In this document: one piece after another, positions 1 to 64,000 of the stretch
How the letters are laid out: each line of letters begins with the position of its first letter
How positions within the stretch are numbered: position 1 is the first letter of the stretch
From: Microbacterium murale
GTDB lineage: Bacteria; Actinomycetota; Actinomycetes; Actinomycetales; Microbacteriaceae
Assembly: GCF_014635185.1 (NCBI RefSeq)
Contig: NZ_BMCM01000002.1
Location: 1 to 64,000 of the forward strand
DNA length: 64,000 nt
Direction of reading: 5' to 3'
The notes under the pieces: model-generated
Database searches by the model: none
The model's input: only the letters and a program-made list of their open reading frames with translations
Told to the model about the DNA's origin: nothing
Position numbers and translations under genes: made by a program

Positions 1-741
1 CGGCGTGGCCGGGGCAGCCGGCGGAGGCGTCACGGGCGACGCGGGCGCTGCGGGAGGCGTGGCGGGGCCAGCCGGCGGCTGGTACCCGGGGGAAGCCGGC
101 GGCTGGTATCCGGGCGCAGCGGGCTGCTGGTAACCCGGAGCAGGCTGCTGATAGCCCTGCGGCGGAGCGTATCCCTGCGGGGCGGCGCCGTAGCCGGGGG
201 CCGCACCGGGTGCGACCTGCGCAGACGGCTGCACCGGGATGCCGTCCCATGCGGTGCGGTCGGCGAAGAACGCGTTGCCTCCCCACGGAGACGGCGCGAT
301 CTGCGGGTTCCAGCGCGACTTGTCGAACGCGTTGATGCCGAGCCAGATGAGAGACGTGATGCCGGCGGTGATGATACCCAGGGCATACAGCACCACCCAG
401 GCCGGAGTCTTGCCGAGCTTGAGACCGATGCGGTAAGCGGCGAGGGTCATCAGGGCGAAGGATGCCAGGCCGAGAACCTGGCCGATCACCGGGATCCAAC
501 CGAGCACGATCGTGGCACCGATCGCGTACAGGAACAACCACGGACTGAGGTCACCCAGCTTGAGGAACACCATGCTGTTGTAGACCGGGATCCACGCGCG
601 CCATTTGCCCTGGACGCCGGCCTTTTCGAAGACCTTCATCATGAAGATCGAACCGATGACGTAGATGGCGACGGCGATGAGGAACCCCACGAGGTACACC
701 ACCCCGAGTATCGCGAGGCCTTGGGAATCGTAGGAGGACAT
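1..741 (-). CDS. DUF5684-type membrane protein with Pro/Tyr/Gln-rich tail (partial, 3' end outside window)
   Basis: I translated this from the ATG at 741; no stop occurs before the window edge, so the C-terminus is missing. The N-terminal half (about residues 10-150) has several hydrophobic segments and the W-x-P-x-Y-N motif (WIPVYN) followed by FLKLGDLSPW, typical of the DUF5684 family of small actinobacterial membrane proteins. After a conserved-looking FDKSRWNP stretch the protein becomes a low-complexity Pro/Ala/Gly/Tyr/Gln tail with repeated PGYQQP/PGYQPP units. Such tails are probably disordered and cytoplasmic. Function is unknown. There is no strong ribosome-binding site. It is not part of the atp operon, because yaaA and a hairpin lie between them. 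Confidence 0.75.
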   Translation of the reverse strand, partial: MSSYDSQGLAILGVVYLVGFLIAVAIYVIGSIFMMKVFEKAGVQGKWRAWIPVYNSMVFLKLGDLSPWLFLYAIGATIVLGWIPVIGQVLGLASFALMTLAAYRIGLKLGKTPAWVVLYALGIITAGITSLIWLGINAFDKSRWNPQIAPSPWGGNAFFADRTAWDGIPVQPSAQVAPGAAPGYGAAPQGYAPPQGYQQPAPGYQQPAAPGYQPPASPGYQPPAGPATPPAAPASPVTPPPAAPATP

Positions 742-863
742 GAGACTCTCAATCCTTGAAGACAGGGAGCGAACCTCGCCCCCCGGTTACGAAGCCTGAG
801 CTTCGCGCATTGGCCATGGTAGCGGGGTCATCCGCTCACTGGCAATGACACGCTCACCCGCGC

Positions 864-883
864 CGTCATGTGTCGGCATGACG
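864..883 (-). terminator. candidate hairpin terminator after yaaA
   Basis: A perfect 7-bp inverted repeat (CGTCATG ... CATGACG, 6-base loop) directly abuts the yaaA stop codon. There is no T-tract, as is common in high-GC actinobacteria, so the call is tentative. Confidence 0.35.
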
Positions 884-884
884 C

Positions 885-1631
885 TCAGGACTCGGTCACG
901 AGTTCGATCACACCGGCCTGCTCTGCCAGCCGGAGAGTGATCGACCGCGCATGCGCCCATCCCCGCAGGGATGCGAGGGAACGCACTCGGGGTCGATCCT
1001 CGGCCAGCGCTCGCACGAACTCGCCCTTGGCCTTCTTGTTGAAGTGGTTGAGCGCACGCCCTTCAGCTGTCACGACGCGCACGTATGCATACGAGAAGGA
1101 TGCCGGTACCGGCCCGAGCGCGACATAGGCCTCGCTGCGCAGGTCGAGGACGAACCCTGGCGCGTCTTGAGCCATGGCCTCTGACGTCGCGCGTGACCAG
1201 TGTCGACGCAACGGCGCTATCCCGGGAAGCGATGTGCCTGCGGCGAGCCGATACATCGGAATCGCATCGAGCGCGGCGATCGGGCCGAACGGCGCCGAAT
1301 GGATCCACACGTGCCTGTCCAGCCACCGCCTCGCCGCGGCATCCAACGACGTCGCATCCAGGGCATCGTAGAGAACGCCGGTGTAGCGGTCGACCGCAGC
1401 CATGGTCGGCGCGGAACCCAGAGCGGCATTGTGATCGATGTCTCCGAGTTGACCGTCGCTGAGTTTGTGCACGCGTCTCGCGGAAGTCGGATCCGCCGCG
1501 AGTTCCACGAGCGCCGCCACGACGGCGGCACGTTCGGGGGCCAGAGCAGGCAGCGCGAGGGATTCGATCGCCAGCGGCGCACCTGAGCCGCCGGGGCGCT
1601 TGGTCTCGGAGGGAGGGAGAAGTATCTTCAT
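885..1631 (-). CDS. yaaA: YaaA peroxide-stress protein (DUF328)
   Basis: This 248-residue protein begins with MKILLPPSETK, the signature N-terminus of the YaaA/DUF328 family. It continues with conserved family stretches (ALGSAPTMAAVDRYTGVLYDAL; FNKKAKGEFVRAL near the C-terminus). E. coli YaaA limits free iron and DNA damage during peroxide stress, and family members bind DNA through a helix-hairpin-helix-like fold; the actinobacterial role is inferred from that. Length matches the family (about 250). It lies downstream of the atp operon on the same strand, but a hairpin at 1679-1707 separates them, so it probably has its own promoter. Confidence 0.9.
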   Translation of the reverse strand: MKILLPPSETKRPGGSGAPLAIESLALPALAPERAAVVAALVELAADPTSARRVHKLSDGQLGDIDHNAALGSAPTMAAVDRYTGVLYDALDATSLDAAARRWLDRHVWIHSAPFGPIAALDAIPMYRLAAGTSLPGIAPLRRHWSRATSEAMAQDAPGFVLDLRSEAYVALGPVPASFSYAYVRVVTAEGRALNHFNKKAKGEFVRALAEDRPRVRSLASLRGWAHARSITLRLAEQAGVIELVTES

Positions 1632-1678
1632 GGGCTCAAAGTGGCGAATCCGGTGGGTGACGACAGACGAGAACGCGC

Positions 1679-1707
1679 CCGCCTGTCAACTCGAGGCTGA
1701 CAGGCGG
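1679..1707 (-). terminator. candidate atp operon terminator
   Basis: A perfect 10-bp stem (CCGCCTGTCA ... TGACAGGCGG) with a 9-base loop lies between the atpC stop and yaaA. It is the only strong hairpin in this gap, and its position fits the end of the atp operon. No T-run follows. Confidence 0.5.
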
Positions 1708-1728
1708 ACGCGTCCGCGATGAAATGGT

Positions 1729-1989
1729 TCAGGCGATGAGAGCCGCGTTGCCGGCGACGATCGTCAGCTGGCTGCCTTCCATGGAGAGGAAGCCGTCCTG
1801 CGCGTTCGCAAGGACCTTGCTGCCATCGGCGCGCGTGATGCGCACCTGACCCTCGGCGAGGATCGCAAGGATCGGCTCGTGACCGCTCATGATGCCGATC
1901 TCGCCCTCGACGGTCTTGGCGACGACGAGAGTCGCTTCTCCCGTCCAGACCTCCGCGTCCGCGGAGACGAGGCTGACGTTCAGCGCCAT
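1729..1989 (-). CDS. atpC: F1Fo ATP synthase subunit epsilon
   Basis: The 86-residue product (MALNVSLVSADAEVWTGEA...) is the beta-sandwich domain of the F1 epsilon subunit, with the conserved GEIGIMSGHEPILAIL segment. The usual C-terminal two-helix domain (about 45 residues) is absent; short epsilon subunits of this kind are common in actinobacteria. Epsilon sits on the central stalk with gamma and couples rotation to catalysis. It is the last gene of the atp operon, two bases after the atpD stop, which implies translational coupling. Lack of the helical domain suggests that epsilon-type auto-inhibition is reduced; that is inference. Confidence 0.95.
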   Translation of the reverse strand: MALNVSLVSADAEVWTGEATLVVAKTVEGEIGIMSGHEPILAILAEGQVRITRADGSKVLANAQDGFLSMEGSQLTIVAGNAALIA

Positions 1990-1991
1990 GA

Positions 1992-4366
<2,375 letters not shown>

Positions 4367-4385
4367 GTTTCAGTACCTCACGCGA

Positions 4386-6026
4386 TTAAGCGCGACGACC
4401 CTTGACGATCTTCTCCTGGTTGACGTCATCCACATCCTGGGCCGCGTGCTCCTCATGGCCCACGGCGCCGATGGACTGGCCCTTGCCGCCCTGGAACTCG
4501 AGCAGGAACGCATCGACCTGCTTCTCCAGTTCGGCCGCGGTGTCGTCATCGAGGACGTTCGTCTCTCGCAGGGTGTCGAGCACCTTGGTGTTGCGTCGCA
4601 GGTGGTCGAGAAGCTCGCGCTCGAAGCGCAGCACGTCGGAGACCTCGAGCTTGTCGAGCTTGCCCTTGGTGCCGGCCCAGATCGACACGACCTGGTCTTC
4701 GACGGGGTACGGCGAGTACTGCGGCTGCTTGAGCAGCTCGGTCAGACGCGCACCTCGATCGAGCTGACGACGTGAAGTCGCGTCGAGGTCGCTCGCGAAC
4801 ATCGCGAAGGCCTCGAGCGAGCGGTACTGCGCAAGCTCCAGCTTCAGCGTTCCGGACACCTTCTTGATCGACTTGACCTGAGCGTCACCACCCACGCGGG
4901 AGACCGAGATACCCACGTCGACCGCCGGACGCTGGTTGGCGTTGAAGAGGTCGGACTGCAGGAAGATCTGGCCGTCGGTGATCGAGATCACGTTGGTCGG
5001 GATGTACGCCGAGACATCGTTCGCCTTGGTCTCGATGATCGGGAGGCCCGTCATGGAACCGGCACCGAGCTCGTCGGACAGCTTCGCGCAACGCTCCAGC
5101 AGACGGGAGTGCAGGTAGAAGACGTCACCCGGGTATGCCTCGCGGCCCGGCGGACGGCGCAGGAGGAGGGAGACTGCACGGTAGGCCTCTGCCTGCTTCG
5201 ACAGGTCATCGAAGATGATGAGGACGTGCTTGCCGCTGTACATCCAGTGCTGGCCGATCGCGGAACCCGTGTAGGGCGCGATGTACTTGAAGCCGGCGGG
5301 ATCGGATGCCGGAGCGGCGACGATCGTGGTGTACTCCATCGCGCCGGCGTCCTCGAGCGCGCCCCTGACGGAGGCGATCGTAGAACCCTTCTGACCGATG
5401 GCGACGTAGATGCAGCGAACCTGCTTGTTCACGTCACCGGATGCCCAGTTGTCCTTCTGGTTGATGATCGTGTCGATCGCGATGGCCGTCTTGCCGGTCT
5501 GGCGGTCACCGATGATGAGCTGACGCTGGCCGCGACCGACGGGGATCATGGCGTCGATGGCCTTGATACCGGTCTGCATCGGCTCGTGCACGCTCTTGCG
5601 CTGCATGACACCCGGTGCCTGCAGCTCGAGCTCGCGACGTCCCTCCGAGGCGATCTCGCCGAGACCGTCGATCGGGTTGCCGAGCGGGTCGACCACGCGT
5701 CCGAGATAGCCGTCGCCGACAGCGACCGAGAGGACCTCACCGGTGCGGCGGACTTCCTGACCGGCCTGGATCCCGGCGAAGTCGCCGAGCACCACAGTGC
5801 CGATCTCGCTCTCGTCGAGGTTCAACGCGAGGCCCTGCGTGCCGTTGTCGAACGTCAGGAGCTCGTTCGCCATGACGCCCGGCAGCCCCTCGATGTGGGC
5901 GATGCCGTCTGCCGCGTCGATGACGGTGCCGACTTCGGTCGCTGCCGCGCCTGTGGGCTCGTACGCAGCGGCGAAGTCCTTCAGCGCGTCACGGATGACG
6001 TCGGGGCTGATCGATAGTTCTGCCAT
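4386..6026 (-). CDS. atpA: F1Fo ATP synthase subunit alpha
   Basis: The 546-residue non-catalytic F1 subunit carries Walker A GDRQTGKT (173-180) and the SISVSRVGG segment bearing the arginine finger that reaches into the beta catalytic site. I chose the ATG at 6026 ([10 protein letters not shown]) because it is preceded by an AAGGGAAG ribosome-binding site and matches the family N-terminus. An in-frame upstream ATG at 6158 would add 44 unconserved residues lying over the atpH 3' end. The C-terminus is extended by about 25 polar residues ([20 protein letters not shown]) ending in a basic tail, as in other actinobacteria. Confidence 0.97.
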
Positions 6027-6078
6027 TGTCTTCCCTTTGTATTGAGAGAGTCTGCGCGGTTCCCCGCGCGAAGTCGTA

Positions 6079-6867
6079 TTAGCCCGCGAGCTTCTGTCGA
6101 AGATCGGCGAGCCGCGCGGAGATGCTGCCGTCGATGATGTCATCGGCGATCTGCACACGCAGTCCGCCCACGACGGTGGGGTCGATCACTTCGTTGATCG
6201 AGACCTGGCCGTCATAGCGCGCTGCCAGCGCGTCGCCGAGGCGGGTGCGCTGAGCGGCGGACAGTGGCGTCGCGGTCTGCACCGTGGCCACGATGCGGTC
6301 GCCCTGCGCCGAGACGATCTTCATCGCACGGCTCAGCAGCTGACGAACGCGACGTCCGCGTGGCTGCCGGACGAGCGAGGACACGATCAGCGTCGTCGGT
6401 GTGCTCGCCGCGCCGCCGATCAGCTTCTCGACGAGCGCGCCCTTCGCATCGTCGTCGCCCAACCGGGTTCCGAGCGCGAGCTCGAGCTCCGGGTTCGCGG
6501 CGATGACGCGGAGGAACGAGAACAGCTCGCCTTCGATGTCGACGGTTGGCTCGGCGATGGCTGCGGCGCGGATCGCGAGTTCCTCGATCCCGGAGACGAG
6601 GCCGTCCACGTTGGACCACCTCTCCCCGACAGCAGCAGCGAGCACGCGGCGCGTGGTGTCCGACAGCGTGCCGAAGACCGTCGCGACGACCTGCTCACGC
6701 AGGCCCGCAGGAGCAGCCGGGTCAGCCAGCGCGCCGCTCAGCTGACCGGATTCGCCCACCAGACGCGCCACGGTGAAGAGCTCACCGGCCGTGTCGAGGG
6801 TGACGTCCTTCGCCTGAGCGAGGGCCGCCGTCGAAGCCGCGAGTGCCTGAGTGGTCGCGCTGCCCAT
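6079..6867 (-). CDS. atpH: F1Fo ATP synthase subunit delta
   Basis: The 262-residue peripheral-stalk subunit is longer than the roughly 180-residue E. coli delta, as usual for actinobacteria. It includes the C-terminal OSCP/delta segment [30 protein letters not shown] followed by [21 protein letters not shown]. It anchors the b-subunit stator to the top of alpha3beta3. Its start codon overlaps the atpF stop by one base (TAATG), so the two are translationally coupled. Confidence 0.95.
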
Positions 6868-7418
6868 TACTTGGCCGCCTTTTCTGACGCCTCGAGGTCT
6901 GCGAGGAAGCGATCCACGACAGCGGTCGCACGAGCATCATCCGAGAGAGTCTCGCCGACCACCCCGCCGGCGAGGTCGATCGCGAGCGTGCCGACCTCGG
7001 AGCGCAGCGCGACGAGCGTCGTCTGACGCTCCGCCTCGATCTGCGCGTGAGCGGCGGCGGTGACGCGTGCGGCCTCTGCGGTCGCGGCATCCTTCGCCTC
7101 GGCGACGATCTTCTTGCCGTCCTCACGGGCAGCCTCACGGATCTCACCGGCCTCGGTACGAGCCTCGGCGAGCTGACGCGTGTACTCCTCGAGAGCCGCC
7201 TCCGCCTGCTTCTGCGCTTCGTCGGCCTTGGCGATGTTGCCCTCGATGGCGGCGGAGCGCTCGTCGAGCATCCTCGCCACATTCGGGAGAGCGACCTTCC
7301 AGGCCACGATCAGGATGATGACGAAGCAGACCGCTGACCAGACGATGTCGTACATCGCCGGCAGAAGCGGGTTGTGCTCCGCCTCCTCGGCTGCGAGCGT
7401 GACAAGAGCGTTCAGCAT
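6867..7418 (-). CDS. atpF: F1Fo ATP synthase subunit b
   Basis: This 183-residue stator subunit has one N-terminal membrane helix (about residues 25-45) and then a long charged Ala/Glu/Arg-rich coiled coil (about 55-160). The coiled coil dimerises and links the membrane a/c sector to delta and alpha. The N-terminus MLNALVTLAAEEAEHNPLLP is typical of Micrococcales. It follows atpE by 28 bases and overlaps atpH by one base. Confidence 0.96.
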   Translation of the reverse strand: MLNALVTLAAEEAEHNPLLPAMYDIVWSAVCFVIILIVAWKVALPNVARMLDERSAAIEGNIAKADEAQKQAEAALEEYTRQLAEARTEAGEIREAAREDGKKIVAEAKDAATAEAARVTAAAHAQIEAERQTTLVALRSEVGTLAIDLAGGVVGETLSDDARATAVVDRFLADLEASEKAAK

Positions 7419-7446
7419 CCTGTCTCCTTACGTGTGGGTGAGAGGA

Positions 7447-7707
<261 letters not shown>

Positions 7708-7734
7708 TCATTGAGGGGAGCTGGCGCGCCCCGA

Positions 7735-8535
7735 TTAGTGTTCGTCCGCGACTGCGAGCTGGATGTAGACCGCGGTGAGGATGGTGAAGACGTAGGCCTG
7801 GAGGAATGCCACCAGGATCTCGAAGGCTGTGAAGGCGAAGCCGAAGGCGAGCGTTCCCGCTCCCAGCACCGACCAGAAGCCGCCCATCGAGAAGATGAAG
7901 AACTGGGTCGCTGCGAAGAACAGCACCAGCATGAGGTGGCCGACCATCATGTTCATCAGCAGTCGCAGCGTGAGCGTGACCGGCCGGACGATGAAGGTCG
8001 AGATGAACTCCAGCGGCGCGACGATGATGTACAGGAACGGCGGCACTCCGGGCGGGAAGAGCGAGTTGCGGATGAAGTGCCAGACGCCCTTGCGCACGCC
8101 GGCGTAGATGAACGCGACATACGAGATCACCGCGAGCATCAGCGGCACGGCGATGATGCTCGTTCCTGCGATGTTCAGGAACGGGATGACACCCGTGATG
8201 TTCATGAACAGCACCATGAAGAAGATCGTGGTGAGCAGCGGGAGGAAGCGGTCGCCGTCCTTCTTGCCGATCATGTCGTGCGCGATGTTGACGCGGACGA
8301 GGTCGAAGAGCATCTCGATGACGCCCTGGCCGCGGCCGGGGACCAGCTTGAGCTTGCGCGTGCCGAGCCAGAGGATGAGCACCACGACGATTGTCGCCAG
8401 GAACTGCACCAGGTGGATGCGGTGCACCGAGAGCGGGCCGATCGAGAAGAGGATCTCCGGGAAGAACTCTGCGATCGACGGTGGGTGGAATTCATCCGTT
8501 GCGAGACGGACGAGGAGGCTCGCGGCGTGAGTCAA
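7735..8535 (-). CDS. atpB: F1Fo ATP synthase subunit a
   Basis: The 266-residue membrane subunit forms the proton half-channels. The essential arginine is R191 in LTLRLLMNMMVGH. The start codon is TTG at 8535, preceded by GGAG with a 5-base gap; the family N-terminus (FHPPSIAEFFPEIL) follows closely and no ATG occurs upstream in frame within reason. It is the first structural gene of the ATP synthase and lies 138 bases after the AtpI-like gene. Confidence 0.96.
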   Translation of the reverse strand: MTHAASLLVRLATDEFHPPSIAEFFPEILFSIGPLSVHRIHLVQFLATIVVVLILWLGTRKLKLVPGRGQGVIEMLFDLVRVNIAHDMIGKKDGDRFLPLLTTIFFMVLFMNITGVIPFLNIAGTSIIAVPLMLAVISYVAFIYAGVRKGVWHFIRNSLFPPGVPPFLYIIVAPLEFISTFIVRPVTLTLRLLMNMMVGHLMLVLFFAATQFFIFSMGGFWSVLGAGTLAFGFAFTAFEILVAFLQAYVFTILTAVYIQLAVADEH

Positions 8536-8673
8536 CGTTGCTCCAGCTTCGGGGCATCGACCTGGATCGACGCGACGATTTGGGTGGGGAGTTCTAGCTG
8601 AGTCGGAGCATCTCGCACGACGCGAAAGCTCGCCCAGCGAACCCGGAATCAGACTATCAAGATTTTCCCAGCG
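8536..8673 (-). other. 138-base gap upstream of atpB
   Basis: This gap precedes the eight structural atp genes and is the largest non-coding stretch within the prmC-to-atpC cluster. It is the most likely place for an operon-internal atp promoter, but I could not pick out a convincing -35/-10 pair. Confidence 0.3.
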
Positions 8674-9156
8674 TCACGAATCCTCGCGATCCTCCGGATT
8701 GGTTTCCGGCAGCGAGACCTCCGAGGCATACGGCATGCGCATCCTCGTGAACACGACGGCGTCGATCACCAGGCTCACCACGATTCCCGCCACAAGGGCG
8801 AGGAAGATGATCAGCGGGACGACCCAGTCCTGTCCGCGCAGGATCACGATCGCGACGACGAAGACGACCAGCTTGAGCAGCCAGCTGCCCATCACGATTG
8901 CGAAGAAGACCGTCGCGAACATCTCCCGGCCGTACCAGCGGTTCGCGATCAGCACGCTCAGCGGAGTCAGCGCCAGGAAGACGATCGCGAGAGCGACGCC
9001 GGCCAACCCGCTCCACAGCCCGTCGGTGCCGGCGACGAGGAAGCCGATGCCCCCGCCGAGGATGACGAGCACGATGGCGGCGATGCCCGTCCAGATCAGC
9101 ACCTGCCGCAGCATCGAGGTGATCGCGGGCGTCGGACGTTTCGGTGTGTCGCTCAT
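8674..9156 (-). CDS. AtpI-like membrane protein
   Basis: The 160-residue protein has four hydrophobic segments (about 20-45, 50-72, 85-105, 112-132) and an acidic C-terminal tail. It sits immediately upstream of atpB, the usual location of AtpI, which assists c-ring assembly and Mg2+ uptake in other bacteria. Sequence similarity to E. coli AtpI is not obvious, so the role is inferred from position and topology. Its ATG overlaps the wecA-like stop by four bases (ATGA). Confidence 0.7.
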   Translation of the reverse strand: MSDTPKRPTPAITSMLRQVLIWTGIAAIVLVILGGGIGFLVAGTDGLWSGLAGVALAIVFLALTPLSVLIANRWYGREMFATVFFAIVMGSWLLKLVVFVVAIVILRGQDWVVPLIIFLALVAGIVVSLVIDAVVFTRMRMPYASEVSLPETNPEDREDS

Positions 9157-10364
9157 CGGTTCTCCGGAGAAGGTGTCGGCACGGTGGCTGAAGGATCAGT
9201 GGCTGAAGGATCGGTGGGTGGCAGATCGGTCGGCACGCTCGGAGCGCGACGCGTGGGAAGCAGGGTGACGAGGAGGCAGGCTGCGACCCCCACCACGCCG
9301 AAGGCGACACCGGGAAGGTACTGACCGGGCCAGTCCTCACGCGATCCGATGTACATCAGCAGCACGGCGAGAGAGATCACGGCCGTCCATGCGTAGAAGA
9401 TCAGCACGGCGTCGCGGTCGCGATGACCCAGATCGAGCATCCGATGGTGCAGGTGCTTGCGATCCGGCGAGAAGGGCGACCTGCCTGCCCTCATCCGCCG
9501 GAACACGGCGAGACCGAAATCGAGCAGCGGCAGCATGACGACCACGAGCGGCAGCAGGATCGGGATGAAGGCTCCGAGCAGCTGCGAGCGGCCGAACTCC
9601 TCCGGATCCATCGCACTCGAGGACATCTGGCCGGTGAGCGCGATCGCGGATGTCGCCATCAGCAGGCCGATCACCAGGGCTCCCGAGTCGCCCATGAACA
9701 GCTTCGCCGGGCTCCAGTTCAACGGCAGGAATCCGATGCAGGCGCCGATCACGACGGCGGCGAGGAACGATGCCAGGTTGAAGTAGCTGCTGGTGCCCGT
9801 GTCACGCGTCAGGATGTACGAATAGGCGAAGAACACGCCGTTGGCGATCAGGCAGACGCCCGCGACGAGTCCGTCGAGTCCGTCGATGAAGTTGACCGCG
9901 TTCATCACGACGACGATCGCGAACATCGTCACGGCGATGCTCAGCCAGCTCGAGACGATGACCATCTCCCCGAGTGGCAGCGAGAGGATCTGCAGACCTC
10001 CGAACACCGTGATGATCCCGGCGGCGAGGAACTGCACGCCGAGTTTGATGAACCAGTCGAGATCCCACAGGTCATCGATCACGCCGATGACGGCGATGAG
10101 CAGTGCGGCGCCGAGCACGGCCCACATCGTCTGCGGCGGCACCCACATGATGCTGAAGAACGGATTCGCCGCGGATACGCCGATGGCCGCGGCGATGCCG
10201 AGGAACATCGCCACTCCCCCGAGCCGCGGCGTCGGCGTCGTGTGCACGTCGCGTTCTCGGATGCCGGGATACAGCTTGAAGCGCAAGCTGAGCTGCCAGA
10301 CCACCCATGACATCACGAGCGTGACGGTCGCTGTGAGGATGATCGTGAAGAGGTATTGCTTCAC
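9153..10364 (-). CDS. wecA: WecA/MraY-family undecaprenyl/decaprenyl-phosphate GlcNAc-1-phosphate transferase
   Basis: This 403-residue polytopic enzyme (about 11 membrane helices) transfers a sugar-1-phosphate from a UDP-sugar to a polyprenyl phosphate, the first step of teichoic-acid or arabinogalactan-linker synthesis. Family motifs are visible: DDLWDLDW, NFIDGLDGL, the MGDSGAL loop and the C-terminal histidine motif KHLHHRMLDLGH. A Pro/Thr-rich cytoplasmic tail follows (about 375-403). It overlaps the gene upstream (sua5) and the one downstream by four bases each. Such coupling to sua5 and atp is common in Micrococcales. Confidence 0.93.
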   Translation of the reverse strand: MKQYLFTIILTATVTLVMSWVVWQLSLRFKLYPGIRERDVHTTPTPRLGGVAMFLGIAAAIGVSAANPFFSIMWVPPQTMWAVLGAALLIAVIGVIDDLWDLDWFIKLGVQFLAAGIITVFGGLQILSLPLGEMVIVSSWLSIAVTMFAIVVVMNAVNFIDGLDGLVAGVCLIANGVFFAYSYILTRDTGTSSYFNLASFLAAVVIGACIGFLPLNWSPAKLFMGDSGALVIGLLMATSAIALTGQMSSSAMDPEEFGRSQLLGAFIPILLPLVVVMLPLLDFGLAVFRRMRAGRSPFSPDRKHLHHRMLDLGHRDRDAVLIFYAWTAVISLAVLLMYIGSREDWPGQYLPGVAFGVVGVAACLLVTLLPTRRAPSVPTDLPPTDPSATDPSATVPTPSPENR

Positions 10365-11050
10365 GCCGCGCCGTCCGGCGCATCGAGCAGCTCGCCGATG
10401 ACGCCGCGAAGCTGCTTCATCGTCACGGCGCCCTCACGAAGGAGCCGGATTCTCGGGTCCCCCGCGTCGTCGCCACGACGAACGAGCGAAGTGGCGTCGA
10501 TGATCGTTGAGGCCACGCCCGTCGCGCTCATGCCGCCGTCGAGATACACGGCGACGCTGTCGCCCAGCATCCGCTCCGCGTCTTCGGCGGAGATGGCAGC
10601 GGCCTCGCCGGTGAGGTTCGCGCTCGACACCGCGAGAGGACCGGTCTCCTCGAGCAGCTCGAGCGCCACTCGCTGGTCGGGCATGCGCACCGCGACGGTT
10701 CCCAGCGTGTCGCCGAGATCCCACGCGAGCGAAGGCTGCGCGGGCAGGACAATGGTCAGCCCGCCGGGCCAGAACTCGTCGACGAGGTTCTGCACCGGCT
10801 CCGGGATCTCCTCCACGAGGGCTGCAAGCGCTGCCTGACCCGCCACGAGCACGGGCGGCGGCTGATTGCGGCCACGACCCTTCGCAGCCAGCAGCCGCTG
10901 AACGGCAGAGGGCGTGAACGCGTCGGCGGCGACGCCGTAGACCGTGTCTGTGGGCATGACGATGAGCTCGCCACGGGCGATCGCCTGACGAGCGTGGCGC
11001 ATTCCGGCGAGCAGCTGTGCCTCATCGCGGCAATCGAAGACAGAGGACAT
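10361..11050 (-). CDS. L-threonylcarbamoyladenylate synthase (Sua5/YciO/YrdC family)
   Basis: The 229-residue protein makes threonylcarbamoyl-AMP from Thr, bicarbonate and ATP for the universal t6A37 tRNA modification. The YrdC fold is recognised by IARGELIVMPTDTVYGVAADAF near residue 25-45, KGRGRNQPPPVLV, and the SSANLTGEAA segment. It lacks the extra Sua5 C-terminal domain. A TAGAAT -10-like element lies 9 bases upstream of the ATG, suggesting a very short leader. It follows prmC by 47 bases. Confidence 0.92.
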   Translation of the reverse strand: MSSVFDCRDEAQLLAGMRHARQAIARGELIVMPTDTVYGVAADAFTPSAVQRLLAAKGRGRNQPPPVLVAGQAALAALVEEIPEPVQNLVDEFWPGGLTIVLPAQPSLAWDLGDTLGTVAVRMPDQRVALELLEETGPLAVSSANLTGEAAAISAEDAERMLGDSVAVYLDGGMSATGVASTIIDATSLVRRGDDAGDPRIRLLREGAVTMKQLRGVIGELLDAPDGAA

Positions 11051-11059
11051 GACCCCACC

Positions 11060-11065
11060 ATTCTA
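11060..11065 (-). promoter_or_regulatory. -10 element of the threonylcarbamoyl-AMP synthase gene
   Basis: TAGAAT (5/6 to the TATAAT consensus) sits 9 bases before the ATG at 11050, so the transcript would carry only a few leader bases. Confidence 0.4.
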
Positions 11066-11097
11066 GGTGCACGAGCACGGCCGAGCCTGCGGAGTGC

Positions 11098-11958
11098 TCA
11101 AGGGCGCAGAGCCGTCGTCGCCCTGTCGCGGTGCGTCAGATCGGGATGGGTCCTCGACGCCCGCCACCCGTCGGCGGAGAGAATACTGCGGATGGCATGG
11201 CCTTGAAGCTCGCCATGCTCGATGACCAGCAGACCGCCCGGCCGGAGAAGCGCCAGCGCCCTCCGGCTCAGCACCCGCACGATGTCGAGGCCGTCCGGCC
11301 CGCCGTACAGGGCCATCGCGGGGTCGAACATCCGCACTTCCGGGTCCCGAGGGATCGCATCATCCGGCACGTACGGCGGATTCGAGATCACGACGGATGC
11401 CGTGCCGTCGAGCTCTTCGAGCGAGTCGGCCAGGTCTCCCTGCACGAGAGTGAGGTTCTCGGCGTCCGCGGTGTTGCGGGCGGCCCACGCATGCGCGTCG
11501 GGCGAGAGCTCGACGGCGAAGACACGGGAGTGCGGCACTTCGGTCGCCATGGCCATGGCGATCGCGCCGCTCCCCGTGCACAGATCCACACCGATCGGCG
11601 CCGGGTCCGCGGCGTTGGACAGCGCGTCGATCGCGAACTGGGCGACGATCTCCGTCTCGGGCCGCGGCACGAATACACCGGGACCGACCGCGAGCTCGAG
11701 GTGGCGGAACGGCGCAACGCCGGTCAGGTGCTGCAGGGGCTCGCGCGCCGCACGGCGCGTGACCAGGGCCTCGAAGGCGGCGACCTCCTGCTCGCCGACG
11801 GTGTCACCGCGAACGATCGCAGCCTGCACCGCGCCCCGGCGCAGCCCCCGGATGTGACCGGCCAGCAGCTCGGCATCGACGAGCGGGTCTGGCACGCCGG
11901 CCATGGCAAGACGCTCGGCGGCGGAGCGGACGACAGCTGCGAGGGTCATTTCGGCCAT
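11098..11958 (-). CDS. prmC: PrmC, release-factor glutamine N5-methyltransferase
   Basis: The 286-residue class I methyltransferase modifies the GGQ glutamine of release factors RF1 and RF2. It shows an N-terminal helical domain, the SAM-binding segment VDLCTGSGAIA (124-134) and the catalytic NPPY (193-196). I take the ATG at 11958 because TACGCT lies exactly six bases upstream, the leaderless pattern repeated in this window. ATG 11949 with GAGAGG upstream is the alternative. Its substrate gene prfA lies 2 kb away behind cysK-cysE, although the two usually adjoin. Confidence 0.95.
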   Translation of the reverse strand: MAEMTLAAVVRSAAERLAMAGVPDPLVDAELLAGHIRGLRRGAVQAAIVRGDTVGEQEVAAFEALVTRRAAREPLQHLTGVAPFRHLELAVGPGVFVPRPETEIVAQFAIDALSNAADPAPIGVDLCTGSGAIAMAMATEVPHSRVFAVELSPDAHAWAARNTADAENLTLVQGDLADSLEELDGTASVVISNPPYVPDDAIPRDPEVRMFDPAMALYGGPDGLDIVRVLSRRALALLRPGGLLVIEHGELQGHAIRSILSADGWRASRTHPDLTHRDRATTALRP

Positions 11959-11964
11959 CCTCTC

Positions 11965-11970
11965 AGCGTA
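11965..11970 (-). promoter_or_regulatory. leaderless -10 element of prmC
   Basis: TACGCT (TANNNT) is exactly six bases from the ATG at 11958. Confidence 0.45.
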
Positions 11971-12026
11971 CGGTGCGGTCTGTGCCGTCACCTGACACAA
12001 ATGCGCCCGGGATGCACCTCCTCGAA

Positions 12027-12032
12027 TAGGCT
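12027..12032 (+). promoter_or_regulatory. candidate -10 element of cysK
   Basis: TAGGCT fits the actinobacterial TANNNT -10 and lies 35 bases before the cysK ATG. The same hexamer occurs upstream of sucA at 63335. No clear -35 is seen. Confidence 0.35.
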
Positions 12033-12067
12033 TGCGATGCACCGTTCCACGAACGAAAGGCCCGCAC

Positions 12068-13006
12068 ATGTCCGGCATCCATTCCGACATCACGACCGCT
12101 TTCGGCAACACGCCGCTGGTTCGGCTGAACCGCGTCACCGAGGGCGTCGGGGCCACTGTTCTGGCGAAGCTCGAGTACTACAACCCGGCGTCCAGCGTGA
12201 AGGACCGCATCGGCATCGCGATGATCAACGCCGCGGAGGCGTCGGGTGAGCTGAAGCCCGGCGGGACGATCGTCGAGTCGACCAGCGGCAACACCGGCAT
12301 CGCCCTCGCGATGGTCGGCGCAGCACGCGGTTACAAGGTCATCCTGACGATGCCGGCGTCGATGTCGAAGGAGCGCCGAGTGCTGCTCAAGGCGTTCGGC
12401 GCCGAGATCGTGCTCTCCGACCCGACCAAGGGCATGAGCGGCGCGATCGAGGAGACGAAGAAGATCGTCGCCGACACACCCGGAGCCGTCTGGATCAAGC
12501 AGTTCGAGAACGCGGCGAACCCGCAGATCCACCGCGAGACCACAGCGCAGGAGATCCTCCGCGACACCGACGGCGACATCGACATCTTCATCGCCGGCGT
12601 CGGCACCGGCGGCACCGTCACCGGCACCGGTCAGGCGCTCAAGGCGGCCAAGCCCGATGTGAAGGTGATCGCCGTGGAGCCCAAGGACTCCCCCGTGCTC
12701 ACCGAGGGCCACCCCGGGCCGCACAAGATCCAGGGCATCGGCCCGAACTTCGTTCCAGATGTGCTCGACCGCGATGTGCTCGACGAGGTCATCGCCGTGG
12801 ACTTCGACGAGTCGCTGCGCCTCGCTCGCGATCTCGCCGCCAAGGAGGGCCTTCTCGTCGGGATGTCCTCAGGCGCCGCGCTCTCCGCCGCGTTGCAGGT
12901 CGCCGCACGGCCGGAGAACGCCGGCAAGACCATCGTCGTCGTCATGCCGGACACCGGGGAGCGCTACATCTCGACCGCGCTGTTCGAGGATCTGCGCGAG
13001 AGCTGA
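12068..13006 (+). CDS. cysK: Cysteine synthase A (O-acetylserine sulfhydrylase)
   Basis: The 312-residue fold-type II PLP enzyme makes cysteine from O-acetylserine and sulfide. The PLP lysine is K45 in SSVKDRIG, followed by the substrate loop [10 protein letters not shown] and the phosphate-binding GTGGT. I chose ATG 12068 because AAAGG precedes it by 8 bases and the family N-terminus ([20 protein letters not shown]) begins there. The ATG at 12032 adds 12 unconserved residues. cysE follows after 7 bases, forming the cysteine synthase operon. Confidence 0.97.
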
Positions 13007-13013
13007 CGCATAC

Positions 13014-13586
13014 ATGGGCATGATCGGGCGAATGCGCGAGGACGTCTCGGCCGCGCGCCTTCGCGACCCTGCCGCACGCAGCGGCCTTGAACTGGTACTG
13101 CTCTACCCGGGGCTGCATGCGATCTGGTGGCATCGGGTCTGGCATGGACTCTGGCGCCGAGACGCTCGTCTGCTCGCCCGTGCGGGTTCGCAGATCTCAC
13201 GCTGGCTCACCGGGATCGAGATCCACCCCGGCGCGAAGATCGGTCGACGCTTCTTCATCGATCACGGCATGGGCGTCGTGATCGGCGAGACGGCCGAACT
13301 CGGAGACGACGTCATGCTCTACCACGGCGTCACGCTCGGCGGCCGCACGCGAGACGCGACGGGCAAGCGTCATCCGACGCTCGCGAACGGCGTCGTCGTC
13401 GGTGCAGGGGCGAAGATCCTGGGGCCCATCACGGTCGGAACCAACACCGTCGTCGGAGCCAACGCCGTCGTCACGAAGGATGCCCCGAGCGACAGCATCC
13501 TCGTCGGCGTCCCCGCCAAGGCCCGCCGTCGCAGCGATCACGACGACTTCTCAGACCTGCGCGTCGTATCCGACTACTCGATCTGA
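13014..13586 (+). CDS. cysE: Serine O-acetyltransferase
   Basis: The 190-residue enzyme acetylates serine with acetyl-CoA to supply O-acetylserine to CysK. It has a short N-terminal helical region and then the left-handed beta-helix hexapeptide repeats ([19 protein letters not shown]...), with the catalytic HHG-like signature seen as [14 protein letters not shown] and LYHGVTLGG. It lacks the long N-terminus of E. coli CysE, as usual for Gram-positive forms. It does not end in the usual terminal Ile alone: it ends ...YSI, so the C-terminal isoleucine that docks into CysK is present. Confidence 0.95.
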
Positions 13587-13602
13587 GAGTCCCCCCGCCC
13601 CG

Positions 13603-14004
13603 TCAGCGCTTGCGACGCTCCTTCACCTCGCGCTTGAGGAAGATCAGCGGCAGCAGCACGGTGCCGATCGCCGAGATCAGCCAGACGATCACCGCGCCGA
13701 GCAGCCAGCCTGTGACATCGACGATGCGCAGACCGCCGATCGGCAGCAGCACGACGACGATCAGCGCGACGAGGGTCGAGAAGATGCCGATACCGCCCAT
13801 CAGCACGGGTGCATAGCGATCGGCGAGCTTGGCGATCCATGGGCTCAGGATGCTCTGCAGGATCGCGAAGATGACGATGCAGATGACGAAGCCCCACCAC
13901 TTGTCCCATTGGATCTGGAACCCGGGCAGGACGAGGTCGGCGACGATGAGCCCGATTCCCGCCGAGACGAGATAGATGAGCGTGCGGAACAGGAGCGTGA
14001 TCAC
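13603..14004 (-). CDS. Phage-holin-family (DUF360-like) small membrane protein
   Basis: The 133-residue protein has four hydrophobic helices (about 3-25, 38-58, 68-92, 100-125) and a basic tail (KREVKERRKR). It resembles the phage_holin_4_2 family, a chromosomal membrane-protein family of unknown function; the name does not imply a prophage. The start is a GTG at 14004, with TAGGAT exactly six bases upstream, suggesting a leaderless message. It is convergent with cysE (16-base gap). Confidence 0.8.
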   Translation of the reverse strand: MITLLFRTLIYLVSAGIGLIVADLVLPGFQIQWDKWWGFVICIVIFAILQSILSPWIAKLADRYAPVLMGGIGIFSTLVALIVVVLLPIGGLRIVDVTGWLLGAVIVWLISAIGTVLLPLIFLKREVKERRKR

Positions 14005-14010
14005 GCCCCG

Positions 14011-14016
14011 ATCCTA
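14011..14016 (-). promoter_or_regulatory. leaderless -10 element of the holin-family gene
   Basis: TAGGAT is six bases from the GTG start at 14004. Confidence 0.45.
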
Positions 14017-14033
14017 GCGCTCGGGTCCCGCGG

Positions 14034-15113
14034 TCAGGAGTCCTGGCCCACCGCGGCGAGGCGCGCCTCTTCGTCTGCGGTGATCGCGCTCTCGATGATC
14101 GGATCGAGCGCGCCGTCCATCACCTGATCGAGGTTGTACGCCTTGAATCCTGTGCGGTGGTCTGCGATCCGGTTCTCGGGGAAGTTGTAGGTGCGGATGC
14201 GCTCTGAGCGGTCCATGCCGCGGATCTGCGACTTTCGGGCGTCGGATGCCGCGGCATCCAGCTCTTCCTGTCGCCGTGCGAGGATGCGCGCACGCAGCAC
14301 GCGCATGCCTGCCTCGCGGTTCTGCAGCTGCGACTTCTCGTTCTGCATGGCGACCACGATGCCGGTGGGAAGGTGCGTGATGCGCACGGCCGAGTCGGTG
14401 GTGTTGACCGACTGCCCGCCGGGACCGGACGAGCGATACACGTCGATCTTGAGATCATTCTGACTGATCTCGACCTCGTCCGGCTCGTCGACCTCGGGGA
14501 AGACCAGCACGCCAGTGGTGGAGGTGTGGATGCGGCCCTGCGACTCGGTCGCCGGCACCCGCTGCACGCGGTGCACGCCGCCCTCGTACTTCAGGTGCGC
14601 CCAGACGCCCTGTGCGGGGTCCGCCGAGGAGCCCTTGATCGCGATCTGGACGTCCTTGTAGCCGCCGAGGTCGGACTCGTTGCGCTCGAGCAGCTCGGTC
14701 TTCCACCCCTTGTGCGCGGCGTACTGGATGTACATCCGCAGAAGGTCGGCGGCGAACAGCGCCGATTCGGCGCCGCCCTCCCCCGCCTTGATCTCCATGA
14801 TCACGTCACGGGCGTCGTCAGGGTCACGCGGGATGAGCAGTCGTCGCAGCTTCTCCTGAGCCAGTGCCAGCCCCTCTTCCAGACCCGGCACCTCCTCGGC
14901 GAACGCGTCGTCCTCCTTGGCCAGCTCGCGCGCCGCGTCAAGGTCTTCGGATGCCTCGACCCAGAGATCGTAGGCTGCGACGATACGGCTGAGTTCGGCG
15001 TAGCGACGGTTGACGCGTTTCGCCCGTCCGGCGTCGGCGTGCACCGCCGGGTCGGAGAGCTCCTCCTGCACCCGGCGGTGTTCGTCGATGAGGCTCTGGA
15101 CGGATTCGAACAC
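14034..15113 (-). CDS. prfA: Peptide chain release factor 1
   Basis: The 359-residue factor recognises UAA and UAG through its PAT tripeptide (187-189 in [10 protein letters not shown]), which distinguishes RF1 from RF2. It triggers hydrolysis with the GGQ at 232-234, the glutamine methylated by PrmC. The N-terminal coiled-coil domain and the C-terminal stop-codon domain are complete. It lies 24 bases after rho on the same strand, so a rho-prfA transcript is likely. Confidence 0.98.
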
Positions 15114-15137
15114 GCCTATGCTCCGATCAGCGTCGGA

Positions 15138-17219
15138 TCAGCGGATGTTGTTCTCGTGGCTGTGGCTGGAGCCGCCGGCTGCGGGTGCAGGCATCGACTT
15201 CTGCATCTGCACGAGGAACTCCACGTTCGAGTTCGTCTCCTTCAGCTTGCCGAGGACGACCTCGAGGGCCTGCTGCTGATCGAGACCGGCGAGTGCGCGG
15301 CGCAGCTTCCACGTGATCTTGACCTCGTCGGCGGACAGGAGCATCTCCTCGCGACGGGTGCTCGACGCATTGATGTCGACGGCCGGGAAGATGCGCTTGT
15401 CGGCGAGCTGACGCGACAGGCGCAGCTCGCTGTTGCCGGTGCCCTTGAACTCCTCGAAGATGACCTCGTCCATCTTGGACCCGGTCTCGACGAGCGCGGT
15501 GGCGAGGATCGTGAGCGATCCGCCGTTCTCGATGTTGCGCGCAGCACCGAAGAAGCGCTTGGGCGGGTACAGCGCTGCGGCATCCACACCACCGGTGAGC
15601 ACGCGACCCGAGGTGGGGGTGGCGATGTTGTAGGCACGGCCGAGGCGCGTGATCGAGTCGAGCAGCACGACGACGTCGCGCCCCAGCTCGACCAGGCGCT
15701 TGGCACGCTCGATGGCGAGCTCGGCGACCGTGGTGTGGTCTTCGGCCGGACGGTCGAAGGTCGAGGCGATGACCTCGCCCTTCACCGTGCGCTCCATGTC
15801 GGTGACCTCTTCGGGGCGCTCGTCGACCAGGACGACCATGAGGTGGACCTCGGGGTTGTTCTGGGCGATGGCGTTGGCGATCTGCTGAAGCACGATCGTC
15901 TTGCCGGCCTTGGGCGGCGCGACGATCAGGCCGCGCTGACCCTTGCCGATCGGGGCGACCAGATCGATGATGCGCTGCGTCAGCTTCTCAGGAGCCGTCT
16001 CCAGGCGCAGGCGCTCCTGCGGGTACAGAGGCGTGAGCTTGCCGAACTCGACGCGCGTGGCTGCGTCTTCGACGGACAGGCCGTTCACCGAGTCGACCTT
16101 CACCAGGGCGTTGTACTTCTGGCGTCCCTGCTGCTCGTTCTCGCGCGGCTGCTTGATCGCGCCGACGATCGCGTCGCCCTTGCGCAGGTTGTACTTCTTG
16201 ACCTGGCCGAGCGAGACGTAGACGTCGCTGGCGCCGGCGAGGTAGCCGGTGGTGCGCACGAACGCGTAGTTGTCGAGCACGTCGAGGATGCCGGCGATCG
16301 GGATGAGCACGTCGTCCTCGCCGATCTCGGTCTCGAACTCGTCCGACGTCGTGCCGCTGCGGCGCTTGTTGCGCTGGCGGCCACGGCCGTTGCCGTTCTC
16401 ATCGTCGGAGGAGGGGCCGTTCTGCTGCTGCTGCTGCGGGGCGTCCTGACCACCGTTGCGGCCACGGTTGCGGCTGCGGTTGCGGCTGCGACCACGGCCG
16501 GATCCCTCTTCACCGTCGCTGGAATCGGCGCCGTTGCTGTCGCCGGCGTCGGTCTTCGCTGCGGACTGGCGGTTCTGCGACTGGTTGCCCTCGGACTGCT
16601 TGTTGTCGGCCTGGGCGCCGCCGGCGCTGCGGCCTGTGGACTTCTCGTCCTGCGCGGCGTCGGCCGACTTGTCCTTCGAGGATTCGTCGGTGGATGGCTC
16701 GGCGGCGGTCGTCGCCTCGGCGGACGGCTCTGCCTTCTTGGTGCGACGGCCTCGACCGGTCGTCTTCGGTGCAGCCTCTGCAGGTGTGTCGCCGGATGCT
16801 GAGCCGTCAGCGGCGGAATCGGCCTGCGGTGCAGTCGAGGGTGCTGCGTCCGGTGCGTCCGACGTCGGAGCGTCGGCAACCGGTGCGTCGGTCGGCGCCT
16901 CGGCGGCATCCGCCTTCTTGGCGCGGCTGCGTCGCGGGGCCTTCGCCTTGGGTGCGGCAGCGTCTGCGGCCGGCGCAGCGTCAGCGGCCGGTGCGGCGTC
17001 AGCGGCCGGTGCGACATTGGCGGCTTCGGCCTGCTCGGCCTGCTCGGCCTTCGCTGCGGCCGTCGCGGTGTTCGCCCGGCGCGGCGCGCGCTTGCGTGCC
17101 GGCGCCTTCTCGGGTGCAGCGACCTCGGTCACTGCGGATGCGGCATCTGCACTTGCAGCGGCGGGCGCCTCAACAGCGGTCGATGCCTGGTCGTTCTGGG
17201 TCTCGGAGAAATTCTCCAC
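15138..17219 (-). CDS. rho: Transcription termination factor Rho with long N-terminal disordered region
   Basis: The 693-residue hexameric RNA helicase ends untranslated transcripts. The first roughly 300 residues are Ala/Asp/Pro/Arg/Gly-rich low complexity (AAPAADAAP repeats, then basic [14 protein letters not shown]), typical of actinobacterial Rho. They are followed by the cold-shock-like RNA domain ([13 protein letters not shown]...), Walker A PPKAGKT, Walker [17 protein letters not shown] and the Q/R loops. I chose the GTG at 17219 (VENFSETQ) because GGGAG precedes it by 5 bases; the longer frame from 17288 adds unconserved residues. The N-terminal region may bind structured RNA or phase-separate, as shown for some other long Rho proteins. 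Confidence 0.96.
16962..17015. repeat. three 18-bp tandem units inside rho
   Basis: Three consecutive 18-base units (two nearly identical, one diverged) encode the AADAAP repeats of the Rho N-terminal region. Units start at 16962, 16980 and 16998. Such in-frame repeats can change copy number by slippage. Confidence 0.7.
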
Positions 17220-17386
17220 GAGTACTCCCTCATATGTAGTGGGAAATGAGCATGTCTCGCGCACAACGGGTGCTGCGCGCGATCGCACGGGCAGATGCTC
17301 GGCACCTGCCGGCCAGGACCAGGAAAGAGGTTCTGGCGGTTGCGTGCGGATCTCGCAGAATTGCGATGGGGGCCAGATTCACGAAA
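17220..17386 (-). other. rho leader / thrB-rho intergenic
   Basis: This 167-base gap holds the rho ribosome-binding site (GGGAG, 17225-17229) and probably the rho promoter. I could not settle on a convincing -10/-35 pair. A GC-rich stretch near 17300-17320 could fold, but no clean terminator for thrB is seen. Confidence 0.4.
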
Positions 17387-18319
17387 TTACGTGGAGCCCT
17401 CCGCTCGATCCCTTACTGTACCACCACGCACGTCGACGGCCAGCATGAGGGCCTCCCACGGGGTGTCGGTGACAGAGGTCGCGAGCTGGACGGCTTCGAG
17501 TCGGCTGCCCGGCCCATCGGCGAGAACGAGAACGCTCGGGCCTGCACCGGAGACGACGGCGGCGAAGCCGGCTCTGCGCAGTGCCTGGACCAGCGTGTGC
17601 GTCTCGGGCATGGCTTCGGCGCGGTAGTCCTGGTGCAGGCGATCCGCCGTGGCGTCCAGGAGCAGCTCCGGACTCTGCGTGAGTGCGGCGATCAGAAGCG
17701 CGGAGCGCGAGACGTTGAACACGGCATCCTCACGAGACACCTGCGGCGGCTGCAGTGAACGGGCGAGCACGGTCGACATGGTGTGCTCCGGCACGAGAAC
17801 GAGAGGCGCGACACCGCGATGCACGAGCAGCTTCTTGTGCTGCGGACCGCGCTCCCCCGTCCAGGCGATCGTGAGCCCACCGAAGAGCGCAGGGGCGACG
17901 TTGTCCGGGTGGCCTTCGAGCTCGGTGGCGAGGCGGAGCAGGTCGATGTCGGTGAAGTCGGCCTCGCCCTCCAGCAGCCCCTTGGCTGCGAGCACGCCCG
18001 CGGTGACCGCGGCACCGGACGAGCCGAGGCCGCGGCCGTGCGGCACGCCGTTATGGGCGGTGATCCGGAGTCCTGGCATCGTGCGACCAGCGTCTTTGTA
18101 GACGTGTTCGATGGAGCGGACGACGAGGTTCGACTCATCGCGGGATATCTCCGAGGCTCCGGACCCCGTCACTTCGATCTCGAGACGGTCGTCAGTCAGC
18201 GCCGAGATGGTCAACTCGTCGTAGACGCTGAGGGCCAGGCCGAGGGTGTCGAAGCCAGGGCCGAGGTTTGCGCTGGTCGCCGGAACCCGGACCATGACGG
18301 TGCGCTCTTCAGCGACCAT
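17387..18319 (-). CDS. thrB: Homoserine kinase
   Basis: The 310-residue GHMP-family kinase phosphorylates homoserine for ThrC. The GHMP motif is PHGRGLGSSGAAVTAG near residue 90, with the N-terminal VRVPATSANLGPGFDTLGLAL typical of ThrB. The start ATG at 18319 overlaps the hom stop by one base (TGATG), so translation is coupled. It is the last gene of lysA-hom-thrB. Confidence 0.97.
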   Translation of the reverse strand: MVAEERTVMVRVPATSANLGPGFDTLGLALSVYDELTISALTDDRLEIEVTGSGASEISRDESNLVVRSIEHVYKDAGRTMPGLRITAHNGVPHGRGLGSSGAAVTAGVLAAKGLLEGEADFTDIDLLRLATELEGHPDNVAPALFGGLTIAWTGERGPQHKKLLVHRGVAPLVLVPEHTMSTVLARSLQPPQVSREDAVFNVSRSALLIAALTQSPELLLDATADRLHQDYRAEAMPETHTLVQALRRAGFAAVVSGAGPSVLVLADGPGSRLEAVQLATSVTDTPWEALMLAVDVRGGTVRDRAEGST

Positions 18320-19653
18320 CACTCGCCTTCCACGCGCAGCACAGACACGACGCGCTCGACCACGGCACTTGCCGCGAGCTGTTCGACGGTGTCGCTGAGC
18401 GCCTTTTCGATGGCCCTGTGCGTGCCGATGATGAGACGGGCCGTTGCATCGTCGTCGCCTTCGCCCTCGACGGTCTGCACGACGGTCGCGACCGACACGC
18501 CGCCGTCGCTCAGAATGCCGGCCACCGCGGCGAGCACGCCGGGCTGATCGTCGACCTCGAGCGTGATCTGGTAGCGCGTGATGACGCTCCCGATCGGGAC
18601 AGTCGGCAGGTTCGCACGTGTCGACTCCCCGACCCCGACGCCTCCCGCGATGTGCCGACGCGCGGCCGAGACGACGTCGCCGAGCACAGCAGACGCGGTC
18701 TGCACGCCGCCGGCGCCAGCACCGTAGAACATGAGCGAGCCCGCAGCCTCGGCCTCGACGAACACGGCGTTGTTCGCGCCATGCACGGAGGCGAGTGGGT
18801 GCGAGCGCGGCACGAGTGCCGGGTACACCCGCACCGAGATGGATTCGGCGCCATCGACGATGAGCCGCTCGCACACGGCGAGCAGTTTGATGACGAATCC
18901 GGCGGCACGGGCCTCCTTGATCATCGACGGCGTGATCCGAGTGATGCCCTCGCGGTGCACAGCCTCCAGCGGCACCGCCGTGTGGAAGGCGAGGGATGCC
19001 AGAATCGCCGCCTTCTGCGCGGCGTCGAAGCCCTCGACATCGGCGGTCGGGTCGGACTCGGCATATCCCAGACGCTGGGCATCGGCGAGCACCTCGCCGA
19101 AGTCGGCGCCCTCGCCGTCCATGCGGTCGAGGATGTAGTTCGTCGTGCCGTTGACGATGCCCATCAGCCGTACGACGCGGTCGCCCGCCAGGGAGTCGCG
19201 CAGCGGGCGGATGATCGGAATGGCTCCGGCTGCCGCGGCCTCGTAGTAGACCGATGCCCCGACCTGGTCAGCGGCTTCGAACAGCTCAGGGCCGTGGGTC
19301 GCGAGCAGCGCCTTGTTGGCGGTGACGACGTCGGCGCCCGAGTTCAGCGCGAGCAGCAGGTTTCCTCGTGCCGGCTCGATGCCGCCCATCAGCTCGATCA
19401 CGATGTCACTGCCGACGATCAGGCTCTCGGCGTCGGTCGTGAACAGCTCCTTCGGCAGATCGACGTCGCGCTTCGCATCGACGTCGCGCACCGCGATGCC
19501 GGCGAGTTCGAGCGAGGCCCCCGCCCTGTCCGCCAGCTCTTCGCCGTGCTGCAGCAGAATGCGCGCCACCTGCGATCCGACGGCGCCGGCGCCGAGCAGC
19601 GCCACCCTCAGTCGTCGATACTGCGCTGGACTGCTCACCTGGGGGTGGGTCAT
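18319..19653 (-). CDS. hom: Homoserine dehydrogenase
   Basis: The 444-residue enzyme reduces aspartate semialdehyde to homoserine, the branch point to Met and Thr. An N-terminal Rossmann fold (LLGAGAVGSQVARIL) is followed by the catalytic domain (GIVNGTTNYILDRM). A C-terminal ACT domain (about 360-435, VDDQPGVLAAVAGILSDGGV) probably confers threonine feedback inhibition, as in Corynebacterium. AAGGAG precedes the ATG, and the start overlaps lysA by four bases. Confidence 0.97.
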   Translation of the reverse strand: MTHPQVSSPAQYRRLRVALLGAGAVGSQVARILLQHGEELADRAGASLELAGIAVRDVDAKRDVDLPKELFTTDAESLIVGSDIVIELMGGIEPARGNLLLALNSGADVVTANKALLATHGPELFEAADQVGASVYYEAAAAGAIPIIRPLRDSLAGDRVVRLMGIVNGTTNYILDRMDGEGADFGEVLADAQRLGYAESDPTADVEGFDAAQKAAILASLAFHTAVPLEAVHREGITRITPSMIKEARAAGFVIKLLAVCERLIVDGAESISVRVYPALVPRSHPLASVHGANNAVFVEAEAAGSLMFYGAGAGGVQTASAVLGDVVSAARRHIAGGVGVGESTRANLPTVPIGSVITRYQITLEVDDQPGVLAAVAGILSDGGVSVATVVQTVEGEGDDDATARLIIGTHRAIEKALSDTVEQLAASAVVERVVSVLRVEGE

Positions 19654-21059
19654 CGTGCTCCTTCATTCGCGCTGATCCCGGCATCCCGGGCCAGCAGGTC
19701 GTCGATGCTCTCTCCGCGCACGATCACGCGGGAGCTGCCGCCCGAGATCGCGACGACCGGAGGGCGGGGTACGTGGTTGTAGTTGCTCGACAGCGAGGCG
19801 CAGTACGCCCCGGTTGCCGGAACGGCGAGGATGTCGCCGGGCGCGACGTCGGCCGGGAGGTATTCGTGGTCGACGACGATGTCCCCGGATTCGCAGTGCT
19901 TGCCGACCACGCGTGCAAGGACGGGGCGACCCGTTCCCGCACGTGATGCGATCCGCGCCGAGAACTGCGCACCGTACAGCGCCGTGCGCGCGTTGTCGCT
20001 CATCCCGCCGTCGACACTCACGTAGAGACGGCTCGCGCCGGAGTCCAGACGGACGTCCTTGGTCGTGCCGACCTCGTAGAGGGTGACTCCCGCCGTGCCG
20101 ACGATCGCACGACCCGGCTCGAATGCGAGGTCCGGCAGAGCGATGCCGCGCGCCGCGCAGCCCTCGGCGACCGCAGCGACGATCTCCTCGGCGAGCTGTT
20201 CGATCGGTGTCGGGTCATCGACGCTCGTGTAGGCGATCCCGAACCCTCCACCCAGGTTGAGCAGCGGGACGTCGCCACCCGCCAGCAGCTTCTGGTGCAG
20301 GTCGAGCACACGTGATGCGGACTCGCGGAATCCGGCGACGCCGAAGATCTGCGATCCGATGTGGCAGTGCAGACCGATGAACTGCAGTGCCGGCGACTCG
20401 CGGATGCGGGCGACAGCGGTCTCGGCATCCGAGAATGTCATGCCGAACTTCTGGTCCTCATGCGCCGTCGCGAGGAAGTCGTGGGTCTCGGCGTGCACGC
20501 CGCTGTTGACGCGCACCAGCACACGCTGGACGGTGCCGGCGCGCGCCGCCGCCTCCGCGATGCGCTCGATCTCGATCGCGCTGTCGACGATGATCGTGCC
20601 GATGCCGACCTGCACCGCCCGTTCGATCTCGCTGGCGGACTTGTTGTTGCCATGGAACCCGATCCTCGAGGGGTCCACGTCCGCCGCCAGAGCGACCTCG
20701 AGTTCACCGCGGGTGCATACGTCGACGTTGAGGCCCTCTTCGGTGACCCAGCGCGCGATCGCCGTGGAGAGGAAGGCTTTGCCCGCGTAGTAGACCTTGG
20801 CCATGGTTCCATGCGCCTCTGCAGCGGTGCTGAAAGAGGTCCGGAACGCGCGGGCGCGGGCGCGCACTTCGGCCTCGTCGAGCACGAGCAGCGGAGTTCC
20901 GTGGGCGCGGACGAGTTCGGTCGCCGACACGCCGCCGATCGAGAGGACGTCGTCGCTGTCGCGATGCGCGGATGCCGGCCAGACAGCCGGGGCCAGCGCG
21001 TTCGGGTCTTCCGGGACGACGAGCCACTCAGGGGCGAGCGAGACAGCAGAGGAATGCAT
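19650..21059 (-). CDS. lysA: Diaminopimelate decarboxylase
   Basis: The 469-residue fold-type III PLP enzyme performs the last lysine step. The PLP lysine lies in KVYYAGKAFLS, and HIGSQIFG, LNLGGGFGIAY and EPGRAIVG are family motifs. I start at ATG 21059; a GTG at 21062 immediately precedes it. The first 35 residues (before SIGGVSATELV) are an actinobacterial extension. As first gene of lysA-hom-thrB, its promoter should lie in the 138-base gap shared with the divergent yihY-like gene. Confidence 0.96.
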   Translation of the reverse strand: MHSSAVSLAPEWLVVPEDPNALAPAVWPASAHRDSDDVLSIGGVSATELVRAHGTPLLVLDEAEVRARARAFRTSFSTAAEAHGTMAKVYYAGKAFLSTAIARWVTEEGLNVDVCTRGELEVALAADVDPSRIGFHGNNKSASEIERAVQVGIGTIIVDSAIEIERIAEAAARAGTVQRVLVRVNSGVHAETHDFLATAHEDQKFGMTFSDAETAVARIRESPALQFIGLHCHIGSQIFGVAGFRESASRVLDLHQKLLAGGDVPLLNLGGGFGIAYTSVDDPTPIEQLAEEIVAAVAEGCAARGIALPDLAFEPGRAIVGTAGVTLYEVGTTKDVRLDSGASRLYVSVDGGMSDNARTALYGAQFSARIASRAGTGRPVLARVVGKHCESGDIVVDHEYLPADVAPGDILAVPATGAYCASLSSNYNHVPRPPVVAISGGSSRVIVRGESIDDLLARDAGISANEGAR

Positions 21060-21185
21060 CACACACCAATCGTCGGGAGGGATCCTCGGGCAGGATCACG
21101 CCATACGAGGTTGCCCCGATTCTAAGGCACCTAGAAGGCGCGGCCCGCATACGCAAGCCCCTCCCTGGCGCAGATCACGATTCAT

Positions 21186-21191
21186 TACGGT
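21186..21191 (+). promoter_or_regulatory. leaderless -10 element of the YihY gene
   Basis: TACGGT lies six bases before the ATG at 21198. Confidence 0.45.
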
Positions 21192-21197
21192 GGAGTC

Positions 21198-22250
21198 ATG
21201 GAGAGCACACGCCGGACCGTTTCGGCCGACAAGAAGAATCCGGGCGGGTTCGCCGGACTGATCGGGACCGTGACCGCCTGGGCGCTGGAGCGGAAAGTCG
21301 TGCGTGCTGCGCTTCTCTACTCCGAACGGCGAGGTCCCATGCTCGCCGACAGCGTCACCTACCGTGCACTGTTCAGCGTCTTCGCCGGACTGCTGCTCGG
21401 ATTCTCGATCGCTGCGATATGGCTGGCAGGCAACGACGAGGCGTGGGCTGCCATCATCGCGGCGATCGACTCCGCAGTCCCGGGTCTCGTCGGCGAAGGC
21501 GGCGTCGTCGAGGACCCGTCGTCGATCGAGGCCGTTGGCGGGCTCTCGATCGCGGGGATCATCTCGCTGGTCGCGCTGGTCGGTGCCGCCCTCGGTGCGA
21601 TCGGATCGCTGCGCACCGCGGTGCGCACGATTGCAGGGACGGTTCTGGATGACGTGTTCTGGCTCTGGGTGATCTTGCGCAACCTCGCCCTCGCGATCGG
21701 GATCGGGGCGTCCTTCCTCGCCGCCGCGGCGGTCACCTTCGTCGCGCGCATCGGTATCGGTTTCGTGACCGATCTGCTCGGGCTGCCTTCGGATGCCGTC
21801 GCCGCGGTCTGGGGCATCAGGATCGTGTCGCTCCTCGTCGTGTTCGCGCTGGACGCGCTGCTGATCTTCGGCGTGTTCCGACTGCTGTCCGGGCAACGGG
21901 TCTCGGCGCGAGTGCTCTGGCCGGGTGCGCTCCTGGGCGGATTCGGACTGCTCGTGCTGCAGGAGCTGTCGAGTCTGTTCGTGGGAGGCGCCACCTCCAA
22001 CCCGCTGCTCGCGTCGTTCGCTTCGCTGCTCGCGCTGCTGATCTGGCTGAACCTCAGCGCGCAGGTCATGCTCATCGCCTGCGCGTACATCGTCACAGGA
22101 GCCGAGGAGGAGCACGACCGCGTGTCGGCCAGGGAGGGCGCGCGCACGTTCGCACAGCGACGAGTGCAGCGCACCCAGCAGGATGTGCGGATCGCGACGA
22201 GTGCGCTGCGCGCCGCGGAGAAGGCCGCGTCCGCTGAGCGTGAGGCTTAG
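21198..22250 (+). CDS. YihY/BrkB-family inner-membrane protein
   Basis: The 350-residue protein has about six membrane helices and the family stretch MLADSVTYRALFSVFAGLLLG. It ends with a polar, basic coiled tail (about 295-350, EEEHDRVSAREGARTF...). The YihY/BrkB family was once called RNase BN by mistake. Its true role is unknown, with proposals of transport or virulence-related functions. It is divergent from lysA, and its last four bases overlap the convergent DUF2993 gene. Confidence 0.88.
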   Translation: MESTRRTVSADKKNPGGFAGLIGTVTAWALERKVVRAALLYSERRGPMLADSVTYRALFSVFAGLLLGFSIAAIWLAGNDEAWAAIIAAIDSAVPGLVGEGGVVEDPSSIEAVGGLSIAGIISLVALVGAALGAIGSLRTAVRTIAGTVLDDVFWLWVILRNLALAIGIGASFLAAAAVTFVARIGIGFVTDLLGLPSDAVAAVWGIRIVSLLVVFALDALLIFGVFRLLSGQRVSARVLWPGALLGGFGLLVLQELSSLFVGGATSNPLLASFASLLALLIWLNLSAQVMLIACAYIVTGAEEEHDRVSAREGARTFAQRRVQRTQQDVRIATSALRAAEKAASAEREA

Positions 22251-23083
22251 GGGCAGACGCCGTTCTCCTGCAGCGTCTCGTCGGTGACGATCGCCCCGTT
22301 GACCTGAACGTCGACGACGACCTCGTCGCCGTCGACCGCGAGATCGGTCATGGTGAGCCCTGCCGGAAGCTGGTCCGCGATGCAGATGCGCTGCGTCTCG
22401 GTCAGCTGCTCGGCGATCGAGCCGAAGCGGTCGGCGATCTGCTGGGCGTCGAGGGTGGCGCCCGCGACCTGCAAGGACACCGGTGTGAGCAGCAGCTCCC
22501 CGGCATCCGCTCCCGGCGTCACCGTCAACGCGACCGGCAGGGAGAAGCCGAGCACGGGAACGCTGCCCGAGACAGTGACGTCGGGTTCCGCGAAAGCCAC
22601 CGAGTCGATCGGCAGGTCGGATGCCGCGACGAGCGCGGTGAACTGGTCGGCGTCGATCCGCACCGTGCCACGCGCATCGGTGAGGTCTCCCCCGCGCAGC
22701 GGGATTCCGGTCGCCGTGACATCGGCTGCACCCGTGACGCCACCGATCGTCACGGATTCAGTCGACAGGTGCAGCTCCTCAAGTCGGCCGCCGATCAACT
22801 GCGGCAGCAGGATGCCGGTTGCATCGACGTCGAGCTTCTGGTCGGCGGGGAGCTCGAGTTGCTCGATGACGATGCCGCGCACGATGCCGGGCAGCACGGC
22901 CCTCGCGATGAATTCAGCCGCGACGACAAGCGCCGCAAGGATGAGCACCACGGTGAGCAGCACCCACGGCCAGCGAGCGCGTCGGCGTTTCGGCGGCTCT
23001 ACACCTGCATCTCTCGGGATCACGAGCGTCGGATGCTCCGTCGAGTGATCCGGATAGGGCAGCGTGGGATTCTCATCGCTCAT
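22247..23083 (-). CDS. DUF2993 (LmeA-like) single-pass membrane protein
   Basis: The 278-residue protein has a basic cytoplasmic start (PPKRRRARW), one membrane helix (about 38-60) and an extracytoplasmic DUF2993 domain. Mycobacterial LmeA, the best-known member, binds phosphoinositides and helps lipomannan elongation; a similar lipid-binding role here is inference. It is 31 bases downstream of argS on the same strand, so probably co-transcribed. Confidence 0.85.
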   Translation of the reverse strand: MSDENPTLPYPDHSTEHPTLVIPRDAGVEPPKRRRARWPWVLLTVVLILAALVVAAEFIARAVLPGIVRGIVIEQLELPADQKLDVDATGILLPQLIGGRLEELHLSTESVTIGGVTGAADVTATGIPLRGGDLTDARGTVRIDADQFTALVAASDLPIDSVAFAEPDVTVSGSVPVLGFSLPVALTVTPGADAGELLLTPVSLQVAGATLDAQQIADRFGSIAEQLTETQRICIADQLPAGLTMTDLAVDGDEVVVDVQVNGAIVTDETLQENGVCP

Positions 23084-23114
23084 GGCACCATCCTGCCCGC
23101 TTTGGCGATATGCA

Positions 23115-24779
23115 TCACATGCGCTCTGGGGCGGACACGCCGAGCAGTCCGAGACCGTTGCGCAGGACCTGGCCCGTGGCGTCGTTGAGCCACAGGCGCG
23201 TGCGGTGCACGCTCTCGATCGGGTCGTCGCTCAGCGGAGTGACGCGGCAGTTGTCGTACCAGCGGTGGTAGAGCCCCGCGAGTTCTTCGAGGTAGCGGGC
23301 GACACGGTGCGGCTCGCGCACCTGCGCGGCGAAGGCGACGATGCGCGGGAACTCCTGCAGCGCGCCGAGGAGCGCGGATTCGGTCTCGTGCGTCAGCGTC
23401 TCCGGGGCGAACTCGGAGCGATCGACACCGGAGTCGGCTGCGTTGCGGCCGACGTTGTGCGTGCGGGCGTGCGCGTACTGCACATAGAAGACCGGGTTGT
23501 CGTTCGTCCGCTTCTGCAGTAACTCCGGATCGAGGTCGAGCGGCGAATCCGCCGGCGAACGCTCCAACGAGTACCGCAGCGCATCGGTGCCGAGCCAGTC
23601 GAGCAGATCGTCCATCTCGATGATGTTGCCGGCACGCTTGGAGAGCCGGGCGCCGTTGATGGAAACCATCTGTCCGATCAGCACCTCGACGTTCTTCTCC
23701 GGGTCCTGGCCTGCCGCGCCGGCGATCGCCTTGAGGCGGTGCACATAGCCGTGGTGGTCGGCGCCCAGCAGGTAGATCTTGTTCTCGAACCCGCGGTCGC
23801 CCTTGTTCAGGTAGTACGCGGCGTCGGCGGCGAAATAGGTGTACTCACCGTTGGAGCGGCGGATGACGCGGTCCTTGTCGTCGCCGAAGTCGGTGGTGCG
23901 CACCCAGACGGCGCCGTCCTCGTCGAACACATGGCCCTGCTCGCGCAGGCGATCCACCGCCTGGTCGATGAGGCTGATGCCCGCGGCATCCTTGGCATGC
24001 AGCGTGCGCTCGGAGAACCAGACGTCGAAGGGCACGTTGAAGCGATCGAGAGAGCTCTTGATCTCGGCCAACTGGAACTCGTATGCAAGGTCTTCGGCGA
24101 CCGTGAGCTGCTCGGCGTCCGGTAGATCGAGCAGATCGGGGCGCGACTCGACGACGCGGTCGGCGAGCGCCTGGATGTACTGGCCCGGGTAACCGCCTTC
24201 GGGGGTCGGCTCGCCCTTGGCCGCCGCGATGATCGAGCTGGCGAAGCGCTGCATCTGCGCACCGGCGTCGTTGATGTAGTACTCGCGGATCGCGTTGGCG
24301 CCGCTGGCGAGCAGCAGGCGCACGATCGAGTCGCCGAGTGCGGCCCAGCGGGTGTGGGCGATGTGCAGCGGCCCAGTCGGGTTCGCGGACACGAATTCGA
24401 CGTTGACGCTGACACCGGCCTGCGAGTCGTTGGTGCCGTATGCGTTGCCGGCATCGACGATCGTCTTGGCGAGCACCCCCGCGGCGGCGGCATCGAGGCG
24501 GAAATTGATGAACCCGGGGCCGGCGACCTCCGCGCTCTTCACGCCATCGACGGCGACGATCTCGTCGGCGATGCGCTGAGCGAGCTCGCGCGGGTTCGTG
24601 CCGAGCTTTTTCGCCAGTCGCATCGCGATGTTGGAGGCCCAATCCCCGTGGTCGCGGTTGCGTGGACGCTCCAGTGCGATGTCGGATGCATCGATGCCGA
24701 GCGCCTCGTCGGGTCGTAGGGACGCGGCGATCGGCGTGACGACGGCGAGGAGGGCTTCGGCAAGAGTGTCGGGGTTCAT
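23115..24779 (-). CDS. argS: Arginyl-tRNA synthetase
   Basis: The 554-residue class I synthetase has the N-terminal Add-1 domain, the HIGH motif as HIAH in SANPTGPLHIAHTRWAALGD, and a GARLSKRAGNI segment in place of a canonical KMSKS. The C-terminal DALR anticodon-binding domain ends in GLGLLGVSAPERM. TAGACT lies 9 bases before the ATG, suggesting a very short leader. A tRNA-Arg gene lies 1.1 kb away on the same strand. Confidence 0.97.
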   Translation of the reverse strand: MNPDTLAEALLAVVTPIAASLRPDEALGIDASDIALERPRNRDHGDWASNIAMRLAKKLGTNPRELAQRIADEIVAVDGVKSAEVAGPGFINFRLDAAAAGVLAKTIVDAGNAYGTNDSQAGVSVNVEFVSANPTGPLHIAHTRWAALGDSIVRLLLASGANAIREYYINDAGAQMQRFASSIIAAAKGEPTPEGGYPGQYIQALADRVVESRPDLLDLPDAEQLTVAEDLAYEFQLAEIKSSLDRFNVPFDVWFSERTLHAKDAAGISLIDQAVDRLREQGHVFDEDGAVWVRTTDFGDDKDRVIRRSNGEYTYFAADAAYYLNKGDRGFENKIYLLGADHHGYVHRLKAIAGAAGQDPEKNVEVLIGQMVSINGARLSKRAGNIIEMDDLLDWLGTDALRYSLERSPADSPLDLDPELLQKRTNDNPVFYVQYAHARTHNVGRNAADSGVDRSEFAPETLTHETESALLGALQEFPRIVAFAAQVREPHRVARYLEELAGLYHRWYDNCRVTPLSDDPIESVHRTRLWLNDATGQVLRNGLGLLGVSAPERM

Positions 24780-24788
24780 AGCCTGTCA

Positions 24789-24794
24789 AGTCTA
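24789..24794 (-). promoter_or_regulatory. -10 element of argS
   Basis: TAGACT lies 9 bases upstream of the argS ATG, predicting a leader of only a few bases. Confidence 0.4.
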
Positions 24795-24838
24795 CGGCGC
24801 GTCGCACGCCGGAATTTTCGGTTCGGGCGGTCGTCGCT

Positions 24839-24844
24839 TACCCT
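24839..24844 (+). promoter_or_regulatory. leaderless -10 element of the SGNH hydrolase
   Basis: TACCCT lies six bases before the ATG at 24851. Confidence 0.42.
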
Positions 24845-24850
24845 CTTGCC

Positions 24851-25651
24851 ATGGCTTCGGGGAGGATGGCGCGCAGCGCCCGCGCAACCGCGCTGTTCGT
24901 CGCGCTCGCGGCCGCCGTCACGGCCGTCGTCCTCGGCGTCTGGAGGCCGTGGGTTCCGGCACCGATCGAGTCGCCGATCCTCGCGTCGGAAGAGGTCGTC
25001 ACCGTGGCCCCCGCACCGCTCGTGCTGCCAGAGCATCCGCGTGTCCTGGTCTTCGGAGACTCGTGGACGTACGGCTCCGCGGCGAGCGATCCGACACTCG
25101 GCTACGCCTATCTGCTGGCGGATCTGCTGGGGGGTGAGACGACCGTGGACGGCGTGCGCGGCAGCGGCTATCTGAAGCCGGGGATCGACGGACCGACGTT
25201 CGGTGAGCGGATCGCGGCGCTGGATCCGACGCTCGATCCCGACCTCGTGATCATCCAGGGGTCCATCAATGACCGCGCCGCGGGCGCCGTCGGGTATCGA
25301 GAAGCCGTCACGGCCGCATGGGATGCGCTGGCCGCGACATACCCGGATGCCACGATCGTGGTGCTGGGTCCGGCCCCGCACGAGCTCCCCGTCGGAGACG
25401 AGACGGCACGCATCGATCGGGATCTCGCGGCTGTCGCGGGCGGCAGAGGCTGGTGGTACGTCTCCCCCGTGCAGGAGGAATGGATCACTGATCAGAACTA
25501 CCTCGCCGTGATCGATGTCGACCTCGGCAACAAGCATCCGTCCACCGACGGTCACCGATATCTCGCCGAGAAGATCGCCGCGGCGCTGACCGAACTCATG
25601 GCCGCGCCGGTGACCGAGGCCGGCGGTGCCGAGACCACGCCCGAGCAGTGA
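24851..25651 (+). CDS. Secreted/anchored SGNH (GDSL) hydrolase
   Basis: The 266-residue protein has a basic N-terminus and one hydrophobic helix (about 12-33) acting as signal or anchor. An extracytoplasmic SGNH esterase fold follows. Block I is FGDSWTYG with the nucleophile Ser, block II has RGSGYL, block III is GSIND, and block V is HPSTDGH with the Asp/His pair. The substrate is unknown; cell-wall acyl groups are plausible. It is divergent from argS across 71 bases. Confidence 0.88.
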   Translation: MASGRMARSARATALFVALAAAVTAVVLGVWRPWVPAPIESPILASEEVVTVAPAPLVLPEHPRVLVFGDSWTYGSAASDPTLGYAYLLADLLGGETTVDGVRGSGYLKPGIDGPTFGERIAALDPTLDPDLVIIQGSINDRAAGAVGYREAVTAAWDALAATYPDATIVVLGPAPHELPVGDETARIDRDLAAVAGGRGWWYVSPVQEEWITDQNYLAVIDVDLGNKHPSTDGHRYLAEKIAAALTELMAAPVTEAGGAETTPEQ

Positions 25652-25820
25652 ACGAAGTCGCGCCCAGGGTCAGTCGTCTTGGATACGTGCGTGCCAGCGC
25701 AGTGCCGCCGAAGAAGAGCAGACGGTCGCTTTCGATTCGCGAGAGAGCCGCGAGGGCGTGAGAGATCACGTGATCCCGTCGCACCTGGTGCGCGGACACG
25801 CCGCGCAGATGTCGAACAAC
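25652..25820. other. non-coding stretch with GATCACGTGATC palindrome
   Basis: I see no gene here. The only structure is a perfect 12-base palindrome at 25764-25775, which could bind a dimeric regulator or be fortuitous. Confidence 0.3.
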
Positions 25821-25856
25821 GCGAGAAGGGCCGCCCTGATGGACGGCCCTTCTCGC
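25821..25856 (-). terminator. strong hairpin downstream of tRNA-Arg
   Basis: A perfect 13-bp stem (GCGAGAAGGGCCG / CGGCCCTTCTCGC) with a 10-base loop begins 7 bases after the tRNA 3' end. This is the best rho-independent-type hairpin in the window. It could also terminate any read-through from the SGNH gene. Confidence 0.7.
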
Positions 25857-25863
25857 TGTTCTG

Positions 25864-25936
25864 TGCCCCCGACAGGAGTCGAACCTGCGACCTACGGTAC
25901 CGGAAACCGGCGCTCTATCCACTGAGCTACGGAGGC
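25864..25936 (-). tRNA. tRNA-Arg (anticodon CCG)
   Basis: The 73-base cloverleaf has a 7-bp acceptor stem (GCCTCCG/CGGGGGC with one G-U), a D arm GCTC...GAGC, and an anticodon loop TTCCGGT giving CCG. The variable loop is AGGTC, followed by a T arm with TTCGACT and discriminator A. The CCA is not encoded. It reads CGG, a common arginine codon at this GC content. Only the first anticodon-stem pair is imperfect. Confidence 0.95.
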
Positions 25937-25946
25937 GTACCGAACG

Positions 25947-25973
25947 ACGATATCACTGGTCGGGAGTCATCAA
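25947..25973 (-). promoter_or_regulatory. candidate promoter of tRNA-Arg
   Basis: TTGATG (25968-25973) and TATCGT (25947-25952) are separated by a short 15-base spacer. The predicted start is a few bases before the mature tRNA 5' end. Confidence 0.4.
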
Positions 25974-26078
25974 TTCACTCGTCCGCGTCATCGGGTCATC
26001 ATCAAGCTCTGCCCGCCGGCCGCGACCCGTTGTCCATGTGGTCACAGTGCGGCCAATGTCCGTTGACGAGGGACTCGC

Positions 26079-26109
26079 TTGACCTTCAGCCGGGGTGAGA
26101 GTCGATCAT
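26079..26109 (+). promoter_or_regulatory. MerR-type promoter with dyad operator
   Basis: The -35 TTGACC (26079-26084) and -10 GATCAT (26104-26109) have the unusual 19-base spacer diagnostic of MerR-controlled promoters. A 23-base imperfect dyad, GACctTCA-n7-TGAgaGTC (26081-26103), fills the spacer. The -10 ends six bases before the ATG at 26116, predicting a leaderless, autoregulated transcript. Confidence 0.6.
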
Positions 26110-26115
26110 GGGACC

Positions 26116-27225
26116 ATGAGGCAGTCGCACGAGTCCGACCCCGACGAGGTCGAGCAGCCGCCGTTGCAGACGATCAGTGCGTTCGCTCGCTCAGTCGGCC
26201 TGAGTGCGAGTGCGCTGCGTCAGTACGGGGAGACCGGTCTGCTCGCACCCGCCGATGTCGAGGAGCGAACCGGATACCGGTATTACTCGCTCGATCAACA
26301 GCAGCGGGCGATCTGGATCCGGCGACTGAGGGATGCCGGGCTTCGTCTGGAGCGGATCAGAGCGGTGTTCGACGATGACGCCGCTCACGCGGAGACGGTT
26401 CTGAACGAGTGGCGTGACGACGCGCGCGAGCATTCCGACGTGATCACCGCACTGGTGGATGATCTGATTCTCGTCCTGCGTGCGCGGGAGGTCTCGAATC
26501 CGGTGAGACGCACCTCGGCGCGGTTCGATGCGGCGATCCTGGCATCCGCCATCCGGCAGGTGGCCGCTGCCAGCGCGGATGCCGCCGGCAGCGACGAGCA
26601 TGACGGGGTGCTGATCGAGGTGGGGCCTTCATCGTCGGCGATCGTCGCGACGGACCTTTTCGTGCTGCTGGCACGAACAGACCTGCCGTCGACCGTCGAT
26701 GGTCCGCCCACGAGAGTGCGAATCGCGTCGGCCCCGGTGCTCGAGTGGCTTCGACTCCGTCGGTCGGTGGATCTCGTCGTCCACGCACCCGTCGGACGCG
26801 ACCGCGATGCGGCGAGCGCCACCAGCCGATTCCGCGACGAGCACGGCGTTGACCTGACGCTGCCGAATCGTCCGGATCACTTCCCGAGTGTGCATCGGAT
26901 GCTCGAGACGACTGCTACTGCGCCCACCGAGGCGCGCTTCCCCCTGGAGGCGGTGCGGCGCATCGCCTCGGACCAGAGGGACGGCGCTGTGAGCCTCTCC
27001 GTCCATGATGCCGTCGCGCAATTGGGCTCTGGCGGACAGATCGTCTCCGGGGCAGGGTTCGGAGCATCTGTGACCCTCATGCTCTCGCGACCCGCTCTGC
27101 GCCGTATCGCTGACGCCGCAGTGGGTCATGAACTCGTGTGCGACATACGCGGCTCGGACGAGGCGCTGGTGTGGCGCGCTCCCGACCAGCCCGACTTCGT
27201 CGCGATGGTGATGCCCTCGTCATGA
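26116..27225 (+). CDS. MerR-family regulator fused to a DNA polymerase III beta-clamp-like domain
   Basis: From ATG 26116 the protein has 369 residues. Near the N-terminus a MerR winged helix (ISAFARSVGLSASALRQYGETGLL ... RTGYRYYSLDQ) is followed by a dimerisation helix (about 70-115). The remaining roughly 250 residues are not GyrI/BmrR-like. They resemble sliding-clamp repeats, ending in APDQPDFVAMVMPS, which recalls the C-terminal strand and MP-x-R end of DnaN. GTG 26095 would add seven residues lying inside the operator, so I prefer the ATG. The stop overlaps the exporter start (ATGA). What the clamp-like domain senses or binds is unknown. Confidence 0.78.
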   Translation: MRQSHESDPDEVEQPPLQTISAFARSVGLSASALRQYGETGLLAPADVEERTGYRYYSLDQQQRAIWIRRLRDAGLRLERIRAVFDDDAAHAETVLNEWRDDAREHSDVITALVDDLILVLRAREVSNPVRRTSARFDAAILASAIRQVAAASADAAGSDEHDGVLIEVGPSSSAIVATDLFVLLARTDLPSTVDGPPTRVRIASAPVLEWLRLRRSVDLVVHAPVGRDRDAASATSRFRDEHGVDLTLPNRPDHFPSVHRMLETTATAPTEARFPLEAVRRIASDQRDGAVSLSVHDAVAQLGSGGQIVSGAGFGASVTLMLSRPALRRIADAAVGHELVCDIRGSDEALVWRAPDQPDFVAMVMPSS

Positions 27226-28421
27226 CCGCGCTGAGAACGTCGCGAGGATTCAACGCCTGGGTCGCCGCGACGGTCGGTTCAGAACTCGGCTCAGGGATCC
27301 TCGCCTTCGCGCTGACGTGGACCGCGTCCGGTATCGGCCCGCAGGTCGCGTCGGCGGTGCTCACCCTCACTGTCGCTCCGTCGGTGGCCCTGGGCCTTCT
27401 CGGCGGTGCTGTCGCCGACCGTTTCGGACCGCGTCAGGTCATGATCGCCGGCACGCTCGGGATGATCCTCATCAGCGCGGGTATCGGCGTCTCGGTCGTC
27501 CTCTGGACGCCGTCCGCGATTCTCCTGCTGGTCGCTGCCGCGCTCATCGGCACGGTCGCAGCCTTCCAACGGCCGGCAGTGGGCGTCTTCCCTCGTCTGT
27601 TCGTCTCGGACGCCGACCTCGGAACCGCGATGGCGCGTGTCGGGATGGCGAGTCAGTTCGCACGCACGATCGCCCCACCGGCAGGCGGGCTGCTGGTCGG
27701 GATGATCGCCCTGAGCGGCGTGGCGTTCGTGGACGTCGTCGGAGGTGTCGTGATGCTCGTCACGCTGCTGCTGATCCGGCCTCCGCGAGCGCACGCTCCA
27801 GCCCGCGAGGCGATGACTCTGCGTGGGATCGTCACCGGCGTCATGGCCGCACGCCATACGAGCGGCGTGCCTGGACTCCTGGCATGTGTGGCGATCGTCG
27901 CTGGAGCCGTCATCCCCGCCGTTCTACTGGGTATTCCCCTCGCCGCACGAGAGCGCGGGTGGTCAGCATCCGATGCCGGCCTCATCGAGGCCGGTTGGAT
28001 CGCGGGCGGCCTGGCGTGCGGCGCGTGGTTCGCGTGGCGGGGGACGGCGGTAAGGGCGTGGCGTCCCATGGCGCTCGGTCCGCTGATCGTCGCCGTCGGT
28101 CTAGGCATGCTCGCCATCGCCACCGATTGGGTCGTCGCGCTGATCGGCACGACCCTCATCGGTGTCGGCGTGGTCGTGTTCACCGCCCACGTCTTCCCGA
28201 CCTACCTTTTGCTCGCACCGTCGGCGATGGTCTCGAGATTTCAGGCTCTCCTGATCCTCGTGCAGCAGGCGCCGCAGCTCATCGTGAGCCCGCTGATCGG
28301 TCTCTTCGTCGCCATGATCGGGGCAGGGCCAGTGCTCGCCGTGTCAGGATTGGTGGCGACGCTCGCGACGCTCATCGTCGTCACCGACAGGACGTTGCGA
28401 ACCTTCACGACGAACCGATGA
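27222..28421 (+). CDS. MFS transporter
   Basis: The 399-residue major facilitator has 12 predicted helices and the loop-2/3 motif ADRFGPRQVMI. It resembles drug-efflux MFS proteins of the DHA3/MefA-like type. The ATG at 27222 overlaps the regulator stop by four bases; an upstream in-frame start at 27138 lies inside the regulator gene and is rejected. Its coupling to a MerR regulator suggests inducible export of a toxic compound, substrate unknown. Confidence 0.88.
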   Translation: MTALRTSRGFNAWVAATVGSELGSGILAFALTWTASGIGPQVASAVLTLTVAPSVALGLLGGAVADRFGPRQVMIAGTLGMILISAGIGVSVVLWTPSAILLLVAAALIGTVAAFQRPAVGVFPRLFVSDADLGTAMARVGMASQFARTIAPPAGGLLVGMIALSGVAFVDVVGGVVMLVTLLLIRPPRAHAPAREAMTLRGIVTGVMAARHTSGVPGLLACVAIVAGAVIPAVLLGIPLAARERGWSASDAGLIEAGWIAGGLACGAWFAWRGTAVRAWRPMALGPLIVAVGLGMLAIATDWVVALIGTTLIGVGVVVFTAHVFPTYLLLAPSAMVSRFQALLILVQQAPQLIVSPLIGLFVAMIGAGPVLAVSGLVATLATLIVVTDRTLRTFTTNR

Positions 28422-28431
28422 CGCGGGGACC

Positions 28432-29025
28432 ATGACGATCACGACAGTGCTGTTCGACCTGGATGGGGTCATCCGACAGTTCGATCCGGATGCCGTGGCC
28501 GACATCGAACGCCGCCACGGGATCGAACCCGGAACCATCGAGGGATTCGCCTTCTCCGCTCCCCTGCTGCACGAGGTCACCACAGGAAGGCTTCGCCGGG
28601 CCGAGTGGGTCGATCGGATCGCCGAGCATCTCGGCAGCGCCGCACCTGCCGAGGAGTGGTCACGGCAGCCGTACCGGGTGGATGCCGAAGTGATCGAGCT
28701 CGCAGATCGACTGCGCGCCGCCGGCATGATCACCGCGGTCCTCACCAACGGCACCGACACGATCCCCGCCGAGGCCGAGCAGATGGGGCTCCGCGATCAC
28801 TTCGACGCCGTCTTCAACTCCGCCGAGATCGGCTATGCGAAGCCCGACCCCCAGGTCTTCCTCGCGGTTCTCGACGCTCTTGAGGTCGACCCGCACGAGG
28901 TGTTCTTCACCGACGATTCCCCCGGCAAGCTCGCCGGAGCGGAGGGGTTGGGCATCAGCATCCATCATTACGAGGGAGTCGACGGGCTTCGGCGGGCGCT
29001 CCAGGCGCTCGGCATCCTGACGTGA
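28432..29025 (+). CDS. HAD-superfamily hydrolase (subfamily IA)
   Basis: The 197-residue phosphatase-like protein has motif I VLFDLDGVI (nucleophile Asp), motif II AVLTNGTD, the lysine of motif III in GYAKPDPQVF and motif IV FFTDDSPGKL. A small helical cap lies at about 15-80. It starts 10 bases after the MFS stop, making a third gene of the MerR operon. Substrate unknown. Confidence 0.87.
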   Translation: MTITTVLFDLDGVIRQFDPDAVADIERRHGIEPGTIEGFAFSAPLLHEVTTGRLRRAEWVDRIAEHLGSAAPAEEWSRQPYRVDAEVIELADRLRAAGMITAVLTNGTDTIPAEAEQMGLRDHFDAVFNSAEIGYAKPDPQVFLAVLDALEVDPHEVFFTDDSPGKLAGAEGLGISIHHYEGVDGLRRALQALGILT

Positions 29026-29056
29026 CAGCGGGTCGAGTCGGATCTGACTCACGCCG

Positions 29057-29096
29057 CCCGAAGACTCACTCCTCCCGAAGACTCACCCCCGAAGAC
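29057..29096. repeat. short direct repeats at 3' end of coiled-coil gene
   Basis: CCCGAAGACTCAC occurs at 29057 and 29074, with a shorter copy CCCGAAGAC at 29088. The array covers the stop codon of the minus-strand gene, so slippage could alter its last residues. Confidence 0.5.
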
Positions 29097-29943
29097 GGTC
29101 GAGCGCGGCCTGCGTGGCAGCCGCCGCAGTGCGCGCCTCTTCGACTCGTGTACCCGCCTCAGCCAGACCGTCGTCCAGTGCATCCCGCTCGCGCCGGGAA
29201 CGGTCCGCTTCCTTGCTGACCCGCGCGAGCTCTGATTCGAGCTCCTCCGCACGTTCCTCGAGTCGATCGATCTGATCGCTCACCCGCTTGCGGGTGCGGT
29301 CGATCTCGTCTCTCGTGCGTTCTGCCTGAGTGAGCGCGCTCTCGGCCGTGCGCAGTGCACGTTCGGCGGCCTTGCGTTCCCTGCGTTCCTTCACCTGATC
29401 CACGGGCGCGGCAGGTGCGGCCGAGACGTCACCGAGATGTCCCGCGACAGCATCCACGAGTTCTGCCGGGTCTCCGCCGACTTCTAGCGGCCGCACCAGC
29501 CGTCCGGATGCCACTGCGGTCGCCGCGTCGGCGTCGAACATCGCGGCGTTCAACGTCTGCTCCACGGCATCCGCCGTCGACTGCGTGATGTGCTCGCCGT
29601 GTTCTGCGGCAAGCTCTTCCGCCTGCTGTGCGAGCGCACGGATCAGCGCGCGACGCTGACGGTTCAAGCTCGTGAGCGCAGCTGCATCCAGGTCGGCCTG
29701 CGCCTCACGCAGATCACTGGCCAGATCGAGCGCCTCGCGCAGCTCAGTCACGCGCTCGCGTGCGAAGAGGTTCACGACCCATGCCGCCAGGAGCGGTTTG
29801 CGCAGCGCGCGCACCTCCGCGGCCAATCGCGCATCGTCCAGTTCTTTGGCGCGAGCATTACGCGCCGCTGTGAACTCCGGGAGCGGAAGTGCATAGAGCT
29901 CGGTGGCGATGCCCTCCAGAGTCACGTGCTCCGCTGCTGCCAT
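29083..29943 (-). CDS. Coiled-coil protein of unknown function
   Basis: The 286-residue soluble protein has an N-terminal region LYALPLPEFTAARNARAKELDD ... LRKPLLAAWVVNLFARE, recognisable as a conserved actinobacterial hypothetical family. The C-terminal half (about 175-280) is a strongly charged coiled coil (RERKAAERALRTAESALTQAER...). No enzymatic motif is seen. Start at ATG 29943; CACAAT six bases upstream is a weak leaderless -10. An apparent extension to 31416 is antisense to thrC and not real. Confidence 0.7.
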   Translation of the reverse strand: MAAAEHVTLEGIATELYALPLPEFTAARNARAKELDDARLAAEVRALRKPLLAAWVVNLFARERVTELREALDLASDLREAQADLDAAALTSLNRQRRALIRALAQQAEELAAEHGEHITQSTADAVEQTLNAAMFDADAATAVASGRLVRPLEVGGDPAELVDAVAGHLGDVSAAPAAPVDQVKERRERKAAERALRTAESALTQAERTRDEIDRTRKRVSDQIDRLEERAEELESELARVSKEADRSRRERDALDDGLAEAGTRVEEARTAAAATQAALDRLRG

Positions 29944-29979
29944 CGACCCATTGTGCCCCCGCCGATGACAGGGCACTTC

Positions 29980-29985
29980 TAGAAT
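29980..29985 (+). promoter_or_regulatory. leaderless -10 element of the nucleotidyltransferase
   Basis: TAGAAT (5/6 to consensus) lies six bases before the ATG at 29992. Confidence 0.55.
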
Positions 29986-29991
29986 CGCCGG

Positions 29992-30681
29992 ATGGAGTAC
30001 ATCGACCTCGCCGAGCGCTTCGTCGCCGCCCACTTCCCGAACGCGTCCATCGCCGTGGTCGGCGGGAGCACAGCGCGCGGCGAGCGCACTCGCACGAGTG
30101 ACGTCGACCTTCTCGTCATCGGAGACGCCATCCTGCCCGACGGCCAGATCGGGGCAGCCCTGACCGTCGATTTCGAAGGCGAGGTCTTCGAGGTGTTCGC
30201 CTACTCGCCGATGGGGTTCACCGAGTGGGCAGAGCGCAGCGTCGCACAGCACCGGCCGGTCATCGTCCACATGCTGGTCGAAGGCGTCCCTGTCCGCGGC
30301 GGTGACGATCTCGACGACATGCGCCGGAGATGGTCTAAGACGCTCGACGCCGGTCCTGAGGCCGACGAGCACGAACTCGGCTTTCGCCGCTATGTGATCA
30401 CCGACGTGCTCGACGATTTGCGCGACGCAAGCGATCCGCTGGAGCGGAAGGTTCTCGCGGCGACGGTCTTCGAGCGCACCGCGGAGCTCATGCTGCTCAC
30501 GGCCGGCAAGTGGATCGGCACGGGCAAGTACCTCCCCCGCCGACTGCGCGCGCTGCCGTCCGAACGAGTCGATGCGCTCGCCGAACCCTACCTGCGCGGC
30601 GACCACGATGCGCTGGCGGATGCCGTCGAACACGAGCTCCTCTCGGCGGGCGGCCGCGTACAGGTCGGCTTCGTCCGCTGA
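29992..30681 (+). CDS. Pol-beta-superfamily nucleotidyltransferase-domain protein
   Basis: The 229-residue protein has the GG-S(x9)D-x-D core as VVGGSTARGERTRTSDVDLL, the metal-binding signature of DNA polymerase-beta-like nucleotidyltransferases (MNT/aminoglycoside adenylyltransferase type). The rest is mostly helical, with a HEPN-like look (ERKVLAATVFERTAELMLLTAGKW). It is monocistronic and apparently leaderless. It is not clearly a toxin-antitoxin component, since no partner gene adjoins. Substrate unknown. Confidence 0.72.
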   Translation: MEYIDLAERFVAAHFPNASIAVVGGSTARGERTRTSDVDLLVIGDAILPDGQIGAALTVDFEGEVFEVFAYSPMGFTEWAERSVAQHRPVIVHMLVEGVPVRGGDDLDDMRRRWSKTLDAGPEADEHELGFRRYVITDVLDDLRDASDPLERKVLAATVFERTAELMLLTAGKWIGTGKYLPRRLRALPSERVDALAEPYLRGDHDALADAVEHELLSAGGRVQVGFVR

Positions 30682-30719
30682 ACCGCATCCGCGGGCGTAA
30701 CCACGCCCAGCCCACGCTC

Positions 30720-30725
30720 TACGAT
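30720..30725 (+). promoter_or_regulatory. candidate -10 element of thrC
   Basis: TACGAT (TANNNT) overlaps the upstream ATG at 30724, arguing that this ATG is untranslated and that thrC starts downstream. Confidence 0.4.
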
Positions 30726-30774
30726 GGAACCGACGATCCCGACACCCACCCACAGCACAATCGAGGTTCGAGAC

Positions 30775-32199
30775 TTGCAGTACATCTCCACACGCGGCGG
30801 CACGCTCGGACAGTTCAGCGACGTCCTTCTCGAAGGACTCGCGCCCAACGGCGGTCTCGCCGTCCCGGAGACGCTGCCGCAGCTCAGCGCCGACGACCTC
30901 GAGCGCCTGCGCCCATTGACCTACCCCGAGCTCGCCACAGAGGTCATCGGCCTGTTCGCCACCGACATCCCCCGCGAAGACCTCGCCCGACTCACCGCGG
31001 CTGCCTACGGCGGCGGCAAGTTCGCGGCTGACGAGATCGTCCCGCTCAGCGAGATCGGCGAGGGCATGACGCTCGTCGGCCTGTCCGAGGGCCCGACGCT
31101 GGCGTTCAAGGACATGGCGATGCAGTTCCTCGGCGAGGCGCTGGAGTACGTCCTCGAGAAGAGCGACCGCGTGCTGAACGTGCTCGGCGCCACGTCGGGC
31201 GACACCGGATCCGCCGCCGAGCACGCCCTGCGCGGCCGCGACCGCGTCTCGATCTTCATGCTCTCCCCCCAGGGCAGGATGAGCGCGTTCCAGCGTGCGC
31301 AGATGTACTCGCTGCAGGACGAGAACGTGCACAACATCGCCGTAGAGGGCGTCTTCGACGACTGCCAGAACCTCGTCAAGCGCCTCGCGACAGACCTCGA
31401 CTTCAAGCGCGCGCACAGCCTCGGCGCCGTCAACTCGATCAACTTCGGCCGCATCTCGGCGCAGATCGCCTATTACGTGTGGGCGTGGCTGCGTGTGACC
31501 GACGCAGTGGCCGACAGCGAACGCGCACAGTTCGAGGTCTCGTTCGCCGTGCCGTCAGGCAACTTCGGGAACATCCTCTCCGGTCACTACGCGAAGAGCA
31601 TGGGCATGCCGATCCGCAAGCTCGTGCTCGCATCGAACGAGAACAACGTCCTCGACGAGTTCTTCCGCAGCGGCCACTACCGTCCGCGCAGCGCCGAGAA
31701 CACCCTCGCGACCTCGAGCCCTTCGATGGACGTATCGCGCGCCTCGAACCTCGAGCGGTTCGTCTTCGACCTTCTGGGTCGCGACCCCGAGCGCACGGCC
31801 GCGGCGTGGCACGAACTCGAGGAGCGCGACGAGATCGACCTCTCCGGCGAGCTCGCTCGATTCGAGTCGGAGTTCGGCATCGTGAGCGGCACCAGCACTC
31901 ACGACGACCGCATCTCGACGATCCGTGAGTTCTCCGAGACCAGCGGCGTGATCCTCGACCCGCACACCGCCGACGGCGCCAAGGTCGCCCGAGCACACAT
32001 CGAACCCGGCATCCCGATGCTCGTGCTCGAGACCGCGAAGCCCGCCAAGTTCGCCGATCTCATCACCGAGGCGCTCGGCACGACGGTCGCACCGGATGCC
32101 GATACCCAGGCGATGCTCGACGCACCGCCTCGTGTGACGAGCATGCCCCACGACGAGCAGCAGCTGCGGGCGTACATCAGCGAACGCGCTCTGCGCTGA
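30775..32199 (+). CDS. thrC: Threonine synthase
   Basis: This 474-residue fold-type II PLP enzyme converts O-phosphohomoserine to threonine. The N-terminus YISTRGG and the PLP lysine in GPTLAFKDMAMQF are family hallmarks; VLGATSGDTGSAAEHAL and VPSGNFGNILSG contact PLP. I prefer the TTG at 30775: GAGG lies 8 bases upstream, the family N-terminus begins there, and the alternative ATG at 30724 lies within the -10 and adds 17 unconserved residues. It is unlinked to hom-thrB, 11 kb away on the other strand. Confidence 0.94.
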   Translation: MQYISTRGGTLGQFSDVLLEGLAPNGGLAVPETLPQLSADDLERLRPLTYPELATEVIGLFATDIPREDLARLTAAAYGGGKFAADEIVPLSEIGEGMTLVGLSEGPTLAFKDMAMQFLGEALEYVLEKSDRVLNVLGATSGDTGSAAEHALRGRDRVSIFMLSPQGRMSAFQRAQMYSLQDENVHNIAVEGVFDDCQNLVKRLATDLDFKRAHSLGAVNSINFGRISAQIAYYVWAWLRVTDAVADSERAQFEVSFAVPSGNFGNILSGHYAKSMGMPIRKLVLASNENNVLDEFFRSGHYRPRSAENTLATSSPSMDVSRASNLERFVFDLLGRDPERTAAAWHELEERDEIDLSGELARFESEFGIVSGTSTHDDRISTIREFSETSGVILDPHTADGAKVARAHIEPGIPMLVLETAKPAKFADLITEALGTTVAPDADTQAMLDAPPRVTSMPHDEQQLRAYISERALR

Positions 32200-32204
32200 G
32201 GCGG

Positions 32205-32210
32205 TATTCT
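32205..32210 (+). promoter_or_regulatory. leaderless -10 element of the GyrI-like gene
   Basis: TATTCT lies six bases before the ATG at 32217. Confidence 0.5.
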
Positions 32211-32216
32211 CGGCCC

Positions 32217-32837
32217 ATGGCGGACAAGGTCGATTTCAAGAAGAAGATCGACGCGTACCGTGCTCGCAAGGGCCGCTTCGATGTCATAGAGGTCCCCGAA
32301 CTGAGCTATCTCATGATCGACGGTCATGGCGACCCGAACACTTCGCCCGAGTTCACCACCGCCGTCGAGGCGCTATACCCGCTCGCCTACACGCTGAAGT
32401 TCACCAGCAAGCGCAAGCTCGACCGCGACTACACGGTCATGCCGCTCGAGGGACTGTGGTGGGCAGACGACCACGCCGCATTCACCGCCGCCCGAGACAA
32501 ATCGCAGTGGGAGTGGACGCTGATGATCATGCAGCCCGAGTGGATCGATCACGAGCTGTTCGCGGATGCCGTCGCCACTGCCGCCGCGAAGAACCCGGAA
32601 GTCCGGGTGCATGAAGTGCGCTTCGGCTCATACGCCGAGGGCAGGTGCGTGCAGACGCTGCACATCGGGGCATTCCATGACGAGGCTCCCGTCCTCGCCG
32701 AGATGCATGACGTGTTCATCCCGCAGAACGGTCTGCAGATGACCGGGAAGCACCACGAGATCTACTTCAGCGATCCGCGCAAAGGCGCGCCGGAGCGACG
32801 TCGCACGATCCTCCGCCAGCCGGTGGCCACCGCCTGA
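32217..32837 (+). CDS. GyrI-like small-molecule-binding domain protein
   Basis: The 206-residue protein belongs to the stand-alone GyrI-like/SRPBCC-neighbour family (VPELSYLMIDGHGDPNTSPEFTTAVEALYPLAY ... EGLWWADD). The two SHS2-type repeats form a pocket that in BmrR/Rob binds drugs and in some stand-alone members hydrolyses cyclopropanoids. It has no DNA-binding domain. It lies 17 bases after thrC but has its own TATTCT-N6-ATG signature. It is convergent with DUF1304. Confidence 0.83.
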   Translation: MADKVDFKKKIDAYRARKGRFDVIEVPELSYLMIDGHGDPNTSPEFTTAVEALYPLAYTLKFTSKRKLDRDYTVMPLEGLWWADDHAAFTAARDKSQWEWTLMIMQPEWIDHELFADAVATAAAKNPEVRVHEVRFGSYAEGRCVQTLHIGAFHDEAPVLAEMHDVFIPQNGLQMTGKHHEIYFSDPRKGAPERRRTILRQPVATA

Positions 32838-32843
32838 GAACGA

Positions 32844-33236
32844 TCAACTCACTGCGACTGCGACGGCGGTGATGATGATCGCGAGCAGCGGCAGTCCGCC
32901 CTGCAGCGCCGCAGACTTCGCCATCTTCGGGTTCGACAGCACCAGCACGAGGGCGGCCGCGAGCATCATCCCTGTGCCGGCGAACACCAGTGTGAGGCCG
33001 ACCGTCGTCAGCCCCGACAGCAGCAGCGCGATGCCCAGCAGGGTCGCGAGCGCGAGGAACAGGTTGTAGAAGCCCTGATTGAACGCCAGAGGCTTGGTGG
33101 TCTCGGCATCCGCCTCGCTGGCCACGCCGAAGATCTTGCGCGTCTCCGGCTCCGTCCACCTCAGGGACTCGAGCGCGAAGATGAAGACATGGAAGGCGGC
33201 GGCAGCCGCAGCGAGGACCAGACCGAAGATGAGCAT
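32844..33236 (-). CDS. DUF1304 membrane protein
   Basis: The 130-residue protein has four membrane helices and the family motifs FHVFIFALESLRW and KPLAFNQGFYNLFLAL. Function unknown; often annotated as an epimerase without support. I use ATG 33236, with GGGAG 8 bases upstream, rather than the in-frame GTG at 33254 that lies ahead of this site. Confidence 0.88.
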   Translation of the reverse strand: MLIFGLVLAAAAAAFHVFIFALESLRWTEPETRKIFGVASEADAETTKPLAFNQGFYNLFLALATLLGIALLLSGLTTVGLTLVFAGTGMMLAAALVLVLSNPKMAKSAALQGGLPLLAIIITAVAVAVS

Positions 33237-33279
33237 GGCTGATTCTCCCACCACGACGTCTTTCAGATGACCAGCGCTC

Positions 33280-34101
33280 TCAGATGAGGAAGATCGGCAG
33301 CAGTCCCGGGTTGTGCGCGTGCACGAGCACCGCGAACACCACGGCGTCGAACAGCAGGTGCACGGCGACCACGTACGCGAGTGAGTGCGTCTTCAAGAAG
33401 ATGTATCCCTGCAGCAGTGCGAACGGGATCGTCAGCAGAGGGCCCCACTCGCGGTAGCCGAGCTCCCACAGGAATGACACGAACACGATCATCTGCAGCA
33501 CGTTCGCAAGCGCATCGGGGAAGTGCCGCCGCAGCAGCGCGAACACCGTGCAGATGAAGAACAGCTCGTCCCAGATCCCCACCGCGCCCACGCCGACGAA
33601 GAGCCGCGCGATCAGCTCCGGTGTGTCCACCACCGGCCAGTTCAGATACACGCCGCTGGTGATGAAGTAGAACGGCAGGATCAGCCACCCGAGAACCAGC
33701 ACCGCGACGAGCCAGCCCCATTGCAGGCGGCCCCACCGGCGACGCGTGCGCCACGGGAAGCTGATCGCCCGGTCGCGATACACGAACCGCGAGATCACGT
33801 ATGGGACCACCACGGCGCCGCCGAGCGCGAGCGTGAATCGCAGCATCGCCATGTTGTCGAGCTCGGCGGCCAGCGGGATCACGCTGACGATCAGCAGTCC
33901 GAGTGCGATCAGGGAGAGGTCGCGTGTGAGTGAGGGGCCGGATGCCGTCACCGCTGCGCGTTCGATCAGCCAGGCCGCGCCGATGCCGGCCGCGAGCAGC
34001 AGCCACCCCAACCAGGCCCACTGGATCACGAAGAACGCCGGAGCGGCGAGGCACACGAGGACGGCAGGAGCGAGCCTCGGCATCCAGTCTGAACGCGTCA
34101 T
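33280..34101 (-). CDS. CPBP-like intramembrane protease homologue with degenerate motif
   Basis: The 273-residue protein has eight or so membrane helices. The C-terminal part fits the CPBP/Abi fold: WDELFFICTVFALLRRHF at the position of the EExxxR motif (only one Glu, preceded by Asp), a helix with SFLWELGY, and AVHLLFDAVVF as the third motif (HxxxD). The changed first motif leaves activity doubtful. It starts at ATG 34101, overlapping the trmB stop (ATGA), so it is coupled to trmB. Confidence 0.7.
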   Translation of the reverse strand: MTRSDWMPRLAPAVLVCLAAPAFFVIQWAWLGWLLLAAGIGAAWLIERAAVTASGPSLTRDLSLIALGLLIVSVIPLAAELDNMAMLRFTLALGGAVVVPYVISRFVYRDRAISFPWRTRRRWGRLQWGWLVAVLVLGWLILPFYFITSGVYLNWPVVDTPELIARLFVGVGAVGIWDELFFICTVFALLRRHFPDALANVLQMIVFVSFLWELGYREWGPLLTIPFALLQGYIFLKTHSLAYVVAVHLLFDAVVFAVLVHAHNPGLLPIFLI

Positions 34102-34823
34102 ACCCGTGATCTGCGCCGGTACGCGAGGTCGCGGATGTCGCGGCCCTTGGCGATCCCCTTGCGCTCGAACGCCGTCATCACCCGCCCGTCGAAGCGCTCG
34201 GCCCATTCCCCCTCGAACGCGCGCTCGAACTGCGGTTCGGCATCCAGAACCTCACGCATCTGCAATGCGTAGTCCTCCCAGTCCGTCGCGAGCCGCAGCA
34301 GACCGCCGTCCGCAAGCGCGCGCGCGGCGGCATCGCCGAATCCAGGGCGCACCAGCCGCCGCTTGGTGTGGCGCGTCTTGTGCCACGGGTCGGGGAAGAA
34401 GATCCAGACCTCGGATGCCGCGCCCTCCGGCAGGTAGGAGTCCAGAACCTCGGGAGCATTCGCCTCGACGAGCCGCAGGTTGCGGACCCCAGCCTTGTCG
34501 GCGTCGAGCATCGTGCGGGCGAGCCCCGCCCTGAACACCTCGATGGCGAGGAAGTCGTCATCCGGCCGCGACGAGGCGGCCGAGATGATCGCGTGTCCCT
34601 GACCGGATCCGATCTCGACGAAGAGGCGCGCATCGCGGCCGTACTCGAGCGTCGGGTCCATCCGCGCATCCGCGTGCACGCTCGTCGAGGCGAGGCCGCG
34701 CGGGACGTCCAGCAGGTACTGCGACGCGAGCTCTTCGAACGCCCGGTCCTGCGCCTGAGACATCCGTCCGCTCCGTCTGACGAACGAGACCGGCTCTTCA
34801 CGGAAGACGGGAGTTTCGGGCAT
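34098..34823 (-). CDS. trmB: tRNA (guanine46-N7)-methyltransferase
   Basis: The 241-residue SAM-dependent enzyme forms m7G46 in tRNA variable loops. Key features are the SAM site FVEIGSGQGHAIISAA, the EVFRAGLARTM segment and the conserved WIFFPDPWHKTRHTKRRLV active-site motif. TAAGAT lies six bases before the ATG, predicting a leaderless message. It is coupled to the downstream CPBP-like gene. Confidence 0.96.
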   Translation of the reverse strand: MPETPVFREEPVSFVRRSGRMSQAQDRAFEELASQYLLDVPRGLASTSVHADARMDPTLEYGRDARLFVEIGSGQGHAIISAASSRPDDDFLAIEVFRAGLARTMLDADKAGVRNLRLVEANAPEVLDSYLPEGAASEVWIFFPDPWHKTRHTKRRLVRPGFGDAAARALADGGLLRLATDWEDYALQMREVLDAEPQFERAFEGEWAERFDGRVMTAFERKGIAKGRDIRDLAYRRRSRV

Positions 34824-34829
34824 GCATCG

Positions 34830-34835
34830 ATCTTA
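34830..34835 (-). promoter_or_regulatory. leaderless -10 element of trmB
   Basis: TAAGAT (5/6 to consensus) lies six bases before the ATG at 34823. Confidence 0.52.
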
Positions 34836-34853
34836 ACCGGCGGCCTGCGCGTC

Positions 34854-35696
34854 TCAGCGTCCGGCGGGTTCTGTCACGAAGTCGATGAGCTCCTCGACCC
34901 GGCCGAGCAGCGCCGGCTCGAGATCGCGGTAGGTGTGCACCTTGCTCAGGATGTGCTGCCAGGCCCGGCCGGTGTCCCCTTGCGTCTCATGCGGCCACCC
35001 GAATGCGCGGCAGATGCCGGTCTTCCAGTCCGTCCCGCGCGGGATCTCGGGCCACCGCGAGATGCCCAGAGTCTTCGGCGTGACGCACTGCCACACGTCG
35101 ATGAACGGATGTCCGACGATCTTGAGGTGCCGCCCGTGCGGCCCGCGCAGAATGGCATCGGCGATGCGTGTTTCCTTCGATCCGGGTACGAGGTGGTCCA
35201 CCAGCACGCCGTAGCGACGCTCCGCGCTCGGCGGCTCCTCGGCGAGCAGGTCTTCGAGCTTGTCGACGCCCTCGAGGAACTCGACCGCGACACCCTCGAT
35301 CCGCAGGTCGGCGCCCCACACCTTCTCGACGAGCTCGGCGTCGTGTTTGCCCTCCACGAGGATGCGACTGGGCAGAGCGACGCGCGCGCGCTGGTCGGCG
35401 ACGGCGAAGGAGCCGGATGCCGTGCGCTTGAGCGCCTGCTTCGAAGGAGCCGGCGGCGTGAGCCGCACAGGCTGTCCATCGATCAGGAACCCGCCGCCGA
35501 GGGGGAACAGCCGCTTGCGGCCATGGAAGTCCTCAAGCTCGACGTTGCCGCCCTGAACTCGCGTGACGGCTCCGCAGAATCCGTCCTGGGCGACCTCGAC
35601 CACGAGGTCGTGCTCGGCGGCGACGTCCGGAACCTGCGTGGCTCCGCGGTTTCGCCATCCGTCTGCGAGCACATCCGAGCCATACCTGTCGTCCAT
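34854..35696 (-). CDS. DUF3097 protein
   Basis: The 280-residue protein belongs to an actinobacteria-restricted family of unknown function. After an N-terminal beta-rich region (VVEVAQDGFCGAVTRVQGGNVELEDFHGRKRLFPL), it has a Toprim-like segment: ILVEGKHDAELVEKVWG (Glu) followed by YGVLVDHLVPGSKE (D-x-x motif). This suggests a metal-dependent nucleic-acid role; that is inference. TACGCT seven bases upstream is a likely -10. Confidence 0.85.
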   Translation of the reverse strand: MDDRYGSDVLADGWRNRGATQVPDVAAEHDLVVEVAQDGFCGAVTRVQGGNVELEDFHGRKRLFPLGGGFLIDGQPVRLTPPAPSKQALKRTASGSFAVADQRARVALPSRILVEGKHDAELVEKVWGADLRIEGVAVEFLEGVDKLEDLLAEEPPSAERRYGVLVDHLVPGSKETRIADAILRGPHGRHLKIVGHPFIDVWQCVTPKTLGISRWPEIPRGTDWKTGICRAFGWPHETQGDTGRAWQHILSKVHTYRDLEPALLGRVEELIDFVTEPAGR

Positions 35697-35703
35697 GCCA
35701 TCC

Positions 35704-35709
35704 AGCGTA
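35704..35709 (-). promoter_or_regulatory. candidate -10 element of the DUF3097 gene
   Basis: TACGCT lies seven bases before the ATG at 35696. Confidence 0.4.
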
Positions 35710-35742
35710 TGTGCCGCCTGGTTGCTTCCCGGCGGCGACACA

Positions 35743-35791
35743 GACTCTTTCCATAGAGTCGCTATCGTCGGTCGCCGGTAGTGAATAGACT
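35743..35791 (+). promoter_or_regulatory. candidate operator and -10 of the TPM-protein gene
   Basis: A GACTCT-n6-AGAGTC inverted repeat (35743-35760) lies just upstream of a TAGACT -10-like hexamer (35786-35791). It may be the binding site of a stress regulator controlling the TPM/pspA pair. Confidence 0.35.
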
Positions 35792-35832
35792 CGATGCGCA
35801 CGGGGGCTCTGAGCCGCCTCGGAGGGAGCACA

Positions 35833-37884
35833 ATGCGGACTCGTATGACGGTCGTGCTGGGGTTGATCGTGGCGATGTTCGCTTCGGGTTGGGCCGGATC
35901 GGCGGCGGTTGCGACGCCGCCGGTGACGCTGAGCTCCGACTTCGTGACCGATGAGGCGGGTGTTCTCAGTTCCGGCGAGTTGGATGCCGCGAACGCACGG
36001 CTCGACGACTTGGCTGCGGCGGACGGTGGCGACCTGTACGTCGTGTTCGTCGACGAGTTCACCGACCCGGCCGACAGTGTGGACTGGACCGACCAGGTGG
36101 CCGCAGACAACGGACTCGGCGCCGATCAGTATCTGATCGCCGTTGCGATCGACGCCGGGCAATATGCGATCTCCGCGGATGCCAGTGGCCCGTTGAGCGA
36201 CAGCCAGATCGACGCCGTCGTACAGGCGATGGAGAACGGTCTGCGCGCGAGCGACTGGGACGGCGCCGTCATCGCGGCCGCAGACGCCTTCCCCGGCCAG
36301 GGCGGCCAGGCCGGCGATGCCGGCGGGTTCCTCGGAATCCTCATCGCGCTCGTCATCGTGGCGATCGTGGTCGTCGTGATCGTGCTGATCGTCCGCTCGC
36401 GCAAGAAGAAGAAGGATGCTGCGCGCCCGACGGTCCCCGATCCGAACGATCCATACGCGTCCGTGAGCGATGACGATCTGGAGAAACAGGCGGGCAGCGC
36501 GCTCGTGCAGGCCGATGACGCCATCACGTCGAGCCGTCAGGAGGTCGGCTTCGCTGTCGCCCAGTACGGCGAGGACTCGACCGCGGCTTTCACGCAGGTC
36601 GTCGAAGCCGCGCAGGCGAAGATCGCCGAGGCCTTCGCTCTCAAGCAGCAGATCGACGACGAGGTGCCCGATACGGCCGAGCAGCGCCGCGCCTGGCACA
36701 TCCAGATCATCCAGCTGTGCGATGCGGCGGACGATCTGCTCGATGAGAACGTCGAAGCCTTCGAGGAGCTGCGAAAGCTCGAAGCCGAAGCGCCGCAGGC
36801 ACTCGAACGGCTCACGGCGCGTCGCGCGGCCGCTCAGCAGGCGCTCGCCACTGCGCCGGCCGCTCTCGCCGCACTGTCGCAGAACTACGACGCGGCAGCC
36901 CTCTCGACCGTCGCGGAGAACCCCGCGCAGGCGCAGCAACGGCTGTCGCTCGCCGATTCCGAGATGGCGGAGGCCTCTCAGCTGATCGCGGCCGGTAAGA
37001 ACGGGGAGGCCGCCTTCGCGATCCGCACCGCAGAGGCCGCCGTCCAGCAGAGCGAAGAGCTGACGGCCGCGGTCACGAGCCTCGGCGCGAACCTGTCGGC
37101 GGTGGAGGAGCAGGCACGCGCACTCATCGCCGATCTCGAGGCCGATCTCGCCGCAGCCGCGGCGATGCCCGATTCCGAGGCGCAGCTCGCACCGCTCATC
37201 GCTCGTACCCGGACGAACATCGACAGCGCGCAGGCGAGTCTGCAGGCCGCCCAGCGCAACCCGCAGCAGACGCTCGAGACGCTCGACTCGGCGAACACGC
37301 AGATCGATGCAGCGCTCGGACAGGCCCGTGAAGCATCCGCGGTCGCGCAGCGCGCGCAACGGATGCTGCAGCAGAGGCTGGCTCAGGCGCAGGCGCAGAT
37401 CTCCGCCGCGAATGACTTCATCACGACCCGCCGCGGTGCGATCGGCGCGACGGCCCGCACCCGGCTCGCGGAGGCGAACGCCGCATACTCCGAGGCCGTG
37501 GCGAATCAGCAGGCCGATCCTGCTCTGGCCACCGAACGCGCCACCCGTGCTGCGAGCCTCGCCGGCGAAGCCATCTCGTACGCGCAGAGCGAGGTCTCCT
37601 CGTTCAACAGCGGCGGATGGGGCGGCGGCGGTTGGAGTGGCGGAAGCAGCAGCGGCTGGGGCGGCGGAAGCGGCGGTGGCAGCGGCCTCGGCGGCGACAT
37701 CCTCGGCGGCATTCTCGGCGGTCTGCTCAGCGGCGGCGGCTCGAGCCGCAGCAGCGGGGGCGGATGGAGCGGCGGGAGCAGCTGGCGATCCAGCGGCAGC
37801 AGCCGCAGCAGCCGTCCGTCGAGCTTCGGCGGTTCGCGCAGCAGCGGCCGCAGCGGCGGGCGCTCCAGAGGGGGGCGCTTCTAG
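35833..37884 (+). CDS. TPM-domain membrane protein with coiled-coil and Gly/Ser-rich tail
   Basis: The 683-residue protein has a signal peptide (about 1-29) and an extracytoplasmic TPM domain (about 40-160; VTDEAGVLSSGELDAANARLDDLAAADGGDLYVVF). A membrane helix (about 170-192) with a KKKKD stop follows, then a roughly 400-residue Ala/Gln/Glu-rich helical region and a Gly/Ser/Trp/Arg tail (GGWGGGGWSGG...). GGAGGGAG precedes the ATG at 35833; the ATG at 35794 is rejected. TPM proteins neighbour pspA in several bacteria (Bacillus ydjFGHI) and act in membrane stress; plant TPM proteins have phosphatase activity. Confidence 0.85.
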   Translation: MRTRMTVVLGLIVAMFASGWAGSAAVATPPVTLSSDFVTDEAGVLSSGELDAANARLDDLAAADGGDLYVVFVDEFTDPADSVDWTDQVAADNGLGADQYLIAVAIDAGQYAISADASGPLSDSQIDAVVQAMENGLRASDWDGAVIAAADAFPGQGGQAGDAGGFLGILIALVIVAIVVVVIVLIVRSRKKKKDAARPTVPDPNDPYASVSDDDLEKQAGSALVQADDAITSSRQEVGFAVAQYGEDSTAAFTQVVEAAQAKIAEAFALKQQIDDEVPDTAEQRRAWHIQIIQLCDAADDLLDENVEAFEELRKLEAEAPQALERLTARRAAAQQALATAPAALAALSQNYDAAALSTVAENPAQAQQRLSLADSEMAEASQLIAAGKNGEAAFAIRTAEAAVQQSEELTAAVTSLGANLSAVEEQARALIADLEADLAAAAAMPDSEAQLAPLIARTRTNIDSAQASLQAAQRNPQQTLETLDSANTQIDAALGQAREASAVAQRAQRMLQQRLAQAQAQISAANDFITTRRGAIGATARTRLAEANAAYSEAVANQQADPALATERATRAASLAGEAISYAQSEVSSFNSGGWGGGGWSGGSSSGWGGGSGGGSGLGGDILGGILGGLLSGGGSSRSSGGGWSGGSSWRSSGSSRSSRPSSFGGSRSSGRSGGRSRGGRF

Positions 37885-37951
37885 CATTCCTTCCTTCTTC
37901 TCACGACGTAACCGATCTCAGACCACTCCGTCTCAACCGAAAGGAAACACC

Positions 37952-38686
37952 ATGACCAAGCAGTCCATCTTCGGTCGCATCTCCACCCTGGTGAAGGCCA
38001 ACATCAATTCGATGATCGACTCTGCGGAGGACCCGCAGAAGATGATCGACCAGCTCGTCCGTGACTACACGAACAACGTCGCCGATGCCGAGGCGGCGAT
38101 TGCTGAGACCATCGGCAACCTGCGTCTTCTCGAACGCGATCACGAGGAAGACGTCCAGTCCGCGACGAACTGGGGCAACAAGGCCATCGCTGCCAGCCGC
38201 AAGGCCGACGAGCTCCGCAAGACAGGCGAAGTCTCCGACGCGGACAAATTCGACAGCCTCGCGAAGATCGCGCTGCAGCGTCAGATCAGCGCAGAACGCG
38301 AAGCGACCGGCGCAGAGCCGACCATCGCATCGCAGACGGAGATCGTCGACAAGCTCAAGAGCGGCCTGAACGGCATGAAGGACAAGCTCGGCGAGCTCAA
38401 GAACAAGCGCAGCGAGCTGCTCGCCCGCGCCAAGGTCGCCGAAGCGCAGACCAAGGTGCAGGACGCCGTCGGGTCGATCAACGTGCTCGACCCGACCAGC
38501 GAACTCGGACGGTTCGAGGACAAGGTCCGTCGCCAGGAAGCCCTCGCCCAGGGCAAGGTCGAACTCGCGGCGTCCAGCCTGGACGCACAGTTCGAGAGCC
38601 TGGATGACCTCGGTGAGCTCACCGAGGTCGAGGCACGGCTCGCCGAACTGAAGTCCGGCTCACCGCAGTCGCAGATCGAGTCCTGA
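37952..38686 (+). CDS. pspA: PspA/IM30 (Vipp1-like) membrane-stress protein
   Basis: The 244-residue ESCRT-III-like protein starts MTKQSIFGRISTLVKANIN, the amphipathic helix and helix-1 signature of PspA/IM30, followed by long charged helices. Such proteins polymerise on damaged membranes and maintain proton-motive force. AAAGGA precedes the ATG at 37952. It follows the TPM gene by 67 bases and is followed by a strong hairpin, so the two form one unit. Confidence 0.93.
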   Translation: MTKQSIFGRISTLVKANINSMIDSAEDPQKMIDQLVRDYTNNVADAEAAIAETIGNLRLLERDHEEDVQSATNWGNKAIAASRKADELRKTGEVSDADKFDSLAKIALQRQISAEREATGAEPTIASQTEIVDKLKSGLNGMKDKLGELKNKRSELLARAKVAEAQTKVQDAVGSINVLDPTSELGRFEDKVRRQEALAQGKVELAASSLDAQFESLDDLGELTEVEARLAELKSGSPQSQIES

Positions 38687-38693
38687 GACTCCC

Positions 38694-38723
38694 GATGCCC
38701 CGGGCCAACGCGCCCGGGGCATC
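38694..38723 (+). terminator. hairpin terminator after pspA
   Basis: A perfect 12-bp GC-rich stem (GATGCCCCGGGC / GCCCGGGGCATC) with a 6-base loop lies 8 bases after the pspA stop. The tract after it (CCCATTCA) is not T-rich. Confidence 0.65.
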
Positions 38724-38746
38724 CCCATTCACTTCTGGAGGTCCTT

Positions 38747-39544
38747 GTGGCCCGATTCCTCGTCGCCCCGCAGTGGCAGGGCTCCCCCGCCGCACGTGCG
38801 ATGCTGCTCGTCGACGGTGCTACCGCCATCGCGGGTGATCTTCCGCGGAGCGCCACGACCGTGCTCGATGTTCCCCTCGAGGCTGGGGACTCGCTCGGCA
38901 CCGACGTGCATCGACTGAGCTCGCTGCACCGCATCCGCGAGGTGATCGCGCAGGCGATCGCGACGGACACCGTACTCATCGGCGGCGACTGCAGTGTGAC
39001 CGTCGCTGCCCTCGACGCGATCGACCGCGAAGACCTGGCTGTGGTCTGGTGCGATGCGCACCCCGATCTGCACACGCCGGAAACCTCGCCCTCGGGTGCC
39101 TTCTCCGGCATGGCGCTGCGCGCGGTGCTCGGCGAAGGAGAGCCTCAACTCGCGCTCTCCCCCGGCGTTGCGCGCGATCGGGTCATCACCGTGGGTGCTC
39201 GCGTCGTGGACGATGAAGAAGAGGAACCGCTAGCCGGCCTCACTCAGCTGTCCGTCGACGACCTCGATGACGTGGATGCCCTGGCCGAAGCCGTCGCCGC
39301 GACAGGGGCGAGCCGCGTCTGGGTGCACATCGACGTGGACGTGCTCGACCCGTCCGAACTCGCAGGGGTATCGTCGGCCGCGCCCTTCGGCGCCAGCACG
39401 AGCGCGCTCAGCGCGGCTATCCGCGCACTCCGCGCGCGGGTGCCTCTCGCGGGCGCGACGATCGCCGGCTTCGCACCGCGGTCGGCCGACGACGCCGTGG
39501 AAGACCTCGGCGCGATCCTCCGTCTCGTGGGTGCCGTCGCATGA
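38747..39544 (+). CDS. Arginase/ureohydrolase-fold protein with GGDC variant
   Basis: The 265-residue protein shows the ureohydrolase metal motifs DAHPD (in WCDAHPDLHTP) and D-x-D (HIDVDVLDP). The first motif is GGDCS instead of the GGDHS of arginase and agmatinase, so one metal ligand is changed from His to Cys. The substrate is therefore uncertain. Start is a GTG with GGAGG 5 bases upstream. The next gene begins 10 bases after its end. Confidence 0.82.
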   Translation: MARFLVAPQWQGSPAARAMLLVDGATAIAGDLPRSATTVLDVPLEAGDSLGTDVHRLSSLHRIREVIAQAIATDTVLIGGDCSVTVAALDAIDREDLAVVWCDAHPDLHTPETSPSGAFSGMALRAVLGEGEPQLALSPGVARDRVITVGARVVDDEEEEPLAGLTQLSVDDLDDVDALAEAVAATGASRVWVHIDVDVLDPSELAGVSSAAPFGASTSALSAAIRALRARVPLAGATIAGFAPRSADDAVEDLGAILRLVGAVA

Positions 39545-39554
39545 GTGCTGCCCT

Positions 39555-40010
39555 GTGATCGAGGACTGGCGCACGACCGCGGATGCGGCTCTCACGCGGG
39601 GGCGGCGCTTCGACCGCCGCATCCCGGCGTTCCTGTTGCGCTCGCCCATCAGCCGCCTCGGTTATGCCTGGGGAACGGCGGTCGGCTGGACCTGGGGGTC
39701 GATCTGGAGCACCGGGCCGGTCGAGAGACGGAACGGACTCTGGGTCTTCCAGGGAATGCCGAAATGGGCGTTCAACCGCGGTGGAGTCTGCGTCGGAGGC
39801 TGCTTCCTGACAGGAGACGCCAGGCCGAGCGACGCCGTCCTGCGCCATGAGGCCGTGCACAAGGCGCAGTGGCTGCGTTACGGATTCCTGATGCCTGTGC
39901 TCTATCTGTTCGCAGGCCGCGATCCGATGCGCAACCGCTTCGAGATCGAAGCGGGGCTGGAAGACGGTAACTACGTGCGGCGCTCACGAAAGCGCTCAGA
40001 GCCGAGTTGA
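39555..40010 (+). CDS. Small HExxH-motif protein of unknown function
   Basis: The 151-residue protein has a Trp/Gly-rich central part (GYAWGTAVGWTWGSIWS) and a zinc-peptidase-like RHEAVHKAQWLRYGF followed by FEIEAGLEDGNY, where a third ligand could lie. Similar actinobacterial proteins are often labelled Fe-S oxidoreductase, but no cysteine cluster is present (two Cys in GGVCVGGCF only). The start GTG at 39555 is my choice, 10 bases after the arginase-like stop. Activity is unproven. Confidence 0.6.
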   Translation: MIEDWRTTADAALTRGRRFDRRIPAFLLRSPISRLGYAWGTAVGWTWGSIWSTGPVERRNGLWVFQGMPKWAFNRGGVCVGGCFLTGDARPSDAVLRHEAVHKAQWLRYGFLMPVLYLFAGRDPMRNRFEIEAGLEDGNYVRRSRKRSEPS

Positions 40011-40014
40011 GGGC

Positions 40015-40485
40015 TCAGCGGTCGAGCGGAAGCAGACCGAAGCGCTCGGGGGCGTGGATCGTGGACACCGGGATGCTGAGCGCACCCGTGAGGTGCTCGA
40101 TGATGTCGGCCGTGCCGAGGTATCCGCCGAGCAGTGTCACGTGCGTCGGGTTCTCGCCATCGCACAGCATCTCATCGGCCCAGGCGCACGTCGCGCGCGC
40201 GATCGCCGCACCAGGTGCGCAGGACCGTCCGGATCCAGGTGCACCCGAGCGTGATGAGCGTGCGAGCCAGGTCACGGTCATGCGAGCGGGTGCGTCGATA
40301 ACGCCGATGTCGTCGGCATCCGGCACCTCGATGAAGATGCGTCCCGATGCGCACAGCGGAAGAGTCACGAGGAACGCCTCGAGCTCCGCCAGCGAATTCT
40401 CGTCGGCCGTCACCAGGTAGTGCGCACGCATGCGTTCTGCGCGGCGCTGAGCTCGTCCGGTGCGGACATCGATGGAGGTCGTCAT
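40015..40485 (-). CDS. SIP-domain (siderophore-interacting protein C-terminal) protein
   Basis: The 156-residue protein corresponds to the NAD(P)H-binding SIP domain (HYLVTADENSLAELEAFLVTLP ... HVTLLGGYLGTADIIEHL) of ViuB/YqjH ferric-siderophore reductases, without the N-terminal FAD-binding domain. It may partner with a separate flavoprotein, or have another iron-release role; that is inference. An IdeR/DtxR-type box 24 bases upstream supports iron regulation. Confidence 0.8.
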   Translation of the reverse strand: MTTSIDVRTGRAQRRAERMRAHYLVTADENSLAELEAFLVTLPLCASGRIFIEVPDADDIGVIDAPARMTVTWLARSSRSGAPGSGRSCAPGAAIARATCAWADEMLCDGENPTHVTLLGGYLGTADIIEHLTGALSIPVSTIHAPERFGLLPLDR

Positions 40486-40494
40486 GATCTCTCC

Positions 40495-40500
40495 ATCCTA
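40495..40500 (-). promoter_or_regulatory. -10 element of the SIP gene
   Basis: TAGGAT lies 9 bases before the ATG, and the iron box overlaps the matching -35 position. Confidence 0.42.
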
Positions 40501-40508
40501 ACACCGAT

Positions 40509-40527
40509 GAAGGGTTGCCTTACCTAC
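40509..40527 (-). promoter_or_regulatory. DtxR/IdeR iron box
   Basis: GTAGGTAAGGCAACCCTTC on the minus strand matches 13 of 19 positions of the DtxR/IdeR consensus TTAGGTTAGGCTAACCTAA, including the core AGGT-AGGC-A-CCT. Location over the presumed -35 of the SIP gene predicts repression by Fe2+-bound DtxR. Confidence 0.65.
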
Positions 40528-40534
40528 ACGCGAT

Positions 40535-41242
40535 TCAGGCTTCGACCAGCGCACGCCGGAGATCGTCGAGCTCGGCATCCGTCACTCCGTTCGCCGCGAG
40601 GTAGCCGGCCGCCGACCCCCAGCGCGCGTCGACCTGCTCGAGGACTCGCCGCATAACGTCGGCGGGAGACAGAGTGGCCAAGGCGACCGCATGCTTCGCC
40701 TCCGGATGCTGCACCTCCAGGAACGCGACGATCCTGCGGTTGCGCTCCTGCGGCAGCATGGATGCCGTGAGCGCGTAGTCGCTGATGATCGCCTCGCGAT
40801 CCGCGCCCACGGCCGCGAGGGCGAGCGCGACGGTCACGCCCGTGCGATCCTTGCCCACCGTGCAGTGCACGAGCGTCGGTTCTCCGCGAGCGATGATGCG
40901 AATGGCATCCGCCAACCGCTCACCGCTCTCCTCGAGCAGTTGCCGGTACATGTCGTCAAGGCTCATGTCGTCTTCGAAGAACGAGGCGACGGAGCCGAGG
41001 AAGAGGGGAAGGTGAGTCGTCGCGATGGCGGTCGTCGCAGACGGAGCGCTCGCGACCTCCTGGTCGTCACGCAGATCGACGATGTGCGAGATGCGCTGCT
41101 CGAGCACCGCGAGGCCGGCAGGTGTGGCCGCCACGAGGTTGCCAGACCTCAGCAGTCGACCCTCGCGTATCCGCCCGCCCTCGGCCGGTATGCCTCCCAC
41201 GTCGCGGACGTTGAAGACACCTTCGACTTGGATGACCGTCAC
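40535..41242 (-). CDS. Tyrosine/serine protein phosphatase (DSP-like)
   Basis: The 235-residue protein carries the Cx5R P-loop in VHCTVGKDRTGVT and the N-terminal FNVRDVGG ... RLLRSGNL signature of the PtpB/Y_phosphatase3 family, lipid/phosphotyrosine phosphatases related to mycobacterial PtpB. It starts at a GTG (41242) that overlaps the upstream stop (GTGA), so it is coupled to the AhpD-like gene. Confidence 0.88.
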   Translation of the reverse strand: MTVIQVEGVFNVRDVGGIPAEGGRIREGRLLRSGNLVAATPAGLAVLEQRISHIVDLRDDQEVASAPSATTAIATTHLPLFLGSVASFFEDDMSLDDMYRQLLEESGERLADAIRIIARGEPTLVHCTVGKDRTGVTVALALAAVGADREAIISDYALTASMLPQERNRRIVAFLEVQHPEAKHAVALATLSPADVMRRVLEQVDARWGSAAGYLAANGVTDAELDDLRRALVEA

Positions 41243-41709
41243 GCCGTCGCCACGCGGGGCGGAACCGGGTAACGGCCGGCGACGACGATGCGGTTGAAGG
41301 CGTTGATCGAGACGCACGCCCAGCTCAGTGCGGCGTACTCCTTCTCTGTGAACACGCTGCCGACCCGGTCGTACACATCGTCGGGGATGCCGTCATCGTG
41401 GATGAAGGTGAACGCCTCGGCGAGTTCGAGGGCCGCGCGCTCGCGATCCGAGAACACACCGCTCTCACGCCAGGTCGGGATCTGCAGGAGCGTATCGGCG
41501 TCGATGCCTGCAGTCGCCGCCCGATCGAAATGGATCCGGGTGCAGTACGCGCAACCGTTCAGCTGCGAGCAATGGATCATGACGATCTCTTTGAGACGGT
41601 CGTCGATGCCGTTCGCGGAACAGATCTCGCCCACTGTGCGAGAGAATGCATCGAGAGCCTGATAGGCGGTCGGTTCCGTCTTCGACAAGTGCACTCGTGT
41701 CTCGCTCAT
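41239..41709 (-). CDS. Carboxymuconolactone-decarboxylase/AhpD-like protein
   Basis: The 156-residue protein has the AhpD-fold core LKEIVMIHCSQLNGCAYCTRIHFDRA with the redox CxxC (CAYC) and nearby His. Family members act as alkylhydroperoxidases or disulfide reductants. TATCAT lies six bases before the ATG, a strong leaderless signature. Translationally coupled to the phosphatase gene downstream. Confidence 0.88.
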   Translation of the reverse strand: MSETRVHLSKTEPTAYQALDAFSRTVGEICSANGIDDRLKEIVMIHCSQLNGCAYCTRIHFDRAATAGIDADTLLQIPTWRESGVFSDRERAALELAEAFTFIHDDGIPDDVYDRVGSVFTEKEYAALSWACVSINAFNRIVVAGRYPVPPRVATA

Positions 41710-41715
41710 ACCTCA

Positions 41716-41721
41716 ATGATA
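41716..41721 (-). promoter_or_regulatory. leaderless -10 element of the AhpD-like gene
   Basis: TATCAT (5/6 to consensus) lies six bases before the ATG at 41709. Confidence 0.55.
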
Positions 41722-41786
41722 CGGGCGCCCGCCTACCCTCTCCGAGAGGCAGGAAATGCATCCTGCAGACTAAACGTGCATGAGGT

Positions 41787-41827
41787 TTGGCATACTGCTC
41801 GCTCAGGGGCGGCACTGAGTTGGCATA
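41787..41827 (+). promoter_or_regulatory. direct repeats and dyad upstream of the alpha/beta hydrolase
   Basis: TTGGCATA occurs twice (41787, 41820), 33 bases apart, about three helical turns. A CTCAG-n8-CTGAG dyad (41802-41819) abuts the second copy. This arrangement suggests a regulator-binding region. Confidence 0.35.
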
Positions 41828-41869
41828 TCGCTTCTGCGTTTTCCCACGAGCATGGACTGGGGGCAGAAT

Positions 41870-42799
41870 ATGTTCGTGGCCACAGAGACAAGTGAGTTCA
41901 GCTATCTTCCCCAGCAGGCGCGGGTGCTGAACGTGCCCGTACCCCCTGTCGAACGTGTGACCGTTCGTCTCGCCGACGGACGAGAGCTCAGCGCCCTTCG
42001 CTTCGGCGATGAACCGCCCGTGGTCACACTTCTGCACGGAGCAGGACTCAACGCGCACACCTGGGACACGACGGCACTGCTGCTGCAGCAGCCGGCACTG
42101 GTCATCGATCTCGCCGGACACGGCGATTCCAGTTGGCGCGATGACCTCGACTACTCCGCTCGCACCCTCGCGGCGGACGTCATCGTCGCGCTCGAGAAGT
42201 GGACGGTCGAACCGCAGATCCTCGTTGGCCAGTCCCTCGGCGGACTGACGGCAGCGGCCGTGGCATCCGCTCGCCCCGATCTGGTGCGCGAGCTGATCAC
42301 CGTCGACATCACGCCGGGGATCGACTCCTCAGGCGGCCCGGCCGCCCTGCGTGAGTTCTACGCGGGGCCGACGGACTTCGCCTCCCGCGACGATCTGGTC
42401 GACCGTGCCATGTCGTTCGGCCTCGGCGGCTCGCGCGCCGATACCGAACGCGGCGTCTTCTTCAACTCACGCATCCGTGCCGACGGGCGCGTCGAGTGGA
42501 AGCATCACTTCGCCCATCTCGCGGCCCAGGTGTTCGCTCCGGCCGACTCTCCCGCGGGTGTCGGTGCGACAGCGCCGATCCTGCGCACCACCGGCTGGGA
42601 CGATCTCGCCGGCACGCAGGCGCCGATCACGCTCGTACGAGCGACCTCGGGTTTCGTCAGCGAGGCCGACGGCGATGAACTGCTCCGACGTGTCCCGACC
42701 GCCCGCGTGGTCGCCATGGACGCTTCGCACAATGTGCAGGAGACCGCTCCTCGTGAGCTCGCCGATCTGATCCGCGCTGCCGCGCACTCCCCCGCCTGA
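41870..42799 (+). CDS. Alpha/beta-hydrolase-fold protein
   Basis: The 309-residue protein has the oxyanion loop LLHGAGLNAHTWD, nucleophile elbow VGQSLGG and a late His in MDASHNVQET. I use the ATG at 41870 with GGGGG 7 bases before it; ATG 41852 is an alternative adding six residues. It precedes the ABC importer by 106 bases and could process imported peptides or esters, but that link is inference. Confidence 0.83.
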   Translation: MFVATETSEFSYLPQQARVLNVPVPPVERVTVRLADGRELSALRFGDEPPVVTLLHGAGLNAHTWDTTALLLQQPALVIDLAGHGDSSWRDDLDYSARTLAADVIVALEKWTVEPQILVGQSLGGLTAAAVASARPDLVRELITVDITPGIDSSGGPAALREFYAGPTDFASRDDLVDRAMSFGLGGSRADTERGVFFNSRIRADGRVEWKHHFAHLAAQVFAPADSPAGVGATAPILRTTGWDDLAGTQAPITLVRATSGFVSEADGDELLRRVPTARVVAMDASHNVQETAPRELADLIRAAAHSPA

Positions 42800-42905
42800 G
42801 GAATGTGTCGCCGCATTCCGCTGTTCCCACTCCACTGACTGTCCCGCTCTACGCTCTACTGCACCGGCACACAGCACCTGCCGCACCGAGAGGATCCACA
42901 ACTTC

Positions 42906-44420
42906 ATGTTCCGACGAAACAGACGCCTCGCCGTCCTGTCCACGCTCGCCGCCACCGCCGTCATCCTGAGCGCCTGCGCAGGTTCACCGGAACCGGTGAA
43001 GACCTCGACAGGTGAGCCCGATCTGGACGCCACCCTCACGGTCGGGCTCGTCCTCGAGCCGACCAACCTCGACATCCGTCACACCAGCGGTGCCGCGATC
43101 GAGCAGATCCTCATCGACAACATCTACGAGGGACTCGTCACCCGTAGCCAGGACAACGAGATCGAGCCGCGTCTCGCCTCGGAGTACGAGGTCTCGGATG
43201 ACGGCCTGACATACACGTTCACGCTGAACCCGGAGGTGACCTTCCACAGCGGCACCGCGCTCACGTCGGCCGATGTCGTCGCATCCTACGAGGCTGTGCG
43301 CACCGACGCGACGCTGCAGGGCAACGCCGAGTTCGCGAACGTGGCATCCATCACGGCACCTGACGCGACGACGGTCGTGATCACCCTCACCGAGCCGAAT
43401 CAGAACTTCCTGTTCACCCTCACCGGTCCCGCCGGGCTCGTCTTCCAGTCCGGAGACGCGACCGACTTGCAGACCGCGGAGAACGGCACCGGCCCGTTCA
43501 CTCTGGAGAACTGGAGCAAGGGCAGCACCATCACCTTCGCCCGCTCCGACGCGTACTGGGGCGAGCCCGCCAAGGTCGCCGAGGTCGTCTTCGAGTACAT
43601 CCCCGACTTCACCGCCGGGGTGAACGCAGCGCTCGATGGAAGCCTCGACGTGCTGACCGCGGTCGACCCGAACCTCGCACCGCAGCTTGAGGACTCCGGC
43701 GACTTCACCCTGACCACCGGACGCACCACCGACAAGGCGACGCTCGCGTTCAACAACGCCAAGGCCCCTCTCGACGACGCGCGCGTGCGTGAGGCGCTTC
43801 GGCTCGCGATCGACCACGAGGGACTCGTCGAGGCGGTCGGCGCCGGAGAGACGCTCTACGGCCCCATCCCCGAACTCGACCCCGGCTACGAGGACCTGTC
43901 TGATGTCGCCCCGTACGACCCCGACCGCGCGAAGGAGCTGCTCGCGGAGGCAGGACAGGAAGATCTCGACCTCACCCTGACGATCCCGTCGTTCTACGGC
44001 ACCACCGTGCCGCAGGTGCTCGTGTCCGACTTCGCCAAGGTCGGAGTCACGCTCGAGGTCGACGCGGTGGAGTTCCCGACCTGGCTCGAGGACGTATACA
44101 CGAACAAGGACTACGAACTCAGCTTCGTGCTGCACGTCGAACCGCGCGACTTCGGCAACTTCGCCGACCCTGACTACTACTTCAACTACGACAACCCCGA
44201 GGTGCAGTCGCTGTACGCCGAGGCACTCGCCGAGGTCGACGAGGACGCGTCTGCCAAACTGCTCGCCGAGGCGGCACGTCTGGTCTCCGAGGATCACGCC
44301 GCCGACTGGCTCTACAACGGCGCCACCATCACCGCCGTGACCCCGGTCGTCACCGGCTTCCCGCAGGACTCGATCAACTCGCGCATCAACCTTGCGGGTG
44401 TCGCCAAGGCCGCCGAGTAG
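42906..44420 (+). CDS. ABC importer substrate-binding lipoprotein (peptide/nickel family 5)
   Basis: The 504-residue protein has a lipoprotein signal with lipobox LSAC (Cys about residue 23) and the SBP_bac_5 fold (LTVGLVLEPTNLDIRHTSGAAIEQILIDNIYEGL...). Cluster 5 receptors bind oligopeptides, dipeptides, nickel chelates or glycosides, and the ligand cannot be told from sequence. It is followed by two permeases and two ATPases, a complete importer. A hairpin in the next gene may favour its higher expression. Confidence 0.93.
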   Translation: MFRRNRRLAVLSTLAATAVILSACAGSPEPVKTSTGEPDLDATLTVGLVLEPTNLDIRHTSGAAIEQILIDNIYEGLVTRSQDNEIEPRLASEYEVSDDGLTYTFTLNPEVTFHSGTALTSADVVASYEAVRTDATLQGNAEFANVASITAPDATTVVITLTEPNQNFLFTLTGPAGLVFQSGDATDLQTAENGTGPFTLENWSKGSTITFARSDAYWGEPAKVAEVVFEYIPDFTAGVNAALDGSLDVLTAVDPNLAPQLEDSGDFTLTTGRTTDKATLAFNNAKAPLDDARVREALRLAIDHEGLVEAVGAGETLYGPIPELDPGYEDLSDVAPYDPDRAKELLAEAGQEDLDLTLTIPSFYGTTVPQVLVSDFAKVGVTLEVDAVEFPTWLEDVYTNKDYELSFVLHVEPRDFGNFADPDYYFNYDNPEVQSLYAEALAEVDEDASAKLLAEAARLVSEDHAADWLYNGATITAVTPVVTGFPQDSINSRINLAGVAKAAE

Positions 44421-44427
44421 CCAGGGC

Positions 44428-45378
44428 GTGATCCGCTACACGCTCACACGAGGAGTCCTGCTCATCGCAGGACTCCTCGTGTCGAGCGTGCTCATCTTCC
44501 TCACGCTGCGGGTCTTCCCCGGCGACGTCGCCCAGCTCATCGCCGGCACCCAGGCATCGCCCGCCACGGTCGAGGCATTGCGGGAATCACTCGGGTTCAA
44601 CCGTCCGCTGCTCGTGCAGTACGGCGAGTGGATCGGCGGAGTGCTCACCGGGGATCTCGGCACGTCCCAGCTCAGCGGCGCGTCCGTGGGTGCGGAGCTC
44701 GCCGAGAAGGCGCAGGTGACCGTGCCCCTGGGCCTGATGGCGCTGGTGATCGCACTGCTGATCGCCGTGCCGTTCGGGATCCTCTCCGCGCTGTGGCGCG
44801 GCCGCGCATCAGGCACGGCGCTCAGCGTCACAGCGCAGGCGCTGGCCGCTGTGCCGGTGATCTGGGCCGGCATGATGCTGATCGTCGTGTTCGCGGTGTG
44901 GCTGGGCTGGCTCCCCGCCCAGGGATTCCCCCGTGGCGGCTGGGAACACCCCTGGCAGGCCTTCCGCGCCCTGATCCTGCCCGCGCTCACGATCGGCATC
45001 GTCGAGGGCGCTATGCTGCTGCGTTTCGTCCGCAGCGCCACTCTGCAGGCCCGTGGGCAGGACTTCGTCCGCACGGCTGCCGCCAAGGGGCTGACCAGGA
45101 ACAGGGCGCTCGTGCAGCACGGCATCCCTGCGGTGGGCCTGTCGATCGTGACAGTGCTCGGTCTGCAGGTGGCGGGCATCATCGTCGGCTCGGTCGTCAT
45201 CGAGCAGTTGTTCACGCTGCCGGGGATCGGGCGGATGCTGGTCGCCGACGTCGGCACACGCGACCTGATCAAGGTGCAGAGCGAACTGCTCGTGCTCACC
45301 GGTCTCGTACTGGTGATCGGCTTCATCGTCGACCTCATCCACCATTTCGTCGATCCGCGCCAGCGAGAGGCCGCCTGA
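44428..45378 (+). CDS. ABC importer permease (DppB/OppB type)
   Basis: The 316-residue protein has the DppB architecture: first helix (about 7-28), FPGD loop, a periplasmic region, and a core of five helices with the EAA motif near RTAAAKGLTRNRALVQHGIP. Start is the GTG at 44428, seven bases after the receptor stop; the frame from 44392 lies inside the receptor gene. Codons 7-19 form a perfect hairpin in the DNA. Its stop overlaps the next start (TGATG). Confidence 0.92.
   Translation: MIRYTLTRGVLLIAGLLVSSVLIFLTLRVFPGDVAQLIAGTQASPATVEALRESLGFNRPLLVQYGEWIGGVLTGDLGTSQLSGASVGAELAEKAQVTVPLGLMALVIALLIAVPFGILSALWRGRASGTALSVTAQALAAVPVIWAGMMLIVVFAVWLGWLPAQGFPRGGWEHPWQAFRALILPALTIGIVEGAMLLRFVRSATLQARGQDFVRTAAAKGLTRNRALVQHGIPAVGLSIVTVLGLQVAGIIVGSVVIEQLFTLPGIGRMLVADVGTRDLIKVQSELLVLTGLVLVIGFIVDLIHHFVDPRQREAA
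44446..44482 (+). promoter_or_regulatory. 15-bp intragenic hairpin at the start of the permease gene
   Basis: ACACGAGGAGTCCTG and its perfect complement flank a 7-base loop within codons 7-19 of the permease. It lies 26 bases after the receptor stop codon, where differential-expression hairpins of ABC operons usually sit. Confidence 0.6.
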
Positions 45379-46244
45379 TGCCCCGCTGGCTGCGAGACCT
45401 GTGGAGGAGCACCACCGGACGCTTCGGCCTGATCACCGTGATCGTCATCGCGCTCGTCGCCCTGATCTCGGTCTTCTGGACGCCCTTCAACCCGTTCGAC
45501 GCCAACGTGCGCGACCGCTGGGCGGCTCCGAGCTGGCCGCATCTGCTCGGCACGGACAACACCGGGCGCGACATCCTCAGCCTCATCATGGCGGGGACCC
45601 GCACGACCGTCTTCGTGAGCGTCGGCGCGGGGATCGTCGCGACCGTCGTCGGAATCGCCCTCGCCGCACTGGGAGCGCTCACCGCCAGGTGGGTACGCGA
45701 GACCGTCGCCGTGCTGGTCGACATCCTGATCGCGTTCCCGGTGCTGATCATCGCCATGATGATCTCCTCGGTGTGGGGCGGGTCGCTGTGGGTCGTGATC
45801 TGGGCGGTCGGCATCGGCTTCGGCGTCAACATCGCCCGTGTCACCCGACCAGAGCTGCGGCGCGTGCAGCAGAGCGACTTCGTGCTCGCCGGCAGGGCCG
45901 CGGGGCTCACCGCGTCGCAGAACCTGTTGCGCCATCTGCTGCCGAACGTCGCGCCGGTCTTCATCGTGCAGCTTTCATGGTCGATGGCAGTGGCGGTCCT
46001 GGCCGAGGCCGGTCTGTCCTACCTCGGCTTCGGTGCGTCGGTCGTCGAACCGTCGTGGGGCATCCTGCTGTCGGACCTGCAGCGGTACATCAGCATCCAT
46101 CCGCTGTCGGTGATCTGGCCGGGCCTCGCCATCACGATCACGGTGCTCGCGCTCAACCTGCTCGGCGACGCGCTGCGTGAGGCGACCGATCCGACGTTGC
46201 GGCACCGCAGTGCCGAGCTGCACACGCCGGCGGTGGTCGCATGA
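45378..46244 (+). CDS. ABC importer permease (DppC/OppC type)
   Basis: The 288-residue partner permease has the N-terminal OppC_N helix (FGLITVIVIALVALISVFW), then PHLLGTDNTGRDILSLIMAGTRT, a hallmark of DppC proteins. The EAA loop LAGRAAGLTASQNLLRHLLPN contacts the ATPases. It overlaps both neighbours (TGATG upstream, ATGA downstream). Confidence 0.93.
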   Translation: MPRWLRDLWRSTTGRFGLITVIVIALVALISVFWTPFNPFDANVRDRWAAPSWPHLLGTDNTGRDILSLIMAGTRTTVFVSVGAGIVATVVGIALAALGALTARWVRETVAVLVDILIAFPVLIIAMMISSVWGGSLWVVIWAVGIGFGVNIARVTRPELRRVQQSDFVLAGRAAGLTASQNLLRHLLPNVAPVFIVQLSWSMAVAVLAEAGLSYLGFGASVVEPSWGILLSDLQRYISIHPLSVIWPGLAITITVLALNLLGDALREATDPTLRHRSAELHTPAVVA

Positions 46245-47032
46245 GTCTCTCGGTGAAGGACCTCGTCGTCGAGATCGACGGTCGCCGCGTCATCGACGGC
46301 ATCTCGTTCGACGTGCCGGACGGCGCACGCCTGGGGTTGATCGGCGAATCCGGCTCCGGCAAGTCGCTCACGGCACTTGCGATCCTCGGGCTGCTGCCAG
46401 ACGGCGCGACAGCGACCGGCAGCATCCGCTGGGATGACACCGAACTGATTGGGATGCCGGATCGCGAACTCGCCCGCTTCCGCGGCGACGACATCGGGAT
46501 CGTCTTCCAGGAGCCGCGGACCGCTCTCAACCCCATCCGCACCGTCGGGCGTCAGATCGCGGAATCCGTGCGCATCCACACTGGAGCCGGGAAGCGCGAA
46601 GCCCGCGCTCGCGCCATCGAGGAGGCGGCACGAGTGCGGCTGCCCGATCCGGAGTCGATCGTGCAGAAGTATCCGCACCAACTATCCGGCGGGCAGCGTC
46701 AACGCGTCGCGATCGCGATGGCCCTCGCGTGCCGGCCGCGGCTGCTCATCGCCGATGAGCCCACCACCGCCCTGGATGTGACCATCCAGGCGGAGATACT
46801 GAAGCTGCTGCTCTCGCTCGTGGAGGAACAGGGCAAGTCGCTGATGTTCATCACGCACGACCTCGCCGTCCTCGCTCAGGTCGCGACGCACGGTGTGGTG
46901 CTCGAGGAAGGACGCGTCATCGAATCCGCACCGGTCTCGACGCTGCTCACTGCTCCCTCCTCGCCGATCACCCAGGGACTTCTGCGCGATGCCACCGCGA
47001 CGCTGTGGCGACCGGAAGGCGGTGACCGATGA
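46241..47032 (+). CDS. ABC importer ATPase (DppD/OppD type)
   Basis: The 263-residue ATPase has Walker [10 protein letters not shown]-loop [10 protein letters not shown], signature LSGGQRQR, Walker [13 protein letters not shown] and the switch His. It is shorter than typical DppD (about 330), lacking the C-terminal oligopeptide/dipeptide extension and its Fe-S-type cysteines. It is coupled by ATGA overlaps to both neighbours. Confidence 0.94.
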
Positions 47033-47841
47033 GCCTGATCTCCACGCGCGGCCTCTCCCGGGACTTCCCCGTTCCGAAGCGGACGATGTTCGAGCGCGCC
47101 GGCACCCAGACCGCCCTGCATCCGACCGACCTCGACATCGAGGCGGGTGAGGCGATCGGCATCATCGGCGAATCCGGCTCTGGCAAGTCCACGCTGGTGC
47201 GCCTGCTGCTCGGGCTGGATCGGCCGACGTCCGGGACCGTGTCGATCGATGGAAAGACGGTGGATGCCGCGGCGTCCGCCCGCTCGCTGCACTGGCTACG
47301 CCGCCAGACGGGGCTGGTGTTCCAGGACCCGTATGCGTCGCTCGACCCTCGGATGAGCGCCGGGCAGATCATCGCCGAGCCGCTGTGGGCCCTCGGAATC
47401 GAAGGAGATCATCGAGCACGTGTACGTGAAGTGCTCACGCAGGTGGGCCTGAAACCGGAGATGGCCGAACGCTATCCGCACGAGTTCTCCGGCGGCCAGC
47501 GCCAACGCGTCGCGCTGGCGCGCGCCATCGCGCACCGGCCGCGCATCCTCGTCGGCGACGAACCGCTGTCCGCCCTCGACGTCACCGTGCGTGCGCAGAT
47601 CCTCGAACTGCTCGATGAACTGCTGCAGACGGAAGATCTCACGCTCATCATGGTCTCGCACGACATCGGCGTGGTTCAGAATCTGTGCGACACCGTCGCC
47701 GTGATGAAGGACGGCCGCATCGTCGAACGCGGCGCGACCCATGACGTACTGCTGCATCCGCAGCAGGATTACACCAAGCGTCTGCTGGCTGCGATCCCCG
47801 TCATCCCCGCTGGAACAGCCGGCGACGGGACTTCGACGTGA
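47029..47841 (+). CDS. ABC importer ATPase (DppF/OppF type)
   Basis: The 270-residue second ATPase has Walker [10 protein letters not shown]-loop FQDPYASLDP, signature FSGGQRQR and Walker B ILVGDEPLSALD. The Walker B start GDEP is common in this family. It completes a heterodimeric ATPase pair. Its last 41 bases overlap the convergent GNAT gene, with no terminator between them. Confidence 0.94.
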   Translation: MSLISTRGLSRDFPVPKRTMFERAGTQTALHPTDLDIEAGEAIGIIGESGSGKSTLVRLLLGLDRPTSGTVSIDGKTVDAAASARSLHWLRRQTGLVFQDPYASLDPRMSAGQIIAEPLWALGIEGDHRARVREVLTQVGLKPEMAERYPHEFSGGQRQRVALARAIAHRPRILVGDEPLSALDVTVRAQILELLDELLQTEDLTLIMVSHDIGVVQNLCDTVAVMKDGRIVERGATHDVLLHPQQDYTKRLLAAIPVIPAGTAGDGTST

Positions 47842-48412
47842 GCGACTTCTGCAGATAGACCGTGCCGAGCGAGCGGCCGAACTTGAAGCCCACCCGCCCC
47901 ATGCGCCCGACTTCGACGAAGCCGAACCTGGTGTGCAGCCTGATCGACGGCTCGGCGCCGCTGTCGCTGATCACCGCCACGATCTCTCGCAGTCCGATCT
48001 CCTCGCACGCCGTGATGAGCGCCTGCAGCAACGCGGAGCCGAGCCCCTTGCCGCCGGCGCCGGGCCCGAGGTAGATCGAATCCTCCACCGTGTAGCGATA
48101 CGCCGATTTGCTCGCCCATGGCTGCACGAGGGCATAGCCGATCACCTGGTTCGACGGTGTCACCGCTACGAGGAACGGGAGCTTGAGCTTCGTCAGCATC
48201 GCAAACTTCTCGCGCCAGTAGCGGTGCGTGCTGCGCTTCTCGTCGAAGGTCACGACGGAGTTGGCCACGTAGTGGTTGTATATCTCGCGGACGTCGGGAA
48301 GATCGCGCAGCACGGCGGGACGGATGCTGAACGAGAACGTGCCGGGATCGGGCTCCGGTTCACGCAGATGACGCGGCAGCCGTCGACGTCGGTCGCCGGG
48401 TTCGAACTGCAT
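47801..48412 (-). CDS. GNAT-family N-acetyltransferase
   Basis: The 203-residue protein has the GNAT fold (FSIRPAVLRDLPDVREIYNHYVANSVVTFDE), resembling phosphinothricin/methionine-sulfone acetyltransferases, with the acetyl-CoA loop GPGAGGKGLGSALL. The basic first 25 residues and the C-terminal SKSRRRLF tail are extensions. TAAGCT six bases upstream suggests its own leaderless promoter inside the ung 3' end. It also lies 9 bases after ung. Confidence 0.85.
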   Translation of the reverse strand: MQFEPGDRRRRLPRHLREPEPDPGTFSFSIRPAVLRDLPDVREIYNHYVANSVVTFDEKRSTHRYWREKFAMLTKLKLPFLVAVTPSNQVIGYALVQPWASKSAYRYTVEDSIYLGPGAGGKGLGSALLQALITACEEIGLREIVAVISDSGAEPSIRLHTRFGFVEVGRMGRVGFKFGRSLGTVYLQKSLTSKSRRRLFQRG

Positions 48413-48418
48413 GCGCTC

Positions 48419-48424
48419 AGCTTA
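48419..48424 (-). promoter_or_regulatory. leaderless -10 element of the GNAT gene (contains ung stop codon)
   Basis: TAAGCT lies six bases before the ATG at 48412, and its TAA is the ung stop codon. Confidence 0.42.
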
Positions 48425-49123
48425 TAGTTCGCCGCCGACGCGCCAGTCCACGACCCTGGCACCCTGCTGCTCGAGCAGCGCGTTCGCACGTGAGAACGGC
48501 CGGGAGCCGAAGAACCCGCGATGCGCCGACAGCGGCGATGGGTGAGCGGAGGCGATCACGGGCGTGTCACCGAGCAGCGGCTGAAGGTTCGCGGCGTCCC
48601 TCCCCCACAGGATCGCGACGAGCGGTTGCTCGCGAGCGACAAGCGTGCGGATGGCGAGTTCGGTGACCTGCTCCCAGCCCCAGCCCCTGTGCGACGCCGG
48701 GGCGCCTGGCGCGACGGTCAGCACCCTGTTCAGCAGCAGCACGCCCTGATCGCTCCACGCCGTCAGATCGCCGTGCGGTGCGGGCGGGATGCCGAGATCG
48801 CTCTGCAGCTCGGTGTAGATGTTGTTCAGGCTCCGCGGGAGCGGGCGCACGTGGCGCTCCACAGCGAACGACAGACCGATCGGATGCCCCGGCGTCGGGT
48901 ACGGGTCCTGTCCTGTGATCAGCACCCGCACGTCCGCGAGTGGTCGCTGGAACGCCCGGAGCACGTGGTCCCCGGCCGGGAGGTGGCCCCGCCCCTCAGC
49001 CTGCTCGAGCCGCAGTCGCTCGCCGAGTGCGCTGATGACATCCGCGACAGGTGCGAGAGCATCCGCCCAGTCCTGATCGATCAGCCCTTCATCCGCGAGC
49101 TGCGCGAGAGAGCGGCCCGGCAT
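48422..49123 (-). CDS. ung: Uracil-DNA glycosylase (family 1)
   Basis: The 233-residue repair enzyme excises uracil from DNA. Motif A is [16 protein letters not shown] (catalytic Asp D73), the uracil-specific Asn lies in LLLNRVLTV, and motif B is [17 protein letters not shown] with the catalytic His. Length is standard. It starts 6 bases after the SDR gene stop and so is probably co-transcribed. Confidence 0.97.
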
Positions 49124-49129
49124 GCGGGC

Positions 49130-49915
49130 TCAGCCTTCGCCGCCGCGGACGCGCAATGGTCCTCGCGCCAGCAGATGCTGTGCCGATTGGGCGACAGGAC
49201 GCATCGTGACGAGGTCGAGGTTGACGTGGCCCGGCGCATCGAGCGCGTACCCGATCACGTCGGCGACGTCATGGGCGGTGAGCGGCTCCTCCACCCCGGA
49301 ATAGACGGCCTCGGCTGCGAGGCTGTCGCCACCCAGGCGGTTCAGCGTGAACTCCTCGGTGTGCACCATGCCGGGCGCCACCTCGACGACGCGGATCGGT
49401 TCGCCGTTGAGCTCCTGCCGCAGCACTTTCACCAGCATCGACTCGGCGGCCTTGGCCGCGTTGTAGCCGCTTCCGCCGGGGTACGCGATCTGGGCGGCGG
49501 TCGATGTCACGAAGACCGCGTCGGCGTGCCCGTCGGACCCGGCGGCACGACGCAGCTGCGGAAGGATTCCGGCGACCAGACGCTGGGTGGCCAGCACGTT
49601 GACGTCGTACATCCACTGCCAGTCGGCGATGCTCGCATCTTCCACGCGCTCGGTGCCGCGCGCTCCGCCGGCGACCTGCACCAGTGCGTGCACCGGCCCG
49701 GATTCCTCGAGCTCGGCGAGGAGCGATGCCACGGCATCCGCATCGGTCAGATCGCAGGCGATGGCCGATGCGCCGACCTCGTCCACGAGGGTCTGCAGGC
49801 GCTCAGCGCGTCTGGCCACGCCGACGACCTCCCACCCCCGCGCACGGAGGTTGCGAACGGTCGCCTCTCCGATCCCCGAACTCGCACCTGTCACCACTGC
49901 ACGCCGTGTCACCAT
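49130..49915 (-). CDS. Short-chain dehydrogenase/reductase (YdfG-like)
   Basis: The 261-residue Rossmann enzyme has the nucleotide motif TGASSGIGEATVRNL, catalytic YNAAK (in GGSGYNAAKAAESML), Ser in VFVTSTAAQ and the PGMVHTEEF loop. It resembles the YdfG 3-hydroxy-acid dehydrogenase group. I use ATG 49915: TACGGT lies exactly six bases upstream. The GGAGG between them is too close to act as a ribosome-binding site for this ATG. Confidence 0.9.
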   Translation of the reverse strand: MVTRRAVVTGASSGIGEATVRNLRARGWEVVGVARRAERLQTLVDEVGASAIACDLTDADAVASLLAELEESGPVHALVQVAGGARGTERVEDASIADWQWMYDVNVLATQRLVAGILPQLRRAAGSDGHADAVFVTSTAAQIAYPGGSGYNAAKAAESMLVKVLRQELNGEPIRVVEVAPGMVHTEEFTLNRLGGDSLAAEAVYSGVEEPLTAHDVADVIGYALDAPGHVNLDLVTMRPVAQSAQHLLARGPLRVRGGEG

Positions 49916-49921
49916 GCCTCC

Positions 49922-49927
49922 ACCGTA
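49922..49927 (-). promoter_or_regulatory. leaderless -10 element of the SDR gene
   Basis: TACGGT lies six bases before the ATG at 49915. Confidence 0.45.
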
Positions 49928-49980
49928 CGACGTTTCGCCTCGTCTCATCGCGTTCTCACTGCGGTTTCGGCGCGCCGCCG

Positions 49981-50012
49981 TGTTACGTAACATTTCCCCT
50001 TCGTTGTTGACA
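49981..50012 (+). promoter_or_regulatory. metY control region: palindrome and -35-like box
   Basis: A perfect palindrome TGTTACGTAACA (49981-49992) precedes TTGACA (50007-50012), a consensus -35. A -10 is not clear (TACGCT at 50027 gives a short spacer). The palindrome is a plausible operator for a sulfur-metabolism repressor. Confidence 0.4.
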
Positions 50013-50083
50013 CCGAGGTCCTTACGTACGCTCTCATCAACGGCATCCGCCGTACCGACCTCAATCCGTTCCAGGGGGAACAC

Positions 50084-51406
50084 ATGTCCGCACCTGAGAC
50101 CTGGCGTTTCGAGACCAAGCAGATCCACTCGGGCGCCGCGCCCGACCCTGTCACGAAGGCCCGTGCCACGCCGATCTACCAGACGACGTCGTACGTCTTC
50201 GACAGCGCCGACCATGCGGCGAACCTCTTCGCGCTGGCCGAGTTCGGCAACATCTACACCCGCATCCAGAACCCGACGCAGGACGTTCTCGAGCAGCGGC
50301 TCGCGGCGCTCGAGGGGGGCACCGGCGCCCTCGTCCTCGCCAGCGGCCAGGCGGCATCGACGTTCGCGGTGCTGAACATCGCGCAGGCCGGCGACCACTT
50401 CGTCGCATCCAGCTCGATCTACGGCGGCACCTACAACCTCTTCAAGTACACCCTGGCCAAGCTGGGCATCGACGTCACGTTCGTCGAGAACCAGGATGAC
50501 GCCGAGGAATGGCGCCGCGCTGTCCGCCCGAACACGAAGCTGCTGTTCGCCGAGACGATCGGCAACCCGCGGATCAACGTGCTCGACATCCGCACCGTCG
50601 CCGACATCGCTCACGAGAACGGCGTGCCGCTCATCGTCGACAACACGATCGCGACCCCCTTCCTGCTGCGTCCGTTCGAGCACGGCGCCGACATCGTCGT
50701 CCACTCGGTCACCAAGTTCCTCGGCGGCCACGGCACCACCATCGGTGGCGCGATCATCGACGGCGGAACCTTCGAGTGGTCCAAGAACGTCGACAAGTTC
50801 CCCGGCCTCACCGAGCCGGACCCCTCATACCACGGCGCCAGCTACACCACTGCGGTGGGCGACCCGCTCGCGTACATCATCAAGGCCAGAGTGCAGCTGC
50901 TGCGCGACCTCGGCTCGGCGATCTCCCCGCAGAGCGCCTGGAACCTCATTCAGGGCATCGAGACGCTCTCGCTGCGTATCGAGCGCCACGTGCAGAACGC
51001 GCAGGAAGTCGCCGAGTGGCTCGACGGCCGCGATGACATCGCGTCGGTCAACTACTCCGGCCTGCCCACGTCCCCCTGGTACGCCAAGGCGAACGAGTAC
51101 CTGCCCAAGGGCGTCGGCGCCGTGCTGTCGTTCGAGCTGAAGGGCGGGGTGGAAGCCGGTCGCGAGTTCGTGAACAGCCTCTCGCTGTTCAGCCACCTCG
51201 CGAACATCGGTGATGTGCGCTCGCTCGTCATCCACCCGGCATCCACCACGCACTCGCAGCTCACCCCCGAGCAGCAGCTCACCTCCGGCGTCACGCCGGG
51301 CCTGGTGCGCCTGTCGGTCGGACTGGAAAACATCGACGACCTCAAGGCCGACCTCGAGCAGGCGCTCGACGCGGCTCGTCGTGTCTCGGAGGCCGCTCGC
51401 GCGTAG
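50084..51406 (+). CDS. metY: O-acetylhomoserine sulfhydrylase
   Basis: The 440-residue Cys/Met-metabolism PLP enzyme makes homocysteine from O-acetylhomoserine and sulfide. The PLP lysine is K211 in [16 protein letters not shown]; its large family members (about 430) are MetY rather than MetB/MetC. AGGGGGA precedes the ATG. It is the partner of MetX, whose gene is 1.2 kb downstream beyond the DUF559 gene. Confidence 0.96.
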
Positions 51407-51424
51407 CGCTGCTTCCGGGCGTTC

Positions 51425-51476
51425 AAAGGAGGAAAGTGTCGGTCATCTCGCAAATTGACCGGCACTTTCCTCCTTT
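51425..51476. repeat. palindromic repeat copy A
   Basis: This 52-base hairpin has 21-base arms (starting AAAGGAGGAAAGTG, ending CACTTTCCTCCTTT) with a single G-T mismatch and a 10-base loop. It begins 18 bases after the metY stop and ends at the DUF559 stop codon. A second copy lies at 52511-52562; the two match at 45 of 52 positions, differing mostly in the loop. Confidence 0.85.
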
Positions 51477-52405
51477 CACGCGTTCGAACGCGTAGCGATG
51501 GCGCGGCGAAGGTGCGTGAGCAGCGATGCACCGGCGTTCCTCAGATCGTCCTCGGTCAGACGGATCACGATCCATCCGAGCGCCTCCAGTTCACGCTGAC
51601 GCTGGATGTCGCGCCGCCACTGTCCCTTGTCCGTCCGATGACCGTCTCCCTCGTACTCGATCGCGATCTTCAGTCTCGGATAGGCCAGATCCACCCGGGC
51701 GATGAAGCGGCCGCGGTCGAAAACACCGCACTGGACCTCCGGCTCCGGGAGCCCCGCCGCGACGATCAGAAGTCTCGTCTCGGTCTCCTTCGGCGACTCC
51801 ACTCGCTCTCGTGCGAGAGGCAGAGCCTCCCGAACAGTCGCACACCCTGGGAATCGCCCCCAATGCGCGAGTCGATCGAAGATCAGCTGGCGCGTGGTCA
51901 TCGGACGCCGCGGTCCGAGGTCCGGGTAGTTGGATGCCGTCGTGATGAGCGCGTCGATGACCGTAACGGCTTGTGCGGTCGTCAGTTCGTGAGCGCAAGT
52001 GAAGAACGCGGCGACCGGATCCACAACCGGAACGCCCTTCAGGATCGTCGTCTCCGCGCGGTCCTCGGCGAGGCGGCGTCCCTTCACCCCGCCGGTTCTC
52101 GGAGGTGCCGTGTCCGGCGGAACCATCACCTCCAATGGTTCCTTCATCGTCCAGATCTCTGGATGCGGTAAGCCCCAGAGCCGCATCCCGGTACGTCCGC
52201 CGTAGCGGTGCCCATGCTTCATACGGCGGTGACAGCAGGCGACGAACTCCGTAAACGTCTTCGGAGCCTCCACCGCCCGCACGCCGTGGAACGGGCGATG
52301 GAGATCAGGAGAATTCCTCCGGGAGCGCCCCACTCCAGAAGCCTCGGCCTCGCGGATAGTGAAGGTCTCCCCCAGCGTTCGTGGCATTCGGGCTCGTGGT
52401 CGCAT
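51476..52405 (-). CDS. DUF559 (Vsr-like nuclease fold) protein with AbiEi-type N-terminal domain
   Basis: The 309-residue protein begins with a winged-helix-like AbiEi_4-type region (TIREAEASGVGRSRRNSPDLHRPFHGVRA). It ends with a DUF559/PD-(D/E)xK domain (about 205-305): ETETRLLIVAAG, RVDLAYPRLKIAIEYEG with candidate Asp and Glu ligands, and RQRELEALGWIVIRLTEDDL. This is the Vsr/MutH-like very-short-patch nuclease fold. I use ATG 52405 (CAGGAT six bases upstream). It lies antisense between metY and metX and is bracketed by palindromes. Activity and target are unknown. Confidence 0.83.
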   Translation of the reverse strand: MRPRARMPRTLGETFTIREAEASGVGRSRRNSPDLHRPFHGVRAVEAPKTFTEFVACCHRRMKHGHRYGGRTGMRLWGLPHPEIWTMKEPLEVMVPPDTAPPRTGGVKGRRLAEDRAETTILKGVPVVDPVAAFFTCAHELTTAQAVTVIDALITTASNYPDLGPRRPMTTRQLIFDRLAHWGRFPGCATVREALPLARERVESPKETETRLLIVAAGLPEPEVQCGVFDRGRFIARVDLAYPRLKIAIEYEGDGHRTDKGQWRRDIQRQRELEALGWIVIRLTEDDLRNAGASLLTHLRRAIATRSNA

Positions 52406-52411
52406 CGACAC

Positions 52412-52417
52412 ATCCTG
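52412..52417 (-). promoter_or_regulatory. candidate leaderless -10 of the DUF559 gene
   Basis: CAGGAT, one base off TANNNT, lies six bases before ATG 52405. Confidence 0.3.
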
Positions 52418-52510
52418 AGGCAGCCGTGCCGGCCGCGGCGCCTGCGATCACGGGAACCGTGGACAAGCCACGGCTCCATCCCACTGTGCAGGGCGAGTCC
52501 CGTCTCATAC

Positions 52511-52562
52511 GAAGGAGGAAAGTGTCGGTCATCCCGTGATTTGACGAGCACTTTCCTCCTTT
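52511..52562. repeat. palindromic repeat copy B
   Basis: Same length and sequence type as copy A, with outer stem GAAGGAGGAAAGTG/CACTTTCCTCCTTT, an internal 3-base mismatch, then GTCA/TGAC and a loop. It lies 105 bases upstream of the DUF559 start and 68 bases before metX. Confidence 0.85.
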
Positions 52563-52618
52563 CATCTCCTGCAGTAGCCGGCGCGCGTAACCTGCGCCGA
52601 CGGCGCACGGATCCACGC

Positions 52619-52624
52619 GAGAAT
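52619..52624 (+). promoter_or_regulatory. candidate leaderless -10 of metX
   Basis: GAGAAT lies six bases before the ATG at 52631; the first base departs from TANNNT. Confidence 0.35.
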
Positions 52625-52630
52625 GGGTGC

Positions 52631-53839
52631 ATGGACTGGCAGAGCACCTCCGAGGACACCGTGCCATCGGCGCGCGTGACGGAGGCAGATACCCGGCTGC
52701 TGCGCGCACGTCCACCCGTCACCGGCGCGTGGCGCGACGGCGACCCGGCCGGACACCGCAAGTTCGCGGCATCCGGACCCTTCCAGACCGAAAGCGGCGT
52801 GGAGCTTCCCAGCATCCGCATCGCCTACGAGACCTGGGGCGAGCTCAACGCGGCGCGTGACAACGCGATCCTCGTGCTGCACGCCCTCACCGGTGACAGC
52901 CACCTGCGTGGCGAAGCCGGCGCCGGCCATCCGACCGCCGGGTGGTGGCAGGAGATCGTCGGTCCAGGTGCCGCTATCGACACCGATCGTTGGTTCGTGA
53001 TCGCACCGAACATGCTCGGCGGCTGCCAGGGCACCACGGGTCCCGCCAGCGTCGCCCCGGACGGATACGAGTGGGCCTCCCGCTTCCCGTACCTCACCGT
53101 GCGCGACCAGGTCGCGGCGCACGTGCGCCTCGCGGATGCCATCGGCATCGATCGCTGGGCGGGCGTCATCGGCGGATCGATGGGCGGGATGCACGCACTG
53201 GAGTGGGCCGTCACGCACCCCGAACGCGTCGAGCGCCTCGCGGTGCTCTCCTCTCCCCCGGTCAACACCGCAGATCAGATCGCGCTGAACTCGGTGCAGC
53301 TCGAGGCGATCCGGATCGACCCTCGATTCCAGGGCGGCGAGTACTACGACCTCAGCGACGGAGAAGGCCCGCACCGTGGCCTCGCGCTTGCGCGTCGCAT
53401 GGCTCTGCTCAATTACCGCAGCCCGATCGAGCTCAACCAGCGGTTCCAGCGCTCCTGGCAGTCCGACGTCTCACCGCTCGGCCATGGCGGACGCTTCGCC
53501 GTCGAGTCATACCTCGACTTCCACGGCAACAAGTTCACCCGTCGCTTCGATGCGAACAGCTACCTGACGCTCGTGGAGGCCATGAATTCGCACGACGTCG
53601 GCCGCGACCGCGGCGGGGTCGAAGAGGCGCTGCGCGCCGTCACCGCGAAGACGCTCGTGCTCGGAATCGACACCGACCGGCTGTTCCCCGTCGACGGCCA
53701 GCATCGCATCGCGCGCAGCATCCCGAACACTCTCGACGGTCACGAGGCGGTCGTGCTGACCAGCGACTTCGGGCACGATGGCTTCCTCATCGAGACCGAA
53801 GCCGTCGGTGCGCACCTGCGGAGACTGCTCGACGCCTGA
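52631..53839 (+). CDS. metX: Homoserine O-acetyltransferase
   Basis: The 402-residue alpha/beta-hydrolase-fold enzyme acetylates homoserine for MetY. The nucleophile is S183 in GVIGGSMGGMHALEW, with the catalytic Asp in VLGIDTDRLFP and His in SDFGHDGFL; GGCQGTTGP is a MetX family motif. I start at ATG 52631; the frame open from 52208 runs antisense to the DUF559 gene. It is convergent with the NUDIX gene (14-base gap). Confidence 0.96.
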   Translation: MDWQSTSEDTVPSARVTEADTRLLRARPPVTGAWRDGDPAGHRKFAASGPFQTESGVELPSIRIAYETWGELNAARDNAILVLHALTGDSHLRGEAGAGHPTAGWWQEIVGPGAAIDTDRWFVIAPNMLGGCQGTTGPASVAPDGYEWASRFPYLTVRDQVAAHVRLADAIGIDRWAGVIGGSMGGMHALEWAVTHPERVERLAVLSSPPVNTADQIALNSVQLEAIRIDPRFQGGEYYDLSDGEGPHRGLALARRMALLNYRSPIELNQRFQRSWQSDVSPLGHGGRFAVESYLDFHGNKFTRRFDANSYLTLVEAMNSHDVGRDRGGVEEALRAVTAKTLVLGIDTDRLFPVDGQHRIARSIPNTLDGHEAVVLTSDFGHDGFLIETEAVGAHLRRLLDA

Positions 53840-53853
53840 GAGATGGGCATGAG

Positions 53854-54483
53854 TCAGTCGCGCAGGTAGTTCCAGGGCAGCGCAGCCGTCTCCAGTCGGT
53901 GGCGTCCTTCGCCGCCCTCCGGATGCTCGGCGTCACCGCCCCACACGAACACCCCACCCGCGATGATGTACGTCGCGTACAACTCAGGAACGGATGCCGC
54001 GGCAAGAGCGCTCGCGACGCTCGATGCCTGCGTGAGCGCCTGCAACGTCACCCACGTCGGCGGGAACAGCCTCAGTTGCCCTGCCGCATGAAGTTCGAGC
54101 GCCTCCGCCGGCGTCGACCACCGCGCGTCGATCACCTCATCAGCGGCTAAGACCAGCTCACCGGGCGGGGCGGATGCGAGGAAGAACCACGTTCGCACGC
54201 GCTTGGGTGCCTCGACAGGCGGAACCCAGCAGGAGAGCGTGACGAGGTCCGCCGGCCGGACGCCTACCTCCTCCTCGCATTCACGCACGGCCGCGAGTGC
54301 GGCGATCCCCCGCTCGTCCGAGTCATCGACGCGATCGGCTTCCTCCACGACACCGCCCGGGAAGACCCACCCTCCGGCGAACGACCCGCGATCGGGGCGA
54401 CGGATCAGCAGCGTCTCGACCCCGCCGGATCGCCGGTCGCGCAGCAGCACGACGGTTCCACCGACGGGCATGATCGCATCCAT
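53854..54483 (-). CDS. NUDIX hydrolase
   Basis: The 209-residue protein has a Nudix box with an insertion: GGVVEEADR ... AAVRECEEEVGV, matching GX5E ... REUXEEXGU with about 12 extra residues. The C-terminal part (about 140-209) resembles the NUDT7/NUDT19-like group that cleaves CoA-type or other dinucleotides. The substrate is not determined. TAGGGT six bases upstream indicates a leaderless gene. Confidence 0.88.
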   Translation of the reverse strand: MDAIMPVGGTVVLLRDRRSGGVETLLIRRPDRGSFAGGWVFPGGVVEEADRVDDSDERGIAALAAVRECEEEVGVRPADLVTLSCWVPPVEAPKRVRTWFFLASAPPGELVLAADEVIDARWSTPAEALELHAAGQLRLFPPTWVTLQALTQASSVASALAAASVPELYATYIIAGGVFVWGGDAEHPEGGEGRHRLETAALPWNYLRD

Positions 54484-54489
54484 GCCCTC

Positions 54490-54495
54490 ACCCTA
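54490..54495 (-). promoter_or_regulatory. leaderless -10 element of the NUDIX gene
   Basis: TAGGGT lies six bases before the ATG at 54483. Confidence 0.45.
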
Positions 54496-54515
54496 CGCGG
54501 GCGGCGGTGAAGGGC

Positions 54516-55727
54516 TCAGGCTACGACCGCGACGCGCTCGACCCGGAGGGCGACGGTCGTGATCGCCAGCCCGATCAGGGCGAGCACAGCACCGACCCAC
54601 GCGGGTGCCGTGAAGCCCCAGCCGACGGCGATCACGACACCGCCGAGGAACGCACCGAGGCTGTTGCCGATGTTGAGCGCAGAGTGGTTCAACGCGGCCG
54701 CGATGGACTGGTTGTCACCGGCGACGTCCATCAGCCTGGTCTGGATGGCTGGGCTCAACACCGACGAGACCAGCCCGACCGCGAACGCGAGCAGCGCGAG
54801 CAGGATGATCTGGAAGGACAGCAGCGCCAGCATCCCGAGCACGATCGCGAGGCCGGCCATCCCCAGCCGCAGCGTCAGGCGCAGATCGCGGTCTGCCAGA
54901 TATCCGCCCAGCAGGTTGCCGACCGTCATGCCCAGCCCGACGATCACCAGCACGATGGGCACCGCCCATTCGGGAGAGCCGGCGACCTCGGTGACGAGCG
55001 GTGCGACGTAGCTGTACACCGCGAAGAATCCGCCGAAGCCGATCGCTCCGATACCGAGCGTGAGCCAGACCTGCCCGATACGGAACACGCCGAGTTCCGA
55101 GCGCAGCGTGCGACCGGCATCACCCGGATGCTTCGGGACGAACTTCGCGATGCAGACGGTGGCCAGCGCGAACACGACGGTCACGACCATGAATGCGCTC
55201 CGCCACCCCCACTGCTGTCCGAGGTAGGTGCCCAGCGGCACGCCCACCACGTTCGCGATGGTGAGGCCGGTGAGGATGAACGCGACGCCCTTGGCGCGCT
55301 TGCCCGGTCCGAGCACATCGGCGGCGACGAGCGCGCCGATGCCGAAATACGCCCCGTGTGGCAGCCCGGCGAGCAGGCGCGAGGCGCCGACGAGTCCGAA
55401 GCTCGGCAGTACGACGGTGAGTGCGTTGAACACGGTCAGCGCGAGCGCGAGACCGATCATGACACGGTGACGGGGGAACCGCGCGACCAGGCCGGCGATC
55501 GTCGGTGCACCGATCACGACGCCGAGCGCGTACAGCGAGATGAGCACGCCGGACTGTGCGATGGCGTCTTCGTGGCTGGTCTGCCAGAGGTCGGGCAACA
55601 GGTCCTGTGCGATCTGCGGCAGCAGGCCCATCATGACGAACTCGGTCATGCCGATTCCGAATGAGCCGATGGCGAGGGAGAGGAGCGCCCACTTCGCCGC
55701 ACCCCTCGAATTCTTCGAGGGATTCAC
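54516..55727 (-). CDS. MFS transporter (AraJ/YdhP-like DHA1)
   Basis: The 403-residue transporter has 12 predicted helices, with the DHA1 features MTEFVMMGLLPQIAQDL in helix 1 and SRLLAGLPHGAYFGIGALVA in helix 4, as in the AraJ/YdhP sugar or drug efflux group. Start is a GTG at 55727 with TAGCAT six bases upstream; that hexamer contains the stop codon of the preceding gene. Substrate unknown. Confidence 0.88.
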   Translation of the reverse strand: MNPSKNSRGAAKWALLSLAIGSFGIGMTEFVMMGLLPQIAQDLLPDLWQTSHEDAIAQSGVLISLYALGVVIGAPTIAGLVARFPRHRVMIGLALALTVFNALTVVLPSFGLVGASRLLAGLPHGAYFGIGALVAADVLGPGKRAKGVAFILTGLTIANVVGVPLGTYLGQQWGWRSAFMVVTVVFALATVCIAKFVPKHPGDAGRTLRSELGVFRIGQVWLTLGIGAIGFGGFFAVYSYVAPLVTEVAGSPEWAVPIVLVIVGLGMTVGNLLGGYLADRDLRLTLRLGMAGLAIVLGMLALLSFQIILLALLAFAVGLVSSVLSPAIQTRLMDVAGDNQSIAAALNHSALNIGNSLGAFLGGVVIAVGWGFTAPAWVGAVLALIGLAITTVALRVERVAVVA

Positions 55728-55733
55728 CCGTCC

Positions 55734-55739
55734 ATGCTA
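55734..55739 (-). promoter_or_regulatory. leaderless -10 element of the MFS gene (contains upstream stop codon)
   Basis: TAGCAT lies six bases before GTG 55727, and its TAG is the stop codon of the thiamine-binding gene. Confidence 0.42.
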
Positions 55740-56054
55740 CTGGTCGCCGGACTCCTCGATCGCCGCCTCGAGTCGGTCGATCTTGGCGTCGAGCTCTCCG
55801 CTGTACCCGGGTCGGATGTCGGCCTTCAGCACGAGCGAGACGCGTGACCCGAACGGCATCACGGCCTCGGTGGCGCGCTTGACGACATCCATCACGGTGT
55901 CCCAGTCCGGTCCCTCGATCTCGGTGAACATGCTGGTCGTGCGATGTGGGAGCCCGGACTCGCGGACGACCTTGACGGCGGCTGCGACCGCATCGTGCAC
56001 GGATCCGTCGGTGTTCCCGGAGCCGCCGGGGGCGACGGAGAAGGCGATGAGCAT
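55737..56054 (-). CDS. MTH1187/YkoF-type thiamine-binding protein
   Basis: The 105-residue ferredoxin-like protein (MLIAFSVAPGG ... VHDAVAAAVKVVRESGLPHRTTSMFTEIEG) belongs to the MTH1187/DUF77 family, which binds thiamine or thiamine precursors as homotetramers. It may have a carrier or chaperone role. It lies 22 bases after the GT87-like gene, with AGAGGA before the ATG. Confidence 0.88.
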   Translation of the reverse strand: MLIAFSVAPGGSGNTDGSVHDAVAAAVKVVRESGLPHRTTSMFTEIEGPDWDTVMDVVKRATEAVMPFGSRVSLVLKADIRPGYSGELDAKIDRLEAAIEESGDQ

Positions 56055-56076
56055 GAGGATTCCTCTCGTTCAGTGG

Positions 56077-57300
56077 TCAGGTTCGGATGGACTTGCGCGT
56101 CGTCGGCACCCGCACCATGGCGCGCACCCCGATGACGAACAGCGCGATCAGCAGCAGATTGCGTGCGGTGAGCAGGAGCACGGGTACGAGCTCCGCATGC
56201 AGCAGCCCGTCGTACGTCAACGGGTAGATCAGGCATGTCAGTGCGCACAGTACGAGCACCACACCCGCCGGCAGGCCCGATCTCGTGCGGTCGAAGATGA
56301 TCCAGAGGATCACCGGGGCGATCAGCCAGGTCTGGAACTGCGGCGAGCCGACCTTGTTCGTCACGATGAGCACGGCGACGAGCGTGAGAGCGAGCGGCGG
56401 GAAGAGCCGCGGGAACGACGCCCCTCGGGTGGCTTTGACGACTCCGACCACGATCAGCGCCGCGACGGCGACCACCATGATCGGCGTCAGCACGCCCGCC
56501 AGCACACTCACGCCGGGCGCCCCGATCTGGAAGGTGAGGATCTCGAAGCTGTAGTCGATGGATGCTGCGCCGAAATGCGCCAGCCACATGAACGGCGTCG
56601 CGGCGACCGATTCGATCTGCACCCCGCGCCCGGTCTGCTCCGTGAGGAACCCGAGCAGGTGCCGGTCGGCGCCGACGAGGAAGAGTACGAGCACGATCGC
56701 CGCGCACGCCCCGACCGCGGCCAGCAGAATCCGGATGCGTCCCCGCGCGGCGACCACCGCGGCCAGCACGAGCGCGCCCGGCCAGATCTTGATCCATGCC
56801 GCGACCGTGAGCAGCGTCGTCGCGACGACAGGGCACTTGATCAGCCAGAGCCCGCCGATCACCGCGAGCGCCACGGTCACGGCGTCGATCCGGTAGATGC
56901 CGATCGGTCCGAGCAACAGCAGCGCAGCGGTCCAGAACCATCCGGCGGAACGCCGAGCGGCCGTGCCGCGTCTGCCCACGAGCACGCCGAAGGCGACAGC
57001 ATCCACTGCCGTCACCATCACCGCCCAGCCGATCAGGTAGGCGCCAGAGGTGCCGACGAATCCGATCAGTGGCCACGCCAGCAGCTTCGTCAGCAGCATC
57101 GGCAGCAGTGCCAGCTGCGGGTACACCCACGGCTCCGTGATCCCCACGATCGCGCCGCCGGACACCGCGGCGGTCGACCAGGGCTCGTAGACGAGGACCA
57201 CATCGCCCATCGGCTGAGTCGGGTACACCCATCCCAACCACGCGACCAGCACATGGACGGCGAGGAAAGCGGCCCACAGGAGGGTCGTGCGCGGCCTCAC
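56077..57300 (-). CDS. GT87-like (DUF2029) polyprenol-dependent glycosyltransferase-type membrane protein
   Basis: The 407-residue protein has about 11 membrane helices. Early on it has GDVVLVYEPWS, the acidic loop after helix 1 seen in mannosyltransferase-C families, then AAWIKIWPGALVLAA, a K-x-x-P motif typical of GT87 proteins. Such enzymes add mannose from polyprenyl-phosphate-mannose to cell-wall glycans; specificity is inferred. The GTG at 57300 overlaps the nnrD stop (GTGA); the longer frame runs inside nnrD. Confidence 0.78.
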   Translation of the reverse strand: MRPRTTLLWAAFLAVHVLVAWLGWVYPTQPMGDVVLVYEPWSTAAVSGGAIVGITEPWVYPQLALLPMLLTKLLAWPLIGFVGTSGAYLIGWAVMVTAVDAVAFGVLVGRRGTAARRSAGWFWTAALLLLGPIGIYRIDAVTVALAVIGGLWLIKCPVVATTLLTVAAWIKIWPGALVLAAVVAARGRIRILLAAVGACAAIVLVLFLVGADRHLLGFLTEQTGRGVQIESVAATPFMWLAHFGAASIDYSFEILTFQIGAPGVSVLAGVLTPIMVVAVAALIVVGVVKATRGASFPRLFPPLALTLVAVLIVTNKVGSPQFQTWLIAPVILWIIFDRTRSGLPAGVVLVLCALTCLIYPLTYDGLLHAELVPVLLLTARNLLLIALFVIGVRAMVRVPTTRKSIRT

Positions 57301-58136
57301 GACAGCAGGTCTTCGATGGCTGCCGGCAGGGCTTCGGCCACATCGAGCGCGACGATCGGATGGCCATGAGCCCCCGCGGACGACCCCGACGCGAGAGTTG
57401 CGGCGCGCCCGTGCAGCCATGCCGCCGATGCCGCGACCTCCGCAACGGAGGCGTCCGGCGCAGCCGCGAGGAGTGCACCGAGCACGCCGGCGAGCACGTC
57501 CCCCGCACCCGCCGTCGCCAGCCAGGCGGGGGCGGATGCCACCGAGAGCACGCGGGCACCGTCGGATGCTGCGACCAGCGTCGTCGCGCCCTTCAGCAGG
57601 ACAGCACGACCGAGGGCGTGCGCCGCCTCGGCGGCATCGACGACGCGATCGCCCGTTCCCTCCGGCGGCAGGCCCAGCAGCTCCCGCAGCCGCGCGAATT
57701 CGCCGGCGTGCGGGGTGACGACGAGCGGAGCCGAGGCCATCGGCGCGAGATCCAGCGCCCCCGCATCGACGACGACCGGGACGGAGCCGCTCAGGATGTC
57801 GCGCAGTGCGCGCTCCTCGTCCGGCGAGCGGTCCGCGGCATCCGTGCCGGATCCGATGACCCAGGCACCCACACGAGTGCGTCCGATGTCCGGTGCGGCG
57901 ACGGTCTCGGGTCGGCGGGCGATCACGGCATCCGCTGCGCGTTCCTCGCCGACGAAGCGGACGTATCCTGCGCCAGCGCGCCAGGCGGCTTCCACACCCA
58001 GCACGGCCGCACCGGGATACGCGTTCGAACCGGTGCGCAGCGCGACGACGCCGCGCGAGTACTTGTCATCGCCCTGGCCCGGAACGCGCAGCAGGCGCGC
58101 GGTGTCGGCGCTGCACCATTCGCGGACGTCGACCAT
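57297..58136 (-). CDS. nnrD: ADP/ATP-dependent NAD(P)H-hydrate dehydratase
   Basis: The 279-residue ribokinase-like enzyme repairs damaged NAD(P)H hydrates. It has TGSNAYPGAAVL near the N-terminus, PHAGEFARL, LLKGATTLVA, and the catalytic ATAGAGDVLAGVLGALLA. The NnrE epimerase domain is not fused. TAGCGT six bases before the ATG predicts a leaderless message, and the gene is divergent from the OYE gene over 50 bases. Confidence 0.93.
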   Translation of the reverse strand: MVDVREWCSADTARLLRVPGQGDDKYSRGVVALRTGSNAYPGAAVLGVEAAWRAGAGYVRFVGEERAADAVIARRPETVAAPDIGRTRVGAWVIGSGTDAADRSPDEERALRDILSGSVPVVVDAGALDLAPMASAPLVVTPHAGEFARLRELLGLPPEGTGDRVVDAAEAAHALGRAVLLKGATTLVAASDGARVLSVASAPAWLATAGAGDVLAGVLGALLAAAPDASVAEVAASAAWLHGRAATLASGSSAGAHGHPIVALDVAEALPAAIEDLLS

Positions 58137-58142
58137 GCTTCC

Positions 58143-58148
58143 ACGCTA
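58143..58148 (-). promoter_or_regulatory. leaderless -10 element of nnrD
   Basis: TAGCGT lies six bases before the ATG at 58136. Confidence 0.47.
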
Positions 58149-58174
58149 GCGCGCCTCGTGCTCCCCAGCGGCAC

Positions 58175-58180
58175 TACGGT
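58175..58180 (+). promoter_or_regulatory. leaderless -10 element of the OYE gene
   Basis: TACGGT lies six bases before the GTG at 58187; only 26 bases separate it from the divergent nnrD -10. Confidence 0.47.
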
Positions 58181-58186
58181 CGAAGA

Positions 58187-59254
58187 GTGAGTCACCTCTT
58201 CTCCCCTCTCAGCATCCGCTCCGTCACGTTCCCGAATCGCCTCTGGGTGTCGCCGATGTGCATGTACAGCGCCGTCGACGGTGTGGTCCAGGAGTGGCAC
58301 CACACGCATCTGACCCAGTTCGCCTCAGGAGGCGCCGGCCTCGTCGTCGCCGAGGCGACCAGCGTCGTCCCCGAGGGGCGCATCTCGCCGCGTGACACCG
58401 GCATCTGGAACGATGAGCAGCGTGACGCCTGGGCGCCGATCGTCAAGGCGATCCATGATCGCGGCGGGCTCGCCGGTATCCAGCTCGCGCATGCCGGACG
58501 CAAGGCATCGACCTGGTGGCCGTGGGCCGAACAGCACGGATCGGTGCCTGAAGCCGATGGCGGCTGGACGACAACGGCTCCGTCCGCAGTGGCGTTCGAA
58601 GGATTCGCGGCGCCGACCGCGCTGGACGACGCCGGCATCGAGCGGGTCGTCGAAAGATTCCGCACCGCGGCGCGGCGTGCGCTGGATGCCGGGTTCGATG
58701 CCCTCGAAGTGCACGGCGCCCATGGCTACCTGTTGCATCAGTTTCTCTCGCCGCTGTCGAACCTGCGCACGGACGAGTACGGCGGACCGCTCGAGAATCG
58801 CGCACGCCTGCTGCTGCGCGTCGTGGATGCTGTGCGCGAGGTCGCTGGCGACGCGGTGCCGCTGTTCGTGCGGATCTCCGCCACCGACCACGCCGAGGGC
58901 GGCTTCACGCCGGACGAAGCGGCAGTGGCCGCCGGCTGGGCGATCGAGCACGGCGCCGACCTCATCGACGTCTCCAGCGGCGGGCTCGTCGCACATCAGC
59001 GGATCGACGTGCACCCGGGTTACCAGGTGCCATTGGCCGAGACCGTCCGCCAGGGCGGGCGGATCCCGGTCTCGGCTGTCGGACTCATCATCGCCGCAGA
59101 GCAGGCGGAGCGGGTGCTCGCCGACGGCGCGGCCGACGCCATCTTCGCCGGTCGGGAGTGGCTGCGCGACCCGCACTTCGGTCTGCGGGCCGCGCACGAG
59201 CTCGACGACACGGTCACATGGCAGCCGCAGTACCTGCGGGCGCGCTGGCGCTGA
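58187..59254 (+). CDS. NADH:flavin oxidoreductase (Old Yellow Enzyme, YqjM-like)
   Basis: The 355-residue FMN TIM-barrel reduces activated C=C bonds. Key parts are VSPMCMYSA (flavin-tuning Cys), IQLAHAGRKAS, HGAHGYLLHQFLSPLSN and RTDEYGGPLENRARL, all typical of the YqjM/thermophilic-like class; the terminal WQPQYLRARW supplies the intersubunit Arg. Start is GTG 58187; the frame from 57893 runs antisense to nnrD. Confidence 0.93.
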   Translation: MSHLFSPLSIRSVTFPNRLWVSPMCMYSAVDGVVQEWHHTHLTQFASGGAGLVVAEATSVVPEGRISPRDTGIWNDEQRDAWAPIVKAIHDRGGLAGIQLAHAGRKASTWWPWAEQHGSVPEADGGWTTTAPSAVAFEGFAAPTALDDAGIERVVERFRTAARRALDAGFDALEVHGAHGYLLHQFLSPLSNLRTDEYGGPLENRARLLLRVVDAVREVAGDAVPLFVRISATDHAEGGFTPDEAAVAAGWAIEHGADLIDVSSGGLVAHQRIDVHPGYQVPLAETVRQGGRIPVSAVGLIIAAEQAERVLADGAADAIFAGREWLRDPHFGLRAAHELDDTVTWQPQYLRARWR

Positions 59255-59275
59255 GCGCTCGGCTCGAGGTCGGGT

Positions 59276-60337
59276 TCAGCGTCCGTGCACGCGACGAGTC
59301 GCGTCCTGCACCTCTCCGACCAGCTCCTCCAGGATGTCCTCCAGGAACAGCACTGCAGTGGTCTCGCCCTGCGCATTGCGGACCTTGGCGAGGTGGCGAC
59401 CGGCACGACGCATGACCGCGAGAGCGTCTTCCAGATCGGTGTCCTCCTGCACCGGCACCATGTGATGGATGCGCTTCGAGGGGATGGGCACCGCCGTCGT
59501 GGTTGCGGCATCCGCCCCTTCCGAGGCCCGGAGGATGTCCTTGAGATGCACATATCCCAAGGGTGCGCGCGCCTGATCGACGATCACGTAACGCGAGAAT
59601 CCGTAGCGGGCGACGGCCTTCTCGATATCGTCCGGGGTGGACGTCTCCGGCAGCGTCACCAGGTCGCTCAGTGCCACGGCGACGTCGCGCGCCTTCTTGT
59701 CCGTGAACTCGACCGCCTTCGACACAGTGCCTGACGCGTCTGTCAGCACGCCTTCGCGACGCGACTGATTGACGATCGTGGCGACCTCGTCGATCGTGAA
59801 GGTCGATGCCGCTTCGTTCTTCGGCTCCACGCGGAACAGGCGCAGCACGCCGTTGGCTGCGGCGTTGAGCACCCAGATCACCGGGTGGAAGATCTTCGAG
59901 ATCCACACCAGCGGCGGCGCGAGGATCAGCACTGCGCGATCGGGCAACGAGAACGCGAGGTTCTTCGGCACCATCTCGCCGAAGACCACGTGCAAGTACG
60001 ACACGATCAGCAGTGCGACGACGAACGCGACGACGTCGACGACGGCATCCGCCCACCCGAAGGCGTGCATCGGGATTCCGAGCAGGTGGTGGATCGCGGG
60101 CTCGGAGACATTCAGGATCAGCAGCGAGCAGATCGTGATCCCGAGCTGCGATGTCGCGAGCATGAGGGTCGCGTGCTCCATGGCGTAGAGCGCGGTCTTG
60201 GCGGAGCGCGAGCCCTGTTCGGCGCGCGGTTCGATCTGCGAGCGGCGGGCCGAGATCACCGCGAACTCGGCGCCGACGAAGAAGGCGTTCGCGACGAGCA
60301 GGATCACGAGCCAGACGATTCCCATCCAATCGCTCAT
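59276..60337 (-). CDS. CNNM/CBS-domain protein lacking CorC domain (hemolysin family)
   Basis: The 353-residue protein has a CNNM (DUF21) membrane domain (about 1-190, including QLGITICSLLILNVSEP and GEMVPKNLAFS) and a CBS pair (about 205-335). The C-terminal CorC_HlyC domain is missing. CNNM/CorC proteins mediate Mg2+/Co2+ efflux. It overlaps the upstream paralogue by four bases (ATGA), suggesting a heteromeric pair. Confidence 0.9.
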   Translation of the reverse strand: MSDWMGIVWLVILLVANAFFVGAEFAVISARRSQIEPRAEQGSRSAKTALYAMEHATLMLATSQLGITICSLLILNVSEPAIHHLLGIPMHAFGWADAVVDVVAFVVALLIVSYLHVVFGEMVPKNLAFSLPDRAVLILAPPLVWISKIFHPVIWVLNAAANGVLRLFRVEPKNEAASTFTIDEVATIVNQSRREGVLTDASGTVSKAVEFTDKKARDVAVALSDLVTLPETSTPDDIEKAVARYGFSRYVIVDQARAPLGYVHLKDILRASEGADAATTTAVPIPSKRIHHMVPVQEDTDLEDALAVMRRAGRHLAKVRNAQGETTAVLFLEDILEELVGEVQDATRRVHGR

Positions 60338-61653
60338 CGCGTCACCTCCTCACTCGCGACATCGACCGGCACCGGCGTGTACCGGATGCGGTCGACACGG
60401 CGCCCGTCCATGCGGACGACCTGCAGTACACCGGAGTCCAAGGTGACCTCGTCACCGTTCACGGGCACGCGTTCCAGAACGCTCATGACATAACCGCCGA
60501 CGGTGTCGTACACGTCTCCCTCAGGCACCAGGACGCCGGTGCGACTTCGAAGTTCATCCGGGCGGAGCTCGCCAGGGAAGGTGATGGAGTCTCGGCCGCG
60601 GACGACGCCGGCGCGACTGCGATCGTGCTCGTCTGACACCTCGCCGACGATCTCCTCCACCAGGTCCTCCAGCGTGACGATGCCGGCGGTGCCGCCGTAC
60701 TCGTCGACGACGATCGCGAGCTGGTATCCCTTCGCGCGGAGCTCCGAGATCAGCACATCGAGGTGAACGGTCTCGGGAACGCGCAGCGGCTCGGTCGCGA
60801 GCGCACCGACCGGAACCTCGCTGCGACGCTCACGGGGCACGGAGACCGCAGCCTTCAGGTGCACGACACCCGTGATGTCGTCGAGGTCGTCGTCATAGAC
60901 GGGAAAGCGACTGTGGCCGGTGCGGCGAGCGAGCTGGATGACGTCCTCTGCGGAGTCGCCGGCGGCGATCGCGTGCATGCTCGGCCGCGGCGTCATCACG
61001 TCGTCGGCGGAGAGCCGCGAGAAGGTGAGAGTGCGATCGAGCAGGCTGGCGGTGTCGGCCTCGAGCACGCCGGCGCTGGCCGACCGGCGAACGAGCGACG
61101 AGAGTTCTTCGGCCGTACGCGCGCCGGAGAGTTCCTCCTTGGGCTCGACTCCCATCGAGCGCAGGATGCCGTTGGCACTGCCGTTGAGCAGCACGATGGC
61201 GGGCTTGAACACCGTGGTGAACGCCACCTGGAACGGCACCACGAGCTTCGCCGTCGCGCGTGGCAGTGCGAGCGCGAAGTTCTTGGGCACCAGTTCACCG
61301 AGGATCATGGAGAGCACAGTCGCGATGAACATGGCGACCACGGTGGCGATCGGGCGCACAGCGCCCTCAGCGATCCCCCATCCGGTCAGTACCGGACTCA
61401 GCAGGTTCGACAGCGCCGGTTCCATCGTGTAACCGGTGAGCAGCGTGGTCAGCGTGATGCCGAGCTGCGCGGACGACAGGTGCGTCGAGGTGTGCCGCAG
61501 AGCACCGATCGTGATCGCGAGCCGTGTCTCGCCTCGGGCCTGACGAGCCTCGAGTTCGGCTCGGTCCAGGTTCACGAGTGCGAACTCGCTGGCGACGAAC
61601 AGTCCCGTTCCCACCGTGAGCAGAAGCCCCACGCCCAACATGATGTAATCCAT
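60334..61653 (-). CDS. CNNM/CBS/CorC-domain protein (hemolysin family)
   Basis: The 439-residue full-length member has the CNNM domain (about 1-190; [33 protein letters not shown]), a CBS pair (about 210-335, [10 protein letters not shown]) and a C-terminal CorC_HlyC domain (about 350-430). AGGAGGGG lies about 9 bases before the ATG. It is first in the two-gene unit. Confidence 0.92.
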
Positions 61654-61733
61654 CAGCAGTTCCCCTCCTGAGGAAGCAGGGGCGGACAGTGGGGCGATGT
61701 ACTACAACTGGGAGGGTCGTCCATGGTGCAACG

Positions 61734-61760
61734 ATTCTACAGATTCTCGGCAGTGTCGAA
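61734..61760 (-). promoter_or_regulatory. candidate promoter of the CNNM pair
   Basis: TAGAAT (61734-61739) lies 15 bases from TTCGAC (61755-61760), about 80 bases before the start codon; the spacer is short. Confidence 0.4.
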
Positions 61761-61805
61761 GCTGTGCGCCCGACTATTTCTGACGGGGCTGCATCGATTG
61801 CGCGC

Positions 61806-63266
61806 CTACCAGCTGACCGGCAGCGCCTTGCCCTCTTCGTAGCCGGCGGCGGACTGGCGTCCGACCAGGGCGCGGTCGTGGAACTCCGGCACCGTCGCCG
61901 CGCCCGCGTACGTGAACGATGACCGAACGCCCGACGTGATCATGTCGAGCAGGTCCTCCAGTCCCGGCCGCAGGGGGTCGAGGTAGATCTTCGATGACGA
62001 GATGCCCTCGGCGAACAGCTCTTTGCGCGCACGCTCGTACGCATCGAGCCGTCCGAACCGCGCCTGCACGGCCTTGGTCGACGCCATGCCCCACGACTCC
62101 TTGTAGATGCGCCCATCGGCGTCGGTCTGCAGCTGACCTGGCGCCTCGATCGTCCCGGCGAACCAGGAGCCGATCATCACGGATGCCGCGCCGGCGGCGA
62201 GCGCGAGCGCGACGTCGCGCGGGTAGCGCACTCCCCCGTCCGCCCACACGTGGGCGCCCAGTTCGTGCGCGGCCTGGGCCGTCTCGAGCACGGCGGAGAA
62301 CTGCGGGCGTCCGACCGCCGTCATCATGCGCGTGGTGCACATGGCGCCAGGGCCGACCCCGACCTTGAGTATCGACGCTCCGGCATCCACGAGGTCGTTC
62401 GCGCCGTCTGCGGTGACGATGTTGCCCGCGACCAGCGGGATGCCGAGGTTCAGAGCCGCGACCGTCGTCAGAGCGCGCAGCATCCCCTCCTGATGACCGT
62501 GCGCGGTGTCGAGGACGAGCACATCGACACCGGCTGCAGCGAGCGCCTTGGCTTTGGCGGCCACATCGCCGTTGATACCGATCGCGGCGCCCACCGCCAG
62601 ACGCCCGTCCGCATCGACCGCTGGCGTGTACAGCGTCGAGCGCAGTGCACTGCGTGCGCTCAGTGTGCCGATCAGATGGCCGTGACGCTGGATCGTGACG
62701 AGCTCGGCGCCCGTCGCGGTGATGACGTCGAAGGCCGCGCGTCCGCTCGTGACGTCTTCAGCATCCAGTGCCGGGGTGCCCGCGTGCACGAGATCTCCCA
62801 GCTGCGCATCCGGAAGCGCCGTCGCGAGCCTGGTGGCCGGAAGGATGCCGCGCACTGCTGATGCCTCGACCACGGAGCCTGCGACGCCTTCAGCGACCAC
62901 GATGCCGTGACCCGCCGTGGCGGGCATCAGATAGAGCGCTTCCGCAACGGTCGCCGAGGGCGGAAGCACGAGCGGCGTGTCCCACGCGACCGGTTGGCGC
63001 TTCACATCGCGGATGGCGGCATCCAGATCCTGCAGCGGCATGTCCTGCGGGAGGATCCCCAGACCGCCGCGCCGAGCGAGCACTGCGGCGAGCCTGGGGC
63101 CTGTGACCGAGTTCATGTTCGATGCGACCAGGGGGATCGTCGCCGGTGTGCCGTCCCGTGGGGTCAGATCGACCTCGAGCCTGCTGGTGATTTCAGAGCG
63201 ACGTGGCACCAGGAAGACATCCGAATAGGTGAGATCCACGGCAGGTTGCTCGCTGACGAACTTCAT
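61806..63266 (-). CDS. guaB1: GuaB1-family IMP-dehydrogenase-related protein (GMP reductase)
   Basis: The 486-residue TIM-barrel protein has an inserted CBS pair (about 95-210) and the catalytic cysteine loop GVGPGAMCTTRMMTAVG. In mycobacteria the GuaB1 type was shown to be a GMP reductase rather than an IMP dehydrogenase; I infer the same here. The N-terminal YSDVFLVPRRSEI and the C-terminal flap region fit. TACCGT six bases before the ATG predicts a leaderless message. Confidence 0.93.
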   Translation of the reverse strand: MKFVSEQPAVDLTYSDVFLVPRRSEITSRLEVDLTPRDGTPATIPLVASNMNSVTGPRLAAVLARRGGLGILPQDMPLQDLDAAIRDVKRQPVAWDTPLVLPPSATVAEALYLMPATAGHGIVVAEGVAGSVVEASAVRGILPATRLATALPDAQLGDLVHAGTPALDAEDVTSGRAAFDVITATGAELVTIQRHGHLIGTLSARSALRSTLYTPAVDADGRLAVGAAIGINGDVAAKAKALAAAGVDVLVLDTAHGHQEGMLRALTTVAALNLGIPLVAGNIVTADGANDLVDAGASILKVGVGPGAMCTTRMMTAVGRPQFSAVLETAQAAHELGAHVWADGGVRYPRDVALALAAGAASVMIGSWFAGTIEAPGQLQTDADGRIYKESWGMASTKAVQARFGRLDAYERARKELFAEGISSSKIYLDPLRPGLEDLLDMITSGVRSSFTYAGAATVPEFHDRALVGRQSAAGYEEGKALPVSW

Positions 63267-63272
63267 ACCCCC

Positions 63273-63278
63273 ACGGTA
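63273..63278 (-). promoter_or_regulatory. leaderless -10 element of guaB1
   Basis: TACCGT lies six bases before the ATG at 63266. Confidence 0.47.
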
Positions 63279-63334
63279 GCTTCACAGGGTCGGATCGGGC
63301 AGCCGCACTCGCGTATCCGTGCACGAGAACACGT

Positions 63335-63340
63335 TAGGCT
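63335..63340 (+). promoter_or_regulatory. candidate -10 element of sucA
   Basis: TAGGCT lies about 80 bases before the GTG start; the same hexamer precedes cysK. Confidence 0.33.
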
Positions 63341-63421
63341 AGAGGGTAGAGCGCGCTGACCCGGGGGCCTCCCGTTTCGCGCGTGGACAAAAGCTTCAGC
63401 GATGAAAGAGGGCGATAGCGC

Positions 63422-64000
63422 GTGGCGAACCAGGTGGCCGGCGTCGGGAGTTCAGACGACGGAGATTTCGGAGCCAACTCGTGGCTCGTCGACGAACTCT
63501 ACGAACAGTTCAAGATCGATCGCAACTCCGTCGACAAGGAGTGGTGGCCGATCCTGGAGACCTACAAGCCGGATGCTGCGTCCCCACCAGCCGCGACGGC
63601 GCCTGCACCGCCCTCCGGCGCAGCGTCCGCTGCAGCCGCCGAGCATCCAGTGACCGCGCCGATCCCGGTGATCGGCTCGCAGCCCGTCGCCCGCACCACG
63701 GCGAAGCCCGCCGCCCCGGCGCCGATCCCCGCCCAGGCGCCGAAGCCGGAGGCCAAGACCGCCGAGGAGACGGCCGACGAGGACAAGGCCACTCCGCTTC
63801 GCGGCATGTCCAAGACTCTCGCCGCGAACATGGACCAGTCGCTGACGGTTCCGACCGCGACCAGCGTGCGCACCATCCCGGCGAAGCTGATGATCGACAA
63901 CCGCATCGTCATCAACAACCACATGTCGCGCTCGCGCGGCGGCAAGATCAGCTTCACGCACCTCATCGGCTGGGCCCTGATCCAGACGCTGAAGGAGTTC
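63422..64000 (+). CDS. sucA: Multifunctional 2-oxoglutarate dehydrogenase (SucA/Kgd), N-terminal part
   Basis: The 193 visible residues run off the window. GANSWLVDELYEQFKIDRNSVDKEWWPIL is the E1o N-terminal helix, followed by a Pro/Ala linker. TPLRGMSKTLAANMDQSLTVPTATSVRTIPAKLMIDNRIVINN then opens the fused E2-type succinyltransferase core found in actinobacterial Kgd. The start GTG at 63422 follows AGAGGG. This predicts a roughly 1200-residue E2o-E1o fusion. Confidence 0.95.
   Translation, partial: MANQVAGVGSSDDGDFGANSWLVDELYEQFKIDRNSVDKEWWPILETYKPDAASPPAATAPAPPSGAASAAAAEHPVTAPIPVIGSQPVARTTAKPAAPAPIPAQAPKPEAKTAEETADEDKATPLRGMSKTLAANMDQSLTVPTATSVRTIPAKLMIDNRIVINNHMSRSRGGKISFTHLIGWALIQTLKEF

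Follow-up and report, generated by a model that had tools for sequence, protein, structure and literature searches.

Why should a nuclease-type gene lie antisense between metY and metX, enclosed by two copies of one palindrome? We addressed this question at a locus of Microbacterium murale, within a stretch of 64,000 nucleotides that was analysed as a whole (the window). Between metY (50084..51406) and metX (52631..53839), both on the plus strand, lies a minus-strand gene of the DUF559 or Vsr-like (REase_MTES_1575-like) type (51476..52411). It encodes 311 amino acids when read from a GTG, and its DUF559 nuclease domain occupies residues 240–298 (51518..51694, minus strand). The downstream palindrome (51425..51476, assigned to neither strand), which we call type A, has the 46-nt core GGAGGAAAGTG..CACTTTCCTCC; it begins 18 bases past the metY stop and overlaps the DUF559 stop codon (TGA, minus strand, 51476–51478) by one base. 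An initial annotation of this DNA had described just such an antisense DUF559 gene between two bracketing 52-nt palindromes, and we confirmed it: the upstream palindrome (52511..52562, again assigned to neither strand) is identical to the downstream one at 45/52 positions. Its placing of the palindromes, one at the stop codon and the other 105 bases before the start, also proved correct, with the distance counted from the ATG at codon 3 (52405); from the GTG it is 99 bases. This ATG, supported by most relatives, appears the likelier start.

Of the 26 position pairs in each palindrome, 22 (51425–51476) and 18 (52511–52562) are self-complementary, and together the two rank first among the repeat families found in the 5-kb region. 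Their RNA folds on the two strands gave −38.2/−33.5 and −29.5/−27.2 kcal/mol, with z between −9.4 and −3.0. A half-site pattern allowing three mismatches or fewer occurred four times in the window against 0.25 expected, and no doublet partner was found beside either palindrome.

The window protein matched DUF559 (PF04480) with 24.8 bits, above the curated cut-off of 20.6, and REase_MTES_1575 (PF18741) with 34.9 bits, below the curated cut-off of 38.2, though with E = 1.6e-8. All 41 relatives compared match both families. Eight residues were invariant across them (D241, E252, E254, D256, H258, Q264, R266 and D268), and we take D241, E252, E254 and H258 to be the likely catalytic residues. No HUH family was among the 12 families listed for these relatives, and so the sign of an HUH tyrosine (Y1) transposase was not found there. 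The AbiEi-type N-terminal domain of the initial annotation remained unconfirmed: AbiEi_1 was found in 1/41 relatives at E = 0.22, and one Tsukamurella homologue matched AbiEi at E = 0.031, both below the Pfam cut-off. PADLOC models of anti-phage defence gave no clear match, only mREase_II at E = 0.02; the profile of alignment A1 retrieved no PDB sequence at E ≤ 10, and NCBIfam gave no match to protein P0001. Both DUF559 and MTES_1575 belong to the Vsr-like nuclease families in the available portions of published analyses (PMC3710099, PMC12907096).

To measure bracketing, the 240 bases upstream of a gene were compared with the 240 bases downstream, and z was calculated against 200 dinucleotide shuffles. 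In 198 genomes of the genus, among the matches listed, the clade of the window gene was defined by relatives of at least 53% identity; other full-length matches reached at most 41%, apart from one relative at 50% (L205). Thirty of the 44 clade members exceeded z = 4, and 27/44 scored above all 200 shuffles. Among more distant DUF559 genes (20 fetched, 19 testable, L151 having too little flank), 16 had z > 4. An alignment-based contig search, where a single-protein search had given none, yielded 124 loci; in the best 80 of them (78 testable, L212 and L216 being left out), z > 4 was observed for 26/43 close-clade genes, many identical to the 44 above, and for 25/35 others. The latter come mostly from other genera, and their z > 4 cases include Cryobacterium, Leifsonia, Rathayibacter, Agromyces and Agrococcus. 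Relatives in Arthrobacter, Tsukamurella and Nonomuraea were bracketed in 6/7 cases (z 14–27), Nonomuraea being the exception. The subfamily of locus L162 with its relatives, a set that overlaps the earlier ones, gave z > 4 at 23 of 28 testable loci (30 loci, without L282 and L284).

Only 4/217 other genes used as controls exceeded z = 4. By raw score, 65/115 distinct testable DUF559 units from the genus and its relatives scored 40 or more, against 1/327 control genes, and this lone control is a spurious reading frame with its flanks inside two coding regions that resemble each other (kinase-like by eye). The 115 derive from 118 distinct units (L083 and L208 are the same and were counted once), three of which were dropped from the score test. 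Bracketing and its specificity for DUF559 genes are direct observations, with about 31–43% of the units lacking a clear pair at the cut-offs used. In 54/82 bracketed units the upstream repeat is self-complementary (z > 3), and in the clear cases the two repeats are in direct orientation 22 times and inverted 11 times. Two clade genes, L083 (G182:C2) and L084 (G069:C1), are truncated or split and are perhaps decaying units.

The window genome alone has eight DUF559 genes, six of them distant and missed by tblastn. Seven are clearly bracketed, each by a different repeat pair, with z of 20–43, values slightly inflated by taking the best of several start codons per gene. Within-unit scores of the seven were 55–106, and the top cross score was 32. 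The eighth gene showed only a weak GC-rich match (z 4.1, score 31), of a strength that a few controls attain as well.

Palindrome sequences differ between units, and at protein identities under about 70% they show no apparent relationship. For this reason protein identity and palindrome similarity were weakly correlated when all pairs were taken (Spearman 0.19). We then considered the 345 unit pairs having homologous genes on both sides; both members are bracketed in 129, and the pairs share members, so that the counts are not independent. At 50–60% protein identity, the two palindromes of a unit matched each other better than orthologous positions did in 66/79 of the same-site pairs, and in 75/79 when the upstream orthologous position, which is less touched by neighbouring genes, was taken alone. 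The corresponding figures were 4/4 at 30–50%, 12/20 at 60–70%, 5/12 at 70–80% and 1/14 at 80% or more. By eye, the metY–metX insertions have GGAGGAAAGTG at both ends in G000, GGAGGAAATTG and GGAGGAAGTTG in G099, and AAGAAGAC at both ends in G133; in G096 and G182 the pair is degenerate or one-sided. Seven genomes carry two units, and in five of them both within-unit matches exceeded every cross match, by a narrow margin in the G096 comparison (24–25 versus 22); in G184 and G182 this holds for one of the two units. The two palindromes of a unit are thus directly seen to change jointly, and that this joint change and the DUF559–palindrome association are real is, in our judgement, very likely.

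Palindromes of the same types are also dispersed away from the nuclease genes. The window genome (3.9 Mb, 18 contigs) contains five type A palindromes, all with a 46-nt core: two at the window locus and three solo copies between unrelated genes (C2:637759, C6:105722 and C8:74434). The initial annotation had suggested asking whether copies of the palindrome co-occur with DUF559 genes; the palindrome does also lie beside unrelated genes, in these three of five cases, but dispersed copies are nearly always in genomes with the matching nuclease. Type A was found in 4/198 genomes (G000, G096, G099 and G147), the last having a single copy and units of other types.

Exact pairs of type B (GATGGAAAACG arms) occurred in 7/198 genomes, all seven with a clade gene. 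The exact copies occupy 26 places, seven at units and 19 elsewhere, and a reversed-pattern control gave none. At the 18 loci that hold the 19 off-unit copies there was no tblastn match to P0001 at E ≤ 0.01, a test that distant DUF559 genes can escape. A type B covariance model, used on 30 chosen genomes, gave 46 strand-matches in G061, 51 in G188, 35 in G115, 24 in G196, 20 in G064, 14 in G133 and 10 in G187, the number of places being about half as many. Another five genomes gave 1–6 strand-matches, of which G096, G111, G129 and G075 have a clade gene and G083, with one match, has none; 18/30 gave zero. The copy number of type B is low, about 5–25 per genome. Type C (GAGTGTCCAAGACAC) was found in 19/198 genomes, again with a reversed control of zero. 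It is present in 16/18 genomes with the L162 subfamily and in 3/180 without it (Fisher 1e-18), the subfamily limit (at least 51% identity, E < 1e-80) having been chosen after the list was seen; at a cut-off of E 1e-50 the figures were 18/68 versus 1/130 (1e-8). As the genomes are related by shared ancestry, these p-values are inflated. The two subfamily genomes without type C have the variant arm GAGAGTCC at their units, and of the three with type C and no close subfamily member (G016, G053 and G073), G053 retains a truncated relative. Dispersed copies that match a resident nuclease are in this way observed directly.

Core lengths are 46 nt in types A and B (one type B copy has 43) and 54–56 nt in type C. 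We aligned 25 of the 26 exact type B copies, leaving out the 43-nt copy. The outer 11 pairs are constant because the search pattern demands it. In the inner nine pairs, 48 cells were changed on both sides compared with 25.5 in shuffles, and the covariation score was 0.221 versus 0.110, a value reached in 0/500 shuffles. The inner stem covaries, a plain observation, and therefore its pairing has been kept, beyond sequence alone. Many type B copies come as doublets whose step is constant: 62–63 nt in G188, and 73 nt in both G115 and G064. At L320:997-1605 (G115:C11:24996-25604), four similar type B palindromes stand in a row at steps of about 180–200 bases.

We propose a gene-plus-repeat partnership, of which the window locus represents one unit: a solitary DUF559 (Vsr-like PD-(D/E)XK) protein would recognise the hairpin-forming palindrome found on both sides of its own gene. 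Every lineage of the nuclease would have a palindrome sequence of its own, and enzyme and palindrome would change together. The protein may bind the palindrome and nick or cut it, perhaps as a hairpin or cruciform. A pair of subunits perhaps acts on it, since palindrome length is nearly fixed within a type. As a further step, copying during repair or replication could put the palindrome, often as a doublet, into intergenic gaps elsewhere. Much as RAYT genes do, the nuclease gene itself appears for the most part to be passed down at a fixed position, with movement a rare event.

The distribution of sites bears on this proposal. The 118 distinct units fall into 52 sites when judged by both flanks and 39 when judged by either flank. 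The metY–metX insertion is found in five genomes of five species (G000, G096, G099, G182 and G133). Among the best 30 metX loci, which do not include that of G182, and with gaps measured between the ends of matches, a DUF559 gene lies between metY and metX in four; the gap is 119–233 bases in 11 and 1.11–1.24 kb without a clade gene in 12, and metY was unseen in three. Empty metY–metX sites among relatives, suggested as a check by the initial annotation, are directly observed; one is in G078 (MetX 91%), which has its own terminator-like hairpin there. In six of the 1.11–1.24-kb gaps (L130, L132, L135, L142, L145 and L146) there is, by eye, an endonuclease/exonuclease/phosphatase-type gene; this gap therefore takes up different inserts.

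From the sequences compared, the metY–metX insertion looks old and inherited from one event in the five species. A recent mobile cassette at this place was rejected as unsupported on this ground and because 345 unit pairs share sites. Of the solitary mobile cassette put forward in the initial annotation, the occupation of 39–52 sites and the empty sites survive; the mobility does not fare so well, as the units look old and inherited and no recent unit movement was seen. Spread by plasmids or phages was likewise rejected, as the seven plasmid records and one phage record hold only distant relatives of at most 36% identity. Two of the three Tsukamurella 'plasmids' carry purB or gatA: the Tsukamurella tyrosinosolvens records L358 and L359, with gatA and purB, therefore look like chromosome pieces.

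Another intergenic site follows a gene that is presumably YhgE-like. Solo palindromes stand 10–12 bases after it in G000 (type A), G096 (type A) and G133 (type B); L158, L161 and L162 instead carry a bracketed type C DUF559 unit at this site, and L236 has a DUF559 gene without a clear pair. It may be a preferred site (L114:2519, L264:2001), and the palindrome type differs by species. Different types at one intergenic site may reflect site preference or a host role rather than mobility. As an alternative, the unit could be a homing element, whose enzyme would cut the palindrome on a gene-less allele so that the gene is copied in by repair, the solo palindromes being empty targets or scars. The known Vsr-like (EDxHD) homing endonucleases, I-Bth0305I for instance, provide a precedent, and solo palindromes and DUF559 genes do occur at one site. 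However, the solo types there (A, A and B) differ from the unit type (C), and the solos are therefore not matching empty targets. The clear units, moreover, each have two complete palindromes, none of them split, and among the loci compared no two alleles with the same palindromes differed in whether the gene lies between them. We consider homing an unlikely explanation compared with the gene-plus-repeat partnership.

A slightly more doubtful possibility is that some other machinery spreads and maintains the palindromes and that the DUF559 genes are passengers between copies. At L261:2888-4009 (G188:C1:2349887-2351008), type B doublets flank a MerR-family gene with a GyrI-like domain, arranged just as in a DUF559 unit. 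The passenger explanation accommodates this gene readily, as well as the 19/26 exact type B copies away from clade genes; on the partnership reading the MerR-family gene is possibly a cargo version of the unit. Yet among the tested genes systematic bracketing was seen only at DUF559 genes, the 1/327 among controls being spurious. Passengers would also have no need of a palindrome type for each DUF559 subfamily, nor would types need to differ, as they do, between the units of one genome.

Less probable again is that the palindromes serve as operators through which the N-terminal domain regulates its own gene, in the manner of AbiEi-like antitoxins, whose promoters contain the inverted repeats that they bind. 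The median distance from the start of the upstream repeat to that of the gene is 171 bases, which suits an operator, and AbiEi autoregulation through inverted repeats is in print, in the part of that literature covered here. But the matched downstream copy, the solos and doublets at unrelated genes and the covarying inner stem would all be left unexplained, and the AbiEi assignment is under every Pfam cut-off.

The nusG–rplK gap is relevant to the remaining alternative. Of 30 loci, 20 were aligned, one per genome, and G196 alone has a type B palindrome there, placed after the nusG terminator hairpin and before the conserved stretch that precedes rplK. The terminator hairpin is clear by eye in 19/20 genomes, G196 among them. 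As the native terminator is intact beside it, the palindrome is not the terminator at nusG–rplK. Several solo copies, by rough reading-frame calls, lie between convergent genes, and a terminator scan that did not list the window hairpins was uninformative on them, as it admits loops of up to 8 and theirs measure 10 nt. That both window hairpins are bidirectional terminators or attenuators, as the initial annotation had offered as its alternative, is thus disfavoured and highly improbable: the hairpins are strong on both strands, and the downstream one lies between convergent genes like those solo copies, but no T run follows the stem beyond its own TTT, the upstream palindrome lies between divergent genes, the other 19 aligned genomes do without a palindrome next to nusG, in G133 and G182 a terminator-like hairpin persists after metY in addition to the palindrome of the unit, and terminators have no need to share sequence or to change in step.

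We therefore return to the gene-plus-repeat partnership, which as a whole we hold to be the probable explanation on the strength of these comparisons. Within it, recognition by the DUF559 enzyme of its own palindrome is likely, and dispersal of the palindrome by that enzyme is somewhat more likely than not. The REPIN-like element of the initial annotation was largely upheld, by the bracketing (65/115 versus 1/327), the co-occurrence of palindrome type with subfamily, and the solo and doublet copies elsewhere. It is an evenly balanced proposition that the Actinobacteria hold a large unrecognised REPtron-like class, independent in origin from HUH transposases, in which a DUF559 nuclease copies its own hairpin into intergenic gaps, singly or as doublets and sometimes with another gene between two doublets, and that a single genome can have at least seven such systems with as many hairpin specificities. 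Full-text literature searches, whose scope did not extend to preprints and most subscription papers, gave no account of DUF559 enzymes paired with dispersed palindromes. As no known system was found to couple this family with such palindromes, we judged the system to be of a new kind. DUF559 proteins are widespread and mostly unexplained, and a rule by which each acts on its own hairpin would give a direct, testable substrate for dozens of enzymes. It would further mean that REP-like dispersed repeats have also arisen independently of RAYT, and the natural series of co-changing nuclease–hairpin pairs would be useful for studying how specificity evolves.

Several known systems resemble the unit in part. 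Like an IS element with terminal inverted repeats, it has a single gene between matched repeats, but its ends are palindromes in either orientation and its DUF559 gene is no known transposase. With AbiEi antitoxins of type IV toxin–antitoxin systems it shares a possible weak resemblance at the N-terminus, below the Pfam cut-off, and inverted repeats near the gene; unlike them, its neighbours are metY and metX with no toxin partner, and its palindromes are also downstream and dispersed. Homing endonuclease genes sit in a single split target. The free-standing Vsr-like (EDxHD) ones, I-Bth0305I for example, are similar in being solitary Vsr-type genes at intergenic sites, present or absent among relatives, whereas the DUF559 gene has a complete hairpin on each side, and these hairpins are found dispersed in its absence as well. 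The Vsr and VsrA mismatch-repair endonucleases, including the DUF559-containing VsrA of Caulobacter, have the Pfam domain family in common with it, and the available portions of the VsrA literature describe no pairing with a palindrome.

The closest likeness is to REP and REPIN sequences with their RAYT (TnpA-REP, REPtron). Bracketing, dispersal, doublets, location near gene 3′ ends and several gene–repeat pairs per genome are features of REP/RAYT in the portions of the literature available (PMC3116915, PMC3733652, PMC8266576). Here, too, a nuclease-type gene, mostly inherited in place, is bracketed by palindromes that are also dispersed in the same genome; the matching copies, some single and some doubled, occupy intergenic positions that are often close to the 3′ end of a gene, and several gene–palindrome pairs, each with its own sequence, occur per genome. 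The differences are that the palindromes are 46–56 nt long against 20–40 bp for REPs in those portions, that type B has about 5–25 copies where REPs are described there as high in copy number, that the GTAG tag is absent at the edges of both window palindromes, and that the protein is DUF559/Vsr-like and not an HUH Y1 transposase as in RAYT. As the enzyme is unrelated to RAYT and GTAG is lacking, the unit is not a member of the REP/RAYT family, though it may work alike.
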